From positions 1,085,704 to 1,149,703 of the forward strand of contig NZ_LMUR01000018.1 of assembly GCF_009765825.1 (NCBI RefSeq): 64,000 nucleotides of DNA. The letters are read 5' to 3'. Positions 1 to 64,000 of this stretch are shown one piece after another; the first letter of the stretch is position 1, and each line of letters opens with the position of its first letter. The notes under the pieces are model-generated. The model was given only the letters and a program-made list of their open reading frames with translations, ran no database searches and was not told where the DNA came from. The translations under genes were made by a program, and so were the position numbers. The stretch comes from Granulicella sp. L60. GTDB taxonomy: Bacteria > Acidobacteriota > Terriglobia > Terriglobales > Acidobacteriaceae.

Positions 1-662
1 GCCGGCTTCGTTTTGGTGGATTTGACGGCTTTCTTTGCGGCTGTCTTCTTTACTGCGGCGGACTTCTTCGCTACGACTGACTTCTTCGCTGGGGCTTTCT
101 TCGTGATGGCGGTCTTCGTCTGCTTGAGAGTGGGCTTGTTGGTGGCAGCTTTCTTGGCGACGGTCTTCTTCGCGGCAGGTTTCGTGGCTGCCTTCTTTGC
201 GGCGATTTTCTTTGCGGTCTTCTTCGCGGCTGGCTTCACTGCAGCCGATTTCGGTGGCTTGGGCGCGGCCGGTGGCTTCGGCATGCTTGCGAGTTTTCTT
301 TCGTGAGAGGCGATGAGGTCTTCGATCTGCTGGAGCAGGATGCGGGTGTGCATCGGCTTGACCAGAAGCTGATCGGCGCCCATCTCCTGCCAGTCTTCTT
401 CGGCTACGGGAAAGGCGGTGAGGAGGGCTACGGCTGGATGGTATGCGGCGGCGCGCGCTGCCTTGATGACCTCGATGCCGGCGACGTCGTGCTCCATGCG
501 CATGTCGGTGATCAGCATGTGGTACTCGCGGGTGTGCAGCTTGGAGACGCCTTCGCGGGCGGATGCGGCCGTATCGACGTCGAAGCCGCTGATCTCGAGC
601 ACGGCCTTGAGGGTGAGCAGGACGGCGACTTCGTCATCGACCAGTAGAATGCGTCGTTTCAT
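1..662 (-). CDS. Response regulator receiver protein with Lys/Ala-rich histone-H1-like tail (partial, 3' end outside window)
   Basis: The minus-strand ORF starts at an ATG (662-660) preceded by AAAGGA and stays open to the left edge, so the C-terminus is missing. Residues 1-120 form a CheY-like receiver: acidic pair D9/D10, phospho-acceptor D53 in LITDMRM, T82 in LLTAF, and K102 in LLVKP. After about residue 125 there is no output domain. Instead the protein becomes a long run of KPAAKK, AKKTVAKK and similar units, like the C-terminal tail of histone H1 or bacterial HU/Hc1 proteins. Such tails bind DNA without sequence preference. A phosphorylation-dependent nucleoid or DNA-binding role is inference. 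No sensor kinase is adjacent within the window. Confidence 0.85.
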   Translation of the reverse strand, partial: MKRRILLVDDEVAVLLTLKAVLEISGFDVDTAASAREGVSKLHTREYHMLITDMRMEHDVAGIEVIKAARAAAYHPAVALLTAFPVAEEDWQEMGADQLLVKPMHTRILLQQIEDLIASHERKLASMPKPPAAPKPPKSAAVKPAAKKTAKKIAAKKAATKPAAKKTVAKKAATNKPTLKQTKTAITKKAPAKKSVVAKKSAAVKKTAAKKAVKSTKTKP

Positions 663-799
663 GTGGTTCCTTTCGAGTGCTTCCGAGCCAACATACATGA
701 TACGGCAGGTGATTCCAAAGTCTGGGACGAAGCGACGTGGAGGTTTTTCTGCGGCGTGCATCCAACCTGTTCTTTAACAGCGCATCTCATCGAAAATGC

Positions 800-805
800 T
801 ATACT
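800..805 (+). promoter_or_regulatory. Candidate -10 element (TATACT) for infC
   Basis: TATACT lies about 100 bases before the infC start in the gap that separates it from the divergent response regulator. No convincing -35 box is visible at 17 bases, so this is only a plausible housekeeping promoter. Confidence 0.35.
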
Positions 806-905
806 TTAGTTTGCGAAGCAACCTCATTGCGCGGACTGCACGCAGACGCGACTAAACCCTGAACATACGCATAGCGAGCTGGAAAGCCCGTTGTGGAGGC
901 GACTT

Positions 906-1544
906 ATTCCACCGATTGATAAACGTTCCGCCAAGTCTTTTATCCGCACCAACGAACGTATCCGCGCGCGCGAGATCCGCGTCATCGACGAAAATGGCGA
1001 ACAACTAGGCGTCATGCCCCCGTTTGACGCTCTGAAGATGGCGCGTGAGCGCTCCCTCGACCTCGTCGAGATCTCCCCGAACGCCGTGCCGCCTGTGTGT
1101 AAGATCCAGGACTACGGCAAGTTCCTTTATGAAAAGGACAAGAGCGACCGGGCAGCGCGCAAGAAGCAGAAGGTCATCGTCATCAAAGAGGTCAAGTTCT
1201 CGGTGACCGTAGATGAGCACGACTACCAGACCAAGAAGAACCAGGCGGTCCGGTTTCTCGGCGAGGGCGACAAGGTCAAGGCGTCGCTTCGGTTCAAGGG
1301 CCGGCAGATGGCTCACCGCGACCTGGGTTACAAGATCATCAACCGCCTTATTCTCGATATCGGAGATGCCGGGCTGGTCGAATTCATGCCGCGCATGGAA
1401 GGGACCACGCTACACGCCATTCTGGCTCCGTCCAAGAAGGCTGAGCAGCAGCAACAGCAGCAACCCGCGGTGAAGAAGGCTCCTGCTCCGGTGGCTGCTG
1501 AGGCAAAGCCTGCAGATCCAGAAGCTTCAACCGTCCAAGCGTAA
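906..1544 (+). CDS. infC: Translation initiation factor IF-3, probable AUU start
   Basis: IF-3 binds the 30S subunit, keeps it apart from 50S and checks start-codon pairing. The protein carries the N-terminal IF3 signature FIRTNERIRAREIRVIDENG and the C-terminal domain with VKFSVTVDEHDY and KASLRFKGRQM. The C-terminus has an extra tail of about 40 residues with a run of six Gln followed by Lys/Pro/Ala, longer than the usual roughly 175-residue factor. No ATG opens the reading frame. An ATT at 906 has a GGAGG six bases upstream, and AUU is the classic autoregulatory infC start. A TTG at 891 and a second ATT at 915 are alternatives. The usual partners rpmI and rplT do not follow. Confidence 0.95.
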   Translation: MPPIDKRSAKSFIRTNERIRAREIRVIDENGEQLGVMPPFDALKMARERSLDLVEISPNAVPPVCKIQDYGKFLYEKDKSDRAARKKQKVIVIKEVKFSVTVDEHDYQTKKNQAVRFLGEGDKVKASLRFKGRQMAHRDLGYKIINRLILDIGDAGLVEFMPRMEGTTLHAILAPSKKAEQQQQQQPAVKKAPAPVAAEAKPADPEASTVQA

Positions 1545-2078
1545 TTCAAGGCATCTCCCGGCCAGATTCCTGAGATGAACTTCCGGGGTTGAATTCACTC
1601 GAACTCGGTCCGTTTGGGCCGGTTTGATGTGCAGAACTTTTCACATTCTCATTATTAGTTGCATCCATACAGGACGACCAGATGTCTCAAGGTCGTCCTG
1701 TATGTGTTTAATCCTGCGCTTCGGCACGTTGCCGAGCCCACCTCTTTCATCCGATTTCTTCGAATGAGAACGCATCTTCCGCCGCAAAAGCGAAGATCTG
1801 CTGATCCTCGATGGCCGGAGATACCGATGAGACGTACTTAGGCGAATAGAAGCCAGCTCTGGAAGTCCCCTTAGATGTCTCTTTGTGTGAGGGCGTTTCC
1901 AGCCTGCGTGTTTATTATGCGTGTCTACGTTATTACCTTAGTAACCAAATCTATATAATATCTTCGTATATTACTGATTACATTAGACTTATAGTCTCAT
2001 ACATTCTATGGTTACTTCATCGAGTCTGTCTACAGAAATCTTTTAGACAGCAATACAACTTTCGGGGGTTATCTCACT
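1545..2078. other. Intergenic region with hairpin and AT-rich leader
   Basis: This 534-base gap holds the perfect hairpin described separately at 1666-1704 and then an unusually AT-rich block (about 1900-2055) that contrasts with the GC-rich surroundings. The block runs into the first secreted-peptide gene. A 7-bp inverted repeat (CTGTCTA at 2026-2032 and TAGACAG at 2044-2050) lies just before the peptide ribosome site. A 60-codon ORF at 1659-1841 overlaps the hairpin and resembles no family I know; I do not call it. Confidence 0.5.
1666..1704 (+). terminator. Perfect 14-bp hairpin downstream of infC
   Basis: The arms 1666-1679 (CATACAGGACGACC) and 1691-1704 (GGTCGTCCTGTATG) are exact inverted repeats around an 11-base loop. 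No strong T-run follows, so it may be an infC terminator or an RNA-processing or protein-binding site. Confidence 0.5.
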
Positions 2079-2246
2079 ATGAAACACATCGTCCGCGCTT
2101 TCGTCGTCGTCCTGGTCCTTACCGGTGTTGCCGCTACCACCCAGACCTCTGCTTCCACCAAGAACAATGTGACCGTCTCCCGCACCAGCATGGTTCCGGT
2201 TCCAGTGTGTGCGCCAAATGACCCCAACGCCTGCGGAATGCGCTAA
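2079..2246 (+). CDS. Small secreted peptide, tandem copy 1 (55 aa)
   Basis: The ORF is ATG-started and preceded by CGGGGGTT. It begins MKHIVRAFVVVLVLTGVAAT, a textbook Sec signal peptide (basic n-region, long hydrophobic core). The predicted mature part is only about 30 residues: polar, Thr/Ser/Lys-rich, ending MVPVPVCAPNDPNACGMR. The two cysteines could form a nine-residue disulfide loop. It is nearly identical to the two following ORFs, and the spacers between them are also repeated, so the three arose by recent tandem duplication. No family is recognised. A secreted structural peptide, signal or modified peptide precursor are all possible. A coding role is supported by conservation of frame, signal peptide and C-terminus in all three copies. 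Confidence 0.75.
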   Translation: MKHIVRAFVVVLVLTGVAATTQTSASTKNNVTVSRTSMVPVPVCAPNDPNACGMR

Positions 2247-2318
2247 ACGCATACTTCTGTCCTGATATCAGCCATGTTCAAGATCCTACCTAACCAGCGC
2301 AATCCAAGGAGTTCCACT

Positions 2319-2489
2319 ATGAAACACATCGTCCAGGCCTTCGTTGTTGTCCTCGTTCTCACCGGTGTTGCTGCCACCAGCCAGACCTCCGCCGCCTCCA
2401 CCAAGAACAAGGTGACTGTCTCCCGCACCAGCATGGTTCCGGTTCCAGTGTGCGCGCCAAATGACCCCAACGCTTGTGGAATGCGCTAA
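2319..2489 (+). CDS. Small secreted peptide, tandem copy 2 (56 aa)
   Basis: Start ATG at 2319 follows a good AAGGAG ribosome site. The signal peptide (MKHIVQAFVVVLVLTGVAAT) and the C-terminal 16 residues PVPVCAPNDPNACGMR are the same as in copy 1. Differences cluster in the middle (SQTSAASTKNKV against TQTSASTKNNV). Copy 2 has one more Ala than copy 1. The 72-base spacer ahead of it repeats in front of copy 3 with few changes, which places the duplication unit at about 240 bases. The upstream in-frame ATG at 2274 lies inside the repeated spacer and is not conserved as a coding sequence. Confidence 0.75.
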   Translation: MKHIVQAFVVVLVLTGVAATSQTSAASTKNKVTVSRTSMVPVPVCAPNDPNACGMR

Positions 2490-2562
2490 ACGCATACTTC
2501 TGTCCTGATATCAGCCAAGTTCGAGATCCTACCTAACCAGAGCAATTACAGGGAGTTACACC

Positions 2563-2733
2563 ATGAAACACTTCGCCCACGTCTTCGTCGCTGTTCTCGT
2601 TCTCACCGGTGCTGCTGCCACCAGCCAAACTTCCGCTGCCTCTACCAAGAACAAGGTGACTGTCTCCCACGCCAGCATGGTCCCGGTTCCAGTGTGTGCG
2701 CCAAATGATCCCAACGCCTGTGGAATGCGGTAG
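2563..2733 (+). CDS. Small secreted peptide, tandem copy 3 (56 aa)
   Basis: The ATG at 2563 is preceded by AGGGAG. This is the most diverged copy (MKHFAHVFVAVLVLTGAAAT signal; SHASMVPVPV instead of SRTSMVPVPV) but the C-terminal CAPNDPNACGMR is unchanged, while many third positions have drifted. That is what purifying selection on the peptide tail would look like. It ends about 94 bases before the seven-helix membrane protein gene on the same strand, which is a candidate partner such as exporter, receptor or immunity protein. That link is positional only. Confidence 0.75.
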   Translation: MKHFAHVFVAVLVLTGAAATSQTSAASTKNKVTVSHASMVPVPVCAPNDPNACGMR

Positions 2734-2778
2734 AACCGAACTCCGCAAAAAATTGCATAGTCCGTAATAATTTCTTGT

Positions 2779-2824
2779 ATCGGTCCCCGGGATAAGCTAC
2801 GCTGTGTTAGTTAGAGGGACCGAT
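2779..2824 (+). promoter_or_regulatory. 5'-UTR hairpin that can sequester the ribosome site of the 2827 gene
   Basis: ATCGGTCCC (2779-2787) is an exact complement of GGGACCGAT (2816-2824). The right arm contains the only ribosome-binding-like sequence (AGAGGGA) and stops two bases before the ATG at 2827. The loop is 28 bases. The pairing is seen directly; regulation through it is inference. Confidence 0.45.
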
Positions 2825-2826
2825 CT

Positions 2827-3738
2827 ATGAACATCTCCTCGTCAAGCCTGCTTACTTTCCTTGGATTCTTCGAGCCAGTTCTCTGTGGCATGGTTATCTG
2901 GTTTGTCGTACGCAATAAAGCTATACGCCAATTCGCCTTTCTCGTTGCGCTGATGAGCGTCAAGCTCATCTGTTCCGCAACCTGCATGGCTTTGATCTCC
3001 AGCCGGCATTCCCTGGGAATCGAACGGCATCTGGCCTACCAGATTTATTTCTACATCTACTGGGCGGGCTATGCGCTTGAGGCCATCCTGTCCCTGGCTG
3101 TGATCTACAGTATCTTCAAGCTGGCGATGGCTCCGCTCAAGGGGTTGCAGACTTTGGGGATGCTGGTCTTCCGCTGGGTGGCGGCTATCTCTGCAGCGGT
3201 CGCGATCGGTGTTGCGGTGACGCCACATCTGTCCGGCACCAACTTCATGGTTGCGATGATTACGCAATTGCAGCAGACCTCAAGCATCTTGACGCTTTGC
3301 CTGCTGCTGTTTGTCTGCTTCGCGATTCGTCCGATGGGGCTTTCGTACCGCAGCCGCATCTTCGGCGTTAGCATCGGCATGGGATTTCTGGCAGTCATTA
3401 ATCTACTGAACTCGGCATGGATCGCTCACTACTCCAGCATGTACTCTTCGCTGAGCGTAGTAAATGGTGTCGCTGTGGGCTCTACGCTGCTGATCTGGTC
3501 GGCTTACTTTGCCTTCCCCGAGCCCAAGCGCCGGATCATTGTCCTGCCAACGACGTCGCCGTTCCTTCGCTGGAACCAGATCTCGATGGCTCTGGGCGAC
3601 GATCCTGGTTTTGTGGCAGTAGGTGGGATTCCGCCGGAGCTGTTTGCGCCTGCGGAGCTTGAGGTTATGCGTCGGGCCTCTGCGAAGATGCCTTCGAACC
3701 TCGAGAGCCAGTCTGCACTGCATTCGTTATCTGCCTAA
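2827..3738 (+). CDS. Seven-helix integral membrane protein of unknown function
   Basis: A 303-residue protein with about seven hydrophobic segments, the first (LLTFLGFFEPVLCGMVIWFVV) at residues 8-28 and the last near 212-230 (GVAVGSTLLIWSAYFAF). A cytoplasmic tail of roughly 70 residues follows (PEPKRRIIVLPTT onward). No transporter motif, kinase or enzyme domain is visible. Similar sized seven-helix proteins of unknown role are common in acidobacteria, but I cannot name a family. It follows the peptide triplet on the same strand, with a hairpin in its leader. The convergent rpsA gene ends beyond a strong bidirectional terminator. Confidence 0.8.
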   Translation: MNISSSSLLTFLGFFEPVLCGMVIWFVVRNKAIRQFAFLVALMSVKLICSATCMALISSRHSLGIERHLAYQIYFYIYWAGYALEAILSLAVIYSIFKLAMAPLKGLQTLGMLVFRWVAAISAAVAIGVAVTPHLSGTNFMVAMITQLQQTSSILTLCLLLFVCFAIRPMGLSYRSRIFGVSIGMGFLAVINLLNSAWIAHYSSMYSSLSVVNGVAVGSTLLIWSAYFAFPEPKRRIIVLPTTSPFLRWNQISMALGDDPGFVAVGGIPPELFAPAELEVMRRASAKMPSNLESQSALHSLSA

Positions 3739-3849
3739 TGTTGGGCCGTCATCGGAGCGGTGACGGTCACTGGGCGCGGTAATGAAGCGAAGGTAGCTGA
3801 GTTCGCATGGATGGAACCGCGGTAGATTGATTCAGACTTTATACGCAGA

Positions 3850-3890
3850 CAAGAAGAAGGCCGTCCCGCTTGGGGACGGCCTTCTTCTTG
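3850..3890. terminator. Bidirectional intrinsic terminator between the membrane protein gene and rpsA
   Basis: Perfect 18-bp inverted repeat (3850-3867 and 3873-3890) around a 5-base loop. The purine-rich outer stem gives CTTCTTCTT on either transcript. It sits between two convergent genes. Confidence 0.85.
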
Positions 3891-3906
3891 TTGGTTGAGT
3901 TGCTGC

Positions 3907-5919
<2,013 letters not shown>

Positions 5920-6373
5920 GGTGAATGCGGACTCCGGGATCCAAGAATTCATTCCGTGTCAGGCGTCGTCGAAGCGGAAACAACCAGCAGCCCGGTAAAG
6001 GAAGCTGTTGTCTTCTCTATCCTCGCTACGTCTTCGGCAGGATGGAAAGAATCAGGCCTTGCAGAGGAGCTACTGCACTTGGGTCCCACACGCAATAGCT
6101 CACTAATAAAGCATAGAACGTTGCATAGAGTCCGTCAACAAAGCCGGTCCAGCGTACTGTATTTTCATCGCTGCTTCATGCAGGCAGCCTTTTCTTCTTG
6201 GGGTCCCGAGAATTAGATGCGAATCGCGGCACTTTGGACCCATTGGGGGTGAAAAATTTCGTGATGCAGAGAGCCGACCTCCATGCCGTATTTGCAGGCA
6301 AGCCAGACTCGGCTGAGGTCAGCTGCTGTCGCGCCTAGATTTTCATAGGCCGCCTCCACGCTATACTCGGCCC
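5920..6373. other. Divergent promoter region, rpsA / HIT gene
   Basis: A 454-base gap between two divergent genes, so it should carry both promoters. I see a -10-like TATACT next to the HIT start (listed separately). I see no clear hairpin, tRNA or conserved ORF. A 107-codon plus-strand ORF here (5893-6216) starts inside rpsA and has no family features. Confidence 0.4.
6362..6367 (+). promoter_or_regulatory. Candidate -10 (TATACT) giving a leaderless HIT mRNA
   Basis: TATACT ends six bases before the ATG at 6374, and no ribosome site lies between. Transcription would start at or next to the A of the ATG. Confidence 0.4.
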
Positions 6374-6949
6374 ATGGACCGCCTTTGGACACCCTGGCGC
6401 TACAGCTACATCACTCGTGCCGATCCGCAGGCCCGGAGCGGGGTTCCTGTGGCTCTCAGCGCCTGGCCGCCCAGCGAGGCTGAGGATAAGCACTGCGTCT
6501 TCTGCAATATGATCGCTGCGGTCGACTACGCCATCGCGCACGGCATGGCACGGCAGGAGGCCGAGCAGGCGGCTCACATCATCCATCGCGGACGGTACTG
6601 CTTCATCTGCCTGAATGCCTATCCTTATTCCACCGGCCATCTTCTGCTGGTGCCGTATCAGCACATCGACACGCTGGCGGGCCTGCCGACGGAGGCTGCA
6701 CAGGAGCTGATGCATCTGGCTCAGCGATCCGAGAGTGCGCTTCGGGAGACGTACAAACCGGGTGGGCTGAACATGGGACTCAACCTTGGAGAGGCTGCCG
6801 GCGCCGGGATCGCCGAGCATATTCATATGCATGTTCTGCCGCGCTGGATCGGCGATACGAACTTTATGACCGCGACTGCGGAAACACGTGTACTTCCTGA
6901 ACCTCTCGATGTAACATGGGCGAAACTGCGTTCCCACCTCGCAAATTAA
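6374..6949 (+). CDS. HIT family hydrolase / AP4A-phosphorylase-like protein
   Basis: A 191-residue histidine-triad protein that likely hydrolyses or phosphorolyses nucleotides such as Ap4A or AMP-linked compounds in the cytoplasm. The N-terminal MDRLWTPWRYSYI is typical of the longer bacterial HIT subgroup. Next comes HCVFCNM, a probable zinc-binding CxxC, then NAYPYSTGHLLLVPYQHI. The catalytic triad is EHIHMHVLPRW near residues 155-165, where the middle histidine carries the nucleotidyl intermediate. It has its own promoter region and is divergent from rpsA. The exact substrate cannot be read from sequence. Confidence 0.9.
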   Translation: MDRLWTPWRYSYITRADPQARSGVPVALSAWPPSEAEDKHCVFCNMIAAVDYAIAHGMARQEAEQAAHIIHRGRYCFICLNAYPYSTGHLLLVPYQHIDTLAGLPTEAAQELMHLAQRSESALRETYKPGGLNMGLNLGEAAGAGIAEHIHMHVLPRWIGDTNFMTATAETRVLPEPLDVTWAKLRSHLAN

Positions 6950-7021
6950 TACAACCTACATGCATTTCCGGCCATCGAAGAACCATAGACGATAAACAGA
7001 GTTTTATCTATCGAGGGCATT

Positions 7022-7360
7022 ATGGCAATTTTCAAGCAGACCCTACCCGCATCCCTCAGATCCGGCTCCTCCTTCATGCACGAAAATCGCGGCCAGGCCT
7101 CGCCGGATCGGCGTCCTTACCTGGTAACACGAAAGTCAGTTTCAACGACACAGCAATATATGGCATTGTTTCCCCATGAGTCCGAAGATGCACGCATCAC
7201 AGGCACGACACGGTCGCTCTATCGCCGGTTGCTTGCTCTGAATTTGCCTGGGTCGGATGCACGTGACGCTCGAATCGACACTCGTATTGAGGTCGAAAGC
7301 AGCTTCGTGCACGAGTCCAGAACAGCATCAGTTTCGTTCGCGGGTCCTAAGATCGCTTAG
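7022..7360 (+). CDS. Small hypothetical protein (112 aa)
   Basis: The ORF starts with ATGGCAATTTTC after ATCGAGGGCATT, where GAGGG can serve as a ribosome site. It ends 40 bases before a strong intrinsic terminator, which supports a real transcription unit. The product is polar and Arg/Ser-rich with no signal peptide, membrane segment or motif that I recognise. Codon usage is less C-rich than in neighbouring genes, which may mean recent acquisition, weak expression or a non-coding RNA with an accidental ORF. An overlapping ORF at 6916-7179 in another frame is less likely. Confidence 0.45.
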   Translation: MAIFKQTLPASLRSGSSFMHENRGQASPDRRPYLVTRKSVSTTQQYMALFPHESEDARITGTTRSLYRRLLALNLPGSDARDARIDTRIEVESSFVHESRTASVSFAGPKIA

Positions 7361-7399
7361 GATAGATATTCGAAGCGGCTCAAAAACTTAAACCTGAAA

Positions 7400-7430
7400 C
7401 GCCCTGTTCTGAGAACAGGGCGTTTTTATT
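7400..7430 (+). terminator. Intrinsic terminator
   Basis: CGCCCTGTTCT and AGAACAGGGCG form an 11-bp stem (7400-7410 and 7412-7422), followed by TTTTTATTTCT. It reads in the plus direction after the 7022 ORF. Confidence 0.85.
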
Positions 7431-7462
7431 TCTATTGAAGTGGCTCATGCGCTACCGCAGGA

Positions 7463-8041
7463 TCAGAAAGGGCCGCTCTGGGGAGTGGTGCTGGCGGAGC
7501 TGGGCTCTGTTTCGTGGCTCTCGGTCTTCGGGCCTCTCGGCGTCGGCACCCGCGTGGCCTCGAAGCTTGTGATTCTCCAGTCGCCAGAAGGCAGGCGTTG
7601 ATAGACCCGCGTGTAGCGATAGGTTCCCTTCACCGGGATTCCGTCGCTGACGCCCTCGACGTCGGCGCGCGAGGTGACGATCGCAATCGCACCCACTAAC
7701 TTCACCTGAATCTCGCCGAGGTCGATCTTGTTGAGGACAAAGGCGCGGCTCCGCATGCGTTCGAGCTGCTGGGCCTTGGTGTGGACCTGTCCGGTCATGG
7801 AGATGCCGATGTAGTCGTCCGAGAGGAGCTTGTCCATGGCAGGGATATCGCCTGCGAGCTGCGCCACGCGCCACTGCTCTTCAAGCGCCTCTACCTGGCG
7901 TTTGGCGTCGTGCTTCTTCTCGTGTAGCGGGAGGCTGCGTCCGGCCTCTGCCGGTGGCGCACAGAGCCCAGCGACGACGGCCGTCAACACGACGGCGGTC
8001 ACAAAGGCCGAGCTACGAGTTCGACAAGCTAGAAACCGCAT
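7463..8041 (-). CDS. Exported DUF4440 / SnoaL-like (NTF2-fold) protein
   Basis: A 192-residue protein with a Sec signal peptide (residues 1-33, core FVTAVVLTAVVAGLC, cleavage near AEAG). The mature part matches the DUF4440 pattern: an N-terminal helix (ALEEQWRVAQLAGDIPAMDKLLSDDYIGIS), then TGQVHTKAQQL, a central strand pair (AIAIVTSRADVEG) and the final YTRVYQRLPSGDWRITSFEATRV. Such NTF2-fold domains bind small molecules or act as ketosteroid-isomerase-like enzymes; the ligand is unknown. It lies 103 bases downstream of the monooxygenase gene on the same strand. Confidence 0.8.
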   Translation of the reverse strand: MRFLACRTRSSAFVTAVVLTAVVAGLCAPPAEAGRSLPLHEKKHDAKRQVEALEEQWRVAQLAGDIPAMDKLLSDDYIGISMTGQVHTKAQQLERMRSRAFVLNKIDLGEIQVKLVGAIAIVTSRADVEGVSDGIPVKGTYRYTRVYQRLPSGDWRITSFEATRVPTPRGPKTESHETEPSSASTTPQSGPF

Positions 8042-8144
8042 AGGCGTACCGGATGGTAGACCGATTTATCGCGTAGAGTCAAAAAACTTTAGTCGTACGC
8101 GCCTTTCAACAGATAAGACGTGCCGACAGCCTAAAAAGTCCAGT

Positions 8145-8432
8145 TCAACAGATTGCGGTCAGATTTTCTACCTGGCGGTCCCGCATCTTCTGGTTGAGAC
8201 CGCCGATGACATATTGATGAAAGTGCGGTGTTGCGCGGTGATGATCCAGTGCTGCTTCGTCGGTGTACTGTTCGTAGATCACCACTGTGCAGGCCTCGCC
8301 TTCGACGAAGTGGGGGATGTAGCTCACGCACCCCGGCTCCTTTCGGGAAGCCTCCGTGAGCGGGCAGAGGATCTCGGCGATATATTCGCGGTCGGACTGT
8401 TCAAAGGTCATTCGTACGGTGAAACTTAACAT
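8145..8432 (-). CDS. YgiN-type antibiotic biosynthesis monooxygenase family protein
   Basis: A 95-residue ferredoxin-fold (ABM family) protein. Signature stretches are the opening strand (LSFTVRMTF), LTEASRKEPGCVSYIPHFV, VVIYEQYTDEAALDHHRATPHF and the closing helix (VIGGLNQKMRDRQVENL). The family includes cofactor-free quinol monooxygenases (YgiN) and heme-degrading relatives, usually dimers. It starts 15 bases after the purA stop on the same strand and is probably cotranscribed. No pathway link with purine synthesis is known to me. Confidence 0.85.
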   Translation of the reverse strand: MLSFTVRMTFEQSDREYIAEILCPLTEASRKEPGCVSYIPHFVEGEACTVVIYEQYTDEAALDHHRATPHFHQYVIGGLNQKMRDRQVENLTAIC

Positions 8433-8447
8433 GTGGGCCCTTTTTTC

Positions 8448-9758
8448 TTATGCCTGCAGCGCTTCTTCAAACGCCGGCAGGGTCATGGTCTGATCGCGGT
8501 CAGGACCGGTTGAGACCATTCCAATCTTCGCGCCCGACTCCTGCTCAATAAATTTCAGATAATCCTGTGCAAGCTGTGGAAGTTTATCGAACTCGGTGAT
8601 GCCTTCGGTGGAGCTGTTCCAGCCCTTCAGCTTAGTGTAGATGGGCTCGATCGCGTTATATCCCGGCATATCCGCGGGGATGACGTCGGTGACCTTGCCG
8701 TTGATCTTGTAGCCGGTGCAGACGGGGATCTCCGCGCACTCGTCCATCACGTCCATCTTGGTGACGACCAGCCACTCGGTGCCGTTGATCATGTTGCTGT
8801 AGCGCAGCAGGGGTAGGTCGAGCCAGCCGCAGCGGCGTGGACGGCCTGTGACGGCGCCGTACTCCTGCCCGCGCGCACGCAGCAGGTCGCTGGTGGAGTC
8901 GTGGATCTCGGTGGGAAAGGGGCCTTCGCCTACGCGGGTGACGTACGCCTTGGTGACGCCGATGACCGTGCCGATCCGGGTGGGGCCTACGCCGGTTCCG
9001 GTGACTGCTCCGCCTGCGGTCGAGGAGGACGAGGTGACGAAGGGATAGGTTCCGTGGTCGATGTCCAGCAGAGCGCCCTGAGCGCCTTCGAACATCACCT
9101 TTTCGCCGTTGTCGATGGCGTGGTTCAGCATGACCGCCGTGTCGGTTACGAAGGGAGCGATCTGCTCGGCGGCGCGGGAGTACTCCTCGTACATGGTCTT
9201 GGGGTCCAGCGGTTCGGTGCCGAAGAGCGCGTGGGCGATGGTGTTCTTCTCGTGGCAGGCGTTCTCGATGTGGGTGCGGAGCAGCGCGGAGTTGAGCAGA
9301 TCGACGACGCGGAGGCCGCTGCGGTGCATCTTGTCCTCGTAGGCAGGCCCGATACCGCGGCTGGTGGTTCCGATCTTCGTGCGGCCGGGAGCGTTTTCGG
9401 CGGCCAGCTCGATCATCCGGTGGTAGGGAAGGATGACCTGCGCGCGGTTGGAGATGAAGAGCTGTCCGTCTACGGTTAGCCCGGCATCCTTCAGCTTCTT
9501 GACCTCGCTCAGGAAGGCCATCGGATCGAGCACGACGCCGTTGCCGATGACGCCCTTGCACTCCGGACGCAGCACACCGCAGGGAATCAGCTGCAGGACG
9601 AACTTCTTGCCCTTGATGATGACGGTATGTCCGGCGTTGTGGCCGCCCGCGTACCGCGCCACTACGGAGAACTTCTCCGAGAGCACGTCGACGATCTTGC
9701 CCTTGCCTTCATCGCCCCACTGGGCACCCAAAATTACCGCTGATTTGCGTTGATTCAC
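8448..9758 (-). CDS. purA: Adenylosuccinate synthase
   Basis: Catalyses the GTP-dependent joining of IMP and aspartate, the first committed step to AMP. The N-terminal P-loop-like GAQWGDEGKGKIVDVL with catalytic Asp, GHNAGHTVI, the IMP-binding RGIGPAYEDK region, FEGAQGALLDIDHGTYPFVTSSS and TGRPRRCGWLDLPLLRYS are all intact. The length of about 436 fits the family. I place the start at a GTG (9758) giving (M)NQRKSAVILGAQWGDEG; a TTG at 9776 would add six residues but lacks a ribosome site, whereas GGAG precedes the GTG. Confidence 0.97.
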   Translation of the reverse strand: MNQRKSAVILGAQWGDEGKGKIVDVLSEKFSVVARYAGGHNAGHTVIIKGKKFVLQLIPCGVLRPECKGVIGNGVVLDPMAFLSEVKKLKDAGLTVDGQLFISNRAQVILPYHRMIELAAENAPGRTKIGTTSRGIGPAYEDKMHRSGLRVVDLLNSALLRTHIENACHEKNTIAHALFGTEPLDPKTMYEEYSRAAEQIAPFVTDTAVMLNHAIDNGEKVMFEGAQGALLDIDHGTYPFVTSSSSTAGGAVTGTGVGPTRIGTVIGVTKAYVTRVGEGPFPTEIHDSTSDLLRARGQEYGAVTGRPRRCGWLDLPLLRYSNMINGTEWLVVTKMDVMDECAEIPVCTGYKINGKVTDVIPADMPGYNAIEPIYTKLKGWNSSTEGITEFDKLPQLAQDYLKFIEQESGAKIGMVSTGPDRDQTMTLPAFEEALQA

Positions 9759-9880
9759 GACGAGTGTGTTCTCCAAAGGATCGATGTTGGACGGCAGACA
9801 GGCGCTGCCGTGACAGAGGCATGCCCTCCTCCATCATATAGCGTTCCGACGGGGTGCAATCAATGGCGCGGCCAGGCGGT

Positions 9881-9917
9881 CCTCTGGCTGGGCTTCCGGT
9901 GGGAGGCCAGCCAGAGG
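9881..9917 (-). terminator. Hairpin downstream of the VWFA gene
   Basis: CCTCTGGCTGG (9881-9891) pairs with CCAGCCAGAGG (9907-9917), with further partial pairing inside. It lies 21 bases past the VWFA stop but has no T-run on the minus strand, so it is only terminator-like. Confidence 0.4.
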
Positions 9918-9937
9918 GAGCAGCAGGGTCCTACTGC

Positions 9938-11041
9938 TTAGGGGATGGCATAGTAGCCGGTGCGCGTCCTGGCCGTAAGCCCTGGATTCTCAACCTTTAC
10001 GTCGATTGCGTGATAGTTGTTCGTGGGTTCGCCCGGTGCAGCTTCGAGGGTCAGAGTGTAGAACGCGTTTGCATCCGCGACGCAGCGGGTGATCTGGGCC
10101 GTGATGTCGTTGCTCGAGTTCAATGCGAGGCCGCCGCTATGGACAGCGATCACCTGCAGAGCCAGATTGCCGACTTGAGAGTTCTTTGCCGCGGTAATCG
10201 GCTTCAGGAACTCCTGATAGTAGTTGACCCGAAGGCCGCCCGCATCGGCGATTCCGAGGGGATCGACGCTGTAGAGCGTAATTCGCGACTGGCGCAGGGA
10301 GTTCGTGACCGAGACGATGGAGTTGTAGAGGCCCTGCTCCTCTTTGGAGGTGAGATTGATCTGTGGCCCTGAGAGGATCGGCCAGCCCGGACTGATCCAG
10401 ACGATGATCTTTCTACCCGGCTCTCGTGCCTCCGCAGCCGCAAGCTGGTTCAGGGTGCCAAGGGAGAGTTGAAAGCGATCGACGGCGCCGTAGAACCCGG
10501 TGCTGCGGCGGAGCTCGCGTAAGGTCGACTCCTGCTTGTCGAATGACTCCAGAAGCGAGTTGCCGTCCTGCGTGGTGTCGCTCAGGATCTGTGTTTTGGT
10601 GTCGGTAAAAAAGGCGATGGAGGTTGGGAAAGGCAGCTTTCCGCCGTTCTGCTGGAGGACTTTCTTGATCTCGTTTCGCTCGTACGCGACCCGGTTGATC
10701 GTCGTATTGACCTCGTCCACCACGATGATGACCTTGACTGGAGGCTCCGGCTGAGCGGCGGTTTCCATGGACGCGTGGAACGAAAGAATCTGCTGCGGCT
10801 GCTTGTTATCGAGGACGACGAAGTCCTTCTGCTGAAGTCCGGATATGGCCTTGCCGGACCGGTCGGTGACCACGACGTCCAGCACCAGGCGATCCCTGGC
10901 TTCGAGCGGAGTGGCAGGCTGCTGCATCTGCTCCGACGCAGGGGGCGGACCTAGAGGCTGCTGCGATCTTGCCGAACTGGTTGAAAGAGAGACACCCAAA
11001 AGACAGAAAAGAGAAAGACCGGCCCGATAGAACCTGTTCAT
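9938..11041 (-). CDS. Secreted VWFA-related domain protein (acidobacterial type)
   Basis: A 367-residue protein from the ATG at 11041, with GAGGTG seven bases upstream; an in-frame start further out at 11131 lacks a signal-peptide-like beginning. The signal peptide is residues 1-27 (AGLSLFCLLGVSLSTSSARS). The mature protein starts with the acidobacterial pattern LVLDVVVTDRSGKAISGLQQKDFVVLDN, a short beta-sandwich, then a VWA fold (VKVIIVVDEVNTTINRVAYERNEI ... KIIVWISPGWP ... SRITLYSVDPLG). The metal site is DEVNT instead of the usual DxSxS, so metal binding may be lost or altered. Role unknown; VWA domains mediate protein contacts. Confidence 0.85.
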   Translation of the reverse strand: MNRFYRAGLSLFCLLGVSLSTSSARSQQPLGPPPASEQMQQPATPLEARDRLVLDVVVTDRSGKAISGLQQKDFVVLDNKQPQQILSFHASMETAAQPEPPVKVIIVVDEVNTTINRVAYERNEIKKVLQQNGGKLPFPTSIAFFTDTKTQILSDTTQDGNSLLESFDKQESTLRELRRSTGFYGAVDRFQLSLGTLNQLAAAEAREPGRKIIVWISPGWPILSGPQINLTSKEEQGLYNSIVSVTNSLRQSRITLYSVDPLGIADAGGLRVNYYQEFLKPITAAKNSQVGNLALQVIAVHSGGLALNSSNDITAQITRCVADANAFYTLTLEAAPGEPTNNYHAIDVKVENPGLTARTRTGYYAIP

Positions 11042-11350
11042 ACAATGCACCTCAACGACGCACATCCACTTTACTCGCGTTGTGGTGGTTGGAGATACGA
11101 AGGCGGAGACAAAATTGCGCGCGAGCGCCATCCGCTGTACTACAGACGGAGCAGCAGCCCCGGCAGTTTCACCGGCTATACATTTGCATCCTCAGAACCC
11201 GGTGTCTGCTTGTCGGCTGTTCTCGTTTTTGATGGCGCAAGCCGTGGTCTACCGCTATTCTCCTCCTTGCAGCTTGAACCACGCGCGCTGCCGCACCATG
11301 ACGCGCGATCGGCAGACGCCTCGCTTTCATACTCTTCGTTTTGGGTCCTT
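11042..11350. other. Divergent intergenic region, VWFA / MFS-spermidine synthase
   Basis: A 309-base gap that should hold promoters for both divergent genes. The plus reading frame is open back to an ATG at 11045, but that extension would not resemble the family's N-terminus, so I treat it as non-coding. Confidence 0.4.
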
Positions 11351-13405
11351 ATGTCCGCATCACGGCTTCTCTATGGCACCACGGTCTTCCTCGGCGCATT
11401 CCTGCTCTTCCTCGTGGAGCCGATGGCGGCCAAGCAACTTCTCCCAATCCTTGGGGGCTCGTCGGCGGTCTGGCTAACCTGCCTGGTCTTCTTTCAGGTG
11501 GTGCTTTTGCTGGGCTACCTTTATGCGCACTGGCTCACGCGAAGCCACACAGCACGCTGGCAGAGGCCTCTCTACCTCGTCTCTCTCTTTGCAGCGGTTC
11601 TTCTGCTCGCAGCGCAAAGGCTTCTTCCCGCGACTCTCAGTCGAGGGTCGGAGCATCCTGTCGCGACCATCTTCCTGACGCTTAGCGCAACGATTGGCCT
11701 GCCCTTTCTTCTGCTTGGCTCTACCAGTCCGTTGCTTCAGGTATGGTTTCTGCGCACTGAAAGCGGCGGCATTCCGTATCGCCTCTTCGCGTTGTCGAAT
11801 ACAGGCTCACTCCTCGCATTGCTGGCGTACCCCACGCTGGTCGAGCCGAACCTGACGCTCAGGTTGCAACAAACTTTGTGGTCGCTCGGTTTTCTCGTCT
11901 ACGTGATTCTCTGCACAGTGCTTGCGCGAAGACCGCAGACCATAGAGCCCGCTGCTGCAACACAATATGAACGTGATGCGCCGCGCACCCCGGCCTTCAC
12001 GAAGAGTCTGTGGTTTCTTCTACCCATGGCCGCGGCGATGCAGCTTAGCGCCGTCACCGCGCACCTCACCGTCAACATTGCCGCGATTCCGCTGCTCTGG
12101 ATGCTTCCACTTGCCGTGTATCTTCTCACCTTCATCCTGGCGTTTGAGCTTCCGGGACTCTATCGCCGCGGCATCGTCGTCCGTCTGCTCGTCGTTATGC
12201 TGGCCGCTCTAGGCTACGCGATCTCGAAGACCGACGTCAGCATTCCCATTGGTATCGCCATCCTGTTCTTTCTTGTCGAAGCGTTTCTTGCCTGCCTGTT
12301 CTGTCACGCAGAAGCCTATGCGCTCCGCCCTCAGCGCGCCTCCGAAACAACGCTTTTCTATCTATTGATCGCAGCCGGTGGCGCGGCCGGAACCTTCTTC
12401 ATCGGCATCGCCAGTCCGCTGCTGTTCTCTGCCAACTATGACCTCGCCATCTCGTTCTTCGTCACTGCCGCGCTTGCCATCGCGGTTACATGGAGCGATG
12501 GCTGGCCCCAGCGCCTGCTCTGGTCCACTGCTGCTGTGCTGCTCCTTTTCTTTGCGATCATGCTGCATACCGCATACAGCCGTCAGGCTATCTTGCAGGT
12601 TCGCAACTTCTATGGCACGCTACGTGTGAAGCAGCTTGCAACCACGCAGGGCGCTACCGAACGCATGTTGCTCAATGGCACCATCCAGCACGGCACTCAG
12701 CTGTTTGCGCCGGGCCTCACGCGGACTCCCACTACCTACTATGCTGACGACTCCGGCATTGGCCTGGCGCTGCGCTTCTGTTGCACCACCTCCGCCAACG
12801 AGCCCGTGCATCCGCGCAGCATCGGCGTCATAGGATTGGGAACAGGCACGCTCGCCACTTACGGGAACGCGGGCGACCGTATCCGCTTCTACGAGATCAA
12901 TCCGCTCGTCCATCCTATTGCGCAGAATCTCTTCACCTATCTGCGTGACTCGCCCGCTGCCCTCACCTTTGCCGATGGCGACGCCCGCGCCTCGCTCTCT
13001 CGCGAGACTCCGCAGCACTTCGATGTCCTTGCTGTCGATGCCTTCTCGGGCGACGCCATCCCGCTGCATCTGCTCACCACCGAGGCCATAGCTCTCTACC
13101 AGAGGCACCTTGCTCCTGGCGGCATCCTCGCCTTCCACGTCTCCAACCAGTATCTCGATCTCGCGCCTGAGATCGCTCAGCTTGCCATTGCTGCGAAGAT
13201 GCAGTCTCGTCTGGTCGAGAGCGCGGGCGATGACTCAACCGGAGCCTACCGCTCGACGTGGGTGCTTCTCAGCAACAGTTCGACTTTCTTCGAACGGCCC
13301 GAGATCGTTTCAGCAGCAGCGGCCATTCCCAATATCCAACATCTGAAGGAGTGGACCGATGACTACTCCAGCCTGCTACCTATTCTTCATCTCTCGCATC
13401 ATTAA
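11351..13405 (+). CDS. Fused MFS / spermidine-synthase-like membrane protein
   Basis: A 684-residue two-part protein. The N-terminal ~440 residues form about 12-14 hydrophobic helices starting LYGTTVFLGAFLLFLVEPMA, the typical beginning of this family. The C-terminal ~200 residues are a Rossmann methyltransferase-like fold: IGVIGLGTGTLATYG (SAM/dcSAM loop), FYEINPLVHPIA, FADGDARASL, FDVLAVDAFSGDAIPLHLLT. Aminopropyl transfer has not been shown for most members. The ATG at 11351 has no strong ribosome site but fits the family's N-terminus. The stop abuts a full copy of the palindromic repeat element. Confidence 0.85.
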   Translation: MSASRLLYGTTVFLGAFLLFLVEPMAAKQLLPILGGSSAVWLTCLVFFQVVLLLGYLYAHWLTRSHTARWQRPLYLVSLFAAVLLLAAQRLLPATLSRGSEHPVATIFLTLSATIGLPFLLLGSTSPLLQVWFLRTESGGIPYRLFALSNTGSLLALLAYPTLVEPNLTLRLQQTLWSLGFLVYVILCTVLARRPQTIEPAAATQYERDAPRTPAFTKSLWFLLPMAAAMQLSAVTAHLTVNIAAIPLLWMLPLAVYLLTFILAFELPGLYRRGIVVRLLVVMLAALGYAISKTDVSIPIGIAILFFLVEAFLACLFCHAEAYALRPQRASETTLFYLLIAAGGAAGTFFIGIASPLLFSANYDLAISFFVTAALAIAVTWSDGWPQRLLWSTAAVLLLFFAIMLHTAYSRQAILQVRNFYGTLRVKQLATTQGATERMLLNGTIQHGTQLFAPGLTRTPTTYYADDSGIGLALRFCCTTSANEPVHPRSIGVIGLGTGTLATYGNAGDRIRFYEINPLVHPIAQNLFTYLRDSPAALTFADGDARASLSRETPQHFDVLAVDAFSGDAIPLHLLTTEAIALYQRHLAPGGILAFHVSNQYLDLAPEIAQLAIAAKMQSRLVESAGDDSTGAYRSTWVLLSNSSTFFERPEIVSAAAAIPNIQHLKEWTDDYSSLLPILHLSHH

Positions 13406-13613
13406 AGATGATGTCCTGCCGGACGGGCCGCTTACTCAGCGGGAGGTCACTTCGTGACGTGTATACCTGTCACGCCCGTGCAGAAGATAAAGGTCCTCCC
13501 GTTGGTCGGCACAATCTTTATTGCCGACCAACGGAAGGCCCACCCGAAGGGGTACATAAGTCACGAAGTGACCTCCTCACGAGCAGTGGGCCCGTCCGGC
13601 AGGACATATCTTC
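13406..13613. repeat. Nested-palindrome repeat element, full copy A
   Basis: A roughly 208-base imperfect palindrome. Outer arms are GTCCTGCCGGACGGGCC (13413-13429) and its exact complement GGCCCGTCCGGCAGGAC (13589-13605). Middle arms are GAGGTCACTTCGTGAC (13443-13458) and GTCACGAAGTGACCTC (13560-13575). The inner hairpin is TTGGTCGGC / GCCGACCAA (13502-13510, 13523-13531). It fills the whole gap between two convergent genes and has no ORF of substance. See copies at 34674, 41525, 44806, 48560, 53389 and 58228. Confidence 0.9.
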
Positions 13614-15914
13614 TTAATCCGCGCGTCCATTGATAGCGTCATCAAGCGAAATATTGTTCTTCTCAAGCAGATTGCCAAGGGCGCGATCGAGTGCGATACG
13701 AGCCTTCATCCAGTTACTGCGGGCGGCAATCTCGGTAGAGCGCGCCTGCGCCAGGTAGGCTTCATTTTGCACGACCAGCAAATTCGTCGACTGCCCGAAT
13801 GCCAGCTTGTCCCGCTCGGCATCCAGCAACTGCTGTTGATAGCCGCGGCTGGCGACAGCGGCGTTATAGGCCGCCTGCGCGGTCTGCAAAGCAATCACAG
13901 CGTTTTCTATCTCCTCGCGAATCTGGTCCTCAAGACGCTCCGTGCGTGCGGCGCTCTGACGAAGTTGAATCGTATCGCGGGCAGCGTCCGCCTGGGCGAT
14001 TCGGTTGCGCAGCGGAAGGGTCACCTGCACGCCTGCCTGATAGATCGTCGCGGTTCGAAGCCCACCAAGCGCCAGATTTTGTGGAATGGTGACCGCGCCG
14101 GTACCGGCCGCAGCGGGTGAACCAAGCGGCTCGTAGTTCTGCTCCGAGCTTCCGCGTGTCTGAACATTTGCATAGACATTCAACTGCGTCAGCGCGTTGT
14201 TTCGCGAGCCCTGCACGCTGATCTCGCCGGACTTCACCTGCAGATGTGCCTGAGCGAGATCGGGCCGATTGGCCAGACCGGCAGCTTCGAGCTGCTCTAC
14301 ATTCAGCTCCTCGGGATTTTCTGGAACGGTGATGCGATCCGTGGGAATGATCCCGCTAAAAGCGATATGAAATGCAGGCGCGCCCGGACGAATAATCTCG
14401 TTGCGCAGGATGACCTCCTGCTGACGATAGAGTCCCTGCGCCTGCACGAGATCGAACTCCGAGCTGGTGAGCAGAGCTTGTGCGCGTGTGAGTTCGATGG
14501 GAGCGAGCGTGCCTTGCTTCACCTGATCGTTGTCATCGTCGTAGAGCTTGCGTGCGGCGCGGAGTGCTTCCTGCTTAACCGCGATGTTCTCGCCGAGCGA
14601 CACCAGGTCGTAGTAGAGGCGGGAGGTGCCGTAGATAGTGTCGATCAGTTGCTGGCGGAAGAGAAGATGAGAGACCTGACGATTCAGATTTGCGATGCGG
14701 AGATAGCGAAGATTCACGCCGCGTCCAAAACCTCGCAGCAGAGGCTGGGTGATCGTGACCGAAGTGCTGGGCGAACTGAAAGGATTATTCTGTGAGTTCG
14801 AAGAGTAGATCACCTGCGAATCGTTGTTTACCGTTCCTTCAATCTGCGTGCCCGTCGAAAAGCCCTCGATGTAGGCGATATTCGCGGTGATGTAGTGCAG
14901 GCTGTCCGGAGTACTGCCTGCGCTAGTCGATCCGTCGCCGCCTGTAGAGGAAAGTCCGGTACCGGTGGTATCGCCGATGGTGACGATGTCGGAGCGCCGA
15001 AAGTATCCTGCCTCGGCGATGAGCGTTGGGTCGAAGTAGGGAATGTTAGCGCCGGCGGAGTATGTCTGCGTCCCGGTCTGGGAGAGATTGTTCTGCGTCA
15101 CCGTCGTGGAGTTCAGCGAGGTCAGGTCGTCGATAGTCGGCGCGATAGGATTCGTGCTGGTCTGCGAGCTATTCAGCAGCGGACTGCCGGGGCCGCCGAT
15201 ACCTTGCGGGGACTCCGTAATGTTGTAGTCGATGCCGCGCGTGCTGCCGCCACCAGAGGCGCGGACGATGTCAGTCTCTGCGAGTTGCAGGTTGTACCGC
15301 TCTACCTCAACCTCCAGATTATTTTCGATCACCAGCGCAAGCGCATCATGAAGTGAGAGATAGAGCTTACCGTCGCGCACCAGAGGCTGTAACCGCTCAC
15401 CGCTGCCTGGAAAGAGCTCCGGTACATGAGGCCGTCGGTAGGGCCCGAGAAAGCCCAGGAAGTTCGGTCGCATGCCAGTGACCTGATCGCGCGCTGGCTC
15501 CGATTTGCTTCTCGCCGTGCTTTGAATCTCTGTTGAATCGACTGTGGGAGCAGGATCTTGTTGCGCATTGATCGCAGGTGGAACGGGCATATCCGGCAGC
15601 ACGGTATCCACCTTTTCCGCAGCAGCTCTGGCTTGCGCGGCGGAGAGCGGACCTACCGCCGGAAGGTTCTGCTGTTCTTTTTGTTCCTGCGGCGTAGGTG
15701 GCGGCAGCGGCGCCGGTTGTGTCTGCTGTGTGCCAGGCTGCGGGGTGTTCAGTGCAGGTGAGGCCAGCTGTTGGGCAATCGCGCAGACGGAGGTTGTGCT
15801 TAGAAGGAGTGCAAGCGCTCCGCTATTTGTAACTGCCATGAGTCGCACGCCAAAGGGGCGCCTAATGCTGTCAGGCCTCCCATCGCTTCGATTGAAGAGT
15901 CTGCGGGTCGTCAT
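13614..15914 (-). CDS. TolC-family outer membrane efflux protein
   Basis: A 766-residue outer-membrane channel component, the last gene of the RND efflux operon. The first ~45 residues include a signal peptide (SGALALLLSTTSVCAIAQ). A Pro/Gln/Thr-rich stretch to about residue 165 follows. Two OEP repeats begin near LYLSLHDALALVIENNLEVEVERYNLQLAETDI and near LNVEQLEAAGLANRPDLAQAHLQVKSGEIS, with coiled-coil heptads such as DQIREEIENAVIALQTAQAAYNAAV. A Gly/Ser/Thr-rich insert lies around residues 240-350. It is much longer than E. coli TolC (493), as is usual for acidobacterial members. The start overlaps the adaptor stop (ATGA). Confidence 0.9.
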   Translation of the reverse strand: MTTRRLFNRSDGRPDSIRRPFGVRLMAVTNSGALALLLSTTSVCAIAQQLASPALNTPQPGTQQTQPAPLPPPTPQEQKEQQNLPAVGPLSAAQARAAAEKVDTVLPDMPVPPAINAQQDPAPTVDSTEIQSTARSKSEPARDQVTGMRPNFLGFLGPYRRPHVPELFPGSGERLQPLVRDGKLYLSLHDALALVIENNLEVEVERYNLQLAETDIVRASGGGSTRGIDYNITESPQGIGGPGSPLLNSSQTSTNPIAPTIDDLTSLNSTTVTQNNLSQTGTQTYSAGANIPYFDPTLIAEAGYFRRSDIVTIGDTTGTGLSSTGGDGSTSAGSTPDSLHYITANIAYIEGFSTGTQIEGTVNNDSQVIYSSNSQNNPFSSPSTSVTITQPLLRGFGRGVNLRYLRIANLNRQVSHLLFRQQLIDTIYGTSRLYYDLVSLGENIAVKQEALRAARKLYDDDNDQVKQGTLAPIELTRAQALLTSSEFDLVQAQGLYRQQEVILRNEIIRPGAPAFHIAFSGIIPTDRITVPENPEELNVEQLEAAGLANRPDLAQAHLQVKSGEISVQGSRNNALTQLNVYANVQTRGSSEQNYEPLGSPAAAGTGAVTIPQNLALGGLRTATIYQAGVQVTLPLRNRIAQADAARDTIQLRQSAARTERLEDQIREEIENAVIALQTAQAAYNAAVASRGYQQQLLDAERDKLAFGQSTNLLVVQNEAYLAQARSTEIAARSNWMKARIALDRALGNLLEKNNISLDDAINGRAD

Positions 15915-17527
15915 TGCTTGCCACCATTCTTCTGATCGCCCCCACCTTTCTGCTGTTGAGCTGAACTCTTCTGCGCGTCTGCCTGTTTCTGATCTCCATA
16001 CTGCGCCGGACCGCCGGGCTGCTGTCCACGCTGCTGCCCGCTGTGGGAGTTTGTGTTTGATCCAGCGGTCTGGACCTCGCGTGGCTGAACCTTGACACCC
16101 TCTCTGACGTCATCCGTCACGGTGGTGATAAGCATGTCGCCGGGCTTGAGTCCGTTGAGTACTTCAACCGAGGGACCGAAGTCGCGGCCTATATCGATCG
16201 GTTGCAGGTGAACGATGTCGTTCCTTACCAGGGCAACCTGATTCTTGTCGTTGCGAACGACGACTGCATCGCCGGGAATGGTGATTCCGGGATCTCCATG
16301 GAGGTCCATGAAGTTGACGACGACATACATTCCAGAGAGCAGCCGCCCGTCCTTGTTATCGACCTGCACTTCGGTCAGCAACGTTCGGCTGTTCAGATCG
16401 ATCGAACCAGCGGTGCGTGTGATCAGTCCGTAGAAACTCTCTTTTGGAAACGACTGGAAGTGGAGGGACGCACGCATACCCGGATGGATCGCAGCTGAGT
16501 AGCCCTCCGGAACGCTTACAAGAATACGAAGCTTGTTGATCTGCGCGATGCTGAAGAGTGATCCTCCCTGTGCTCCACCTGTGGACGGAGTAGCAGCACT
16601 ATTCACATTGCCCGTCGTTCCACTCGTGTTGGTGGAACCCGACTGAGTCGGGCTGCCGCTGCTGGCAGGAGAGCTGGAGGTATCGCCGCCGCCCGAGCCC
16701 TGTGCGGAGATAAGCGCGCCCACATCCACATTGCGCGCCGTAATGATTCCATCAAAGGGAGCGACTACGCGCTCGAACTGCTGGAGTGCGACGACGTGCC
16801 CCAGATTCGCCTCAAACGATTGCACATTGCGCTGTGCCGCAGCCACGTTGGAGAGCTGCGCGTTGAAGTCGGTCTCGCGCTGGTCGCCATCCTGCCGGGA
16901 GAAAACACCCTTGGCAACGAGAACCTTCCATCGCTCCCAGGTCACGCGTGCAAGATCGAGTTGAGACTGCTGTTGCGCCAGCTGCGACTGTGCCTGGCGG
17001 AGCGACGCACGCGCCTGATCGACCTGCTGATCGAGGTCGGGCGCATCGATGATTGCAAGCAACTGGCCTTGATGAACGCGGTCTCCAATATCGACGTAGC
17101 GCCTCTTCAGATATCCGTTCGCGCGTCCATAGACGTTGGCCTGAGTAAGAGGCGTCGTGGTTCCGGGCACGGTCAGGTCGTTTGCGGGAGGAGCGTTCTT
17201 GAGCGTGATGACTTGAACCGCAGGCACTGCGTTCTTTTGCGACTCGGCCTGCGCCTCTGTCTGTTTGTCGCGATGACGCCGAGGCAGATAGCCGAGCAGG
17301 AAGACAAGAAGAAACAGGATCACCGCTCCGATCACTGTCCAGATGACGATTCTGTGCATCTTGCGTTTATGGGCTTCCTCTTCTTCGTGCTTCTGCTCGT
17401 CACTCCGCGTCTCTTTGTGCAATGGAAGCTTTGCCGTGCTGTCGAGAGCATCGCCATGCCACTGGCTCAGAGTGACGGGCTCCTGTTCCTTACTGTGTTC
17501 GCCTTGCTGGTCTTTGGGATCACTCAT
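15911..17527 (-). CDS. RND efflux periplasmic adaptor (membrane fusion protein)
   Basis: A membrane-anchored adaptor linking the inner-membrane pump to TolC. It has a cytoplasmic Lys/Glu-rich N-terminus, one membrane helix (IVIWTVIGAVILFLLVFLLGYL, about residues 57-78), a lipoyl half-motif (ANGYLKRRYVDIGDRVHQGQLLAIID), a helical hairpin (DQQVDQARASLRQAQSQLAQQQSQL), a second lipoyl half (VVAPFDGIITARNVDVGALI) and beta-barrel/MPD domains. A Gly/Ser/Thr-only insert of about 50 residues interrupts the barrel just after VDVGALI. The C-terminus is Gln/Gly/Lys-rich. I chose the ATG at 17527 (MSDPKDQQGE); a GTG at 17539 is possible. Confidence 0.9.
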   Translation of the reverse strand: MSDPKDQQGEHSKEQEPVTLSQWHGDALDSTAKLPLHKETRSDEQKHEEEEAHKRKMHRIVIWTVIGAVILFLLVFLLGYLPRRHRDKQTEAQAESQKNAVPAVQVITLKNAPPANDLTVPGTTTPLTQANVYGRANGYLKRRYVDIGDRVHQGQLLAIIDAPDLDQQVDQARASLRQAQSQLAQQQSQLDLARVTWERWKVLVAKGVFSRQDGDQRETDFNAQLSNVAAAQRNVQSFEANLGHVVALQQFERVVAPFDGIITARNVDVGALISAQGSGGGDTSSSPASSGSPTQSGSTNTSGTTGNVNSAATPSTGGAQGGSLFSIAQINKLRILVSVPEGYSAAIHPGMRASLHFQSFPKESFYGLITRTAGSIDLNSRTLLTEVQVDNKDGRLLSGMYVVVNFMDLHGDPGITIPGDAVVVRNDKNQVALVRNDIVHLQPIDIGRDFGPSVEVLNGLKPGDMLITTVTDDVREGVKVQPREVQTAGSNTNSHSGQQRGQQPGGPAQYGDQKQADAQKSSAQQQKGGGDQKNGGKQ

Positions 17528-17620
17528 AGTTGCAATCACTCATCACTTTCGATCGTTCCGAATTTAATCTATTTGTGTATCCGAGCAATGGGTTGGACTG
17601 CCTTTTACCATGCCATTTCG

Positions 17621-20600
17621 TTATGACTCATCGACGGTCTTTCCCTCGTACTCCATATCGATCTCCTTGTCGTAGTCCACAGGTGGCTTCGTGCGCAGCA
17701 GGGAGTACATGACGGGCACGATAAATAAAGTGCCAAAGGTCGCGAGCAAAAGGCCACCGATCACTGCGCGGCCCAGAGGTGCATTCTGTTCGCCTCCTTC
17801 GCCGATCGCAAGCGCCATGGGAAGCATTCCGATGATCATGGCAAGTGCCGTCATAATCACGGGACGCAGACGCGTGTAACCGGCATTCAGAGCGGCGTCG
17901 TGCTGATTCTTTCCGAGAATGCGTTCATCGTTTGCAAAGACAACCATCAGGATGGAGTTCGCCGTGGCGACGCCGATGGTCATGATCGTTCCCATCAGAG
18001 ACGGCACGGAGAACGTGGTCTGCGTCGCAAAGAGCATCCAAAGAATTCCGCAGAAAGCGCCCGGAATGGCAAAGAGGATGATGAGTGGATCGAGCCACGA
18101 TTGAAAGTTGACAGCCATCAGAAGATAGACGAGTCCGAGCGCAAAGATAATGCCGAGGCCGAGCCGCAGGAACGACTCCTGCATGGTGGTCACCTCACCA
18201 CGCAGCGCAAGCGTTGTGCCAGTGGGAAGGTTTTTCTTTGCGGCGTCCATGATCTTTTGTATCTCGCTCGCCACACCACCCAGATCCCGCCGATCGACGT
18301 CCGCATAGACATCGTAGACAGGCTGAATGTTGTAGTGATCGATCACGATGGGGGTTGCATCGCGTTTGAACGTGGCGAGATTTCCCAGAAGCTGCGAGGC
18401 GTTCCCGTTAGGCGTTGTGATCGGCGTGCGAGCGAGCGCGGGCAGCGTGTCAACGCGATAGATTGGCGTCTGCACGACGACCTGATAGTTGACGCCATTC
18501 ATGACATTCAACCACTCATTGGGCGCGGTCTGAGCCGTTCCGCTGAGAGAGATGAGCATGCTCTGCGCAACGTCCTGTTGGGTAAGTCCGATCTGCCTCG
18601 CCTTATTGCGATCAACATTCACCTGCATCGTCGGATAACTAACCTGCTGGTGAATGTGAACGTCGACCGCGCCCGGAATGGCCGCAATCTTCTTCTCCAG
18701 ATCGATCGCGAGCTGGTAGTTCGTCGTGGCTCGTCCTGTGACCTGCAGGTCGATGGGAGCGGGCAGTCCAAAGTCTAGAATCTGGTTCGTGATGTTGGCG
18801 GGCGTAAAGAAGAACGAGCCATCGGGAAACTTACTTTGAAGAACGGAACGCAGCGTGCGCATGTACTCCTGCGTATCCCGCGGACCGGGATTGAGTGCGA
18901 TCAGGATCTCGCCATCGGTGTTGGAGATGGTGGCGTTGTTGCCGAAGGCAAGATTGATCCCTCCGGCAGGAAGGCCGATGTTGTCGATGATCGTGTTGAT
19001 ACGGTTAGCAGGAATCTGTTTGCGGATCTCCGCTTCTACGGCTGCGAAGTACTGCTCCGAATCCTCGGCACGCATACCCTCCGGCGGGTTCACGTGCAGG
19101 CGCATCTGGCCCGAGTCGACGTACGGAAAAAAGTCGCGCCCGATGAAGAACAGAAGCGGCAGGGAGCAGATGACAAAGAGGCCAAAGATTGCCAGCGTAA
19201 TTCCGCGATGAAACAGGCACCACTCCAGGATGTGCTTGTAGTGTTCCCGCATCTTTTCGAACTGGCGATCAAACTTGGAGTGAATTCGCCAGATGAAGTT
19301 ACGCTTCTCCTCGGCGCGTGCGTACTCAGGGTCCTGGTAGAGCTTGAGCTCTGCCGGAAGAAGAAAGTGCATCATGGTCGGAACCAGGGTGCGCGAGAGA
19401 AAATACGACGCCAGCATGGCGAACGCTACTGCCATGGCCAGCGGAGTGAAGAGAAACTTGGCGGCGCCAGTGAGCAGCACCACCGGAATGAAGACGATGC
19501 AGATGGAGAGGGTAGAGACGAAGGCAGGTGCGGCCACCTGTTGGGCGCTGTCCAGGATCGCGTGAACGAGCGACTTCTTTTCATGCATGTTCCGATGCGT
19601 GTTTTCGATCTCCACCGTCGCGTCATCGACAAGAATGCCGACGGCGAGCGCAAGACCGCCAAGCGTCATCACGTTAATGGTCTCGCCGAGTGCAGTCAGG
19701 ATAACCAGTGACGTCGCAATCGAAAGTGGAATCGAAGCGCAGACAATGAGCGTCGAGCGCCAGCTTCCGAGGAACAGCAGAATCATCAACCCGGTAAGCG
19801 CGGCAGCGATGGCAGCTTCGCGTGTCACCTCGGAGATGGATTCGCGAACGAAGATCGACTGATCGAACAGCGGAACGATCTTCAGCGATGTGGGCAGGCC
19901 GGCTTTCACAAGGGGAAGAGCGTTTTTGACGCCCTTGACGATGTCCAGGGTAGAAGTCTCGCCATTTTTCAGAATGGTGAGAAGCGCGGAACGTCTGCCG
20001 TCCTGGCGGACAATGTTCGTCTGCTCGGCGTAGCCGTTACGAACCTGCGCCACGTCCTTCATAAAGACGATGGAGCCATTAGCAGCCCGGATGGGCAGGT
20101 CGTTCAGCGCGGAGACCTCCAGTGGGCTGCTGTTGGTCTTGACCACAAACTCACGATCCCCAATGCGTGCCGTCCCAGCGGGGATGATCAGGTTCTGTTG
20201 ATTGAGCGCGACCGAGATGTCCGACGCGGAGAGATGCCGTGCATACATTGCATTCGGATCAGTGTCGACCATGATCTGGCGAACCTTTCCGCCGTAGGGC
20301 AGCGGTACAGAGGCCCCCTTGACCGTAGCCAGACGCGGACGAATAAAGCTGATCCCGAGGTCATAGAGGTCTTCTTCGCTCAGTCCTTCGCCGGAGAGTC
20401 CGAGCTGCAGGATGGGAACGCTGGAGGCGTCGTACTTCACGATAGCCGGAGGAAAGGTGCCGGGAGGCAGAACACGCAGAACCGTCTGCACGATAGAGGT
20501 CACCTGGGAGATGGCAAGCTCTACCTTGACCGACGGCTGAAAGAAGACCTTGATAACAGATACGCCCTGGTACGACTCCGACTCCGTATGTTCAATGTCG

Positions 20601-20827
20601 TTGACGGTCGTGGTAAGAGCGCGCTCGCAGACCGTCACGACGCGGCCTTCCATCTCGTTCGGCGGCAGACCGGTGTAGGTCCAGACGATCGTCACAACCG
20701 GAATATTGATATACGGGAAGATGTCCTTCGGCGTTTCAATCGCAGAGCCAATCCCAAGGATAAAGATAAGAAGCGAAAGGACGACAAATGTGTATGGACG
20801 CCGGAGCGCCAGCTTCACTATCCACAT
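17621..20827 (-). CDS. RND efflux transporter permease (AcrB/MdtB-like)
   Basis: A 1068-residue proton-driven pump, first gene of the operon permease-adaptor-TolC. The first helix is residues 11-31 (PYTFVVLSLLIFILGIGSAI). Two large periplasmic loops and twelve helices follow in the normal HAE arrangement. Helix 4 keeps the paired acidic residues of the proton relay (GGLALAVGILVDDATVEIEN). Near the C-terminus are LDPLIILFAIPGAFCGILWM and VGVATANSILMV. The first acid of the typical VLVNNAIV-type region in helix 10 is not clear. Substrate unknown; drugs, solvents or plant phenolics are common. No TetR or MarR regulator gene sits beside it. Confidence 0.93.
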   Translation of the reverse strand: MWIVKLALRRPYTFVVLSLLIFILGIGSAIETPKDIFPYINIPVVTIVWTYTGLPPNEMEGRVVTVCERALTTTVNDIEHTESESYQGVSVIKVFFQPSVKVELAISQVTSIVQTVLRVLPPGTFPPAIVKYDASSVPILQLGLSGEGLSEEDLYDLGISFIRPRLATVKGASVPLPYGGKVRQIMVDTDPNAMYARHLSASDISVALNQQNLIIPAGTARIGDREFVVKTNSSPLEVSALNDLPIRAANGSIVFMKDVAQVRNGYAEQTNIVRQDGRRSALLTILKNGETSTLDIVKGVKNALPLVKAGLPTSLKIVPLFDQSIFVRESISEVTREAAIAAALTGLMILLFLGSWRSTLIVCASIPLSIATSLVILTALGETINVMTLGGLALAVGILVDDATVEIENTHRNMHEKKSLVHAILDSAQQVAAPAFVSTLSICIVFIPVVLLTGAAKFLFTPLAMAVAFAMLASYFLSRTLVPTMMHFLLPAELKLYQDPEYARAEEKRNFIWRIHSKFDRQFEKMREHYKHILEWCLFHRGITLAIFGLFVICSLPLLFFIGRDFFPYVDSGQMRLHVNPPEGMRAEDSEQYFAAVEAEIRKQIPANRINTIIDNIGLPAGGINLAFGNNATISNTDGEILIALNPGPRDTQEYMRTLRSVLQSKFPDGSFFFTPANITNQILDFGLPAPIDLQVTGRATTNYQLAIDLEKKIAAIPGAVDVHIHQQVSYPTMQVNVDRNKARQIGLTQQDVAQSMLISLSGTAQTAPNEWLNVMNGVNYQVVVQTPIYRVDTLPALARTPITTPNGNASQLLGNLATFKRDATPIVIDHYNIQPVYDVYADVDRRDLGGVASEIQKIMDAAKKNLPTGTTLALRGEVTTMQESFLRLGLGIIFALGLVYLLMAVNFQSWLDPLIILFAIPGAFCGILWMLFATQTTFSVPSLMGTIMTIGVATANSILMVVFANDERILGKNQHDAALNAGYTRLRPVIMTALAMIIGMLPMALAIGEGGEQNAPLGRAVIGGLLLATFGTLFIVPVMYSLLRTKPPVDYDKEIDMEYEGKTVDES

Positions 20828-21129
20828 GTAGACATGACTCCAGAGAGAGGAAGCGTTAGAAACTACTTCCTACACCATCTTTGACGCTCTGATGAGAATA
20901 ATAGCCGTATCGATGCAACTTCGAGCTAGGACGAGACTTAGAGAAGCGCAAAAAGTAAAAACAGTCCGTTCGTTTTGTGAACCACACTAAAAACAGATCA
21001 GTAACAAATTGCTTTCATTTCCGCATCTTACAAGCCTGCCCTGTGGCGATCCTCAGAGCGCACTTACGCGAATCATCAGCGAGGCTAAGTAAGCAAACAC
21101 TCGGGCGACATCAATCGGTTTATTAAAAT
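20828..21129. other. Intergenic region upstream of the RND operon
   Basis: A 302-base, relatively AT-rich gap that should contain the RND operon promoter (minus strand) and the 3' end of the chitinase transcript. A TGGAG lies about ten bases before the permease ATG. No clear operator palindrome was seen. Confidence 0.4.
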
Positions 21130-22296
21130 TTACTGCGAAGCGCTCGTTGTCCGCACGACTTTGGACCCGTGACGAAGCGAAGTATCGATGACGCCGAGCA
21201 GGGTTGCGGTAGGGTCGGCAGCATAATCCCAGAACATGACGCCTGCCAGCTTGTGATCGAGGATGTAGCGGCACTTCAGGGCCAGCGACTCCGGATCCTC
21301 GTAGGATACAAAGACATGCGTGGTTGGGTTGTAGAGCCAGGGCACGGAGGCTACCGGGTCCCAGTATCGGTCGTAGCCATTGCCCAACATGCTGCTGGAG
21401 ATATTGCCATATCGCGCAAAAGCATGCGGGACGGGTCCGCCGGATTGAAAGAGACCGTGGTTCGTATCCGCCACCTCACCCCACACATGGCCATAGAAAG
21501 GAACTCCGAGGACCAGCTTCGAAGCGGGCACACCGGCCTGTAGAAACTCGCGCACGGAGCGGTCGGCAGAGATCTTCTTCGGGTCGTCCGGGTTGGTGTA
21601 GAGCGGCGCATGATGGCCCGCGACCTTGTCATCGGTGGGCTCGTAGTAGTCGTAGGCCATCAGATTGACGTTATCGACATACTTTTGCACCTCGCGCATA
21701 TCGGTGTGCGCAAGATACTCAGCAGAAGCCCCCGAGGCGATAGTCAGCAGCAGAGGCCGGTGCGTCCGCCCACTCTCACGGTCGAAGCTCTGGCGTAGCT
21801 CCTTCAGCAGCAGGACAAAGTTCTGGCCGTCTTCAGGCCGAAACCGGTTGCCGTTCCCAAGCATGCCGGGGTACTCCCAGTCGATATCGAGACCGTCTAG
21901 ATGATTTCGCGTCAGATACTCAACGACGCTCTGCACAAAGATGCCGCGGCTCTCTGCGCTCACCACCATATCGGAGAAGTTCCCTGACCACGCCCAGCCG
22001 CCGACCGAGACAAGGACAGTCAGCGCCGGGTTCTGCCGCTTCAGCGCAAGCAGCGCAGCGAAGTTCTGCTCGTCCGAAGAGAAGCCGTTGACGATGCGCC
22101 CCGCCTGAAGATTCGCGAACGCGTAGTTGATGCGCGTGAGCCTGCTCGCGTCGATCGAGCCGGGCGGAATGACCTCGTTCTGTGGGAACACATAGGCGAG
22201 GACCACAGGCTTCACCGCCGCCTCCGACGCAAGGAGAGTGTGGCCGGAGGCAAGAATCACGAGAGAGATCAGTGCTGCTTTTATGCGAGAGTGCAG
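21130..22296 (-). CDS. Secreted glycoside hydrolase family 18 (chitinase-like), probable CTG start
   Basis: A 388-residue protein if read from CTG at 22296. The GH18 catalytic signature DGLDIDWEYPG (D134-E141) is intact with Glu141 as the acid, along with SVGGW (strand 3), NLMAYDYYEP (strand 6 Met/Tyr) and GVMFWDYAAD (strand 8 Trp). Substrates are chitin, chito-oligosaccharides or related GlcNAc polymers. The nearest standard start, GTG at 22260, would cut away most of the signal peptide. From the CTG the N-terminus is (M)HSRIKAALISLVILASGHTL, a complete signal peptide, with AGGAG six bases upstream overlapping the stop of the MFS gene. The coupling with an MFS importer suggests uptake of breakdown products, which is inference. 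Confidence 0.85.
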   Translation of the reverse strand: MHSRIKAALISLVILASGHTLLASEAAVKPVVLAYVFPQNEVIPPGSIDASRLTRINYAFANLQAGRIVNGFSSDEQNFAALLALKRQNPALTVLVSVGGWAWSGNFSDMVVSAESRGIFVQSVVEYLTRNHLDGLDIDWEYPGMLGNGNRFRPEDGQNFVLLLKELRQSFDRESGRTHRPLLLTIASGASAEYLAHTDMREVQKYVDNVNLMAYDYYEPTDDKVAGHHAPLYTNPDDPKKISADRSVREFLQAGVPASKLVLGVPFYGHVWGEVADTNHGLFQSGGPVPHAFARYGNISSSMLGNGYDRYWDPVASVPWLYNPTTHVFVSYEDPESLALKCRYILDHKLAGVMFWDYAADPTATLLGVIDTSLRHGSKVVRTTSASQ

Positions 22297-22305
22297 GGTT
22301 AGCTC

Positions 22306-23562
22306 CTACGAGTGAGTTCGTTCTGCTCCAAAGGTTTGCCCGCGTCGTTCCCGTCCAACAGCGGCCATGATGCATGCCAGAATAAATACGCTGGCCGCCG
22401 TCAGGGCCATCGCGGTTGCGTAACTGGTCTTCGCCGCGTAAGCCGCTTCGATATAGACCACGGTGCTGGCAATCACTCCGGCACTCTGGTAAGCAAAGCC
22501 GGGCAGCAGGCCTCGGACCGAGTCGGGAGAGAGCTCGGCCAGATGAGCCGGGATGACGCCCCACGCACCCTGCACCATGAACTGCATCAGGAACGCGCCC
22601 GTCACCAGCAGCGCCTGCGTCGGAGCATAGGCCCACAGCGGAATCAGCAGTATCCCGAGAACGAACGCGATGATGATCGTGCGACGGCGGCCCAGCCTAT
22701 CGGAGAAGTGGCCGAAGAAGATGCCGCCGAGGATCGCTCCCACGCCGGAGATGGCCGTGATGGCGGCTCGGCGCGACGGACTGAAGTGCCACTCGCGCTG
22801 CAGAAAGGTCGGATACATATCCTGCGTCCCATGCGAGGCAAAGAGCATCATCGTCATGAACGCTAGCAGATACAGAAAGAGCTTCCAATGCGAGAAGATC
22901 TCACGTCCCTGCTCTCCCCAGTTCCTCGTGCGCGCCTTCTGCCAAACGGTCGACTCCTTCACGCGAAACCGAATGAAGAGCACAAGCAGAATTGCCGGCA
23001 CACTGCCGAGAAAGAACAGCGGACGCCAACCGACACGGCCGTAGAGAAAGAAATACGAGACTGCGGCCAGCACATTCCCAGCGGCGTAGCCCTCCTGCAA
23101 CAGGCCCGAGAGCATACCGCGCTTGCCCACCGGCGCACCCTCCATCGCCAGCGAGGTTCCAACTCCCCAGTTGCCGCCCATCACCACGCCGAACAGAGCA
23201 CGCACGATAATCAGCGCGGTATAGCTGTGTGCGAGGCCGGTAAGAATCTCCGCGACGGCGAAGAAACCGATGTTGATCATCAGCGGAAGCCGTCGCCCGT
23301 AGCGATCTGCCATCAGGCCGAAGACGAAGCCTCCAACAGGGCGAAAGACCAGCGTCATCGTGATGACCAGCGCGATCTCCGCGTCTGACTTGTGGAACTC
23401 CCTCGCCATGGCGGTCAGGCAGAAGGTCACCAGAAAGAAGTCGAACGCGTCCAGCAGCCAACCGGAAAAACCTGCCGTCACCGCCGCCGCGTGATCGCTG
23501 ATCAATCCCTTCTTCTGGGTCACACTGGCCTCGCGGCCTGCAGACGGCTCATCGTTGGACAT
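22306..23562 (-). CDS. MFS transporter (SHS / sialate-lactate type)
   Basis: About 418 residues, twelve helices. N-terminal pattern WLLDAFDFFLVTFCLTAMAREF resembles the SHS family that carries monocarboxylates, lactate or sialic acid. The loop 2-3 motif GLMADRYGRRLPL and its repeat between helices 8-9, GHFSDRLGRRRTI, are intact. R and E at RALFGVVMGGNWGVGTSLAMEGAP match the family. The ATG at 23562 follows AAGGGG; a GTG at 23568 is less likely. The stop codon overlaps the ribosome site of the GH18 gene, so the two are one operon. Substrate cannot be read from sequence. Confidence 0.9.
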   Translation of the reverse strand: MSNDEPSAGREASVTQKKGLISDHAAAVTAGFSGWLLDAFDFFLVTFCLTAMAREFHKSDAEIALVITMTLVFRPVGGFVFGLMADRYGRRLPLMINIGFFAVAEILTGLAHSYTALIIVRALFGVVMGGNWGVGTSLAMEGAPVGKRGMLSGLLQEGYAAGNVLAAVSYFFLYGRVGWRPLFFLGSVPAILLVLFIRFRVKESTVWQKARTRNWGEQGREIFSHWKLFLYLLAFMTMMLFASHGTQDMYPTFLQREWHFSPSRRAAITAISGVGAILGGIFFGHFSDRLGRRRTIIIAFVLGILLIPLWAYAPTQALLVTGAFLMQFMVQGAWGVIPAHLAELSPDSVRGLLPGFAYQSAGVIASTVVYIEAAYAAKTSYATAMALTAASVFILACIMAAVGRERRGQTFGAERTHS

Positions 23563-23987
23563 CCTCACCCCTTGAGAGACTGGAACGGAAACTCGCTAAA
23601 GCATACGCAACAAGATCGACTTATCCTAGACACACGCTCAGACTCATCCCAGCGTTCCTAATTGCAATCCACGAATGCTTCAGACTCTGTAAGACTGCGG
23701 TCTCTGCCAGCCCTAAAAACATCCTGCAAAAAACATGCAACGGCTTTGTCATCCTCGGAGTCAAAGAGGCAGACAAAACTCTTTATACGAAAATGATGCA
23801 CACTTACCTTTGCCTTTGGTCCGCAAGTCACGCTATGAGAGATCTTTGCAGGAAAGATTTGCGCAATCTTTTCATACGGAAGTGCCATCCTGCGGTAGCA
23901 TCTGTTTAGGCACATTTTTTGCATCATGCAATCCATCGCAAGCGGATTCGAGGTTAGACTGCCTTGTCTTTTTCCTCACAACCTGCC
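23563..23987. other. Regulatory region upstream of the respiratory gene cluster
   Basis: A 425-base gap between divergent transcription units, AT-richer than average. It contains the short palindrome listed at 23919-23931. A 92-codon minus ORF (23658-23936) has no family features and is not called. Confidence 0.4.
23919..23931. promoter_or_regulatory. Palindrome TTGCATCATGCAA upstream of coxB
   Basis: A perfect 6-bp inverted repeat with one central base, 57 bases before the coxB ATG and directly after a T-run. It could be an operator for the respiratory operon; the binding protein is unknown. Confidence 0.3.
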
Positions 23988-25055
23988 ATGACACCTGCTC
24001 TCCTACAGCGCCGGTCCAGATTCGCCACCCCCGCCCGAGCCTTGTTTTGCGGCATGTCCCTCTTTGTCGGAACCGCGTTTGCCAAGTCGCCGGCCCTGTC
24101 GCCGACCAACATGTTCGATGCTGCCGCAACCCCGGCCCATTCCATCGTTGGCCTCTCGACGCTCGTACTCTCCGTCACGCTGGGCATCTTCCTTGTAGTC
24201 GGTGGCCTTCTGCTCTATGCGCTTATCCGCTACCGGCATCGTCCGGAAGACTCCACGCGCGAGCCTGCCCAGATCTACGGCAGCAATCAGATCGAGCTAT
24301 CCTGGACGGTCATTCCCATCCTCATCGTGGTCATGCTCTTTCTCTCGACCACGCGCATCATCCTCGGCACCGAGGCCATTCCGAAGCCTGCCAGCGCACT
24401 CGACGTAACGGTAATCGGCCATCAGTTCTGGTGGGAGTATCGCTACCCGAAGCTTGGTATCGTCACCGCGAATGAGCTTCACATCCCCATCAGCGATCCC
24501 TCCAAGCCGACCCCCACCTACCTCGAGATGTCCTCCGCCGATGTAGCGCACAGCTTCTGGGTTCCACGGCTCGCGGGCAAGATGGACGTCATTCCAAACC
24601 GCCTCAACACCATGTGGGTCGATCCACCGCAGCCCGGCCTCTACCTCGGCCAGTGCGCCCAGTACTGCGGAACCCAGCACGCCAAGATGCTCCTGCGCGT
24701 CTACGCCGACACTCCCGAACAGTTTGCCGCATGGGCCGCCCAACAGAAGCAGTCGGCCCAGCAGAACCTCACCAACCCCGTAGCAGCAGAGGGCCGAGAG
24801 GTCTTCCTCCACAGCGCCTGCATCAACTGCCACACCGTCGCCGGAACCATCGCCAACGGCCGCTTCGGCCCCGACCTTACCCATCTTGCCAGCCGCGATA
24901 CCATCGGCGCAGGACCGATCAAAAACACGCCAGAGAACCTCCGCAGCTGGATCGACGATCCCAACATCATGAAACCCGGCGCGCTCATGCCGTCCATGCA
25001 CCTCAATCAGCACGACCTGGACGTCATCACCGCATACCTCACAACGCTTCAGTAA
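23988..25055 (+). CDS. coxB: Cytochrome c oxidase subunit II with C-terminal cytochrome c domain (caa3 type)
   Basis: A 355-residue subunit that takes electrons to the CuA centre. After a signal/anchor region come two membrane helices (about 53-80 and 105-125). The CuA cupredoxin domain has ligands H188, C223, C227, H231 and M234 in GQCAQYCGTQHAKM. The C-terminal ~95 residues form a fused class I cytochrome c with C278-I-N-C281-H282 and a candidate axial Met in GALMPSMHL. The fusion defines a caa3 oxidase. The frame is open back to a TTG at 23964; the ATG at 23988 gives a better N-terminus. First gene of a plus-strand cluster through about 31.3 kb. Confidence 0.95.
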   Translation: MTPALLQRRSRFATPARALFCGMSLFVGTAFAKSPALSPTNMFDAAATPAHSIVGLSTLVLSVTLGIFLVVGGLLLYALIRYRHRPEDSTREPAQIYGSNQIELSWTVIPILIVVMLFLSTTRIILGTEAIPKPASALDVTVIGHQFWWEYRYPKLGIVTANELHIPISDPSKPTPTYLEMSSADVAHSFWVPRLAGKMDVIPNRLNTMWVDPPQPGLYLGQCAQYCGTQHAKMLLRVYADTPEQFAAWAAQQKQSAQQNLTNPVAAEGREVFLHSACINCHTVAGTIANGRFGPDLTHLASRDTIGAGPIKNTPENLRSWIDDPNIMKPGALMPSMHLNQHDLDVITAYLTTLQ

Positions 25056-25079
25056 TCCTCTACCCGAAGGCAGTGCCGC

Positions 25080-26768
25080 ATGGCGAACGCAAATCCCGTA
25101 TGGGAAGCAATCGACGAGACCCCGACGACCCGGCCACGACGCTTGGTTCTCGAGGTGGTGCACGACTGGGTCACCACGGTCGATCACAAGAAGATCGGTC
25201 TGATGTACATCGCCTACGCCCTCATCTTCCTCGTCATCGCGGGCATAGAGGCCATGCTGATCCGCATTCAGCTCGCGGTTCCGAATAACCACTTCGTCTC
25301 GCCCCAGGTCTTCAACCGGCTCTTCACCATGCACGGCACCACCATGGTGTTCTTTGTCGGCATGCCCATCCTCTTCGGCTTCGGCAACTACCTCGTCCCG
25401 CTGATGATCGGCGCGCGCGACATGGCGTTTCCGCGCTTGAACGCCTTCAGCTTCTGGATATCCGCCTTCGGTGGCATTCTTCTCTACTTCAGCTACATCG
25501 GCGGAAGCGGCCTGTACGGCGCCGGCTCTGCCCCGGACATCGGCTGGTTCGCCTACGCTCCTCTTACGGCCAAGGTCTTCTCGCCGGGCCACAGCACCGA
25601 CTACTGGACCCTCGCCGTCTTCCTCAGCGGCATCGGCTCCGTCGGCACCGCGCTCAACATCGTCACCACCACACTCTGCCTGCGCTGCAAGGGTATGAAG
25701 CTCTCGCGCATGCCACTCCTCGTCTGGCTCTATCTCGTCCAGGGTGGCCTGGTCTTTGTTGCAGTCGGTCCGCTCACAGCAGCGCAGATCATGCTTCTCC
25801 TGGACCGCTACCTCGGGTCTCACTTCTTTGACACTCAGGCAGGCGGCTCAGCCGTGCTCTGGATGCACTTCTTCTGGATCTTCGGCCACCCCGAGGTCTA
25901 CGTCCTTGTGCTCCCGGCCTTCGCCTTCGTCAACGAGATCGTTCCCGTCTTCTCCCGCAAGGCCATCTTCGGATATCCCGCCATGGTCGCGGCCTCGGTC
26001 GGCATCGGCTTCATCAGTCTCAGCGTCTGGGCCCACCACATGTTCACCGTCGGCCTCGGCGCAGCGGGCAATACCTTCTTCGTCTTCGCTACCATGGTCA
26101 TCTCGGTGCCCACCGGCATCAAGATCTTCAACTGGCTCGCGACCATCTGGGGCGGCAAGATCATCTTCGCTGTTCCGATGATGTTCTGCGTCGCCTTCCT
26201 CTTCCAGTTCCTCATCGCTGGACTCACCGGCATCATGCTCTCCGCGGCCCCATTCGACTGGCAGCTCAGCGCCTCTTACTTTGTCATCGCGCACTTCCAC
26301 TACGTCCTCGTAGGCGCCATCCTCACCGCACTCTTCGGAGCCTTCTACTACTGGTATCCCAAGGTTACCGGCCGCATGATGAACGAGACCCTGGGCAAGT
26401 GGCACTTCTGGCTCTTCATCATCGGCTTCCATCTCACCTTCGACTTCATGCACATCCCCGGCCTGCTCGGCATGCCCCGCCGCATCTACACCTACGAGGC
26501 CGGCCGTGGCTGGGACAACCTGAACCTCATCGTGAGTATCGGCGGCTTCGTCCAGGCCATCGGCATCCTCATCTTTGTCTACAATCTCATCCGCTCTCGC
26601 ACCCAGGGCGACATCGCCGGCCACGACCCCTGGGATGCGTGGACGCTCGAGTGGGCCGTTCCCTCTCCGCCGCCCTCGTACAACTTCGCGGTCGAACCGA
26701 CCGTCAACAGCCGCCGTCCCCTCTGGGACCTCAAACATCCGGAAGATCCGGACTCGGATTACGAATGA
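25080..26768 (+). CDS. ctaD: Cytochrome c oxidase subunit I
   Basis: The 562-residue catalytic subunit with heme a, heme a3 and CuB. It has twelve helices with the heme a ligand region FTMHGTTMVFFVGMP, the CuB/Glu motif FGHPEVYVLVLPAF (an A1-type proton channel Glu is present), WAHHMFTVGL with the His-His CuB ligands, and ASYFVIAHFHYVLVGA with the heme a and a3 histidines. It starts 24 bases after coxB. The stop overlaps the subunit III start (ATGA), so translation is coupled. Confidence 0.97.
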   Translation: MANANPVWEAIDETPTTRPRRLVLEVVHDWVTTVDHKKIGLMYIAYALIFLVIAGIEAMLIRIQLAVPNNHFVSPQVFNRLFTMHGTTMVFFVGMPILFGFGNYLVPLMIGARDMAFPRLNAFSFWISAFGGILLYFSYIGGSGLYGAGSAPDIGWFAYAPLTAKVFSPGHSTDYWTLAVFLSGIGSVGTALNIVTTTLCLRCKGMKLSRMPLLVWLYLVQGGLVFVAVGPLTAAQIMLLLDRYLGSHFFDTQAGGSAVLWMHFFWIFGHPEVYVLVLPAFAFVNEIVPVFSRKAIFGYPAMVAASVGIGFISLSVWAHHMFTVGLGAAGNTFFVFATMVISVPTGIKIFNWLATIWGGKIIFAVPMMFCVAFLFQFLIAGLTGIMLSAAPFDWQLSASYFVIAHFHYVLVGAILTALFGAFYYWYPKVTGRMMNETLGKWHFWLFIIGFHLTFDFMHIPGLLGMPRRIYTYEAGRGWDNLNLIVSIGGFVQAIGILIFVYNLIRSRTQGDIAGHDPWDAWTLEWAVPSPPPSYNFAVEPTVNSRRPLWDLKHPEDPDSDYE

Positions 26769-27370
26769 GCCAGACCACCAGCACGATTCCGATCACCGCG
26801 TCCGGAGAGCCAGTCTGGGAGCTGCCCAGCCGCGGCGTCGTCGGCATGGCCTGCCTCATCATCGCCGAGGCAGCGATCTTCATCATCTTCGTCGTCGCCT
26901 ACATCTTCTACATGGGCAAGAGCCTCAGCGGCCCAACCCCGCAGCAGGTGCTCGAGCTTCCCATCTTCGGCACCATTTGCCTGCTCTCCAGCAGCTTCAC
27001 TGTTCACTACGCCGTCAGCGCGCTCCGCAAAGATAATCTTCGCGGCTGCATCCTCGGCCTCGGTTCCACAGTTCTCCTCGGCGCCATCTTCCTCGCCACC
27101 ACCGCGCAGGAGTGGTACCACCTCATCCACGACCACGGTCTCACCATCACCACTAACCTCTTCGGCACCACGTACTACTCGCTCGTCGGTTTGCACGCCA
27201 CGCACGTCGTCGTCGGTCTCATCATGCTCACCCTCGCCTTCGGTCTCGCCCTGCGCGGCAACGTCCACGAAGCTCATTCGGAGAAGCTCGAAGTCCTCTC
27301 CCTCTACTGGCACTTCGTCGACGCCGTCTGGGTCGTCGTCTTTCTAGTCGTCTACGTCATCGGCAGATAA
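26765..27370 (+). CDS. ctaE: Cytochrome c oxidase subunit III
   Basis: A 201-residue membrane protein with five helices, the short form of subunit III. It has WELPSRGVVGMACLIIAEAAIF with the helix-III-equivalent Glu, TAQEWYHL, and the conserved GLHATHVVVGLIMLT plus LYWHFVDAVWVVVF near the end. These are diagnostic for the family. It begins within the ctaD stop codon, and the next gene follows 21 bases after its stop. Confidence 0.95.
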   Translation: MSQTTSTIPITASGEPVWELPSRGVVGMACLIIAEAAIFIIFVVAYIFYMGKSLSGPTPQQVLELPIFGTICLLSSSFTVHYAVSALRKDNLRGCILGLGSTVLLGAIFLATTAQEWYHLIHDHGLTITTNLFGTTYYSLVGLHATHVVVGLIMLTLAFGLALRGNVHEAHSEKLEVLSLYWHFVDAVWVVVFLVVYVIGR

Positions 27371-27391
27371 ATCAGGAAAGGAGGAGCACAG

Positions 27392-28306
27392 ATGGACGAA
27401 GTAACCCGGATCCAACAGCAGGCACAACACGGACACGCTCACCAGGCCGACACCGTTCATCTGCCCGAGCCCACCGCCATGCCCATGGTGCTCGCGCTCG
27501 GCATCTCGCTCCTGATCACCGGCATGGTCACCCACTGGGTCATCAGCCTGCTAGGCCTTATCTTCACCCTCCGCGCCATCGTCGGATGGTTCTTCGACGT
27601 CTTCCCCCACGAGAAGCACATCGACGTTCCCGTCGAAGCGGGTATCCTCGCCATCACCACCACGCGCACTACGCGCGACCAGCTTCCCGTCTCCGCAGAC
27701 CATCGCAAGCTGCTGCCCGTCGAGACCTTCAGCATCACCTCCGGCATCAAGGGCGGCATCGCCGGCGGCATCGCGATGATCATTCCCGCCGCCGTCTTCG
27801 GCCTCGCCCGCTACCACAGCGTCTGGTACGCGGTGAACCTGCTCGCTGCCGGTGGCTTTGTCAGATGGGCGGGCGAGAGCAACGCCTTCCTCGCGCAGTT
27901 CCACCTGGAGGGCCTGCTCGCCGCGACCGGCATTCACGCGCTCACCTCGGTGCTCATCGGTCTGCTCTACGGCGCGATGCTTCCCATGTTTCCGCGCAAA
28001 CCCATCCTCACCGCGGGCTTCGTCGCGCCTCTGCTCTGGACCGGCATTCTCTACTCCGCCATCGGCATCATCAGTCCCATCCTGAACGACCGGATCAGCT
28101 GGCGCTGGTTCATCCTCTCGCAGATCGCCTTCGGTCTAGTCTGCGGCTTCGTCGTCAACCTGCAAGTCCGCGTACGCACCCCACAGTTCCGTGCTCTGCC
28201 CTTCGCCGTGCGCGCCGGTATCCACAGCGACAATATCGAACAGATTGAACAGATCGAAGAAGCTGAGAAGACCAAGCCGGTCGACAAGAAAGACGACTAC
28301 GTATGA
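27392..28306 (+). CDS. Oxidase-associated membrane protein of unknown function (304 aa)
   Basis: Sits between subunit III and the diheme cytochrome. The ATG at 27392 follows AAAGGAGGAGCACAG, one of the best ribosome sites in the window. Residues 30-68 form two close helices resembling a small subunit-IV-like module (MVLALGISLLITGMVTHWVI, then LLGLIFTLRAIVGWFFDVF). They are followed by a PHEKHIDVPVEA loop with conserved-looking His/Glu residues. From about residue 110 there are five to six more helices rich in Gly/Ala/Ile. The C-terminus is charged (IEQIEQIEEAEKTKPVDKK). No heme or metal motif is certain. A fused oxidase subunit IV plus a larger membrane domain is my best reading. Confidence 0.75.
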   Translation: MDEVTRIQQQAQHGHAHQADTVHLPEPTAMPMVLALGISLLITGMVTHWVISLLGLIFTLRAIVGWFFDVFPHEKHIDVPVEAGILAITTTRTTRDQLPVSADHRKLLPVETFSITSGIKGGIAGGIAMIIPAAVFGLARYHSVWYAVNLLAAGGFVRWAGESNAFLAQFHLEGLLAATGIHALTSVLIGLLYGAMLPMFPRKPILTAGFVAPLLWTGILYSAIGIISPILNDRISWRWFILSQIAFGLVCGFVVNLQVRVRTPQFRALPFAVRAGIHSDNIEQIEQIEEAEKTKPVDKKDDYV

Positions 28307-29049
28307 GACCAGTCCCGCCCAGCTTCAAACCGCTCTGCGCCCTGCTTCTCGCTGCGGCTTGCATCCTGTCGAGCGGCTGTAACCGCATTCCCGGACGTCC
28401 CGGCCCCGGTCCGGAAGTCGCGCGCCCCGATCAACTCCTCGACTTCTCCACGCTCTATAAAGAGAACTGCACCGCCTGCCACGGCGCGAACGGCCGCGGA
28501 GGCGCATCCATCCCCCTCGGCAACCCCGTCTACGTCGCCTTCGCAGGAGAAGACAACATCGGCGGAAACATTGGCGCTGGCGTATCCGGTGGCCTCATGC
28601 CTCCCTTCGCCCAAAGCTCCGGCGGTATGCTGACCGACCAGCAGATCACCATCCTTGCACATGGCATCGTGAAGACCTGGGGCAATCCCAGCGTCCTCAA
28701 CGGACAGACGCCCCCTCCCTACAGCACCACGCTCAAAGGCGACCCCACCCACGGCCAGCAGGCCTTCACCACCTTCTGCGCCCGCTGCCACGGAGCCACC
28801 GGCACCGGAGGCCCCGGCGACGCCACTATGGGCAAGCTGGGCTCCATCGTCCAACCGGCCTATCTTTCGCTCATGACCGATCAGTACCTGCGCAGCATCA
28901 TCGTCGCCGGCCGTCCCGACGAGGGAATGCCCGACTGGCGCACCGACAGCACGCAACCTCTCACCGACCAGCAGGTCACCGACATCGTCAGCTGGCTGGC
29001 CTCACAGCGCACCGCAAACCCCGGCCAGCCATACTCGTCACACCCGTAA
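28303..29049 (+). CDS. Diheme cytochrome c lipoprotein
   Basis: A 248-residue protein. The signal peptide ends in a lipobox (LSSGC, Cys26), so the mature protein is likely lipid-anchored on the periplasmic side. Two class I cytochrome domains follow: C56-T-A-C59-H60 and C159-A-R-C162-H163, with late Met residues (GGLMPPFA and EGMPDW) as possible sixth ligands. It overlaps the preceding gene by four bases (ATGA) and precedes the Rieske gene. By position it should shuttle electrons between the bc-type complex and the caa3 oxidase. Confidence 0.9.
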   Translation: MRPVPPSFKPLCALLLAAACILSSGCNRIPGRPGPGPEVARPDQLLDFSTLYKENCTACHGANGRGGASIPLGNPVYVAFAGEDNIGGNIGAGVSGGLMPPFAQSSGGMLTDQQITILAHGIVKTWGNPSVLNGQTPPPYSTTLKGDPTHGQQAFTTFCARCHGATGTGGPGDATMGKLGSIVQPAYLSLMTDQYLRSIIVAGRPDEGMPDWRTDSTQPLTDQQVTDIVSWLASQRTANPGQPYSSHP

Positions 29050-29151
29050 AGCAGAACAGCAAGAGAAGAGCAGACCGAATGCACATCGTCCCAGTGGAAT
29101 CAGCAAAATCAGCGGAAAAAGCTCACAGGAGCGGAACAGGAGTGAACGCCA

Positions 29152-29820
29152 ATGGCATTGAGTGACCCGACCCCTCCTATCCAGGAACCCCTCACCGAGC
29201 CGCACCATGCGCCCGACAAGAGCGCAGGGCACAGCCGCCGCGTCTTCCTCTTCAAGCTCTCGCTTCTCCTCAACGGAGCCGTAGGCGCCATCCTCGCCGT
29301 GCCCATCGTCGGCTATCTCCTCGGCCCTGCGCTGAACAAGAAGGGCAGCAGCAACTCCTGGGTCACCCTCGGCCCACTCTCCGACTTCCCCGAAGGCGAG
29401 ACCCGCCTCGTCAACTATCGCAACCCCGTCACCACCTCATGGGACGGCCAGACCGGCGACATCCCCTGCTGGGTCCGCCGCGTCTCCGGAACCACCTTCC
29501 AGGTCTTCGCCATCAACTGCGCCCACCTCGGCTGCCCCGTCCGCTGGTTCGCCCAGTCCAAACTCTTCATGTGTCCCTGCCACGGCGGAGCCTACTATCA
29601 GGACGGCTCCCGCGCCTCCGGGCCACCCGAGCGCGGTCTCTTCGAGTACGATCACCGCATCGCCAACAACAACCTCATGATCTTCGCCGGCAAGATGCCC
29701 ACCCTCGCCAATCAGGCCCGGGTCGAGCAGCCTCTCACCCAGATCCTCGGAGCCGACTCCACCGCACGTCTCGCCTCCGTCGACAAAACTGAACCGAGGT
29801 GCAGCTCATGCCAGACCTAA
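29152..29820 (+). CDS. Rieske [2Fe-2S] protein
   Basis: A 222-residue protein with an N-terminal twin-arginine-like segment (SRRVFLFKLSLLLNGAVGAI) that doubles as the membrane anchor, residues 29-57. The cluster-binding boxes are intact: C123-A-H125-L-G-C128 and C141-P-C143-H144. C123, H125, C141 and H144 bind the cluster, and C128/C143 can form the disulfide. SGPPERGLFEYD supplies the Pro loop. It overlaps the cytochrome b start by 13 bases. A 102-base gap separates it from the diheme gene. Confidence 0.95.
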   Translation: MALSDPTPPIQEPLTEPHHAPDKSAGHSRRVFLFKLSLLLNGAVGAILAVPIVGYLLGPALNKKGSSNSWVTLGPLSDFPEGETRLVNYRNPVTTSWDGQTGDIPCWVRRVSGTTFQVFAINCAHLGCPVRWFAQSKLFMCPCHGGAYYQDGSRASGPPERGLFEYDHRIANNNLMIFAGKMPTLANQARVEQPLTQILGADSTARLASVDKTEPRCSSCQT

Positions 29821-31328
29821 AACAAACCGGCATCGAAGTCTACAACTGGTTCGAGCAGCGTCTCGGCCTCGGCGCGCCCGTCATCGCAGCCGCCGAGCAC
29901 GAAGTCCCCTCCAGCACCTCCAGCTGGTGGTACGTCTTCGGCAGCGGCGCCACCGTCATCCTCATTCTCCAGATCGTCACCGGCATCCTGCTCGCCCTCG
30001 TCTACGCTCCCTCCGCGGGCAACGCCTGGAGCAGCCTCGAGTTCCTCGACCACAGCATCCGCCTCGGCTGGTTCATCCGCGCCATCCACGGATGGGGCTC
30101 CGACTTCATGGTCGCCATCGTCCTCATCCACCTGGTCCAGGTCTTCACCTTCGGCGCCTACAAGTTCCCCCGCGAACTCACCTGGATCATCGGCGTCTTC
30201 CTCCTCCTCCTCACCCTCGGCATGGCCTTCACCGGCCAGGTCCTCCGCTTCGACCAGGACGCCTACTGGGGTCTCGGCATCGGCGCCTCCATCCTCAGCC
30301 GCGTCCCCATCATCGGCGGCCAGCTCGTCGACATCATGCTCGGCGGACCCATCATCGCCGGCCCCACGCTCTCCCGCTTCTTCGCGCTCCACGTCTTCGT
30401 CATCCCCGGCATCCTCCTCGCCATGGTCGGCCTCCACGTCTGGATGGTCCTCCGCCTCGGCATCAACGAGTGGCCCATGCCCGGCCGCATCGTCGACAAG
30501 AAAACCTACGTCCGCAACTACCACGCGCTCACCGAAGAGACCGGCATCCCCTTCGTTCCCGACGCCGCATGGAAGGACGCCATCTTCGCCGCGGCCATGA
30601 TCCTCGCCGTCATCGCCTGCGCCCTTTACTTCGGACCCTTCGGCCCCACCGGCCAGCCCGACCCCACCATCATCCAGACCGCGCCCAAGCCCGACTTCTT
30701 CTTCCTCTGGCTCTACGCCGTCCTCGCTTACCTTCCGCCCAACCTCGAAACCCCCGTCCTCTTCATCGCCCCGGTCCTCGGCATCGGAGCCATGCTTCTG
30801 CTCCCGATCTTCGCCGGCGAAGGCGAAAAGCACTGGTCCCGCCGCCCCGTCGCTGTCCTTATGATCACCGTCATCGCCGTCGCGCTCGGCGTCTTCACCC
30901 GCCTCGGCACCTACACGCCGTGGAGCCCCATCATGAACGCCTGGACCAGCGACGCCATCCCGCCCGCCTACCTGCACAACCGCACCCCGCTCGAACGCAG
31001 CGGCGCACTCGTCCTCCAGAACAAGCAGTGCCGCAACTGCCACTCCATCGGCGGCGAAGGCGGCCTCCGCGGACCCGCGCTCGACGCCGTCGCCGGCCAC
31101 ATGACCGAAGACCAGATCTTCCGCCAGGTCCTTCAAGGCGGAGGCAACATGCCCGCCTACGGCAACGCCCTCAACCCATCCGAGACCACCGCTCTCGTCC
31201 GCTTCCTCTCCACCCTCCACGGCGACCTGAGCCCCGCCATCGACGCCTCGCGCCGCATGGTCCAGTCCAGCGACTCCACCTCGTCACCCCTCTCCTCTCC
31301 CCAACCAGCCACCACCACCGGCCACTAG
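29808..31328 (+). CDS. Cytochrome b of a bc-type complex fused to a C-terminal cytochrome c
   Basis: A 506-residue protein. The first ~220 residues are the four-helix cytochrome b core with heme ligands H94/H108 and H195/H210. The next ~150 residues give the additional helices that in b6f-type systems are a separate subunit IV. The Qo-site PEWY motif is replaced by PDFFF (295-299). After the last helix comes a cytochrome c domain with C408-R-N-C411-H412 and NMPAYG as the likely Met ligand. I use the ATG at 29808 with GAGGTG upstream; a GTG at 29799 is possible. The C-terminal ~30 residues are Ser/Thr/Pro-rich. Confidence 0.93.
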   Translation: MPDLKQTGIEVYNWFEQRLGLGAPVIAAAEHEVPSSTSSWWYVFGSGATVILILQIVTGILLALVYAPSAGNAWSSLEFLDHSIRLGWFIRAIHGWGSDFMVAIVLIHLVQVFTFGAYKFPRELTWIIGVFLLLLTLGMAFTGQVLRFDQDAYWGLGIGASILSRVPIIGGQLVDIMLGGPIIAGPTLSRFFALHVFVIPGILLAMVGLHVWMVLRLGINEWPMPGRIVDKKTYVRNYHALTEETGIPFVPDAAWKDAIFAAAMILAVIACALYFGPFGPTGQPDPTIIQTAPKPDFFFLWLYAVLAYLPPNLETPVLFIAPVLGIGAMLLLPIFAGEGEKHWSRRPVAVLMITVIAVALGVFTRLGTYTPWSPIMNAWTSDAIPPAYLHNRTPLERSGALVLQNKQCRNCHSIGGEGGLRGPALDAVAGHMTEDQIFRQVLQGGGNMPAYGNALNPSETTALVRFLSTLHGDLSPAIDASRRMVQSSDSTSSPLSSPQPATTTGH

Positions 31329-31394
31329 GCAGTCTCGACACCCAGCCTGAGCGGAGTGATGGATTGAGCGGAAGTGATGAATTGACAGAGAAAG

Positions 31395-31455
31395 TGTCAT
31401 CCTGAGCGGAGCCTCTCGCAGTCTCATCGCGAGAGGCGCAGTCGAAGGACCTGCA
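31395..31455. repeat. Acidobacterial GTCATCCTGAGCG-type intergenic repeat with hairpin
   Basis: TGTCATCCTGAGCGGAG followed by the 9-bp perfect hairpin GCCTCTCGC / GCGAGAGGC (31411-31419, 31429-31437) and GCAGTCGAAGGACCTGCA. This dispersed repeat type is frequent in sequenced Terriglobia, from memory. It lies between cytochrome bc and ctaG and could end transcription of the respiratory operon. The preceding 60 bases hold degenerate copies of GAGCGGAGTGATG. Confidence 0.6.
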
Positions 31456-31548
31456 ATGCCCTCAACGTGCCAGTAATTTCTCCCTATCTCGCACCACATC
31501 CAAACAGTTCCGCATCGTGCTATAGGCCGATACCGCACAGCCTTCGAC

Positions 31549-31554
31549 TAATCT
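31549..31554 (+). promoter_or_regulatory. Candidate -10 (TAATCT) for a leaderless ctaG mRNA
   Basis: TAATCT ends six bases before the ATG at 31561, with no ribosome site between. It indicates that ctaG has its own promoter after the repeat. Confidence 0.35.
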
Positions 31555-31560
31555 AACTTC

Positions 31561-32394
31561 ATGCCTCCTGAGTACCAGGCCATCTTCACCGACTGGTCGC
31601 CGCCCCTCTTCGTCACCACCGCACTTCTCCTCACCGCCATCCTCTACACCCGCGGCTGGTTCGCCATCCGCAAGACCCGCCCCGCGCAGTTCCCCACCTG
31701 GCGTCTCGCCGCCTTCCTCCTCGGCCTCGCCACCATCTGGCTCGCCATCGCCTCCCCGCTCGATGGCTTCGCCGACGCCCTCCTCAGCGCCCACATGATC
31801 GAGCACCTCCTCCTCATGTCCTTCGTCCCACCGCTCCTCCTCCTCGGCTACCCCGTCGTCCCGCTCCTCCGAGGCCTTCCCCGCACCATCACCATCCACA
31901 TCCTCGGCCCACTCATCCGCATCTCCGCTCTCCGTCGCCTCGGCCACTTCCTCACCACGCCGCTCGTTGCCTGGCTCATCATGAACCTCATCTTCCTCGG
32001 CTGGCACATCCCCACCGCATACGACTTCGCTCTCGACCACGAACACTGGCACGAGTTCGAACACGCCTGCTTCCTCGGCGCCTCTCTTCTCTTCTGGTTC
32101 CCCCTCATCCGCCCCTGGCCCGCGAGTCGCCACTACCCCGGCTGGCACCTCATCCTCTATCTCGTCTTCGCCGACATCGTCAACACCGCGCTCTCCGCCT
32201 TCCTCGCCTTCTGCGACCGCCCCGTCTACGGCTACTACCTGCGCGAGCCCAACCCATTCCACATCGCACCCCTCGCCGACCAGGTCACCGGCGCCGTCAT
32301 CATGTGGATCTTCGGCTCTCTCGTCTTCCTTCTTCCTGCTCTCTTCATCACCGTCCGCCTGCTCCAGCAAGACACCAAAGCCCGCACCTGGTAA
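31561..32394 (+). CDS. ctaG: Cytochrome c oxidase assembly factor CtaG (caa3_CtaG family)
   Basis: A 277-residue, seven-helix membrane protein. Family landmarks are WLAIASPLDGFADALLSAHMIEHLLLM with conserved Asp and His residues, PLVAWLIMNLIFLGWHIPTAYDFALDHEHWHEFEHACFLGASLLFW, a His-rich putative copper-handling region, and DQVTGAVIMWIFGS near the end. In Bacillus this protein (not the CtaG/Cox11 type) is needed for active caa3 oxidase. It follows the respiratory cluster by 232 bases. Confidence 0.92.
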   Translation: MPPEYQAIFTDWSPPLFVTTALLLTAILYTRGWFAIRKTRPAQFPTWRLAAFLLGLATIWLAIASPLDGFADALLSAHMIEHLLLMSFVPPLLLLGYPVVPLLRGLPRTITIHILGPLIRISALRRLGHFLTTPLVAWLIMNLIFLGWHIPTAYDFALDHEHWHEFEHACFLGASLLFWFPLIRPWPASRHYPGWHLILYLVFADIVNTALSAFLAFCDRPVYGYYLREPNPFHIAPLADQVTGAVIMWIFGSLVFLLPALFITVRLLQQDTKARTW

Positions 32395-32575
32395 TACCCT
32401 CTCGCTCTCCGACCATCCAGACCCAACCCTAAATTCAGTCAACGCAAACGTGTCTATCAGGAACGCCGACGCATGTAACCGAATCGTGTCGCAACACTCT
32501 AATGATCGATATTAATCAACTAGAATCGACTAATAATTTCAAGATACTTAAGCAGCAAACTTTTTGGGAGGCAGT

Positions 32576-34324
32576 GTGAAAAAGACAAAGTTGTTTCTTC
32601 TCGGGATTGGGATGGGGGCGTTCCCCATATGGGCCCAAACAGCAGCAAGCTCTTCCGGCGCGGGGAATGACCAAAGCGCAGCCTTTCCCGATGTCCCGGT
32701 GACAGCCAGGAACGTCGACAAAGGTGCAACAAAGGCCAGCGCGGACGGCGTGTACAAGCTCTCGCTGCTTGCTCCCGTCGACTATCCCGTGAAGTTGATT
32801 GTGGCTGGCTCCAACTCCGCCGACCTCGTGGGTGGCACCCCAGGCCTCACCGGGACCGCCGACCTCAACCAGCCTCAAGCTCATTCTCAGGCCAGCGAAT
32901 CGGATGCAGCTAAACCGGCCTCCGACTCGCTCACCTGGCGCGGCATCACGATCTACGGTGCGTATGACATCGGCCTCGGCTGGGTCAGCCACGGCCTGCC
33001 CGAAAACGGTTACAACTACGAAGGCGCCTCTCTGGTGAACCGAAACGGTTACGAACATCGATTCCTTGTTGCACCGAACAATTTGCAGCAGACGGGCTTT
33101 GGCATCCGGGGCAAGGAACAGTTTGCGCCCGGCTGGTCGGTTGTGTTCAACGCTTCCACCGGCATCAATCCGCAGTCTGGCCTGCTCGCCAACGCGTCAA
33201 AGACCGACATCGTCAACAACGGCCTGCCCCGGAGTAGCTACTCCTACGCCATCGACGGCGCGCGCGCAGGCCAGCCGTTCAACGACGAATACTACGGCGG
33301 CGTCTCTTCAGAGAAGTTCGGAACCCTGACCTTCGGCCGTCAGCGCTCTCTCGGCACTGATGTAATGCTCCTCTACGATCCGGCCGGTGGCAGCTATGCC
33401 TTCTCCTACATCGGCTATAACGGCACGATGGCCGGCGGCGGCGACACCGAGGACAGCCGTTGGGACAGCGCCGTAAAGTATCGCATCACCTATGGCCCGG
33501 CCCATCTCGCCGCGATGTATAAATTCGCCGACGGAAATGGCGGCTGCTTCTCAGCCTCCGCCACCTGGACTGCCGCCACCTGTACGCCGGAGACGGCGCA
33601 CAACAACGCCTACGCTGGCGACGTCGGCGCAAGCCACAAGAAGTTATCCGCAGACATCGTCTATCAACACTACAACCAGGCCATCAGCGTATTGAACCCC
33701 CTGCTGGGGCCTCAGAGCGTGACGCAGTCCTATCAGTCCACCACCAACAGCATCAATACAAACCCCATCAACGGGGCCAATCTGATCTCAACCGACGAGA
33801 CCTTATACGGCATCGTGACCGATAACAACGCCATCCTGGGAACGGTGAAGTACACCTGGGACCAGTTCAAGATCTTTGGCGGCTTCGAGTACATCTGGCA
33901 GAACAACCCGCACGACCCGTTAGGCGTTGGCGCATCGGACCAGGGCGGCTACATATTGAGCGGCGTCGAAGACAACAACCTCGATACCGAAAAGATCCTG
34001 CGGGTCTGGTGGACGGGCGTGAAGTACGCCTACGACAGCAAGACCGACATCACCTTCGCCTGGTACGGGCAGCTGCAGAACAACTTCCGTACTCCGCAGA
34101 CCTGCTCGGCGGCAGCGGGTTATCGTGCTTCCTGCGCGGGTGCCCTCAACGAGGGTTCCCTCTACGCCAATCATCACTTCACCAAGCGTTTCGAGGGTTT
34201 TACAGGACTTGCGTACTCCTTCGTGTATGGCGGCATGGCCATCGCCATTCCTCATGGCCCTGGTGTCCCCTATCTCCACAACAGCAACTTTGCTCCAGTC
34301 ATCGGTGGTCGTTTCACCTTCTGA
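32576..34324 (+). CDS. Outer membrane porin
   Basis: A 582-residue protein from the GTG at 32576 (VKKTKLFLLGIGMGAFPIWA, a clean signal peptide) with GGGAGG just upstream; a TTG at 32564 is in frame. Residues 20-120 are an Ala/Ser/Asp-rich region unlike standard porins. The remainder resembles the Gram-negative porin family: TWRGITIYGAYDIGLGW, GIRGKEQFAPGWSVVFNAS, EYYGGVSSEKFGTLTFGRQRSLG, and alternating amphipathic strands to a C-terminal aromatic (VIGGRFTF), the usual signal for outer-membrane insertion. Substrate not determinable. A leader of about 180 bases lies upstream. Confidence 0.88.
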   Translation: MKKTKLFLLGIGMGAFPIWAQTAASSSGAGNDQSAAFPDVPVTARNVDKGATKASADGVYKLSLLAPVDYPVKLIVAGSNSADLVGGTPGLTGTADLNQPQAHSQASESDAAKPASDSLTWRGITIYGAYDIGLGWVSHGLPENGYNYEGASLVNRNGYEHRFLVAPNNLQQTGFGIRGKEQFAPGWSVVFNASTGINPQSGLLANASKTDIVNNGLPRSSYSYAIDGARAGQPFNDEYYGGVSSEKFGTLTFGRQRSLGTDVMLLYDPAGGSYAFSYIGYNGTMAGGGDTEDSRWDSAVKYRITYGPAHLAAMYKFADGNGGCFSASATWTAATCTPETAHNNAYAGDVGASHKKLSADIVYQHYNQAISVLNPLLGPQSVTQSYQSTTNSINTNPINGANLISTDETLYGIVTDNNAILGTVKYTWDQFKIFGGFEYIWQNNPHDPLGVGASDQGGYILSGVEDNNLDTEKILRVWWTGVKYAYDSKTDITFAWYGQLQNNFRTPQTCSAAAGYRASCAGALNEGSLYANHHFTKRFEGFTGLAYSFVYGGMAIAIPHGPGVPYLHNSNFAPVIGGRFTF

Positions 34325-34335
34325 TCGTTTCCATG

Positions 34336-34361
34336 TTGGGCTCTCGGTCGAGAGCCCAACA
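34336..34361 (+). terminator. Hairpin after the porin gene
   Basis: TTGGGCTCTCG and CGAGAGCCCAA pair perfectly around a very short loop, about 12 bases past the porin stop. No T-run follows. Confidence 0.6.
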
Positions 34362-34673
34362 CGGTTGTGTCTCATCCTCTGGGCAAAACCCTGTCAACCC
34401 CCAGAAGCTCCTAACCCCCACAAACCAATAGAGATACCGGCTGCGTAGTAGTTTCCCCCAAAACCCTACAATAGAAATAGAAGAAATAAAGTCAGGCTCC
34501 CCCCAGAGGGAGGTTTTCCCGATCGAAATAACTCCTTTATTTGGAGATATTTACCTATAACCCTTTTCATTGGAAATATTTAGCGATGTATAGACAACTT
34601 AAGCCCATACGATGGAATATTTTACAAAACCCATATAGAGGGGGGAGGGGGTAGCCCACGCAAAGTGGAGGGC

Positions 34674-34765
34674 TGATTCCGACCAACGGGAGGACCAACC
34701 GAAGGGTTATACAAGTCACGAAGTGACCACACCACGTGCAGTGGGCCAGGCCGGCAGGCCACGTC
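34674..34765. repeat. Palindromic repeat element, diverged right-half copy F
   Basis: GATTCCGACCAACGGGAGGACC, then ACCGAAGGGTTATACAAGTCACGAAGTGACC and GTGGGCCAGGCCGGCAGGCC match the right half of the full elements at 13406 and 41525, with several substitutions. It lies between convergent genes. Confidence 0.75.
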
Positions 34766-34782
34766 TCCACACGAGCCGAAAT

Positions 34783-35640
34783 CTACCCGCGGTCCGCACC
34801 CTCCGCGACCTTCAACCGTGTCCTCAGCAGATCATCCATGTCGCAAAGCTTATCCGTAATCAGATGCAGCTTACTCGAAAGCGCCTGAATCTCCGACTCC
34901 GCGCGAACGTTTACCTCGTAGTCCAGCTCACCGCGAACCCTGTCCTTCGTATCCTGCCGGTTCTGGCTCATCATGATCACCGGAGCCTGAATCGCAGCCA
35001 GCATCGACAGAAATAGATTCAGCAGAATAAACGGATAGGGGTCCCACGCCCGCCCCTTCAACACGATATTCACCATCGTGTAGACCACCAGCACCACGCC
35101 AAACAGAATAATGAACGTCCACGAACCACCGAACCGCGCCACGACATCAGCGATGTGGTCCCCGAAGCTCATCTCCTCTTCAATCACATCGTTCGAGTTT
35201 CGGTTCGCCCGCAGACGCACCAGGTCCTGCGATGCATGAAACTGCCGTCCCAGTACCGTCAGCATATCCATCCCCGCCATCGGCTTCCGCTCCAGCAGCA
35301 CGGCGATGTCCTCCCGGCTCACCTCAATGCAAACCGTGTCCTCCAGCGCAATCGCGTTCGTCTGGTGCGGCGTCGCCTCCAGCATCGATGCAAAGCCGAA
35401 CAGCTCCCCATGCGTCGGCTCATCCACCAGCACCTCCTGCTGGTCCTGGTCTACCGTGGTCACCTGCACCTTGCCCGACATCATCACGTACGCATGCCGC
35501 CCCGGATCACCGATCTTGTAGATCCGCTGCCGCGCAGCAAATGTTTTAATCTCCACCTGGGCCGCCAGAACGGCCGCCTCCTCATGGTCAAGCAGCGCAA
35601 AGAGTGGGACCTGGATTAGGTCCGCAGGATTACAAGCCAT
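34783..35640 (-). CDS. Cyclic-nucleotide-binding domain plus DUF1003 membrane protein
   Basis: A 285-residue protein. Residues 10-125 are a cNMP-binding beta-roll (IYKIGDPGRHAYVMMSGKVQV, then HGELFGFASMLE, where the phosphate-binding cassette would be). Residues 155-235 are DUF1003: GDHIADVVARFGGSWTFIILFGVVLVVYTMVNI, then AWDPYPFILLNLFLSMLAAIQAPVIMMSQNRQ, two helices with the family's conserved Asn/Gln-rich end. The C-terminal ~50 residues are a charged coiled-coil. It is separate from the NHEJ genes by 142 bases on the same strand. The signal sensed and the role of DUF1003 are unknown. Confidence 0.9.
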   Translation of the reverse strand: MACNPADLIQVPLFALLDHEEAAVLAAQVEIKTFAARQRIYKIGDPGRHAYVMMSGKVQVTTVDQDQQEVLVDEPTHGELFGFASMLEATPHQTNAIALEDTVCIEVSREDIAVLLERKPMAGMDMLTVLGRQFHASQDLVRLRANRNSNDVIEEEMSFGDHIADVVARFGGSWTFIILFGVVLVVYTMVNIVLKGRAWDPYPFILLNLFLSMLAAIQAPVIMMSQNRQDTKDRVRGELDYEVNVRAESEIQALSSKLHLITDKLCDMDDLLRTRLKVAEGADRG

Positions 35641-35782
35641 CGTTCACCTCGTTTGGGTCTCCAGCTATTCTGCACGGCAAACGATGCAATTGAACAGACA
35701 GTTTCTCTTCCCATGTTAAAAACGGAAGACAAAAGCAGAAGACCAAAAACAGGAAGACAAACTCCCCACACATCCGCCAGAA

Positions 35783-38536
35783 CTACTTCGCCACCGAAAT
35801 CCCCACCTGCGCCAGCATCTCCTTCGTAATCCGCTGCTTCATCTTCAACATCTCCTTCCACGGATCGCGCGCCAGCCTTCCCTTCCACGCTGCAAAGTCG
35901 GCGACTTGCACCACCGTACGCTCCGGCAGCTTCAACTCGCCCCACTGCAGCGGCAGCGACACCGGAGCACCTGGACGCGCCCTCGGAGAGAACGCCGCCA
36001 CCGCTGTAGCCCCGCGTTCGTTCCGCAGATAGTCCAGAAAGATCTTGTCCTTCCGCGCAGCCTTACTCATCTTCGTCAGATACTGTCCCGGCTCAGCCTT
36101 CTCCATACGCAGCACAAACTCATGCGCAAACTGCTTGATCACCGCCCAGTCAAACTCCGGCTCGAACGGCACCACGACATGCAGCCCCTTGCCTCCCGTA
36201 CTCTTCAGGAAGCTCTCCAGCCCCAGCTTCTTCAATCCCTTGCGAACGTCTCCGGCGCTCTCCGCCAGCTTCGGCCACGCAATCGCCGCATCCGGATCGA
36301 GGTCGATGATGATGCGGTCCGGATACTCCAGATCGTCGTTCCGCGAACCCCACGGATGCACCTCCAGCACGCCCATCTGCGCCAGTCCCGCCAGTGCCTC
36401 CGCCGTCGAAAGCGTGATGTACTCCTCCGCCTCCCCCGTCTTCTTGTCCGGCACTTCCACTCCGCCGATTCCCGGTGGCAGCATATGGTTCACATGCTTC
36501 TGATAGAAGCACGGATGTCCGCTCCCCTCCGGACAACGCACCAGCGACAACGGGCGTCCCTCGATATGCGGAAGCATGTGCTCCGCGATCGCCCAGTAGT
36601 AGTCCGCCAACTGCTGCTTCGTCAGCTGCGTCTCCGCATCCAGAATCTTGTCCGCATGCGTCAACCGCACCGGAGCCTTCTCCAACGGAACCTTCGCCGC
36701 TGCAGGCTTTGCAACAGTCCCAGTTGGAGCCGTCTTCGCCGCAATCTCCCCCCCAACCGCATGTGAAGCCCGCTGCGTACCACGAGGCGTCGGCCCCGCA
36801 TCCTCCCGCTTCACCTCACTCGCCGGCTTATCCTCACGCAGCCCCTTGAACGAAGCCTGCCGCACAAGATTATCCGCCGTCCACGTAGCGAAGTTCACCT
36901 GCGCCACTAGCTGCGGCTTCACCCAGTTCGCTCCACGCCTCGCCTCTGCCGGAGCCTTATCGAATGGGCTTGTCTCCTGCCGCAACGCCTCCAACTGGTC
37001 CCGCAACACACGATGCGTCTTCTGCGTAAACCCCGTCCCCGTGCGCCCCGCATACACCAGCCTCTTGCCCTCGTAGTACCCAAGCAGAAGCGCTCCAACT
37101 CCATGACTTCCGTTCGAAGGCAGCGTAAATCCGCCGATCACAAACTCCTGTTCATGAATGCACTTCAGCTTCAGCCAATCCCCACCTCGCCCGCTCACAT
37201 ACTTGCTAGTCGATCTCTTCGAGACGATGCCCTCCGCGTGCAGCTCACACGCCTTATGAAATATCGTCTCGCCACTCGTCTCCAGGTGCTCGCTGAAGCG
37301 CACATACTCCCTCGCACCTTGCAGCAGCGTCTCCAGAATCTCCTTACGCTCGATCAACGGCAACCCGCGCAGATTATGTCCATTCAGATGGAGCAGATCG
37401 AAGACGAAGTAAGTCAGAGGCTTCTTCTCACCCTCCTGAAACGCCGCCTGCAGATCCGCAAAGCTCGTCGTCCCACTCTCCGCCAGCACCACCACTTCAC
37501 CGTCCAGAATCGCGCTCTCCACCGGCAGCGACTCCAATTGTGTAGCAATCGTCTTCATCCGATGCGTCCAGTCCAGCCCCGTCCGCGTCAACAGCTGAAC
37601 CCGCCCACCATCCTTACGCGCCTCCATTCGATATCCATCCAGCTTCAACTCATGCAGCCATCCCGCACCACTCGGAGGCTTCGTCTCCTGCATCGCAAGC
37701 TCAGGCGCAATAAACTCCGGCAGCTTCTCCTTCGGCGCTCCCTTCAGCCTCGATGCAAACGCATCCACGCCACGCACCGCTCTCGCCCTCTTGTCTGCCG
37801 GCGCCTTCTCCCCACCAGCCTTCGAATTCTCCTTGCGATACCAGGCCTTCCCCTTCGCCGTATCCTTCGAGTTCCACACATGATCTTCCTGCTTCGCAAT
37901 CTCTTCCAGACTGCGCCCCGTCACCACGCTGTTCGAAGCCTCTTCCGTAATTGCCTTATCTTTATCCGTCCGCTCGAAGTCATCATGCTCTTTGATCAGC
38001 AGCCAGTTAGGCTTCCTCTCATTCGCCGCCTTCCCACCCATGCGAATCAGCGCCCACTTGCCCTTCATCTTCGTGCCATGCATCACAAACTTCAGCGAGC
38101 CCGCACGCAGCCCCGCATCCACATCGGTGTGTCCCTCCTGCGGCTCCCACGTCCCCTGATCCCACACCATCACGGTCCCACCGCCATACTGCCCCTGCGG
38201 AATGATCCCCTCGAACCCCCCATACTCGATCGGATGATCTTCCACCTGCACAGCCAGCCGCTTATCGCCAGTGAAGTAGCTCGGCCCCTTCGCCACCGCC
38301 CAACTCTTCAGCACGCCGTTCCATCCCAGCCGGAAGTCATAATGCAGATGCGACGCCGCATGCTTCTGAATCACAAAAGGAAGAGGCTGCTTATTGAAGA
38401 ACTTCGCTTTTACCGATCCGCTCGGCTCACCCGTAATCTGAAAGTCCCGCATAGAGCGATAGAGCCCCAACTGCTCATCGACAGCATCTGCAGCAGCAGC
38501 CGGCGACTTCGATCTGGCGCTCTTCTTCGTAGCCAT
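35783..38536 (-). CDS. ligD: Multifunctional DNA ligase D (NHEJ)
   Basis: A 917-residue enzyme that trims, fills and seals double-strand breaks with Ku. Domain order is phosphoesterase - ligase - polymerase. Residues 35-200 hold the 3'-phosphoesterase (HAASHLHYDFRLGWNGVLKSWAV; HPIEYGGFEG). The ATP-dependent ligase runs from about 275 with the nucleotidyl-transfer Lys298 in HELKLDGYR, FVFDLLHLNG and the OB-fold to ~560. A Lys/Pro/Ala linker precedes the primase-like polymerase (from ~640: KILDAETQLTKQQLADYYWAIAEHMLPHI; metal acids in IIIDLDPD). It lies 6 bases after the ku stop in the same operon. Confidence 0.96.
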   Translation of the reverse strand: MATKKSARSKSPAAAADAVDEQLGLYRSMRDFQITGEPSGSVKAKFFNKQPLPFVIQKHAASHLHYDFRLGWNGVLKSWAVAKGPSYFTGDKRLAVQVEDHPIEYGGFEGIIPQGQYGGGTVMVWDQGTWEPQEGHTDVDAGLRAGSLKFVMHGTKMKGKWALIRMGGKAANERKPNWLLIKEHDDFERTDKDKAITEEASNSVVTGRSLEEIAKQEDHVWNSKDTAKGKAWYRKENSKAGGEKAPADKRARAVRGVDAFASRLKGAPKEKLPEFIAPELAMQETKPPSGAGWLHELKLDGYRMEARKDGGRVQLLTRTGLDWTHRMKTIATQLESLPVESAILDGEVVVLAESGTTSFADLQAAFQEGEKKPLTYFVFDLLHLNGHNLRGLPLIERKEILETLLQGAREYVRFSEHLETSGETIFHKACELHAEGIVSKRSTSKYVSGRGGDWLKLKCIHEQEFVIGGFTLPSNGSHGVGALLLGYYEGKRLVYAGRTGTGFTQKTHRVLRDQLEALRQETSPFDKAPAEARRGANWVKPQLVAQVNFATWTADNLVRQASFKGLREDKPASEVKREDAGPTPRGTQRASHAVGGEIAAKTAPTGTVAKPAAAKVPLEKAPVRLTHADKILDAETQLTKQQLADYYWAIAEHMLPHIEGRPLSLVRCPEGSGHPCFYQKHVNHMLPPGIGGVEVPDKKTGEAEEYITLSTAEALAGLAQMGVLEVHPWGSRNDDLEYPDRIIIDLDPDAAIAWPKLAESAGDVRKGLKKLGLESFLKSTGGKGLHVVVPFEPEFDWAVIKQFAHEFVLRMEKAEPGQYLTKMSKAARKDKIFLDYLRNERGATAVAAFSPRARPGAPVSLPLQWGELKLPERTVVQVADFAAWKGRLARDPWKEMLKMKQRITKEMLAQVGISVAK

Positions 38537-38542
38537 AGCCCT

Positions 38543-39439
38543 CTATGCCGACTTACGCGATCGATGCCCCTTCGCCGACGATGGCTTCACCAGCACAATA
38601 CCCTTCTCGGCCACCGCCGCCCTTGCCGGTCCCTTCTTCTTCACCGCTGGCGCTCCATCTTCCTGCACGCTCTTCCGCAGCGCATCCATCAGGTTGATCA
38701 CCTTCGCAGACTTCGCCGCAGGCTCGTCCTTCGCAATCGGAGCATGCTCCACCTTCGCCTCCACCATCTCGCGCAGCGCAGCCTCATACTCGTCCTTGAA
38801 CTTCTCCGGCGCAAACTTAGCCGCCTTCCGTTTGATCAGCTCCTTGGCCAGCGATAACTGATCCTCATCCACCGTCACCTTCTTGATCTCCTTGAAGTAC
38901 TCCGCCGGATCCCGCAGCTCCTCCGCATATCGCATGACATACGCCATCATCCCCGCCTGCGTGTCGTCCTCCGGCGCAGCCACCCCCACCAGATGCTCCC
39001 GCCCGCCAAACGCAATCTTCCCCAGCGCCATCTTCTTCGTCTCCTGCAGCGCCCTCCGCACCACCGCAAACGCCTCCGCCTGCACATCGTTCTCCGGCAC
39101 CACAAAGTATGGCTTCTCGAAGAACTCCGGATCCAACTCTCCCTGATCGACGAACTGCGTCACCTCCAGCGTATGCCGCGAAGGAATCCGCAACTGCTCG
39201 ATCTCCTCCGGCTCAATCTGGATGTACTCGCCCTTCCTGTACTCGTACCCCTTCACGATGTCCGTCTTCTCGACCGGCCCCTCATCGCCCGAGACCTTCT
39301 GGTGTTTCACCCGCTCACCCGTCTTCCGGCTCAGTTGATGAAACCGAATCTCGCTCTTCGCCTCTGTTGCCGGAAACAGCTTCACTCCGAATGAAACCAA
39401 TGAAATCTGTATCTGACCAGACCAATAAGGACGCGCCAT
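38543..39439 (-). CDS. ku: Ku protein (NHEJ DNA-end-binding)
   Basis: A 298-residue homodimeric ring protein that binds broken DNA ends and recruits LigD. It starts MARPYWSGQIQISLVSFGVKLF, the canonical bacterial Ku N-terminus, at the ATG at 39439; an in-frame start at 39514 adds 25 residues foreign to the family. The Ku core follows (FHQLSRKTGERVKHQKV, EEIEQLRIPSRHTLEVTQFV, YFVVPENDVQAEAFAVVRRAL, GREHLVGVAAPEDDTQAGMMAYVMRYAEELR). The C-terminal ~60 residues are Lys/Ala-rich, as in mycobacterial Ku tails that add DNA affinity. Confidence 0.96.
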   Translation of the reverse strand: MARPYWSGQIQISLVSFGVKLFPATEAKSEIRFHQLSRKTGERVKHQKVSGDEGPVEKTDIVKGYEYRKGEYIQIEPEEIEQLRIPSRHTLEVTQFVDQGELDPEFFEKPYFVVPENDVQAEAFAVVRRALQETKKMALGKIAFGGREHLVGVAAPEDDTQAGMMAYVMRYAEELRDPAEYFKEIKKVTVDEDQLSLAKELIKRKAAKFAPEKFKDEYEAALREMVEAKVEHAPIAKDEPAAKSAKVINLMDALRKSVQEDGAPAVKKKGPARAAVAEKGIVLVKPSSAKGHRSRKSA

Positions 39440-39617
39440 AAAATGGGATCTCCCAGTGAATTGGAAGCACAATTCCGCCATAAAGATGCTTTTCGTCTCT
39501 ATAAGTTGCGTCAAATCTGAAAATCCCGAACCAGCGCCAACCCCGCCTCAAGCACTCCGAAACCCTGTATCCGCTCATCTTCGGTAAGATAGAGACACCA
39601 AGGGTACAAACGAAACC

Positions 39618-39962
39618 ATGCCTCTTTACGAATACGAATGCACCGCCTGCCATCGTCACACCGAAAAAATCCAGAAGTTCTCCGACCCCGAGATCACCGT
39701 CTGTCCCCACTGCGGCGGCAAGCTTGAGCGCGTCATCTCCGCTCCCGCCATCTCTTTCAAAGGCGGCGGCTGGTACGCCGACGGCTACGGCAACGCCAAA
39801 CCAAAGTCCTCCGGCGACAAGTCCAGCGACAGCAGCAGCACCTCTCCCACCAGCGACTCCAAACCAAGCACCGACTCCGCCTCCACACCCTCCGCAACCC
39901 CCGCCGCCTCAGCACCTGCAGCCGCTCCCGCCGCAGCAACCTCCTCCTCCGAAAAGAAATAG
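39618..39962 (+). CDS. FmdB-type zinc ribbon protein
   Basis: A 114-residue protein whose first 50 residues are the FmdB zinc ribbon: MPLYEYECTACHRHTEKIQK and VCPHCGG, with two CxxC pairs. The rest is a Ser/Thr/Ala/Pro-rich low-complexity tail. The family was first noted near formamide-degrading genes and is common as a small putative regulator; no precise role is known. It is divergent from ku, with its own promoter region (TAAGAT near 39590). Confidence 0.85.
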   Translation: MPLYEYECTACHRHTEKIQKFSDPEITVCPHCGGKLERVISAPAISFKGGGWYADGYGNAKPKSSGDKSSDSSSTSPTSDSKPSTDSASTPSATPAASAPAAAPAAATSSSEKK

Positions 39963-40147
39963 CAAAACAAGAAGCCGCTCCCACAGCGGCTTCATTACTC
40001 CTTATCTTCCTCTCCGCCACACGCCTCTCTTCAGCTATCCTCTGACTAACTCCTAAGTTACCTGCACCCTCTCTGTCCGACCACCGGCCAGCCGCACTCG
40101 CACTCGTGCATCCGCCGCACCGCCGCAGCACCAGAGGAGATTCGCCC

Positions 40148-41524
40148 ATGGACCAGGCCATCGCCCCGCTCGCCGAAACCACCACCCGCACCGGCCTGCG
40201 CCCCGACATCCTCTCCCCCATGGAGACCCTCGCCCAATCCATCTCCACCATCGCCCCCACCACCACCCCCACCATGACCATCCCCCTGGTCTTCGTCCTC
40301 GCCGGCAACGGCACCTGGCTCGCCTACCTCCTCGCCACCGCCGCCATCCTGCTCATGGCCCTCTGCATCAGTCGCTTCGCCCGATACACCTCCTGCTCCG
40401 GCTCGCTCTACACCTATGCCACCTCGTCGCTTCCACCTGCCGTCAGCGGCATCGCCGGCTGGGCTCTCCTCCTCGCCTACATCGCCACCGGAGCGTCCGT
40501 CTCCGGCGGCTTCATCAACTACGCCAATGTCTTCCTCATCTCCATCCTCGGCAGACCCGCACCCACCGCCATCCTCGCTCTCCTCTGCGTCGGAGCCTCC
40601 ACCTTCATCGCCTATCGCGACGTCCAGATCTCCATTCGCCTCATGCTCTGGATCGAAGCCATCTCCGTCGCCCTCATCGCCATCGTCCTCGCGCTTCTGC
40701 TCTGGCACAACGGCCTCCACCTCGACCCCGCCCAGATCAGCCTCCGCAACGTCACACCCTCGGGAGTTCGCCTCGGCGTCGTCCTCGCCCTCTTCAGCTT
40801 CGTCGGCTTCGAGAGCGCCACCACCCTCGGCGTCGAAGCCGCCAACCCCCTCCGCACCATCCCCCGCGCCGTCATCCAGTCCGCCATCTGCACCGGCCTC
40901 TTCTTCATCCTTTGCGCCTACCTCGAAACCCTGGGCATGCACACCGCCCATCAGGATCTCGGCCAATCCACCGCACCCATGCGAGTCCTCGCATCACTCG
41001 CCGGCGTCGGCATTCTCGGCCCGTTCATTGACCTCGGCGCCCTCGTTAGCATGTTCGCCTGCACCCTAGCCTGCATCACCGCCGCCGCCCGAGTCCTCAT
41101 GCGCATGGGCCACAACGGCCTCGTCCACACCACCTTCGCCAACGCCCACCACAAGAACGCCACGCCAGCCTCCGCTGTCCTTGCCACCGGCCTTTTCACC
41201 GCGCTGCCCGTCACCATCCTTGCCCTGCGCGGCGTCGCCGGTGCAGACATCTACGGATGGATGGGCTCCCTCGCCGTCTACGGCTTCATCACCACCTACG
41301 GTCTCGCCGCCATCGCACTGCCTGTCTATCTCAAGCGCAACCATCACCTCACCACCGGCGGCCTGTCTCTCTCGATAGCAGGAGCCCTCGCGATGATCCT
41401 TGCTCTCGCAGGCACGCTCTATCCAGTCCCCGAGCGTCCCTACAACTGGCTCCCCTACGTCTATCTCGCCTACATCCTCTGCGGCAGTACCTGGTTTATA
41501 TTCAGCACGCGTAGACACGCCTAA
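40148..41524 (+). CDS. APC superfamily amino acid permease
   Basis: A 458-residue, twelve-helix transporter. GAGGAG stands eight bases before the ATG at 40148. The first helix has the broken Gly-rich motif region (ISTIAPTTTPTMTIPLVFVLAGNGTW), and FSFVGFESATTLGVEAANPLRTIPRAVIQS is the characteristic helix 6 to loop 6-7 of APC exchangers. Substrate is not apparent. The stop codon directly abuts a full copy of the palindromic repeat. Codon use is extremely C-ending, as in most of 24-58 kb. Confidence 0.88.
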   Translation: MDQAIAPLAETTTRTGLRPDILSPMETLAQSISTIAPTTTPTMTIPLVFVLAGNGTWLAYLLATAAILLMALCISRFARYTSCSGSLYTYATSSLPPAVSGIAGWALLLAYIATGASVSGGFINYANVFLISILGRPAPTAILALLCVGASTFIAYRDVQISIRLMLWIEAISVALIAIVLALLLWHNGLHLDPAQISLRNVTPSGVRLGVVLALFSFVGFESATTLGVEAANPLRTIPRAVIQSAICTGLFFILCAYLETLGMHTAHQDLGQSTAPMRVLASLAGVGILGPFIDLGALVSMFACTLACITAAARVLMRMGHNGLVHTTFANAHHKNATPASAVLATGLFTALPVTILALRGVAGADIYGWMGSLAVYGFITTYGLAAIALPVYLKRNHHLTTGGLSLSIAGALAMILALAGTLYPVPERPYNWLPYVYLAYILCGSTWFIFSTRRHA

Positions 41525-41736
41525 AGACTCTGTCCTGCCGGACAGGCCGCTTACTCAGCGTGAGGTCACTTAGTGACGCGTATACCTTGCCAAGCCCGCG
41601 CACGCGACAAAGGTCCTCCCGCTGGTCGGCATAATCTTCATTGCCGACCAACCGGAGGTCCACCCGAAGGGGTACAAAAGTCACGAAGTGACCTCGCGCC
41701 GAGCAGGCGGCCCGTCCGGCAGGACAAAGTCTTTTA
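41525..41736. repeat. Nested-palindrome repeat element, full copy B
   Basis: About 212 bases starting directly after the permease TAA. Outer arms are AAAGACTCTGTCCTGCCGGAC and GTCCGGCAGGACAAAGTCTTT (one mismatch). Middle arms are GAGGTCACTTAGTGAC and GTCACGAAGTGACCTC. The inner hairpin is TGGTCGGC / GCCGACCA. It matches copy A along its whole length. It precedes the 41752 gene by 15 bases. Confidence 0.9.
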
Positions 41737-41751
41737 GGGTTTAATGAGCGG

Positions 41752-43320
41752 ATGCGAATTGCCTCTTGGATCTCTGCTGCAGGTGGGATCGTGCTGATAG
41801 CTGTGATGGGGTGCAGGATGGCGGACACGGAGTACATGGTGCCGGAAGAACCGATGCCGGCCAACACAATACTGCTGTCGCAGATGATGCGCGAGCTATC
41901 GGCCACTCCAGGCTTTACCGACGCGATGCTCGCTGAACTGGACAAGGGCGGCAAGAAAGGCCCCGCACTACTAACACCCGCGCTGTTGAAGCGGCTACGC
42001 GAGATGATCCTCGGCAAGGACTGGCAGGGACTGGACCGATTCCCAGGTTGGACGATGCGTGAGATCAACCCAACAGTGCGCGTAGTGGGAAGAGTAGTCG
42101 CCAAGGACGATGCCGTAACCAGCCTTGCAGCCCGACATCCCGGAGCTCCTGTCGGCACTAGCGCAAATGGTGCAGGTCGGCCGAGCGCAGTGACAACAGA
42201 CGAGCTAAAAGCCTACATCGACCTCGGCGGATACTCACTGGAGAACCCAGAGACGGTGGATCTCGATGAGCCGTCAAAGCTGCCGGGATTCACGACAGAT
42301 GGCCTCGTGAGCGAGCTCGGCGCAGGCGTAGTGCGTGGAGATGGTGCAAACGAAAAGATCGCGCCGATGCACGCGGAGAGCCAGCGTCTGGCAGATGTGT
42401 TGAATCGACTCAGCATGAACGCCGTAGACGGATCTGCTTCGATGACGGTTACATTCTTGGGGAAACGCGCAACGACCCCGCAGGAATTAGTCCAGGCGTT
42501 GATGGAGTCAGGTCATACAGTAGTGGTAGCGGACGCACGATACTTCGCGAACTTCGGCCACTTTCATTACAAGGGCCAGGATGTAATGATGCCATTCTGG
42601 GTGGACTCGCAGATTGCGATTCCGACAACAGGGCGCGGACTCTTCGGGAAGAGTCGGTCGCTTCTGGTCCCGGTAAGCCACGCCGAGTATGAGTGGCAGG
42701 TGCGCGGGCCCAAGCTGAATGCTGGCGTGAGCTGGTACTTCGGCGTCGATGGCAAGGCCGAGTTTCGTGTGATGGATACGCTGGACCAGGCATGGGTGCT
42801 GGGCCGCCATGCGCACGAGTATCGCGACGCAGATGCGGTCGAGGTGACGCGTCTAGTCGGCAAGATGGCCGTAGCGTACGCGCATCAACATCTGGCGCGC
42901 CCGGATCTTCCATTCGGCGGCTACTATCCACTCGGCGTGTGCCAGGACGGAGTCGCGGCGATCGAAAAGAAGATGACAGGGAAGGCAACGCTGTTTCCGA
43001 ATACAGCTGATGCCACACTGTTTGACGACCCGCGCGACGCAGAGATCAACGCGCTGATTGAGGCCATACCGAAGGACAGAAACGGAGCGCCGCCGCAGCC
43101 CGAGAGAATCTTCGGTTCGCTGCCGACCGTAGATCTACAAGCGATTACGATGCCCGGCCTAACCGCAGATCTCGAACTCGTGCATGCAGCATGGCAGGAG
43201 GGCGAGCTGGAGCGGACACCGTCGTGGATACGAAAGATGACGATACGAGCCGTGGGTGTCACTGCGCTGGGAATGCTCGCTGCAATCGTAGTGTGGAGGC
43301 GCAGGCGGGGCGGCCGGTAG
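41752..43320 (+). CDS. Unknown lipoprotein-like protein with C-terminal membrane helix
   Basis: A 522-residue protein. The N-terminus MRIASWISAAGGIVLIAVMGC looks like a signal peptide with a lipobox cysteine at 21. The middle 450 residues are soluble, with no domain that I recognise. Noted stretches are LVQALMESGHTVVVADARYFANFGHFHYKG, TTGRGLFGKSRSLLVPVSHAEYEW and FGVDGKAEFRVMDTL. The C-terminus is a helix followed by RRRRGGR (WIRKMTIRAVGVTALGMLAAIVVWRRRR), so it may be anchored at both ends. Codon use is less C-biased than in the permease upstream. It heads a plus-strand group with the H1-like protein, the deaminase and DUF2199. Confidence 0.75.
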   Translation: MRIASWISAAGGIVLIAVMGCRMADTEYMVPEEPMPANTILLSQMMRELSATPGFTDAMLAELDKGGKKGPALLTPALLKRLREMILGKDWQGLDRFPGWTMREINPTVRVVGRVVAKDDAVTSLAARHPGAPVGTSANGAGRPSAVTTDELKAYIDLGGYSLENPETVDLDEPSKLPGFTTDGLVSELGAGVVRGDGANEKIAPMHAESQRLADVLNRLSMNAVDGSASMTVTFLGKRATTPQELVQALMESGHTVVVADARYFANFGHFHYKGQDVMMPFWVDSQIAIPTTGRGLFGKSRSLLVPVSHAEYEWQVRGPKLNAGVSWYFGVDGKAEFRVMDTLDQAWVLGRHAHEYRDADAVEVTRLVGKMAVAYAHQHLARPDLPFGGYYPLGVCQDGVAAIEKKMTGKATLFPNTADATLFDDPRDAEINALIEAIPKDRNGAPPQPERIFGSLPTVDLQAITMPGLTADLELVHAAWQEGELERTPSWIRKMTIRAVGVTALGMLAAIVVWRRRRGGR

Positions 43321-43395
43321 CGTTTATGGTGCGCCGCGCCGCATGGATGCAACGTGCGAGCGTATCGATGCCTCTTAGTTGGAGGAGGCAAAACC

Positions 43396-43761
43396 ATGAC
43401 CACGAAAAAGGCAACAAAGAAGTCAACGGCAAAGAAGGCAACGAAGAAATCCAGCACCAAAAAAGCAGCGAGCAAAAAAACGGCAAGCAAAAAGGCCCCA
43501 AGCAAGAAGACAGCAAGCAAGAAGACAGCAAGCAAGAAGACAGCAAGTAAAAAGACGGTGACCAAAAAGAGTTCCACACGCAAGTACAGCCCCGCGGCCA
43601 GCAAGAATGTTGAGACCGAGATGCACGAGATGAAGAAGGGCACGCTGAAGAGCGGGCGCAGCGGCAAGAAGGTAACCAGCAGGAAGCAGGCGATTGCGAT
43701 AGGTTTGTCTGAAGCGCGCAAGTCTGGCAAGAAGGTTCCACCCGCGCCAAAGAAGAGTTGA
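43396..43761 (+). CDS. Lys/Ala-rich histone-H1-like protein with DUF6496 C-terminus
   Basis: A 121-residue, very basic protein from the ATG at 43396 (GGAGG seven bases upstream; the frame is open back to 43354). Residues 1-65 are AKKxx / SKKTA repeats, including a near-perfect tandem of ASKKT units that is also repetitive in DNA (AGCAAGAAGACAGCAAGCAA). Residues 70-121 (TEMHEMKKGTLKSGRSGKKV, then TSRKQAIAIGLSEARKSGKK) match the short DUF6496 pattern found in many bacterial small basic proteins. Likely a nucleoid-associated or stress-related DNA-binding protein; function is inferred from composition. Confidence 0.85.
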   Translation: MTTKKATKKSTAKKATKKSSTKKAASKKTASKKAPSKKTASKKTASKKTASKKTVTKKSSTRKYSPAASKNVETEMHEMKKGTLKSGRSGKKVTSRKQAIAIGLSEARKSGKKVPPAPKKS

Positions 43762-43773
43762 AGAAAGGTTGAG

Positions 43774-44241
43774 ATGACCGAGACCGAAGCTGAAGTAGAA
43801 CGGTATCGCACAATGCTGGAAGTCGCGATTGCAGAGGCGCGAACCGGTCGGAGCGAGGGTGGCGTTCCGATCGGCGCGGCGATGTTCGATAGCGAAGGCA
43901 AACTGCTGGCATCGGGACGAAACCGTCGTGTCCAGCATGACGATCCCTCGGTGCACGGAGAGACAGATGCATTTCGGCGCGCAGGACGACAGAAAACATA
44001 CCGCGACAAGGTGATGGTCACGACGCTCGCTCCATGCTGGTACTGCAGCGGCCTCATCCGCCAGTTCGGCATTCGCACACTCGTAGTCGGGGAGAGCAGA
44101 AACTTTTCCGGCGGCGTCGAGTGGCTGCGTTCGCTTGGAGTGAAGGTGATCGACCTGGACTCGCAGGAGTGCTCGGATCTATTAACGGGGTTTATCGCGG
44201 AGCACCCAGATGTCTGGAACGAAGATATCGGCGAGGAGTAG
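43774..44241 (+). CDS. Cytosine deaminase-like enzyme of the fungal Fcy1 type
   Basis: A 155-residue cytidine-deaminase-superfamily enzyme. Zinc ligands are H61 (HGETDAFRRAGR, with the proton-shuttling E63) and C88/C91 (TTLAPCWYCSGLI). The C-terminus FIAEHPDVWNEDIGEE closely follows the end of yeast Fcy1 (cytosine deaminase), as I remember it, not that of guanine or tRNA adenosine deaminases. Expected reaction: cytosine to uracil in pyrimidine salvage. A start 12 bases after the H1-like gene implies cotranscription. Confidence 0.85.
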   Translation: MTETEAEVERYRTMLEVAIAEARTGRSEGGVPIGAAMFDSEGKLLASGRNRRVQHDDPSVHGETDAFRRAGRQKTYRDKVMVTTLAPCWYCSGLIRQFGIRTLVVGESRNFSGGVEWLRSLGVKVIDLDSQECSDLLTGFIAEHPDVWNEDIGEE

Positions 44242-44298
44242 TCGCGGTCATCTCACGCCGCTGTGCAGCACCGGGCGCCAGTGTGGAAAGATAAAGTA

Positions 44299-44826
44299 AT
44301 GGGCGATGCATTAGAGAGTGGATTCAGTTGTCAGGTATGTGGCGAGCGTCATGTTCTGCCGTTGAGCTACAGCGTGAAGGTACCGCTGGCGGCAACCATG
44401 ATTCCAGCGAACGAGTTAGATGAGCGCCTGGTGATTACACCGGATCAGTGCGTGATCGATGGCAGAGACTTCTACCTACGTGGACGGATTCTGGTGCCCG
44501 TGATCGGACTGGAAGAGCCGTTCGTATGGGGCGTATGGGCGGAGGTCGGCCCTAAGAACTTCGTGCGGACGAATGAGCTCTGGACAGTCGAAGGACGCGA
44601 GGACGAGCCACCATTTCAAGGCTGGTTGAACTCAGAACTCCCTCTGTTTGGGAACACGATCAATCTTGAGGTCGGTGTGCAAACGCAGCCAGTGGGACAG
44701 CGTCCACGCTTCACCGTTGTCGATTGCGAACATTCGCTTGCAGTGGAGCAGAGCGAGGGAATTACGATGCAGCGCGTGGAAGAGATTGCAGTGAGGATGC
44801 TGCATCCGGCAGGACAGAGTCTTTAG
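44299..44826 (+). CDS. DUF2199 domain protein
   Basis: A 175-residue cytoplasmic protein. It opens with a CxxC pair (FSCQVCGERH), then DERLVITPDQCVIDGRDFYLRGRILVPVIG, PFVWGVWAEV and QGWLNSELPLFGNTINLEVGVQTQPVGQRPRF, which fit DUF2199. The function is unknown. The ATG at 44299 is preceded by GGAAAG; the frame is open to 44263. The last residues and stop (HPAGQSL) are encoded by bases that match the outer end of the palindromic repeat element. Confidence 0.8.
   Translation: MGDALESGFSCQVCGERHVLPLSYSVKVPLAATMIPANELDERLVITPDQCVIDGRDFYLRGRILVPVIGLEEPFVWGVWAEVGPKNFVRTNELWTVEGREDEPPFQGWLNSELPLFGNTINLEVGVQTQPVGQRPRFTVVDCEHSLAVEQSEGITMQRVEEIAVRMLHPAGQSL
44806..44826. repeat. Terminal remnant of the palindromic repeat element (copy G)
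   Basis: CCGGCAGGACAGAGTCTTTA corresponds to the right end of copy B (CCGGCAGGACAAAGTCTTTT). It overlaps the last codons and stop of the DUF2199 gene, three bases from the convergent gatB stop. Confidence 0.6.
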
Positions 44827-44829
44827 CCT

Positions 44830-46341
44830 CTACAAAGCATCCAGCTTCTTCACCACCAGCTCATTCAGCAGCGCAGGATTAGCCTGTCCCTTCGACAGCC
44901 GCATCACCTGCCCCACAAAGAACGCCGCCACCGTCTTCTTCCCACCCTTGTACTGCTCCACCTGCTTCGCATTCCCCGCGATCACCTCATCGATCATCGC
45001 CTCAATCGCGCCCGTATCCGAGATCTGCGTCGGCTTATCCCGCTCATAGATCTCCGCAAAGTCCTTCCCCTCGGCAAACGAAGCATCCAGCAGCTGCTTC
45101 AGCATCTTGCTCGATAGCTCACCCGACTCCGCCAGATCCGCCGCCATCACCACACCCGCCATGCTCACCGGTGACTGCTCCGGCTCCAGCCCCGCCGCCC
45201 GCAGCCGCATCGTCAACTCGCTCGTCAATAACGACGCCACCCGCTTCGGACTCTTCGCCTTCTTCGCCGCCTCTTCAAACCTGTCTGCAAACTCCCTTGT
45301 CGCCGTCAGCGTAGCCGCATCCTGCGCAGAAATCTCATACTCCGCAATCATCCGCGCCCGCCGAGCCTCCGGCAGCTCCGGCAGCATCTTCAATATCTCC
45401 GACTGCCACTCCGCCCCCACCACCAGCGGCGGCAGATCCGGCTCCGGAAAATACCGGTAGTCATGCGCCTGTTCCTTGCTCCGCATCGAGTACGTCCGGC
45501 CCTCCGCAGAGTTCCACAGCCGCGACTCTTGCACCACCCGTCCGCCATCTTCGATCACGCCAATCTGCCGCTCAATCTCGTACTCCACCGCCGCGCGAAT
45601 ATACCGAAAGCTATTAACATTCTTCACCTCGGCCTTAGTGCCGTAAGCTTTAGCCCCAAACTCCGCAGCATCCTTCTTCAGCATCACGCTCACATTCGCG
45701 TCACACCGCAGCGAACCCTCTTCCATATTGCAGTCGCTCACGCCCGTATAAAGCAGAATCTCCTTCAGCTTCGTCAGGTACTCAAACACCTCATCCGCCG
45801 TCCGCAGATCCGGCTCGCTCACAATCTCCACCAGCGGCGTCCCGCAGCGGTTCAGGTCGATATATGTCTTCGACACTGAGTCCGCAAACCCGTCATGCAC
45901 ACTCTTGCCCGCGTCCTCTTCCATGTGCAGACGCGTCACCCCAATCCGTTTCGTCACCACCGCGCCGCTCGCATCGAACGCCGGAACCTCAATCCATCCA
46001 CCCTCCGCAATCGGCTTATCGAACTGCGAGATCTGGTACCCCTTCGGCGAATCCGGGTAAAAATAGTTCTTCCGCGAAAAAATACTTTTCTCGCGTATCT
46101 CACAGTTAATAGCCCTCGCCGCCAGCACCGCAAACTCCACCGCCCTGCGATTCAGCACCGGCAACGCACCCGGCAGTCCAAGGCAAGTCGGGCAGCAATG
46201 CGTATTCGGCTCTCCGCCGTATCTGTTGATACATCCGCAGAACGCCTTTGTCTCCGTCAAAAGCTGAACGTGAACCTCCAGCCCGATCACAGGCTGGTAC
46301 TTGGCTAAAACCTCTGGCGTAATCTCTGTCAACGTAGGCAT
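44830..46341 (-). CDS. gatB: Asp-tRNA(Asn)/Glu-tRNA(Gln) amidotransferase subunit B
   Basis: A 503-residue subunit that binds the misacylated tRNA and activates the carboxyl for amidation with GatA and GatC (not in this window). Start ATG at 46341 has GGAGG five bases upstream; an in-frame start at 46428 is rejected. Landmarks are YQPVIGLEVHVQLLTETKAFC, PNTHCCPTCLGLPGALPVLN, SIFSRKNYFYPDSPKGYQISQFD, MEEDAGKSVHD, VDLNRCGTPLVEIVSEPD-type YIDLNRCGTPLVEIVSEPD, and the C-terminal YqeY-like tail (AEGKDFAEIYERD, GNAKQVEQYKGGKKTVAAFF). Confidence 0.97.
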   Translation of the reverse strand: MPTLTEITPEVLAKYQPVIGLEVHVQLLTETKAFCGCINRYGGEPNTHCCPTCLGLPGALPVLNRRAVEFAVLAARAINCEIREKSIFSRKNYFYPDSPKGYQISQFDKPIAEGGWIEVPAFDASGAVVTKRIGVTRLHMEEDAGKSVHDGFADSVSKTYIDLNRCGTPLVEIVSEPDLRTADEVFEYLTKLKEILLYTGVSDCNMEEGSLRCDANVSVMLKKDAAEFGAKAYGTKAEVKNVNSFRYIRAAVEYEIERQIGVIEDGGRVVQESRLWNSAEGRTYSMRSKEQAHDYRYFPEPDLPPLVVGAEWQSEILKMLPELPEARRARMIAEYEISAQDAATLTATREFADRFEEAAKKAKSPKRVASLLTSELTMRLRAAGLEPEQSPVSMAGVVMAADLAESGELSSKMLKQLLDASFAEGKDFAEIYERDKPTQISDTGAIEAMIDEVIAGNAKQVEQYKGGKKTVAAFFVGQVMRLSKGQANPALLNELVVKKLDAL

Positions 46342-46439
46342 GCGTACCTCCGATTCTAACAAGCGTCTAACTCTGGCACCCCAATTTATGGCCCGAAAGG
46401 TGCAATTCGTATGAGAGAATCCGCTCATCCGATTTAGGG

Positions 46440-47285
46440 ATGCACGACACTATGAAAACCCTGCCTCCGCCAAAAACTCGAACCTACAAAGTCGACTCCC
46501 GCCACTTCATGCCCATGGTCGGCGACCTCGTCGAACTCGTCACCGTCCGCATCGCCGACAAGTCCACCCGCAGTCATGTCGTCCAGCTCGGCCGCAGCAT
46601 CCGCCAGCACGCCTTCGACGCACGCGACACCCTCCCCGTCATCGACCATCCCTCCCTCCCCGCCTTCCTCGGCTGCGACGAACTCGGCGACATCGTCCTC
46701 CCCTCCGTCGACACCATCAGCCTCTCCGGTCTCGGCTTCGTCATCCCCTACACCCTGCTCGCCACCATCGCCAGCGCCCTCAAGCCAAAAAAGATCTTCG
46801 AGATCGGAACCTTCCGCGGCGTCGGCGCCCTCACCATGGCCATCAACGCCCCACAAGCCGAGATCTACACCCTCGACCTGCCCGAGCAGTACACCAGCAC
46901 CGAGATCGAAACCCTCAGCAAGGGCGACAAAGAGTGGGTCCGCCTCTCCCGCACCTCCACCGGTTTCGCCTTCCAGTCCCACCCCGCCTCCGTCCGCATC
47001 CACCAGCTCCGCGGCAACTCCCTCACCTTCACCCCGCCACCCGAGCTCCGCAACGTCGACCTCTGCTTCATCGACGGCGGCCACTCCTACGAGTGCATCA
47101 AAGCCGACACCGAGACCGCCCTCAGGATCCTCTCGCCCAACGGTGTCATCGTCTGGGACGACTACACCTGGTTCATCGACGGCGTCAGTAACTACCTCAC
47201 CGAGCTCAGCCGATCCCTCAGACTCCACCGCATCGCCGGCAGCCAGCTCGTCATCTACCGCCGCGAACCAGAGCACTTCCACTAA
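46440..47285 (+). CDS. Class I SAM-dependent methyltransferase
   Basis: A 281-residue protein (277 from a second ATG at 46452). The Rossmann SAM site is KKIFEIGTFRGVGALTMAINA near residue 120, then IYTLDLPE (acidic residue for ribose), VDLCFIDGGHSYECIKADTETALRIL and GVIVWDDYTW. This is the Methyltransf_24 pattern seen near glycan and O-methylation genes. The N-terminal ~100 residues lack a known domain. Substrate unknown. It is divergent from gatB. Confidence 0.85.
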   Translation: MHDTMKTLPPPKTRTYKVDSRHFMPMVGDLVELVTVRIADKSTRSHVVQLGRSIRQHAFDARDTLPVIDHPSLPAFLGCDELGDIVLPSVDTISLSGLGFVIPYTLLATIASALKPKKIFEIGTFRGVGALTMAINAPQAEIYTLDLPEQYTSTEIETLSKGDKEWVRLSRTSTGFAFQSHPASVRIHQLRGNSLTFTPPPELRNVDLCFIDGGHSYECIKADTETALRILSPNGVIVWDDYTWFIDGVSNYLTELSRSLRLHRIAGSQLVIYRREPEHFH

Positions 47286-47369
47286 CCTCCAATCCCGCGA
47301 ATTTCACTGCTTATCGAATGAGAAGCTATTCCTGCTCGAAGGACAGGCAGAGAGACGTGGAATTCGCCA

Positions 47370-47492
47370 ATCTTGCCCGTCCTTTTGCTTGTCCTTTTGT
47401 TTGTCATCCCGTAGGGATCTGCGGTTGCCGTTGTACTTGCCGTTGCCCGTCCCTTTGTTTGTCATCCATAGGCATCTGCCTTTGCATTTGCA
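47370..47492. repeat. Two degenerate direct repeats of the acidobacterial TTGTCATCC / GATCTGC type
   Basis: Two related units: TTGCCCGTCCTTTTGCTTGTCC to GTAGGGATCTGCGGTTGCCG, and TTGCCCGTCCCTTTGTTTGTCATCC to TAGGCATCTGCCTTTGC. Similar spacer repeats are common in Terriglobia intergenic regions, from memory. It lies between the methyltransferase and the YdjM-like gene. Confidence 0.6.
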
Positions 47493-47494
47493 GC

Positions 47495-47500
47495 TAATCT
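47495..47500 (+). promoter_or_regulatory. Candidate -10 (TAATCT), leaderless-type
   Basis: TAATCT ends eight bases before the ATG at 47509 and no ribosome site is present. Confidence 0.3.
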
Positions 47501-47508
47501 AAACCCAC

Positions 47509-48558
47509 ATGGAACCCATCACCCACCTCATGACCGGAGCCTGCCTCGCCCGCTCCGGCTTCAACCGCAAAGCCGCCTACGCTACCGCCGTCATGACCAT
47601 CGCCGCCGAGGCCCCCGACCTCGACACCCTCTGGTCCATCGACGGTCCTATCGCCTCATTCCAGCACCACCGCGGCTGGACCCACACCCTCATCGGCATC
47701 CCCTTCGAAGCCGCCATCCTCGTCGGAGCCTTCTACCTATATCACCGCTGGCGAACCCGTTCCAACAGCCCCGCCAAACCACCCCGCGCCCCCATCAGCT
47801 GGCCCCTCCTCTACCTCTTCGCCCTCATCGCCTTCCTCAGTCACATCCTCCTCGACTGGACCAACAACTACGGCATCCGTCCCTTCTTCCCCTTCAACCC
47901 CCACTGGTACGCCGGCTCCTTCGTCTTCATCTTCGAACCCGTCCTCTTCCTCATCCTCCTCACCGCCCTCGTAGCCCCATCCCTCTTCGGACTCATCAAC
48001 GCCGAGGTCGGCGCAAACAAACCCGCCTTCCGCGGACAGAACTGGGCCATCTTCGGCCTCCTTGCCACCCTCGCCCTCTGGTCCCTGCGCTACATCGAGC
48101 ACGACAAAGCCCTCACCCTCGCACAGGCCGCCGACTATGGCGGAGCTCCCGTCTCCCGCGTCTTCGCCAGCCCCGCACCCATCAATCCCTTCCGCTGGTA
48201 CACCATCGCCGAGACGCCGCAGTTCTTCCAGCTCTCCACCACCAACACGCGCGACAACGCCGTCGCAACCAACCCTCAGTCGGACATCGTCTACAAACCA
48301 CCCACCACCCTTGGCACCCTCGTCGCCAAACGCAGTTGGCTAGGCGAGGTCTACCTCGACTGGTCGCAATGGCCCGTGGTCACAGACATAGGCGCCGACG
48401 CCGACGGCCTCACCACCGTCACCTTCCGCGACCTGCGCTTCTTATCGAATATGCCTCTACTCCCCAAACAAAAGAGCGCCCCACTCTCAGGAGCCGTCGT
48501 ACTCAACCCCGACCGCCGCATCCTCCACATGGACTTCGACGGCCGCACCCAACACTAA
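47509..48558 (+). CDS. Membrane-bound YdjM/LexA-binding-type hydrolase (DUF457-like)
   Basis: A 349-residue protein with the family's histidine/acid motif at the start (EPITHLMTGACLARSGF), EAPDLDTLW and HHRGWTHTLIG, which is like the metal-binding pattern of YdjM proteins, followed by four to five helices (PLLYLFALIAFLSHILLDWTNNYGIRPF, FIFEPVLFLILLTAL, FGLLATLALWSLRYI). The C-terminal ~150 residues are a soluble beta-rich domain (NPFRWYTIAETPQFFQLST) that is usually outside the membrane. Enzymatic activity has not been proven for most members. Confidence 0.85.
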   Translation: MEPITHLMTGACLARSGFNRKAAYATAVMTIAAEAPDLDTLWSIDGPIASFQHHRGWTHTLIGIPFEAAILVGAFYLYHRWRTRSNSPAKPPRAPISWPLLYLFALIAFLSHILLDWTNNYGIRPFFPFNPHWYAGSFVFIFEPVLFLILLTALVAPSLFGLINAEVGANKPAFRGQNWAIFGLLATLALWSLRYIEHDKALTLAQAADYGGAPVSRVFASPAPINPFRWYTIAETPQFFQLSTTNTRDNAVATNPQSDIVYKPPTTLGTLVAKRSWLGEVYLDWSQWPVVTDIGADADGLTTVTFRDLRFLSNMPLLPKQKSAPLSGAVVLNPDRRILHMDFDGRTQH

Positions 48559-48559
48559 C

Positions 48560-48666
48560 CCCGAGCAACGCGAGGCCCATCGCACACCACCCTGCCGAGA
48601 CAAGGTACAAAAGTCACGAAGTGACCTCCCGCCGAGCAGGCGGCCCGTCCGGCAGGACAGCGTCTT
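48560..48666. repeat. Palindromic repeat element, right-half copy C
   Basis: CCGAGCAACGCGAGGCCC, then ACAAGGTACAAAAGTCACGAAGTGACCTCCCG and GGCCCGTCCGGCAGGACAGCGTCTTTTA match the right half of copy B. The inner hairpin's left partner and left half are absent. It lies between two convergent genes. Confidence 0.85.
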
Positions 48667-49341
48667 TTACTCCTCCACCGGAAGCGAAGTCCCCCGCCTT
48701 CGGTCGAACACCTTCCGCATCACATACACCGCCAGAAGCAAAACGAAGATACCGACCCCCGCCAGCATCACCTCCCGATGATGGTGCAGCGTATTCATCA
48801 TCGTGTGGAAGATCGTCGGTCCGTACACCATGATGATCAGCGCCACGATCACAAACCGGACGAACTTGCCCAGCAGCAGCGCCGAAAAAAACCACAGCGG
48901 CTTCATCTCAAACACGCCCGCCGCAAGCTCAAAGATCTTCACCGGAAACGGCGGCGGCATCATCGCCGGAATCATGATGGCCAGAAACTCCTGCTTCTCA
49001 AACCGGTCCCGCAGCTGCTCATACCGAGCGCGATTGATCCGCTTCAACAGAAAAAGCTCGCCTCCCGCCCGTCCCAGATAGTACGGCAGCAGACTACCGA
49101 TCGCCGCCCCCAGCGCACCCATGAAGCAATAGATCAAAAACTTCGCATGGTCGCGCACCACATACTCCACCACCATAGCGTCCAGCGGCATCGGAATTGA
49201 CGACGAGTCAATGATCCCCACGATCAGCACGCCAAACGCGCCCAGCGGCTTCAGGATCGCAAGCAGCCACGCATTCGCCTTCACCAGTCCAACGCCGATC
49301 TTCTTCCACGGCACCGCCGCCGCCAGCATCCTCACCGTCAC
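48667..49341 (-). CDS. DedA/VTT-domain membrane protein
   Basis: A 224-residue protein with about five hydrophobic segments. VTT/SNARE-associated landmarks are GVLIVGIIDSSSIPMPLDAM, FMGALGAAIGSLLPYYLGRAGGE and MIPAMMPPPFPVKIFELAAGVF with the re-entrant Pro loop. DedA-family proteins flip or recycle lipid carriers and depend on the proton gradient; this member is of the YqaA-like short type. Its ATG overlaps the stop of the moaB-like gene (ATGA), so the two are coupled. Confidence 0.85.
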   Translation of the reverse strand: MTVRMLAAAVPWKKIGVGLVKANAWLLAILKPLGAFGVLIVGIIDSSSIPMPLDAMVVEYVVRDHAKFLIYCFMGALGAAIGSLLPYYLGRAGGELFLLKRINRARYEQLRDRFEKQEFLAIMIPAMMPPPFPVKIFELAAGVFEMKPLWFFSALLLGKFVRFVIVALIIMVYGPTIFHTMMNTLHHHREVMLAGVGIFVLLLAVYVMRKVFDRRRGTSLPVEE

Positions 49342-49868
49342 CGTCGCACCTCGGAGCTGTTCCCAAACGAATCCTCATGGCTCACCCGCCCCGCCAGCAA
49401 CCCCAGCGCATGCGGCAGCACCGGCAGAATCGCCGCCAGCGAACTCCTCGCCCCCGCCGGACTCCCCGGCAGATTCACCACCAGCGTCCTCCCCACCGTC
49501 CCGCACACCCCACGGCTCAGCGCGGCAAACGGAGTATGCAGCAGACCATCCGCCCGCATCCGCTCCGCCAGCCCATCCACCAGCCGCTCGCACACCATCC
49601 TCGTAGCCTCCGGCGTCACATCCCGCTCCGCCAGCCCCGTGCCTCCGGTCGTCACAATCAGCGCTGCAACTTTCGCGTTACGCCGCAGAGCCTCGACGAT
49701 CAACTCCACCTCATCCGGCATCGTCTCGGCAACAATGTCCACCAAACCTGCACCCTCCAGAAGTCCGCGCACCGCAGGCCCCGATACGTCAATCTCTTCG
49801 CCGCGGGAGCAGCGATCACTGATCGTCAGCACAGCCGCGCGAGTATTAGAAAAAAAAGTTTGCGTCAC
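49338..49868 (-). CDS. Molybdopterin adenylyltransferase / MoaB-Mog family protein
   Basis: A 176-residue enzyme that adenylates molybdopterin before metal insertion. Landmarks are AAVLTISDRCSRGEEIDVSG, ALIVTTGGTGLAERDVTPEAT (substrate loop) and RTLVVNLPGSPAGARSSLAAILPVLPHAL. The family includes Mog (active) and MoaB (partly redundant); sequence alone does not separate them. No other moa genes are in the window. The DedA gene follows with a four-base overlap. Confidence 0.92.
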   Translation of the reverse strand: MTQTFFSNTRAAVLTISDRCSRGEEIDVSGPAVRGLLEGAGLVDIVAETMPDEVELIVEALRRNAKVAALIVTTGGTGLAERDVTPEATRMVCERLVDGLAERMRADGLLHTPFAALSRGVCGTVGRTLVVNLPGSPAGARSSLAAILPVLPHALGLLAGRVSHEDSFGNSSEVRR

Positions 49869-50043
49869 TTCTCCAGTTTACGGGTTTCAGTAAGTTAGGC
49901 CTAACTTCGCTCTCACGAAATCCGCATCAGAAGTGAGAGAATAGAGTGGACTGCGCCATCCGCCGCCGTCACGGCAATTTGATCACCCGCTGGAACGATT
50001 TCAGCAAACTATTCGTCTCACGCACACGTCAGACACAGAGCCT

Positions 50044-51084
50044 ATGCCTTCACTCGAGACCCCGCCCAAGTCCGTCCCGCCCACCCAGCCCATCAAGGTG
50101 CGCACCGGCCGCTACGGCGAACTCGAAGAACACGAGCTCGTCCATCTCCTCGACTCCCTCGACGACGAGCGCTCCAAGGCCCGCTTCCGCGAGTCCATCT
50201 ACATCTCCATCATCATCTACGCGGCCATCTGCTGGTTCCTCTTCTACGGCCCCCGCGTCCTCTTCCACCAGCCCCGCCTCATCAACCCCGTCGACGCCAT
50301 CAAAGAACACGAGAAGCAGCTCACCTTCCTCGACGACCCCAAAACCGTCTCCAAGCTCGCGCCCAAAAGTCCCAAGGCCGCGAAAGAGCAGCCCCGCACC
50401 CCGCCCACACGGCCCACGCTCGACAAAAAGACCCTCGACCAGCTCAAGGCCATGCGCAAGGCCGCCACCCCCCTGCCACCGGCCCCCACGCCCCAGCCTC
50501 CAGCTCCCGCGCAGCAGCAGCCGACGCCACCCACCCCGCAGCCTCCACCCGCGCCCCAGCCCACCCAGCAGGCCCTCGTCGAAGCCCCCAAGCCCGCACC
50601 CTCCAAGCCCAACTTCGGCAACCCCAACCAGACCGCAGGCGACGCCATCCGTCAGGCCGCCCAAAACGCCGCCCGCGACCACGGCTCCTCCGGCGGAGAC
50701 CTCGGCGGCAGCGCCTCCGGCGGACGCTCCGGCATGGGCACCGGCGTAGACATCCTCTCCGACACCCAGGGCGTAGACTTCGGCCCCTACATCCGCCGCA
50801 TCCTCGGCGACATCCGCCGCAACTGGATACCCCTCATTCCCGAAGAGGCCCGTCCCCCCCTCAACAAGCAGGGCGAGACCCTCATCCGCTTCACCATCCT
50901 CCCCGACGGCCGCATCGCCGCCATGAACCTCGACGGCTCCAGCCAGGACACCGCCATTGACCGCGCCTGCTGGGGCGGCATCACCGGCGTAGGCCAGTTC
51001 CCCCCGCTGCCCGCCAACTTCCACGGCCCCAACCTCGAACTCCGCATCGACTTCCTCACCAACAAGCCCCTCCCCAACCAGTAG
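50044..51084 (+). CDS. TonB-family energy-transducer-like protein
   Basis: A 346-residue protein: cytoplasmic N-terminus, one membrane helix (SIYISIIIYAAICWFLFYGP, about 56-75), a long Pro/Gln/Ala-rich periplasm-spanning stretch (residues 105-185) and a Gly-rich spacer. The C-terminal ~95 residues are a TonB/TolA-like domain (YIRRILGDIRRNWIPLIPEEA, ETLIRFTILPDGRIAAMNLDGSSQDTAIDRACWGGI). It probably links inner-membrane energy to outer-membrane receptors; no exbB/exbD genes are adjacent. The N-terminal cytoplasmic part (RYGELEEHELVHLLDSLDDERSKAR) is longer than in E. coli TonB. Confidence 0.85.
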   Translation: MPSLETPPKSVPPTQPIKVRTGRYGELEEHELVHLLDSLDDERSKARFRESIYISIIIYAAICWFLFYGPRVLFHQPRLINPVDAIKEHEKQLTFLDDPKTVSKLAPKSPKAAKEQPRTPPTRPTLDKKTLDQLKAMRKAATPLPPAPTPQPPAPAQQQPTPPTPQPPPAPQPTQQALVEAPKPAPSKPNFGNPNQTAGDAIRQAAQNAARDHGSSGGDLGGSASGGRSGMGTGVDILSDTQGVDFGPYIRRILGDIRRNWIPLIPEEARPPLNKQGETLIRFTILPDGRIAAMNLDGSSQDTAIDRACWGGITGVGQFPPLPANFHGPNLELRIDFLTNKPLPNQ

Positions 51085-51207
51085 CCTTCAGCCCTGCACC
51101 CAAAACCAAGCCCGCACTCAGCGGGCACAATCCGTCGTGTAATGTCTAACCAGCGAATCCCCAAAATAAATCCCAAATGAACTTAAAAAGTTCAGGAGAG
51201 ACCCTGC

Positions 51208-52380
51208 ATGAATCTCAACCGCCGCGACTTTCTCTCCACCACCACCCAAGCCATCGCCGGAATCAGCCTCCTCCAAACCGCCAGCCTCCACGCCCAGAAC
51301 TACTCCCAAACCCCCGCCCCCCACTCCGCTCCAACTACCATCACCGAACGCTCCGTCCTCCTCGCCGGCGACTCCGCACCCATCACCCCCCAAGGCCGCA
51401 TCCAGCAACTCGCCCAGCTCCTCGAAAAGTCCCCCCACACCAACGACACCTACCTCAAAGGCGGAGCCATCGAGCAGCTCGAAGCCGCCATGGCCGCCAT
51501 GCTCGGCAAAGAAGACGCAGCCTTTCTCCCCACCGGCACCCTCGCCAACAACCTCGCCGTCCGCCTCCTCTGCGCCGACAATCACCACGCCCTCGTCCAG
51601 CGCGAGAGCCACCTCTACCTCGACGAGAGCGACTCCGCCCAGATCCTCAGCGGCCTCAACCTTGTCCCCCTCGCACCCGGCAAAGCCGCACCCACCTACG
51701 AAGAGATCGCCGCCGCCATCGACTCCGCCGAACACGGCCCCTACCCACTCAAAGTCGGCGCCATCTCCATCGAAAGCCCCGTCCGCCGCCAGGACGGTGA
51801 GAGCGTCCCCTACGCCCAACTCGAACGCATCTCCACCCTCGCCAAACAGCACGGCATCGGCATGCACTGGGACGGCGCCCGCTCCCTCCTCCTCTCAGGC
51901 ACCCCCGGCTTCGATCTCGCTCGCACCAGCGCCCTCTTCGACACCGTCTACGTCTCGCTCTACAAATATCTCGGCGCACCCTTCGGAGCCGTCCTCGCCG
52001 GTAAAAAAGACATCATCGCCAAGACCCGCGAGATGCGCCACATCTACGGCAGCCTCATCTACCAGGGCTGGCTCGCCGCCCTCCCCGCGCTCGATGCGCT
52101 TCCCACCTTCGCCACCCGCCTCACCCAGGCCCGCGCCAGCTACGAGCGCTTCCTCGCCGGCCTCCAGTCCGCAGGCGGCTTCACCATCAAACGCTTCGAC
52201 AACCCCAGCAACATCAACTTCGTTCAGATCTCGCCCGAACGCCTCAAAGGCCTCAAAGAACGCCTCCTCGCCGCCGACATCCACGGCCGCCCACCCGTCG
52301 ACGGCCTCATGCCCCTCTACCTCAACCTCAGCATCCTGCAAAAATCACCCGAAGAGCTCGTCAAAGCCTTCACCGGCTAA
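51208..52380 (+). CDS. Threonine-aldolase-like PLP enzyme with N-terminal Tat signal
   Basis: A 390-residue fold-type I PLP enzyme of the beta-eliminating lyase / L-threonine aldolase family. PLP features are FLPTGTLANNLAVRLL, the Asp of HWDGAR (D222) and K253 in VSLYKYLGAPFGAVLAG. Typical reaction: threonine to glycine and acetaldehyde. Unusually it begins MNLNRRDFLSTTTQAIAGIS, a twin-arginine signal (NRRDFL), with LLQTASLHA as a possible cleavage region, which predicts export folded with its cofactor. AGGAGA precedes the ATG. A hairpin at 52413-52440 lies downstream. Confidence 0.88.
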   Translation: MNLNRRDFLSTTTQAIAGISLLQTASLHAQNYSQTPAPHSAPTTITERSVLLAGDSAPITPQGRIQQLAQLLEKSPHTNDTYLKGGAIEQLEAAMAAMLGKEDAAFLPTGTLANNLAVRLLCADNHHALVQRESHLYLDESDSAQILSGLNLVPLAPGKAAPTYEEIAAAIDSAEHGPYPLKVGAISIESPVRRQDGESVPYAQLERISTLAKQHGIGMHWDGARSLLLSGTPGFDLARTSALFDTVYVSLYKYLGAPFGAVLAGKKDIIAKTREMRHIYGSLIYQGWLAALPALDALPTFATRLTQARASYERFLAGLQSAGGFTIKRFDNPSNINFVQISPERLKGLKERLLAADIHGRPPVDGLMPLYLNLSILQKSPEELVKAFTG

Positions 52381-52412
52381 GGCCGTAACGACCCATAGTC
52401 CGCACCCAGCAA

Positions 52413-52440
52413 AGGCCTCTTCCACCCACGGAGGAGGCCT
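52413..52440 (+). terminator. Hairpin between the PLP lyase and beta-lactamase genes
   Basis: AGGCCTCTTCC (52413-52423) and GGAGGAGGCCT (52430-52440) form an 11-bp stem with one G-U-type mismatch and a 6-base loop. No T-run follows. The right arm ends at the -10 of the next gene. Confidence 0.5.
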
Positions 52441-52445
52441 AAACT
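52440..52445 (+). promoter_or_regulatory. Candidate -10 (TAAACT) for the beta-lactamase gene
   Basis: TAAACT ends seven bases before the ATG at 52453. The GGAGG at 52433 is too far upstream to serve as a ribosome site, so a leaderless mRNA is likely. Confidence 0.35.
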
Positions 52446-52452
52446 AACCACT

Positions 52453-53388
52453 ATGCGCCCCGTACTACTCCTGCCACCCCTTCTTTCTCTCCTCACCACC
52501 CCCGCACCCGCACAGCAATCTCTCCAGCAACAGATCCAAACCATAGCCGCCGACGCCCACGGCAAAGTCTCCGTCGCCTGCTCCCTGCCCGACACAATGC
52601 CCAGCCCATCCCCGCTCAACTGCGACCTCAATCCAACCGCCCACCCACCCATGCAGTCCGTCTTCAAACTCCCACTCGCCCTCACCATCCTCCATCAGCT
52701 CGAGCAAGGCAAGTTCATGGCGTCATCCTCAAACCAGTCCTCAAACCGGTCTATAGACCAGCCCATACGCTTCCTTCCCGAAGACCGCATCCTCCCCAAG
52801 CCCTACAGCTCCCTGCAGGACAAGTACCCCAACGCAAACGTAGACGTTCCCCTGCGCACCCTCCTCCAACTCACCGTCTCCCTCAGCGACAACACCGCCG
52901 CCGACATCCTCCTCCGCATCGCCGGCGGCCCCGACGTCGTAGATAAATACATCGCCTCCCTCGGCATCACCGGCTTTCACCTGCGCGACGGAGAGAATGC
53001 CCTGCACCACAGCGTCCCACTTCAGTACCGCAACTGGTTCGAGCCACGATCCGCCGTCCAGCTCCTCCGCATCCTCAGCGACCGCTCTCCGCTCACACCC
53101 GAACACACCGCCCAGCTCCTCGCGTGGATGCGTCCCGCCACGCCTACCACCCGCCTCCAGGGCGACCTTCCTGCGGGAACCATCGTCGCCCACAAGTCCG
53201 GAACCTCCGACATCGACAACGGCGTCGCTCACGCCACCAACGACATCGGCCTCATCACCCTGCCCGACGGACGTCAGCTAGCCATCGCCGTATTCGTCAC
53301 CGACTCGACCGCCGACACCGCCATCCGCGAAAAGGTCATCGCCCGCATCGCCCGAGCCGCCTACAACGCCGCGGTAAAAAATCCATAA
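52453..53388 (+). CDS. Class A (A2/PER-like) beta-lactamase
   Basis: A 311-residue periplasmic serine hydrolase with a signal peptide (LLLPPLLSLLTTPAPAQQ). Active-site boxes are intact: S69-V-F-K72 (acyl-ester Ser), S145-D-N147, the omega-loop Glu E181 in LRDGENALHH, and K248-S-G250 (KTG box). The QYRNWFEPRSAV segment and TTRLQGDLPAGTIVAHKSGTS resemble the PER/CfxA-like subclass A2 more than TEM/SHV. It should open penicillins or cephalosporins; spectrum cannot be predicted. It has no mobile-element context and the same C-rich codon use as its neighbours, so it is likely an intrinsic chromosomal gene. Confidence 0.92.
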   Translation: MRPVLLLPPLLSLLTTPAPAQQSLQQQIQTIAADAHGKVSVACSLPDTMPSPSPLNCDLNPTAHPPMQSVFKLPLALTILHQLEQGKFMASSSNQSSNRSIDQPIRFLPEDRILPKPYSSLQDKYPNANVDVPLRTLLQLTVSLSDNTAADILLRIAGGPDVVDKYIASLGITGFHLRDGENALHHSVPLQYRNWFEPRSAVQLLRILSDRSPLTPEHTAQLLAWMRPATPTTRLQGDLPAGTIVAHKSGTSDIDNGVAHATNDIGLITLPDGRQLAIAVFVTDSTADTAIREKVIARIARAAYNAAVKNP

Positions 53389-53495
53389 GCCGAGCAACGC
53401 AAGGCCCCAAGCCGCTCGCATCCCCCAAACAAGGTACAAAAGTCACGAAGTGACCTCCCCCGAGCAGGCGGCCCGTCCGGCAGGACAGAGCCTCT
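53389..53495. repeat. Palindromic repeat element, right-half copy D
   Basis: GCCGAGCAACGCAAGGCCCC, AACAAGGTACAAAAGTCACGAAGTGACCTCCC and GGCCCGTCCGGCAGGACAGAGCCTCT match copy C and the right half of copy B. It starts right after the beta-lactamase stop. Confidence 0.85.
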
Positions 53496-53510
53496 ACCAG
53501 GCAGAGCGGT

Positions 53511-53672
53511 ATCATCGAAAAAACGGTCAACACCATCGCAACTCCACTCCAACACGAACGCCGCCGCCAGATCCGCGGCCTCCTCCTCCTGGCCTTCGCT
53601 GTCCTCCTCTTCAGCTTCCTCCGCGCCGGCTTCCATCACGTCTTCCCACCAAACTGGTGGCGTCTATGGTGA
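53511..53672 (+). CDS. Possible small membrane protein with non-canonical start, overlapping miaA
   Basis: An open frame reads IIEKTVNTIATPLQHERRRQ and then RGLLLLAFAVLLFSFLRAGF followed by HHVFPPNWWRLW and TGA. One membrane helix and an aromatic end give it a protein-like look, and its TGA overlaps the miaA ATG (ATGGTGA). No ATG, GTG or TTG opens it: the upstream in-frame codons run into repeat copy D, so it would need an ATC start at 53511 or 53514. It may therefore be a decayed or non-coding remnant. Confidence 0.3.
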   Translation: MIEKTVNTIATPLQHERRRQIRGLLLLAFAVLLFSFLRAGFHHVFPPNWWRLW

Positions 53673-54742
53673 CCCAGCCCGACCAGCCCCTCATCGTCCT
53701 CGTCGGCCCCACCGCCAGCGGCAAGACCGGGCTCGCCATCCACCTCGCCCAGACCTTCCAGGGCGAGATCGTAAGCTGCGACTCCGTAGCCGTCTACCGC
53801 GAGATGGAGATCGGCACCGCCAAGCCCACGCACGAAGAGCGCACCCTCGTCCCGCACCACATGATCGACATCGCCTGGCCCAACGAGGCCTGCACCGCCG
53901 GCGACTACAGCCGCCTCGCCCGAGAATCCCTCGCCGGCATCACCGCCCGCGGCACAGCAGACAACATTCTCATCACAAGCAGCGCATCCACACACGCTCC
54001 AGCCACACTATACATATCCGCACCTGCCAACCCCCGCCCCGCAGCCCGACACGGCCACCTCCCCATCGTCGCCGGAGGCACCGGCCTCTACCTCCGCGCC
54101 CTCATCGACGGCCTCTTTCCCGCGCCCCCCCAGACACCCGGCCAGCGCGAACGCCTCCGCCATATCGCCTCCACGCGCGGCCCCGCCTACCTCCACCGCC
54201 TCCTCACGCGCCTCGACCCCACCGCCGCATCCGCCATCCATCCCAACGACGCCTCCAAAGTCGTCCGAGCCATCGAAGTCTCCCTCGCCCAAACCCCCGC
54301 ACCATCCCACCCCGCTCAAGCAATTCGCACCCCCATGACCAAGCAGTGGCAGCAAGGCCGCGACGCCCTCACCGGCTACCGCATCCTGCGCCTCGGTCTC
54401 AACCCGCCCCGCCCTCTCCTCTACGAGCGCATCAACCAGCGCGCCGCCGCGATGTTCGACCTCGGCCTCATCGAAGAGACCGAACGCCTCCTCGCCCGCT
54501 ACGGCCCCGACTGCCGCCCCCTCACCTCCCTCGGCTACGCCGAAGCCTCCGCCGTCCTGCACGGCGAACTCACCCGCGAACAAGCCGTCACCCAGGCCCA
54601 GCAAGGCCACCGCAACTACGCCAAACGCCAACTCACCTGGTTCCGCCGCGAACCCAACATGCACTGGCTCCCCGGCTGCGGCGGCGACCCCGACATCATC
54701 GCCCAGGCCACCACCCTCGTCGCCCAACATCTCGCCCGCTAG
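53666..54742 (+). CDS. miaA: tRNA dimethylallyltransferase with internal insertion
   Basis: A 358-residue enzyme adding a dimethylallyl group to A37 of tRNAs that read UNN codons. Landmarks are the P-loop GPTASGKTGLAIHLA (14-28), EIVSCDSVAVYREMEIGTAKP, VPHHMIDI, and IVAGGTGLYLRALIDGLFPAPP. After TSLGYAEA comes the C-terminal QGHRNYAKRQLTWFRRE. Between ARESLAGITARG and HLPIVAGGTG about 35 extra residues (96-130, ADNILITSSASTHAPATLYI and on) interrupt a boundary where the family normally runs straight on. The frame is open back to 53450, but MVTQPDQPLIVLVGPTASGK is the natural start. Confidence 0.93.
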   Translation: MVTQPDQPLIVLVGPTASGKTGLAIHLAQTFQGEIVSCDSVAVYREMEIGTAKPTHEERTLVPHHMIDIAWPNEACTAGDYSRLARESLAGITARGTADNILITSSASTHAPATLYISAPANPRPAARHGHLPIVAGGTGLYLRALIDGLFPAPPQTPGQRERLRHIASTRGPAYLHRLLTRLDPTAASAIHPNDASKVVRAIEVSLAQTPAPSHPAQAIRTPMTKQWQQGRDALTGYRILRLGLNPPRPLLYERINQRAAAMFDLGLIEETERLLARYGPDCRPLTSLGYAEASAVLHGELTREQAVTQAQQGHRNYAKRQLTWFRREPNMHWLPGCGGDPDIIAQATTLVAQHLAR

Positions 54743-54992
54743 ACCCTCTCTGACAACCCTTACAAAGAAAAATCAAAAATATCCACAGAAATTCATCAAA
54801 AAGCTGGCGTACTTTCCCTTCCCAAAAACACACCCACTAGCCACCATGCCCACCACGCAAATCACCACTAGCTCACCAGCAAATAACCACGCCCCACCAC
54901 CACCTTTTCCCAAAATCCCCTCAAAAATGCCCGCAAAACAGCAAAATCCCGGGTCGCCCCGGGACTCCACTTTTTTCGTAAATTCTCAAAAC

Positions 54993-55898
54993 TCAGGAGG
55001 GCTGAATCACCAAATTATCCGCCAGTTTGAACCGCACAATCGACTCCGCCGGAATCTCGATATCCCGATTTCCCGTCAAGCCGCTTAGCAGCGTCCCGCC
55101 CCCACCTCCAACCAGCCCGCCCACCAGCAGTCCAACCCCGCCCGTAGCCACGCCGCCCACCAACATCCCTAGCCCCGCGCCGCCGCCGATAATAGCCGCC
55201 GACCGCTTGCCCTTCCCCTTCTTCGTACGCGTCAAATCCCCTGTATCCAGCGCGTAGCGCGACCCATTCAACGTCAGATACGTCAGCCGCAACTCCAGAA
55301 TCGAAGACCCTTTGAAGTGCCCCCGCCGATGCGAAGCCACCACCACGCCGCTCACCGGCGCACCCTTCGGAATCACCACCCGATCGCCCACTCCCACCAC
55401 CGGCTCCACCACCTCACCCGTAAACCGGTCGCCCGCGCGGCTCGTCTTCACGCTGATGTGTTGATCGATCCGAATCGTCAGATTCGTTCCCGCAGCAACG
55501 TTCACATCCGCCGGCCGCACAATCGGAGCCGAACCCGGAGCAGGCGCTGCCACCGGCTGGCCCGAAGAGTCCATCTGCCCCGCCGTCACCGGCTGCCCCG
55601 TAGCGTCTGCAGGCCCTCCCGGCGCGGTCGCAGGCGTATTCGCCGCCACACCCGCCGCCGGAGTCGTGGTCGTCGTCATAGCCTGCCCTGTCTGCCCCTG
55701 CACCGGCGGCTGCACCGTCGTCGTCGTCACATTGCCGTTGCTGTCAGGCGGCGATATCACTTGCTGCGGCTGCCCCGTAGCCGCGGCCTGCTGCTTCGCT
55801 GTCTCAATCGCTGCATCCTGTTTCGACTTGCATCCAGCCAACATCGCCAACGCCAGCATCATCATGCACGCAGCTTTATTCGAATAAGTAAAGTTCAT
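54993..55898 (-). CDS. Lipoprotein with Pro/Gln/Thr-rich linker and glycine-zipper C-terminus
   Basis: A 301-residue protein from the ATG at 55898 (GAGGATG upstream). The signal peptide ends in lipobox LAGC (CMMMLALAMLAGCKSKQDAA). Residues 30-130 are a Gln/Thr/Pro/Gly linker. The core TNLTIRIDQHISVKTSRAGDRFTGEVVEPV, VVIPKGAPVSGVVVAS and ELRLTYLTLNGSRYALDTGD looks like a beta-rich domain seen in acidobacterial YMGG-like proteins. A Gly-rich segment follows (IIGGGAGLGMLVGGVATGGVGLLVGGLVGGG), a glycine zipper that may insert in membrane. The function is unknown. It faces kbl across 127 bases. Confidence 0.8.
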   Translation of the reverse strand: MNFTYSNKAACMMMLALAMLAGCKSKQDAAIETAKQQAAATGQPQQVISPPDSNGNVTTTTVQPPVQGQTGQAMTTTTTPAAGVAANTPATAPGGPADATGQPVTAGQMDSSGQPVAAPAPGSAPIVRPADVNVAAGTNLTIRIDQHISVKTSRAGDRFTGEVVEPVVGVGDRVVIPKGAPVSGVVVASHRRGHFKGSSILELRLTYLTLNGSRYALDTGDLTRTKKGKGKRSAAIIGGGAGLGMLVGGVATGGVGLLVGGLVGGGGGTLLSGLTGNRDIEIPAESIVRFKLADNLVIQPS

Positions 55899-56012
55899 CG
55901 GGGCATCCTCGTTCAAATTCAAATGGGTTGACGATATAAAAGCTCAACAGCAACACGTCTCAACTGCGTAAGATGCTCATTCCTCATAGAAGACCGCCCG
56001 GCACAAAAGGAT

Positions 56013-56018
56013 TAAGAT
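56013..56018 (+). promoter_or_regulatory. Candidate -10 (TAAGAT) for kbl, leaderless-type
   Basis: TAAGAT ends seven bases before the kbl ATG at 56026, with no ribosome site in between. Confidence 0.35.
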
Positions 56019-56025
56019 AAATTTC

Positions 56026-57246
56026 ATGACGACCGCAGCCGCCAACCGCCCTCAGCTCGCTCACCTCACCGCCCAGCTCGACGATCTCCGCCAGCGCGGA
56101 ACCTTCTTCAAGCTGCGCGTGCTCGACGACCAGCAGGCCCCCGTCTGCACCTACGACGGCAAGCGCGTCATCAACCTTGCCTCCAACAACTACCTTGGGC
56201 TCTGCAACGATCCCCGCCTCGAAGAAGCCGCCATCGCCGCCACGCGCAAGTACGGCGCAGGCTCCGGAGCCGTCCGCACCATCGCCGGCACCATGCACAT
56301 CCACATGGAGCTCGAAGAAAAGATCGCCGCCTTCAAAGGCGTAGAGGCCTGCGTTGTCTTCCAGTCCGGATTCGCCGCCAACGCCGGCACCGTCTCCAGC
56401 ATCCTCGGCAAAGAAGACTTCATCCTCTCCGACGAGCTCAACCACGCCAGCATCATCGACGGCGCCCGCCTCTCCCGCGCCAAGATCAAGGTCTTCCGCC
56501 ACAAAGACATCGCCCACGCCGAAGAGCTCCTGCAAGAGGTCCAGAACGAGCCCGGCCGCAAGCTCCTCATCACCGACGGCGTCTTCTCCATGGACGGCGA
56601 CATCGGCCCCGTCGACAAGCTCGCCCGCCTCGCCGAAAAGTACGGCGCCATCATGATGGTCGACGACGCCCACGCCAGCGGCGTCCTCGGCCGCAACGGA
56701 CGCGGCTCCGTCGATCACTTTCATGTCACCGACAAAGTCGACGTTCAGGTCGGCACCCTGTCAAAAGCCATCGGAGCCCTCGGCGGCTACGTCTGCGGCA
56801 GCCGCGATCTCATCGACTATCTCTACCACCGCGCCCGCCCGTTCCTCTTCTCCACCTCGCACCCACCCTCTGTCACCGCCACCTGCATCGCCGCCTTCGA
56901 CATTCTCGAAGCTGAGCCTGAACGCATCCAGCGCCTCTGGGACAACACCTGGTACTTCAAGCAGCAGCTCACCAACGCAGGCTTCGACGTAGGCGGCAAC
57001 ACCACACCCAAAAGCGAGACCCCTATCACGCCTATTATCATCGGCGACGGTCGCAAGACCATGGACTTCTCTCGCGCCCTCTTCGACGCAGGCGTCATGG
57101 CCACCGGCATCGCCTTTCCCACCGTTCCCGAGGGAAAAGCCCGCATTCGCACCATCATGACTAGCGAACACACCCGCGAACAGATCGATCAAGCCCTCGA
57201 AGTCTTCACCTCTGTCGCGAAGAAAACCGGAGTTCTGCAAGCCTGA
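56026..57246 (+). CDS. kbl: Glycine C-acetyltransferase (2-amino-3-ketobutyrate CoA ligase)
   Basis: A 406-residue PLP enzyme of the alpha-oxoamine synthase family that condenses glycine with acetyl-CoA, or cleaves 2-amino-3-ketobutyrate from threonine breakdown. Landmarks are INLASNNYLGLCNDPRLEEA, YGAGSGAVRTIAGTMHIHMELEEKIAAFKG, DELNHASIIDGARLS, MMVDDAHASGVLGRNGRG and the PLP lysine in VGTLSKAIGALGGYVCGS. The length and the GT(M)HIH segment fit Kbl better than BioF or HemA. The usual partner tdh is not adjacent; a threonine-aldolase-like gene lies about 4 kb upstream. Confidence 0.9.
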   Translation: MTTAAANRPQLAHLTAQLDDLRQRGTFFKLRVLDDQQAPVCTYDGKRVINLASNNYLGLCNDPRLEEAAIAATRKYGAGSGAVRTIAGTMHIHMELEEKIAAFKGVEACVVFQSGFAANAGTVSSILGKEDFILSDELNHASIIDGARLSRAKIKVFRHKDIAHAEELLQEVQNEPGRKLLITDGVFSMDGDIGPVDKLARLAEKYGAIMMVDDAHASGVLGRNGRGSVDHFHVTDKVDVQVGTLSKAIGALGGYVCGSRDLIDYLYHRARPFLFSTSHPPSVTATCIAAFDILEAEPERIQRLWDNTWYFKQQLTNAGFDVGGNTTPKSETPITPIIIGDGRKTMDFSRALFDAGVMATGIAFPTVPEGKARIRTIMTSEHTREQIDQALEVFTSVAKKTGVLQA

Positions 57247-57317
57247 GCCACAGTCTTAATCAACCCGGCACTCGGTCAATCCCCGCGATTTTCTTCAATA
57301 GCACACTGTAAAGAGGC

Positions 57318-57323
57318 TATCCT
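57318..57323 (+). promoter_or_regulatory. Candidate -10 (TATCCT), leaderless-type
   Basis: TATCCT ends eight bases before the ATG at 57332. The GAAGA between could be a weak ribosome site, so this is the least certain of the set. Confidence 0.25.
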
Positions 57324-57331
57324 TAGAAGAT

Positions 57332-58225
57332 ATGCGTCTCAGCCGTGTGCCCCTTTGTCACCATCGCCAGCTCAGGCTGATCAGCCTGCTGCTTGGCTCT
57401 GCTCTCTTCACCACGATCGTTGGGGCACCCGCATCTCTCCGTGCACAGCAGCCACTGTCTACCGTCGACAGCGCCACCTCTTCTTCCTCCATCGAAGCAG
57501 CGAGCCTTACTGTCCCCACTCCCAACTTCGATCTGCCCGATGCCCCCGGCGAGCTTCGCTTCCAGCAACCCACCCAGACGACGAGTCCGGCTCAACCCGT
57601 CCAGACAAACAATCCCGATGCTGTCAGTCCGAACGGCACCCAGCAGACCAAGCGCATCCTCGGCATCATGCCCAACTTCCGCTCTGTCTCCGCCGATACC
57701 AAGCTCCCGCCCATGAGCCCGAAGGATAAGTTCATCATCGCCGGCAAGGACACCTTCGACTACTCGTCCTTCATCATCGCCGGCATCCAGGCAGGCTTCT
57801 CCATGAACGGCGACTCCTACCCCGAGTTCCATCAAGGCCTCAAAGGGTTTGGCCGCTACTACTGGCACACACTCGCCGACACCATCGACGAAAACTTTAT
57901 GGTCGGCGGCCTTGGCCCCATGGTCTTCCATCAGGACAACCGCTTCTACACCCTCGGCCACGGCGGCTTCGTCAAACGCAGTACCTACGCCTGGACGCGC
58001 GTCCTCATCTCCCGCAAGGACGACGGCAGCTCCACCTTCAACTTCGCTGAGGTCATCGGCTCCGGTGCCTCCTCCGGCATCTCCACCCTCTACTACCCCA
58101 CCAAATACCGCACCTGGACCAAGGTTGGCCAGAAGTGGCTCACCAGCGATCTCATCGACGGCGCCAACTTCATGCTCAAAGAGTGGTGGCCCGACATCAA
58201 CAAGAAGGTCTTCCACACCCACTAA
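57332..58225 (+). CDS. Secreted acidobacterial protein of unknown function
   Basis: A 297-residue protein with a signal peptide (LRLISLLLGSALFTTIVGAPASLRAQQ, about residues 14-40). A Thr/Ser/Pro/Gln stretch reaches residue 105. The conserved-looking part starts KRILGIMPNFRSVSADTKLPPMSPKDKF and continues KDTFDYSSFIIAGIQAGFSM, FGRYYWHTLADTIDENFMVGGLGPMVFHQDNRFYTLGHGG and TYAWTRVLISRKDDGSSTFNFAEVIGSGASSGISTLYYP. I recall this pattern from many Terriglobia proteins of unknown function; the hydrophobic, Gly-rich repeats suggest outer-membrane or periplasmic location. The stop abuts repeat copy E. Confidence 0.75.
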   Translation: MRLSRVPLCHHRQLRLISLLLGSALFTTIVGAPASLRAQQPLSTVDSATSSSSIEAASLTVPTPNFDLPDAPGELRFQQPTQTTSPAQPVQTNNPDAVSPNGTQQTKRILGIMPNFRSVSADTKLPPMSPKDKFIIAGKDTFDYSSFIIAGIQAGFSMNGDSYPEFHQGLKGFGRYYWHTLADTIDENFMVGGLGPMVFHQDNRFYTLGHGGFVKRSTYAWTRVLISRKDDGSSTFNFAEVIGSGASSGISTLYYPTKYRTWTKVGQKWLTSDLIDGANFMLKEWWPDINKKVFHTH

Positions 58226-58227
58226 TG

Positions 58228-58343
58228 CTGGTCGGGATCATCATTGCCGAGCAACGCGAGGCCCTCAGAGGATAACCTGCCACGACAAGGTATACGAGTC
58301 ACGAAGTGACCTCCCGCTGAGTAAGCGGCCCGTCCGGCAGGAC
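58228..58343. repeat. Palindromic repeat element, right-half copy E (includes inner hairpin)
   Basis: GCTGGTCGGGATCATCATTGCCGAGCAACGCGAGGCC corresponds to the inner hairpin of copy B. AAGGTATACGAGTCACGAAGTGACCTCCCG and GGCCCGTCCGGCAGGAC follow. This copy links the full elements to the shorter C and D copies. Confidence 0.85.
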
Positions 58344-58502
58344 CGTTCGTACGAGAAGATTTTATTGCCCCATCACGAATCCCGTTTTATGCTGAACCCG
58401 TCCCTCGCGAGGCCGGAGCCGCCGGTCTCTACCTGCACCGCAAACCAGTTCGCGGCGGTGCGGACGGAGGAGTCAGCGACACATGCTTTCGTGAGGACAA
58501 CC

Positions 58503-58844
58503 ATGCCTAAATTGAAGATCGTCTACCTCGAACTGCCGGCGAACGAGCTGGCGGTCAGCAGGAACTTCTATGCCAAACTCTTCGGCTGGACCTTCCAGGA
58601 CTACGGCCCGACCTACGCCGCCTTCTCCGACAGCGGCACCGACGGCGGCTTCAACGCAGACCCAGCCGAACGCACGCAGCATCCTCTTCCAGTCATCGAG
58701 TCCGAAGATCTAGAGGAGACCGAACAGAGCATCCTGAAGGCAGGCGGCAAAATAACCCTCCCCACCTTCAGCTTCCCCGGTGGTAGGCGCTTCCACTTCA
58801 CCGACCCCGCAGGCAACGAACTAGCCGTCATGCAGCGCGAATAA
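58503..58844 (+). CDS. VOC family (glyoxalase/dioxygenase-fold) protein
   Basis: A 113-residue protein from the ATG at 58503 with GAGGA upstream. Half-VOC pattern: IVYLELPANELAVSRNFYAKLFGWTFQDYGPTYAAFSD at the start and FSFPGGRRFHFTDPAGNELAVMQR at the end, with a Glu at the usual metal-ligand place (GNELAVM). The family covers glyoxalases, dioxygenases and resistance proteins; a stand-alone short member usually acts as a dimer. Substrate unknown. A longer ORF in the same frame from 57849 is a shadow of the preceding gene and of repeat copy E. Confidence 0.85.
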   Translation: MPKLKIVYLELPANELAVSRNFYAKLFGWTFQDYGPTYAAFSDSGTDGGFNADPAERTQHPLPVIESEDLEETEQSILKAGGKITLPTFSFPGGRRFHFTDPAGNELAVMQRE

Positions 58845-58862
58845 CCGCAATAAGTTTGAGCA

Positions 58863-60167
58863 CTAACCCTTGAAGACGATGCGTCCTTCGCTGATCGTAG
58901 CCACCACCCGACCCAGCATAGGCGCACCGTCGAAGGGCGTATTCTTCGACTTCGAGCGCGTCTTCTTCACCTCAAAGCTCCACTCCGCCGCCGGATCGAA
59001 CACCACCAGATCCGCGAAGCTCCCTGCACTGAGCCTGCCCCGCCCATCCAGCGAAACAATCTCCGCAGGCTGAGCGCTCATCAACTCAATCACCCGCGAG
59101 ATCGGCATCCCCTCGCCCTTGTGCAACACTCGCAGCGCCAGTCCCAGCGCAGTCTCCAGCCCGGTAATCCCATTCGGAGCCCGTTCAAACTCCTGCTCTT
59201 TCTCAAACAACGCATGTGGAGCATGATCGGTCGCAATACAATCCACCGTGCCGTCCATCAATCCCGCGATCATCGCCACGCGATCCGCCTCCGCCCTCAG
59301 CGGCGGATTCATCTTCGCATTCGTGTCGTACTCTCCAATCGCCTCATCCGTCAGCGTGAAGTGATGTGGCGCCACCTCGCACGTCACATGCAGCCCTTCG
59401 CGCTTCGCCTTTCGAATCGCATCCATCGCCCGCGCCGTCGACACATGCTGCACATGCAGATGCGGCCGCAAGCCATCGTGCCGCTCGATATCCCGCAGCA
59501 GTCCAATATCCCGCTCCACAATCTTCGCCTCTGCCTCCACCGACATCCCGCGCAGTCCCAGCCGAAACGCCACCGGCCCCGCGTTCATGCTGCATCCGCC
59601 CGTCAAACGCGTGTCCTCTGCATGCTGTGAGATCGGCACCCCAATCCCCGCCGCGGCCACCAGCGCCGCCCGCATCACGCGAGTCTCCAGCACCGGCTTT
59701 CCATCATCGGTAAACCCAACCGCGCCCGCGTCACGTAGCTCGTGATAGTCCGTGATCTCTTCGCCCATGCTGCCAAACGTAGCCGCTGGCATAGCGAACA
59801 GCTTCACGACGGCACCGCGCGCCGCATCCTGCATCCACTTCAGCGACGCCACCGAGTCGTTCACCGGAACAGTATTCGGCATCGCCACCACGCTCGTAAA
59901 ACCACCCGCCGCAGCCGCAGCCGTACCCGTCGCAATCGACTCCTTGTACGTCTGTCCCGGCTCGCGCAGATGCACATGCACATCCACCAGCCCCGGTGCG
60001 ACGACCATGCCCGCAGCGTCGATGGTGTCCTTCGCCTTCGCAAACCTCAGCCCACCCGGCATCTCTATCGCCGTCACACGCCCATGCCTTAGCAGCAGAT
60101 CCCGCTCGTCATCTATGCCGCTTACCGGATCGACCAGCCGGCCATTCAAGATCAATACGTCACTCAT
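58863..60167 (-). CDS. pyrC: Dihydroorotase
   Basis: A 434-residue amidohydrolase closing carbamoyl aspartate to dihydroorotate, type I (PyrC of Gram-positives and many other phyla). Metal-site motifs are APGLVDVHVHLREPGQTYKESIATGT, MPNTVPVNDS, ISQHAED, LHVQHVSTARAMDAIRKAK and VDCIATDHAPHALFEKEQEF with the catalytic Asp. The ATG overlaps the pyrB stop (ATGA). It is the last gene of pyrR-pyrB-pyrC. Confidence 0.97.
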   Translation of the reverse strand: MSDVLILNGRLVDPVSGIDDERDLLLRHGRVTAIEMPGGLRFAKAKDTIDAAGMVVAPGLVDVHVHLREPGQTYKESIATGTAAAAAGGFTSVVAMPNTVPVNDSVASLKWMQDAARGAVVKLFAMPAATFGSMGEEITDYHELRDAGAVGFTDDGKPVLETRVMRAALVAAAGIGVPISQHAEDTRLTGGCSMNAGPVAFRLGLRGMSVEAEAKIVERDIGLLRDIERHDGLRPHLHVQHVSTARAMDAIRKAKREGLHVTCEVAPHHFTLTDEAIGEYDTNAKMNPPLRAEADRVAMIAGLMDGTVDCIATDHAPHALFEKEQEFERAPNGITGLETALGLALRVLHKGEGMPISRVIELMSAQPAEIVSLDGRGRLSAGSFADLVVFDPAAEWSFEVKKTRSKSKNTPFDGAPMLGRVVATISEGRIVFKG

Positions 60168-61183
60168 ACCGTTACACTCTCGAATTCACCCGCACCCAGC
60201 GCTCTCACCAGCAGCGCCATCCTTATGAATAACCCATGCCGCACCTGGTCTTCAATCGCCGAGTTCGGTCCATCCGCTACCTCGCCCGCAATCTCCAGCC
60301 CGCGAATCATCGGCCCCGGATGCATCACCAGAGCATTCGGCGCGCACGCCGCCAGCCGCTCCTCGTTCAACTGATACCGCGCAATATAATCCGCAAGATC
60401 CAGCTCCAATCCCACCACCCGCTCTCGCTGAATCCGCAGCATCATCACCACACCCTTGCCGGAAGATCCAGCCCGCTTCAGCGCCTTATCAAAATCTCTC
60501 TCGATCTCCACACCCGACCCCAGCCCAAGCGCGTGCTCCGGCAGCAGCGGCACCGGCCCGCACAGCAACACCCTCGCGCCCAGCCTCGGCAGCAGCATCG
60601 CGTTCGACCGCGCCACCCGGCTATGCAAAATGTCTCCCGTAATCACCACGGTGACGCCCTCCAGCGTCTTCGCATGCACGCGCCCCGCAGGGATACCCGG
60701 CAACCGCGTCAGCATCGTCCGCGCATCCAGCAGCGCCTGCGAAGGATGCTCATGCATCCCATCTCCCGCATTCAGCACCGGCAGCCCCGTCGACTTCGCC
60801 AGCAGATACGGCGCACCCGAGTTCGGATGACGCAGAATGATGCACTCCGCGCCCAGCGCACGCAGCGTCAGCCCCGTGTCCTTCAGGCTCTCGCCCTTCT
60901 CAATCGACGAAGATTTATCGCTCACCAGCGTCGTCGTCGCACCCAGCGACTTCGCCGCCAGCTCAAACGACGTCCTGGTCCGCGTACTCGACTCATAAAA
61001 CAGCAACGCCACCCGCCGACCCGCCAGCATCCGCGCCCGCTCCACCGGATGCATCGTCTCCAGGCTCCCAGCCGCCGCCAGAATCGCCGCAACCTCATCC
61101 ACCGTCAGGTCCGCCACCGTCAGCAACGATCCCCCGGCATACTCAGACTTCTTCATCGCACCTTGCTCAGTCGAGATCGTCAT
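60164..61183 (-). CDS. pyrB: Aspartate carbamoyltransferase, catalytic chain
   Basis: A 339-residue enzyme catalysing the committed pyrimidine step. Carbamoyl-phosphate motif FYESSTRTRTSFELAAKSLGA and EKGESLKDTGLTLRALGAECIILRHPNSG, HEHPSQALLDARTMLTRLPG, VVITGDILHSRVARSNAMLLPRLGA and ALVMHPGPMIRGLEIAGEV are all intact. No pyrI regulatory chain is present. Starts at 61183 or, at a second ATG (61156), with AAGGTG close by. Nine bases separate it from the pyrR stop. Confidence 0.97.
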   Translation of the reverse strand: MTISTEQGAMKKSEYAGGSLLTVADLTVDEVAAILAAAGSLETMHPVERARMLAGRRVALLFYESSTRTRTSFELAAKSLGATTTLVSDKSSSIEKGESLKDTGLTLRALGAECIILRHPNSGAPYLLAKSTGLPVLNAGDGMHEHPSQALLDARTMLTRLPGIPAGRVHAKTLEGVTVVITGDILHSRVARSNAMLLPRLGARVLLCGPVPLLPEHALGLGSGVEIERDFDKALKRAGSSGKGVVMMLRIQRERVVGLELDLADYIARYQLNEERLAACAPNALVMHPGPMIRGLEIAGEVADGPNSAIEDQVRHGLFIRMALLVRALGAGEFESVTV

Positions 61184-61192
61184 CTGCAGCCG

Positions 61193-61768
61193 TCAGTCCA
61201 CCAACTCGACCAGCAGCACCTGCTCCTGCCCGTCCACCTCGTTCAGCTTGACCTCGATAATCTCGCGCTTCGAGGTAGGAATCATCCGGCCCACATATGT
61301 CGCCTCAATCGGCAGCTCGCGATGCCCGCGATCGATCAGCACCAGCAGCCGCACGCTCTTCGGCCTTCCATGGTCGAACAGCGCATCCAGCGCCGCCCGT
61401 ATCGTTCGGCCCGTATACAGCACATCGTCCATCAGGATGATGTCCCTGCCCGTCACATCGAACCCGATCGCCCCCGGCGTTACCTTCGGACGTATTCCAT
61501 CGGTCGTCAGGTCGTCGCGATAAAAGCTGATATCCAGCACACCCGTATCCACCGGATGCTTTTCGATCTTCTCAATCAGCACAGCCAGCCGCTTCGCCAG
61601 CGGCACGCCCCTGCGCTTGATCCCGACCAGACCCACATTGGCGCTTCCGCCATGCTTTTCGACGATCTCATGAGCCAGCCGTACCAGCGTGCGCTCAATC
61701 TCTGAGGCCGACATCAACCGGCCCTTCTCACGAATCTTCGGCTTCTGTACTTCCGTATCTTCACTCAT
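61193..61768 (-). CDS. pyrR: Bifunctional pyr operon regulator / uracil phosphoribosyltransferase
   Basis: A 191-residue phosphoribosyltransferase fold: ANVGLVGIKRRGVPLAKRLAVLIE, DISFYRDDLTTDG, and the PRPP loop DIILMDDVLYTGRTIRAALDAL. PyrR binds pyr mRNA in a UMP-dependent way to trigger attenuation, and often has weak UPRT activity. It is the first gene of the operon. The upstream gap to the ADOP permease stop is only 73 bases, too short for a classical attenuator with antiterminator, so its target may be elsewhere. Confidence 0.95.
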   Translation of the reverse strand: MSEDTEVQKPKIREKGRLMSASEIERTLVRLAHEIVEKHGGSANVGLVGIKRRGVPLAKRLAVLIEKIEKHPVDTGVLDISFYRDDLTTDGIRPKVTPGAIGFDVTGRDIILMDDVLYTGRTIRAALDALFDHGRPKSVRLLVLIDRGHRELPIEATYVGRMIPTSKREIIEVKLNEVDGQEQVLLVELVD

Positions 61769-61842
61769 AGCAATTGCGCTGATGATATCAGTCCGGCACC
61801 CCAGAAGAAAAAGGCCGCGAAAACCCTAAACCGCTCACAGAC

Positions 61843-64000
61843 CTACTCCGTCCGCAGCGCCACCACCGGGTCGATGCGCGAGGCACGCCGCGCCGGCAGA
61901 TAGCTCGCCGCCAGTCCGCACACCCCAACCAGCATCACCACCGACAACGCAATCAAAGCGTCATATCCATTCAGCTTATATACAAGAATCGTCGTCAACA
62001 CCTTGCCCGAAGCCACCGCGATCACAGACCCAATCGCAACGCCCACTCCAAGCAGCACCAGGGCATGTCGCAACACCATCCACAGTACGGACTCCCGCTG
62101 CGCTCCCAGCGCCAGACGCACCCCCAGCTCCCGCGTCCTCTGGCTCACCGAGTACGCCAGCAGCCCATAGATCCCCGCAACCGCAATCGCCAGCCCAGTC
62201 ACTGCGAACAGGCCAAGCAGACGCACCGCCAGCACCTGGTTGCCCAGCGAGTCATCCACGACCGTCTGCATCGGCTGAACTCCGTCCATCACCGCCTCCG
62301 GTTGCAGCTCATGCACCACGCGCCGCATCTCCCCGCCCACCGTATCCGCCGCCAACGGCGAACGTACCGCCACATTCATATAGAACGTCCCCAGCACCGG
62401 ATACAAGTCATCCTCCGGCAAAAGCTGCGCAAGGTTGTAATGAACCTCAGGCAGCGGAGGCTGCCCCAGCGTCTTCTGCGGACTGTCATCCACCACACCC
62501 ACAATCGTCGCCCACTGCCGCTCCCCGGCATCGTTATATCTCACCCTCTGCCCCAGCGGACTCTCGTTCGTGAAAAACCGCTTCGCAAACGCACGATTGA
62601 CGATCGCAGTAGGTGGGACCGCCGCCGAATCCGTAGAAGCAAAAAATCGCCCCTGCAAAAGCTGAATACCCATCGTCCGGAAGTAGTCTCCGCTCGTCGC
62701 CCGCACCTGCGCATAGGGCTTCGCCGCACGCTCCGGCTTCGGGTGGTCGGCCAGCTCCACGTTCATGTTGAAGTCCCAGTTTCCCTCCAGCGGACGAACC
62801 GTCGTCAACCCTGCCGACGCAGTGCCGGGAAGACTCTGGAGACGATCCAGCAGCGGCGTATAGAACGTCTGCACCAGCGACGGCCCGCTCTTATGCTCAG
62901 CCGTCTCCCCGCCAAGCACAGGCGAATGATTGGGAAGGAAGACCTGCCCTGTCACCACCTGGCTCGCAACAAAACCCACACGCGTACGCCGCAGCGAGAT
63001 CAGCGTACGCACCATCAGCCCCGCGGCCACCAGCAGCGCCAGCGTCAGCGCAATCTCGCCTATCACCAGCGCGTCCCGCCATCTGCCCTGCTGCCTGCTC
63101 GTTCCCGCCGCAGCCGCTCCCTGCCGCAAACCCTCCTGCACCGGCGCCTTGGAGACATGCAGCGCGGGCAACAACCCAAACAGAATCGCAGACACGCACG
63201 ACGCCCCAAACAGATACGCGCACACCTTCGCATCGATATGAATCTGATCGCCGAAGATAATCGCATCCGCCAGATAGTGTTTCAGCAGCCGCAGCGCCAG
63301 GCTCGCCAGCTCCAGACCCAACGCCCCACCCGCAAAGCTCAACAGCAGACTCTCCGTCAGAAACTGCCGCACCAGCCGTCCACGTTGCGCACCCAGCGCC
63401 GTACGCAGCGCCACCTCCTTGCGGCGATTATTTCCACGCGCCAGCAGCAGACCGGCAACGTTCGCGCATGCAATCAGCCACACCGCAAACACCGCCACGT
63501 CCAGCGCAATAATCGCGGGGCGCGCAGTCCCCGTCACCACCTCCGAATAAAGCTCCACGCTTACCCGATTCGCATCTTCGTCCTTCGGATACTCGTGCTT
63601 CAGTTGATCGTGAATCGAGTTCATCTCATGCGTGGCAGCCTCAATCGACACCCCCGGACGCAATCTGCCAAAGACGCTCAGCGACGCCGAACCGCGATCC
63701 TGCAGCGCCTTGTCATCCACCGGAAGCGGAGTCCAGATCGCGTTCCCACCCGCATTCGCAGGAAACGCAAACCCATCCGGCATCACCCCAATCACCGTAT
63801 ATGGAATCCCATTAATCGGCAGCGAACGCCCGACGATCCCCGCGTCCGCGTGATACATCTCCTTCCACACCGAAGCTCCAAGAATCACCACATCCGTCCG
63901 TCCCGCCTGGCTGTCCCCCGGCAGAAACGTGCGCCCCATCATCGGCCTCGCCTCCAGCAGATCGAACAGATTCGCGCTGGAGAGAAGCTGCGCAACCACC
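61843..64000 (-). CDS. MacB/FtsX-type ABC transporter permease (ADOP family), partial 5' end
   Basis: At least 718 residues; the true start lies past the right edge. MacB periplasmic core (ARPMMGRTFLPGDSQAGRTDVVILGASVWKEMY, GRSLPINGIPYTVIGVMPDGFAFP), first FtsX block (IIALDVAVFAVWLIACANVAGLLLARGNNRRKEVALRTALGAQRGRLVRQFLTESLLL), a second periplasmic core, and a second FtsX block near the end (VTGLAIAVAGIYGLLAYSVSQRTRELGVRLALGAQ). This duplicated architecture is that of acidobacterial duplicated orphan permeases. No ATPase gene is visible in the window. Substrate unknown. Confidence 0.9.
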   Translation of the reverse strand, partial: VVAQLLSSANLFDLLEARPMMGRTFLPGDSQAGRTDVVILGASVWKEMYHADAGIVGRSLPINGIPYTVIGVMPDGFAFPANAGGNAIWTPLPVDDKALQDRGSASLSVFGRLRPGVSIEAATHEMNSIHDQLKHEYPKDEDANRVSVELYSEVVTGTARPAIIALDVAVFAVWLIACANVAGLLLARGNNRRKEVALRTALGAQRGRLVRQFLTESLLLSFAGGALGLELASLALRLLKHYLADAIIFGDQIHIDAKVCAYLFGASCVSAILFGLLPALHVSKAPVQEGLRQGAAAAGTSRQQGRWRDALVIGEIALTLALLVAAGLMVRTLISLRRTRVGFVASQVVTGQVFLPNHSPVLGGETAEHKSGPSLVQTFYTPLLDRLQSLPGTASAGLTTVRPLEGNWDFNMNVELADHPKPERAAKPYAQVRATSGDYFRTMGIQLLQGRFFASTDSAAVPPTAIVNRAFAKRFFTNESPLGQRVRYNDAGERQWATIVGVVDDSPQKTLGQPPLPEVHYNLAQLLPEDDLYPVLGTFYMNVAVRSPLAADTVGGEMRRVVHELQPEAVMDGVQPMQTVVDDSLGNQVLAVRLLGLFAVTGLAIAVAGIYGLLAYSVSQRTRELGVRLALGAQRESVLWMVLRHALVLLGVGVAIGSVIAVASGKVLTTILVYKLNGYDALIALSVVMLVGVCGLAASYLPARRASRIDPVVALRTE

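Follow-up and report, generated by a model that had tools for sequence, protein, structure and literature searches.

What do three short tandem open reading frames in the genome of Granulicella sp. L60 encode, and how do they relate to the membrane protein gene that follows them? We addressed this question in a 64,000-nucleotide stretch of DNA, referred to below as the window. Acidobacteria are abundant in soils, and we know of no description of peptide signalling in them. No literature on a module of a peptide and a seven-helix (7TM) protein was found either, a result that for part of the search covers the best-ranked matches. From sequence comparison, this gene pair, found in one acidobacterial family of soil bacteria, looks as if it evolves the way a peptide signal and a receptor of its own would.

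The preliminary description had reported three consecutive reading frames of 55–56 codons, and all three are present on the plus strand (Table 1). Each copy opens with a short charged segment, continues through a hydrophobic stretch (MKHIVRAFVVVLVLTG in copy 1) and a linker to the tail, and is preceded by what by eye is an RBS-like stretch. The frame of copy 2 could alternatively be read as 71 codons from a start at 2274. The array repeats a core of 184 nt at a spacing of 243/244 nt. The tail had been described as unchanged even in the most diverged copy, which is indeed the case: its 16 residues are identical in all copies, including copy 3 with its diverged leader, and pairwise comparison over codons 39–54 gives synonymous differences alone (3, 3 and 4 for the three pairs). 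Good matches to the peptide in its own genome (5.9 Mb; E < 1e-26) occur at these three places only; three more matches all have E > 1. Elsewhere in the window, the minus strand of 3–761 reads by eye as a receiver-like start with a long Lys/Ala-rich, histone-like tail.

Table 1. Features of the peptide–7TM locus (positions in the window).
Feature	Position	Strand	Remarks
Upstream element of the peptide genes	1933..1991	+	Palindrome TTACCTTAGTAA (1933-1944); -35-like TTAGACTTA (1983-1991), ~40 nt downstream
-10-like TATGGT	2007..2012	+	18 nt after TTAGAC; consensus reading only
Peptide copy 1	2079..2246	+	55 aa; export-type leader and tail PVPVCAPNDPNACGMR
Peptide copy 2	2319..2489	+	56 aa
Peptide copy 3	2563..2733	+	56 aa; leader the most diverged, tail unchanged
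Promoter-like TTGTAT-N17-TACGCT before the 7TM gene	2775..2803	+	Consensus reading only
Inverted repeat	2779..2824	+	Arms ATCGGTCCC (2779-2787) and GGGACCGAT (2816-2824); 3' arm covers the 7TM RBS
7TM partner	2827..3738	+	303 aa; predicted N-out/C-in from loop charge; cytoplasmic tail TSPFLRWNQISMALG conserved

The peptides belong to an undescribed family of predicted exported type ending in PxPxCxP...C(G). A search of protein sequences gave 306 relatives at E ≤ 10, and the similarity is not due to chance because the best 120 of these 306 all have E ≤ 4e-20; the organism-named ones among the best 120 are from Tunturi(i)bacter or Edaphobacter. Homologues exist far outside the strain; their absence had been named beforehand as one of the outcomes that would speak against the proposal. 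A profile built from 25 members has invariant A, P, P, C, P and C residues. The export-type leader, recognized by eye, and the concentration of conservation in the tail suggest a small propeptide with a conserved C-terminal end and predicted export, as is typical of bacterial peptide pheromone systems. An [AVSTGIL]xA site within residues 15–32 is present in 124/124 distinct peptides, with AxA in 106/124; the pattern is permissive and without a control, and the peptides were preselected by the profile. The window's proteins fall below every Pfam and NCBIfam cut-off, and the weak NCBIfam matches of the peptide (MarB, 15.9 bits with a cut-off of 87; CwrA, 12.6 with a cut-off of 75) were set aside as, by their look, leader similarity. 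The protein, profile and Pfam/NCBIfam searches together bear out the proposal of an unknown, putatively exported micro-peptide family. The claim of an invariant Cys loop holds for the three copies of the window but not for the wide family, in which one or both cysteines are missing from a small number of highly diverged members. Upstream of five very diverged 7TM genes, an exported-type peptide keeps the PxP motif; the Cys pair is absent in four of these peptides (L190, L194, L197 and L210), and the fifth (L192) keeps one cysteine.

At E ≤ 0.01, the peptide profile matches 80/200 genomes belonging to the window's family, and the lowest-scoring matches may be due to chance. In a draw of 297 genomes across the phylum it matches 35, of which 24 lie inside the family and 11 outside; the latter (E 7e-4 to 0.009) were taken as chance. 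Among the genomes searched, the peptide is by profile match confined to one acidobacterial family, which we infer to be the Acidobacteriaceae. Almost every one of the 39 named loci lies on a contig either of a MAG or of an isolate of Edaphobacter, Granulicella or Terriglobus. One peptide–7TM pair (L244) lies on a contig titled as a Rhodanobacteraceae MAG, which is perhaps a misbinned acidobacterial contig.

Selection on the peptides is purifying at the amino acid level. In 44 rows, mostly from one genus and with one strain represented twice, pN/pS was 0.41 overall, highest in the linker (0.66) and lowest in the tail (0.22), a value well below the ratio near 1 that had been named as a refuting outcome. 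The tail was then compared within and between genomes at 23 multi-copy loci, with identical sets counted once and rows with N, without a stop or without the tail motif removed. Within genomes its pS was 0.259 and its pN 0.009; between genomes the values were 0.696 and 0.199. Its amino acids were unchanged in 81/105 within-genome pairs versus 38/2821 between-genome pairs, the pairs being non-independent and some loci coming from near-identical strains. Conversion limited to the tail does not account for this, since within genomes tail and leader (0.274) have a similar pS. Because large pS values saturate, pairs were also matched on whole-gene pS. At a pS of 0.35–0.50 (31 within-genome pairs from 13 genomes; 670 between-genome pairs), pN was 0.014 within versus 0.157 between genomes in the tail, 0.080 versus 0.223 in the leader and 0.141 versus 0.382 in the linker. 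At 0.50–0.70, where the within-genome values represent 9 pairs from 5 genomes, leader pN was 0.265 within and 0.256 between genomes, and that of the tail 0.013 versus 0.203. In the lowest pS bins, which hold 3 between-genome pairs each, the tails were no different. The pattern indicates that the peptide copies of a genome would serve a single partner, with the match shifting from one species to the next. Tail distance had a partial correlation of 0.30 with the extracellular half of the 7TM protein and of 0.095 with its cytoplasmic half; for leader distance the respective values were 0.154 and 0.342, and the tail/leader contrast was at or below zero in 20/500 bootstraps.

The 7TM gene belongs with the peptide genes. 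Among 51 peptide loci, picked from the stronger profile matches, it lies directly downstream on the same strand in 49, which extends the linkage described for the window across acidobacterial genomes; at the two exceptions (L116 and L123) the locus runs off the contig. Amplification, which the preliminary description had put forward, is not the defining trait: 38 of the 51 loci have a single peptide reading frame, and two, three, four and six frames were counted at 5, 5, 2 and 1 loci, respectively. The copy number of the peptide is incidental. The pair is maintained while the upstream neighbours vary between clades, comprising the families of infC (7 loci), gyrB (22 loci, opposite strand) and RNase R (6 loci), a phosphoribosyltransferase (4 loci) and an HNH protein (4 loci), with one member of each family checked in Pfam. 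No third gene family was found to be constant across the loci.

The reverse comparison started from 40 diverged 7TM loci, the majority of which lacked a strong peptide match. An export-type reading frame of 40–70 codons was located just upstream of the 7TM gene in 20/40, versus 3/94 for other long reading frames, mechanically defined, of the same loci. When the PxP motif was required, the counts were 19/40 and 1/94. Four of the loci (L193, L197, L204 and L209) already had a peptide match, and the count without them is 17/36. The filters passed over peptides in L196, L202 and L204 and accepted a doubtful one in L206; the combined hand count gives a peptide in 22/40 loci and none seen in 18/40. 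A quick tree built from 88 7TM proteins shows the 69 that have a peptide scattered throughout, and the peptide label changes 8 times as opposed to 17.4 in shuffles; this tree scored L196 as peptide-free despite its peptide and carries a warning of long branches meeting. Six loci (L195, L198, L200, L201, L205 and L206) represent a 7TM clade with no recognizable upstream peptide gene, perhaps paralogues with another ligand or none. Two genomes (G054, L186/L187; G108, L184/L185) each possess two 7TM genes, each gene with its own peptide and the peptides with different tails.

As had been described, the protein encoded after the peptides on the same strand is a seven-helix membrane protein: an AlphaFold model of the product of 2827-3738 has seven long helices. 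In its own genome it matches only itself. A profile of 40 sequences finds relatives at E ≤ 1e-5 in 182/200 family genomes and 76/79 genera, a count that takes in remote relatives matching only the helices; the close form (E ≤ 1e-50) is present in about 75/200 genomes by hand count. In the phylum draw, all 30 of the 297 genomes matched by the profile fall within the window's family. The window protein had no match in a plasmid collection, no confirmed relative in viral contigs and no family in Pfam and NCBIfam at E ≤ 10. Searches with the 40 members yielded scattered weak family matches, none of them to kinase, TPR or GPCR families, and no fused output domain in Pfam. The anti-phage defence models of PADLOC gave 0 families for peptide copy 2 and the window 7TM protein. 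A sequence search of the PDB returned solely MAP-kinase chains (E ≥ 0.027), which were rejected as relatives. Two structural models of 26% identical 7TM proteins appear GPCR-like, with Ste2 chains among the structural matches, a likeness within the chance level for helical bundles. Among the 40 members, 22 residues are invariant or nearly so; they include C158, which is nearly invariant, but no His and no Asp. Conservation is higher in the cytoplasmic half, tail excluded, than in the extracellular one (1.80 vs 2.48 bits, p 4e-9).

The peptide genes share a putative upstream control element. When 24 aligned sequences from upstream of the first peptide gene were inspected by eye, 22/24 had TACnTnnGTA and 24/24 had RGACTT, and the stretch from the RGACTT box to the peptide start is also conserved. 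In 6/6 genomes of the same genus (control 0), chosen among those from which the spaced pattern was derived, it was found a single time, at the peptide locus. Both motifs at the tested spacing are present in 40/90 upstream regions, 28/5200 random windows and 60/363 AT-rich windows, the controls being drawn from the same loci and hence including the element itself. A generic promoter/terminator scan gave nothing useful and did not report the -10-like TATGGT. The 7TM gene appears to have a promoter-like element of its own: in 10 aligned sequences, by eye, TTGTRT is found in 10/10 and TA[CG][GC]CT at the same spacing in 9/10, the exception (L074) having TAGTTT at the second box.

A hairpin-controlled leader had been proposed for the 7TM gene, which is borne out in part. 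The inverted repeat over its RBS is there, yet RNAalifold found no consensus structure at the hairpin in 10 sequences including the window, and the upstream arm overlaps the promoter-like element, which would restrict the hairpin to read-through RNA from the peptide genes. In such RNA it would be a possible way to separate the synthesis of receptor and peptide. The AGG(G/U) of the RBS is paired in 5/6 species folded, in different registers, and mostly in a loop in the sixth (L076); fold z values were -1.89 (window), -4.06, -2.85, -2.69, -1.90 and -0.04. Most of the folded relatives pair the RBS with a sequence other than the arm used in the window. Rfam had no match in the window at the gathering threshold.

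Taking into account the observed gene pair and its conservation, the within-genome lock of the tail, the export-type leader and the topology model, we propose for the locus a secreted peptide with a membrane partner dedicated to it. This would be a pheromone-like system or else a periplasmic peptide sensor, in which the 7TM protein is the stand-alone receptor. We rate the chances of this reading as almost even. The partner gene found at 49/51 loci would be the cognate one, its role as a receptor being putative. Each copy would be exported via Sec and cut by signal peptidase, as its leader suggests, releasing a peptide of ~30 residues with a proline-rich tail that is probably closed by a Cys-Cys bond to a nine-residue ring. 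Given the pairing and co-variation, the peptide may act on the variable extracytoplasmic face of the adjoining 7TM protein, which could relay its state inward via the conserved cytoplasmic loops and tail. Additional gene copies would increase the amount of a single ligand because the tails hardly diverge within a genome. In its boldest form, this proposal posits for the Acidobacteriaceae a GPCR-like stand-alone 7TM receptor that has its own disulfide-looped peptide, no kinase and a tail private to each species, a combination that we consider rather doubtful as a whole. No named relative of the 7TM protein turned up in the libraries searched; its relatives, remote ones included, occur in 76/79 genera drawn from the family. 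It is accompanied by a candidate ligand in which the pattern of evolution points to the active part.

The alternative that survives best, although we regard it as unlikely, is that the peptide is a small membrane or periplasmic subunit, either retaining its leader as a helix or serving as a permanent accessory of the 7TM protein in transport, envelope or stress functions. A subunit would be expected to show the same strict pairing and tail lock, and the lack of an output domain on the 7TM protein would fit. However, [AVSTGIL]xA sites in all 124 peptides (AxA in 106), permissive as the pattern is, point to a cleaved leader, the constraint is strongest in the tail rather than in the hydrophobic leader, and 18 of the 40 diverged 7TM loci have no peptide that could be seen.

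Less probable still is a toxin or bacteriocin directed against competitors, with the 7TM protein as the immunity function of the producer. Toxins had been among the options offered for the peptide. Such a system is expected to display tandem amplification, a Cys-closed exported peptide, an adjoining partner and joint change of tail and partner, and the patchy presence of the close 7TM form and the peptide (about 75 and 80 of 200 genomes at the above thresholds) would suit it. The single chromosomal locus and the wide spread are better suited to a signal than to a toxin. The distribution argues mildly against a bacteriocin with an immunity protein, and this reading was placed lower on that account, but the argument is weakened because the 182/200 genomes (76/79 genera) include remote 7TM relatives. 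Also against it are the failure to find close 7TM relatives in the plasmid set or viral contigs, the lack of a constant third gene family at the locus, the empty PADLOC result for peptide copy 2 and the 7TM protein, and the fact that the best-conserved side of the 7TM protein is the cytoplasmic one.

It is very unlikely that the peptide has its target elsewhere and that the 7TM protein serves as the enzyme or exporter by which it is processed, cyclised or moved, even if gene order and pairing resemble those of a peptide and its maturation protein, such as AgrD and AgrB. AgrB-type maturation relies on a membrane peptidase with a Cys-His pair; in the 7TM protein C158 is nearly invariant but no His is so conserved. 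The 22 invariant or nearly invariant residues contain neither His nor Asp, unlike the three His, one Asp and one Ser given for CREST-type 7TM hydrolases (PMC3146951). A peptidase or hydrolase role was rejected since no catalytic set is conserved. Moreover, the peptide already has a Sec-type leader, as judged by eye.

That the peptide frames are RNA or regulatory leader peptides for the 7TM gene is highly improbable, for although pairing of the 7TM RBS in 5/6 folded species would be compatible, selection acts on amino acids, an RBS-like stretch (by eye) precedes each copy, the 7TM gene has its own promoter-like element, and the missing Rfam match at the gathering threshold and consensus fold led us to reject a non-coding RNA.

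Among known systems, AgrD/AgrC and ComC/ComD likewise combine a small exported peptide and a membrane partner at one locus. There, the receptor (AgrC or ComD) is a histidine kinase and AgrB cuts and cyclises AgrD; the locus described here differs in its 7TM partner, in which no kinase domain was found, and in the predicted Sec-type leader of the peptide. Bacterial proteins with seven TM helices and a sensory role include 7TMR-DISM, 7TMR-HD and HisKA_7TM, none of which was matched by the 40 members in Pfam at E ≤ 1. The yeast alpha-factor and Ste2 are a peptide and class D GPCR pair; the modelled 7TM protein has a similar seven-helix arrangement, within the background for helical bundles, but no sequence relation to Ste2 was found, and no family homology to GPCRs emerged by sequence from Pfam (40 members) or the PDB. 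CREST hydrolases have seven TM helices as well and a conserved His/Asp/Ser set (PMC3146951) that the 7TM partner lacks.

The nearest case by way of working, as an analogy, appears to be Rap-Phr of the RRNPPA systems in Bacillota. These are described as having an exported propeptide in which the signal is typically C-terminal and can be duplicated, the copies lying within one propeptide, an adjacently encoded receptor of high specificity, and a pheromone that is re-imported to meet this receptor, a TPR protein (PMC11343458). An export-type propeptide, multiple copies for one adjoining candidate receptor and, putatively, high specificity of this receptor are shared features, and separate peptide genes, a 7TM membrane protein and another phylum set the acidobacterial pair apart. 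No sequence relation between the two was seen. In the Pfam and NCBIfam searches, the 7TM protein matches neither of the known types of pheromone receptor, the histidine kinases and the RRNPPA TPR proteins. If it is a receptor, it would represent a class of bacterial peptide receptors unlike both.
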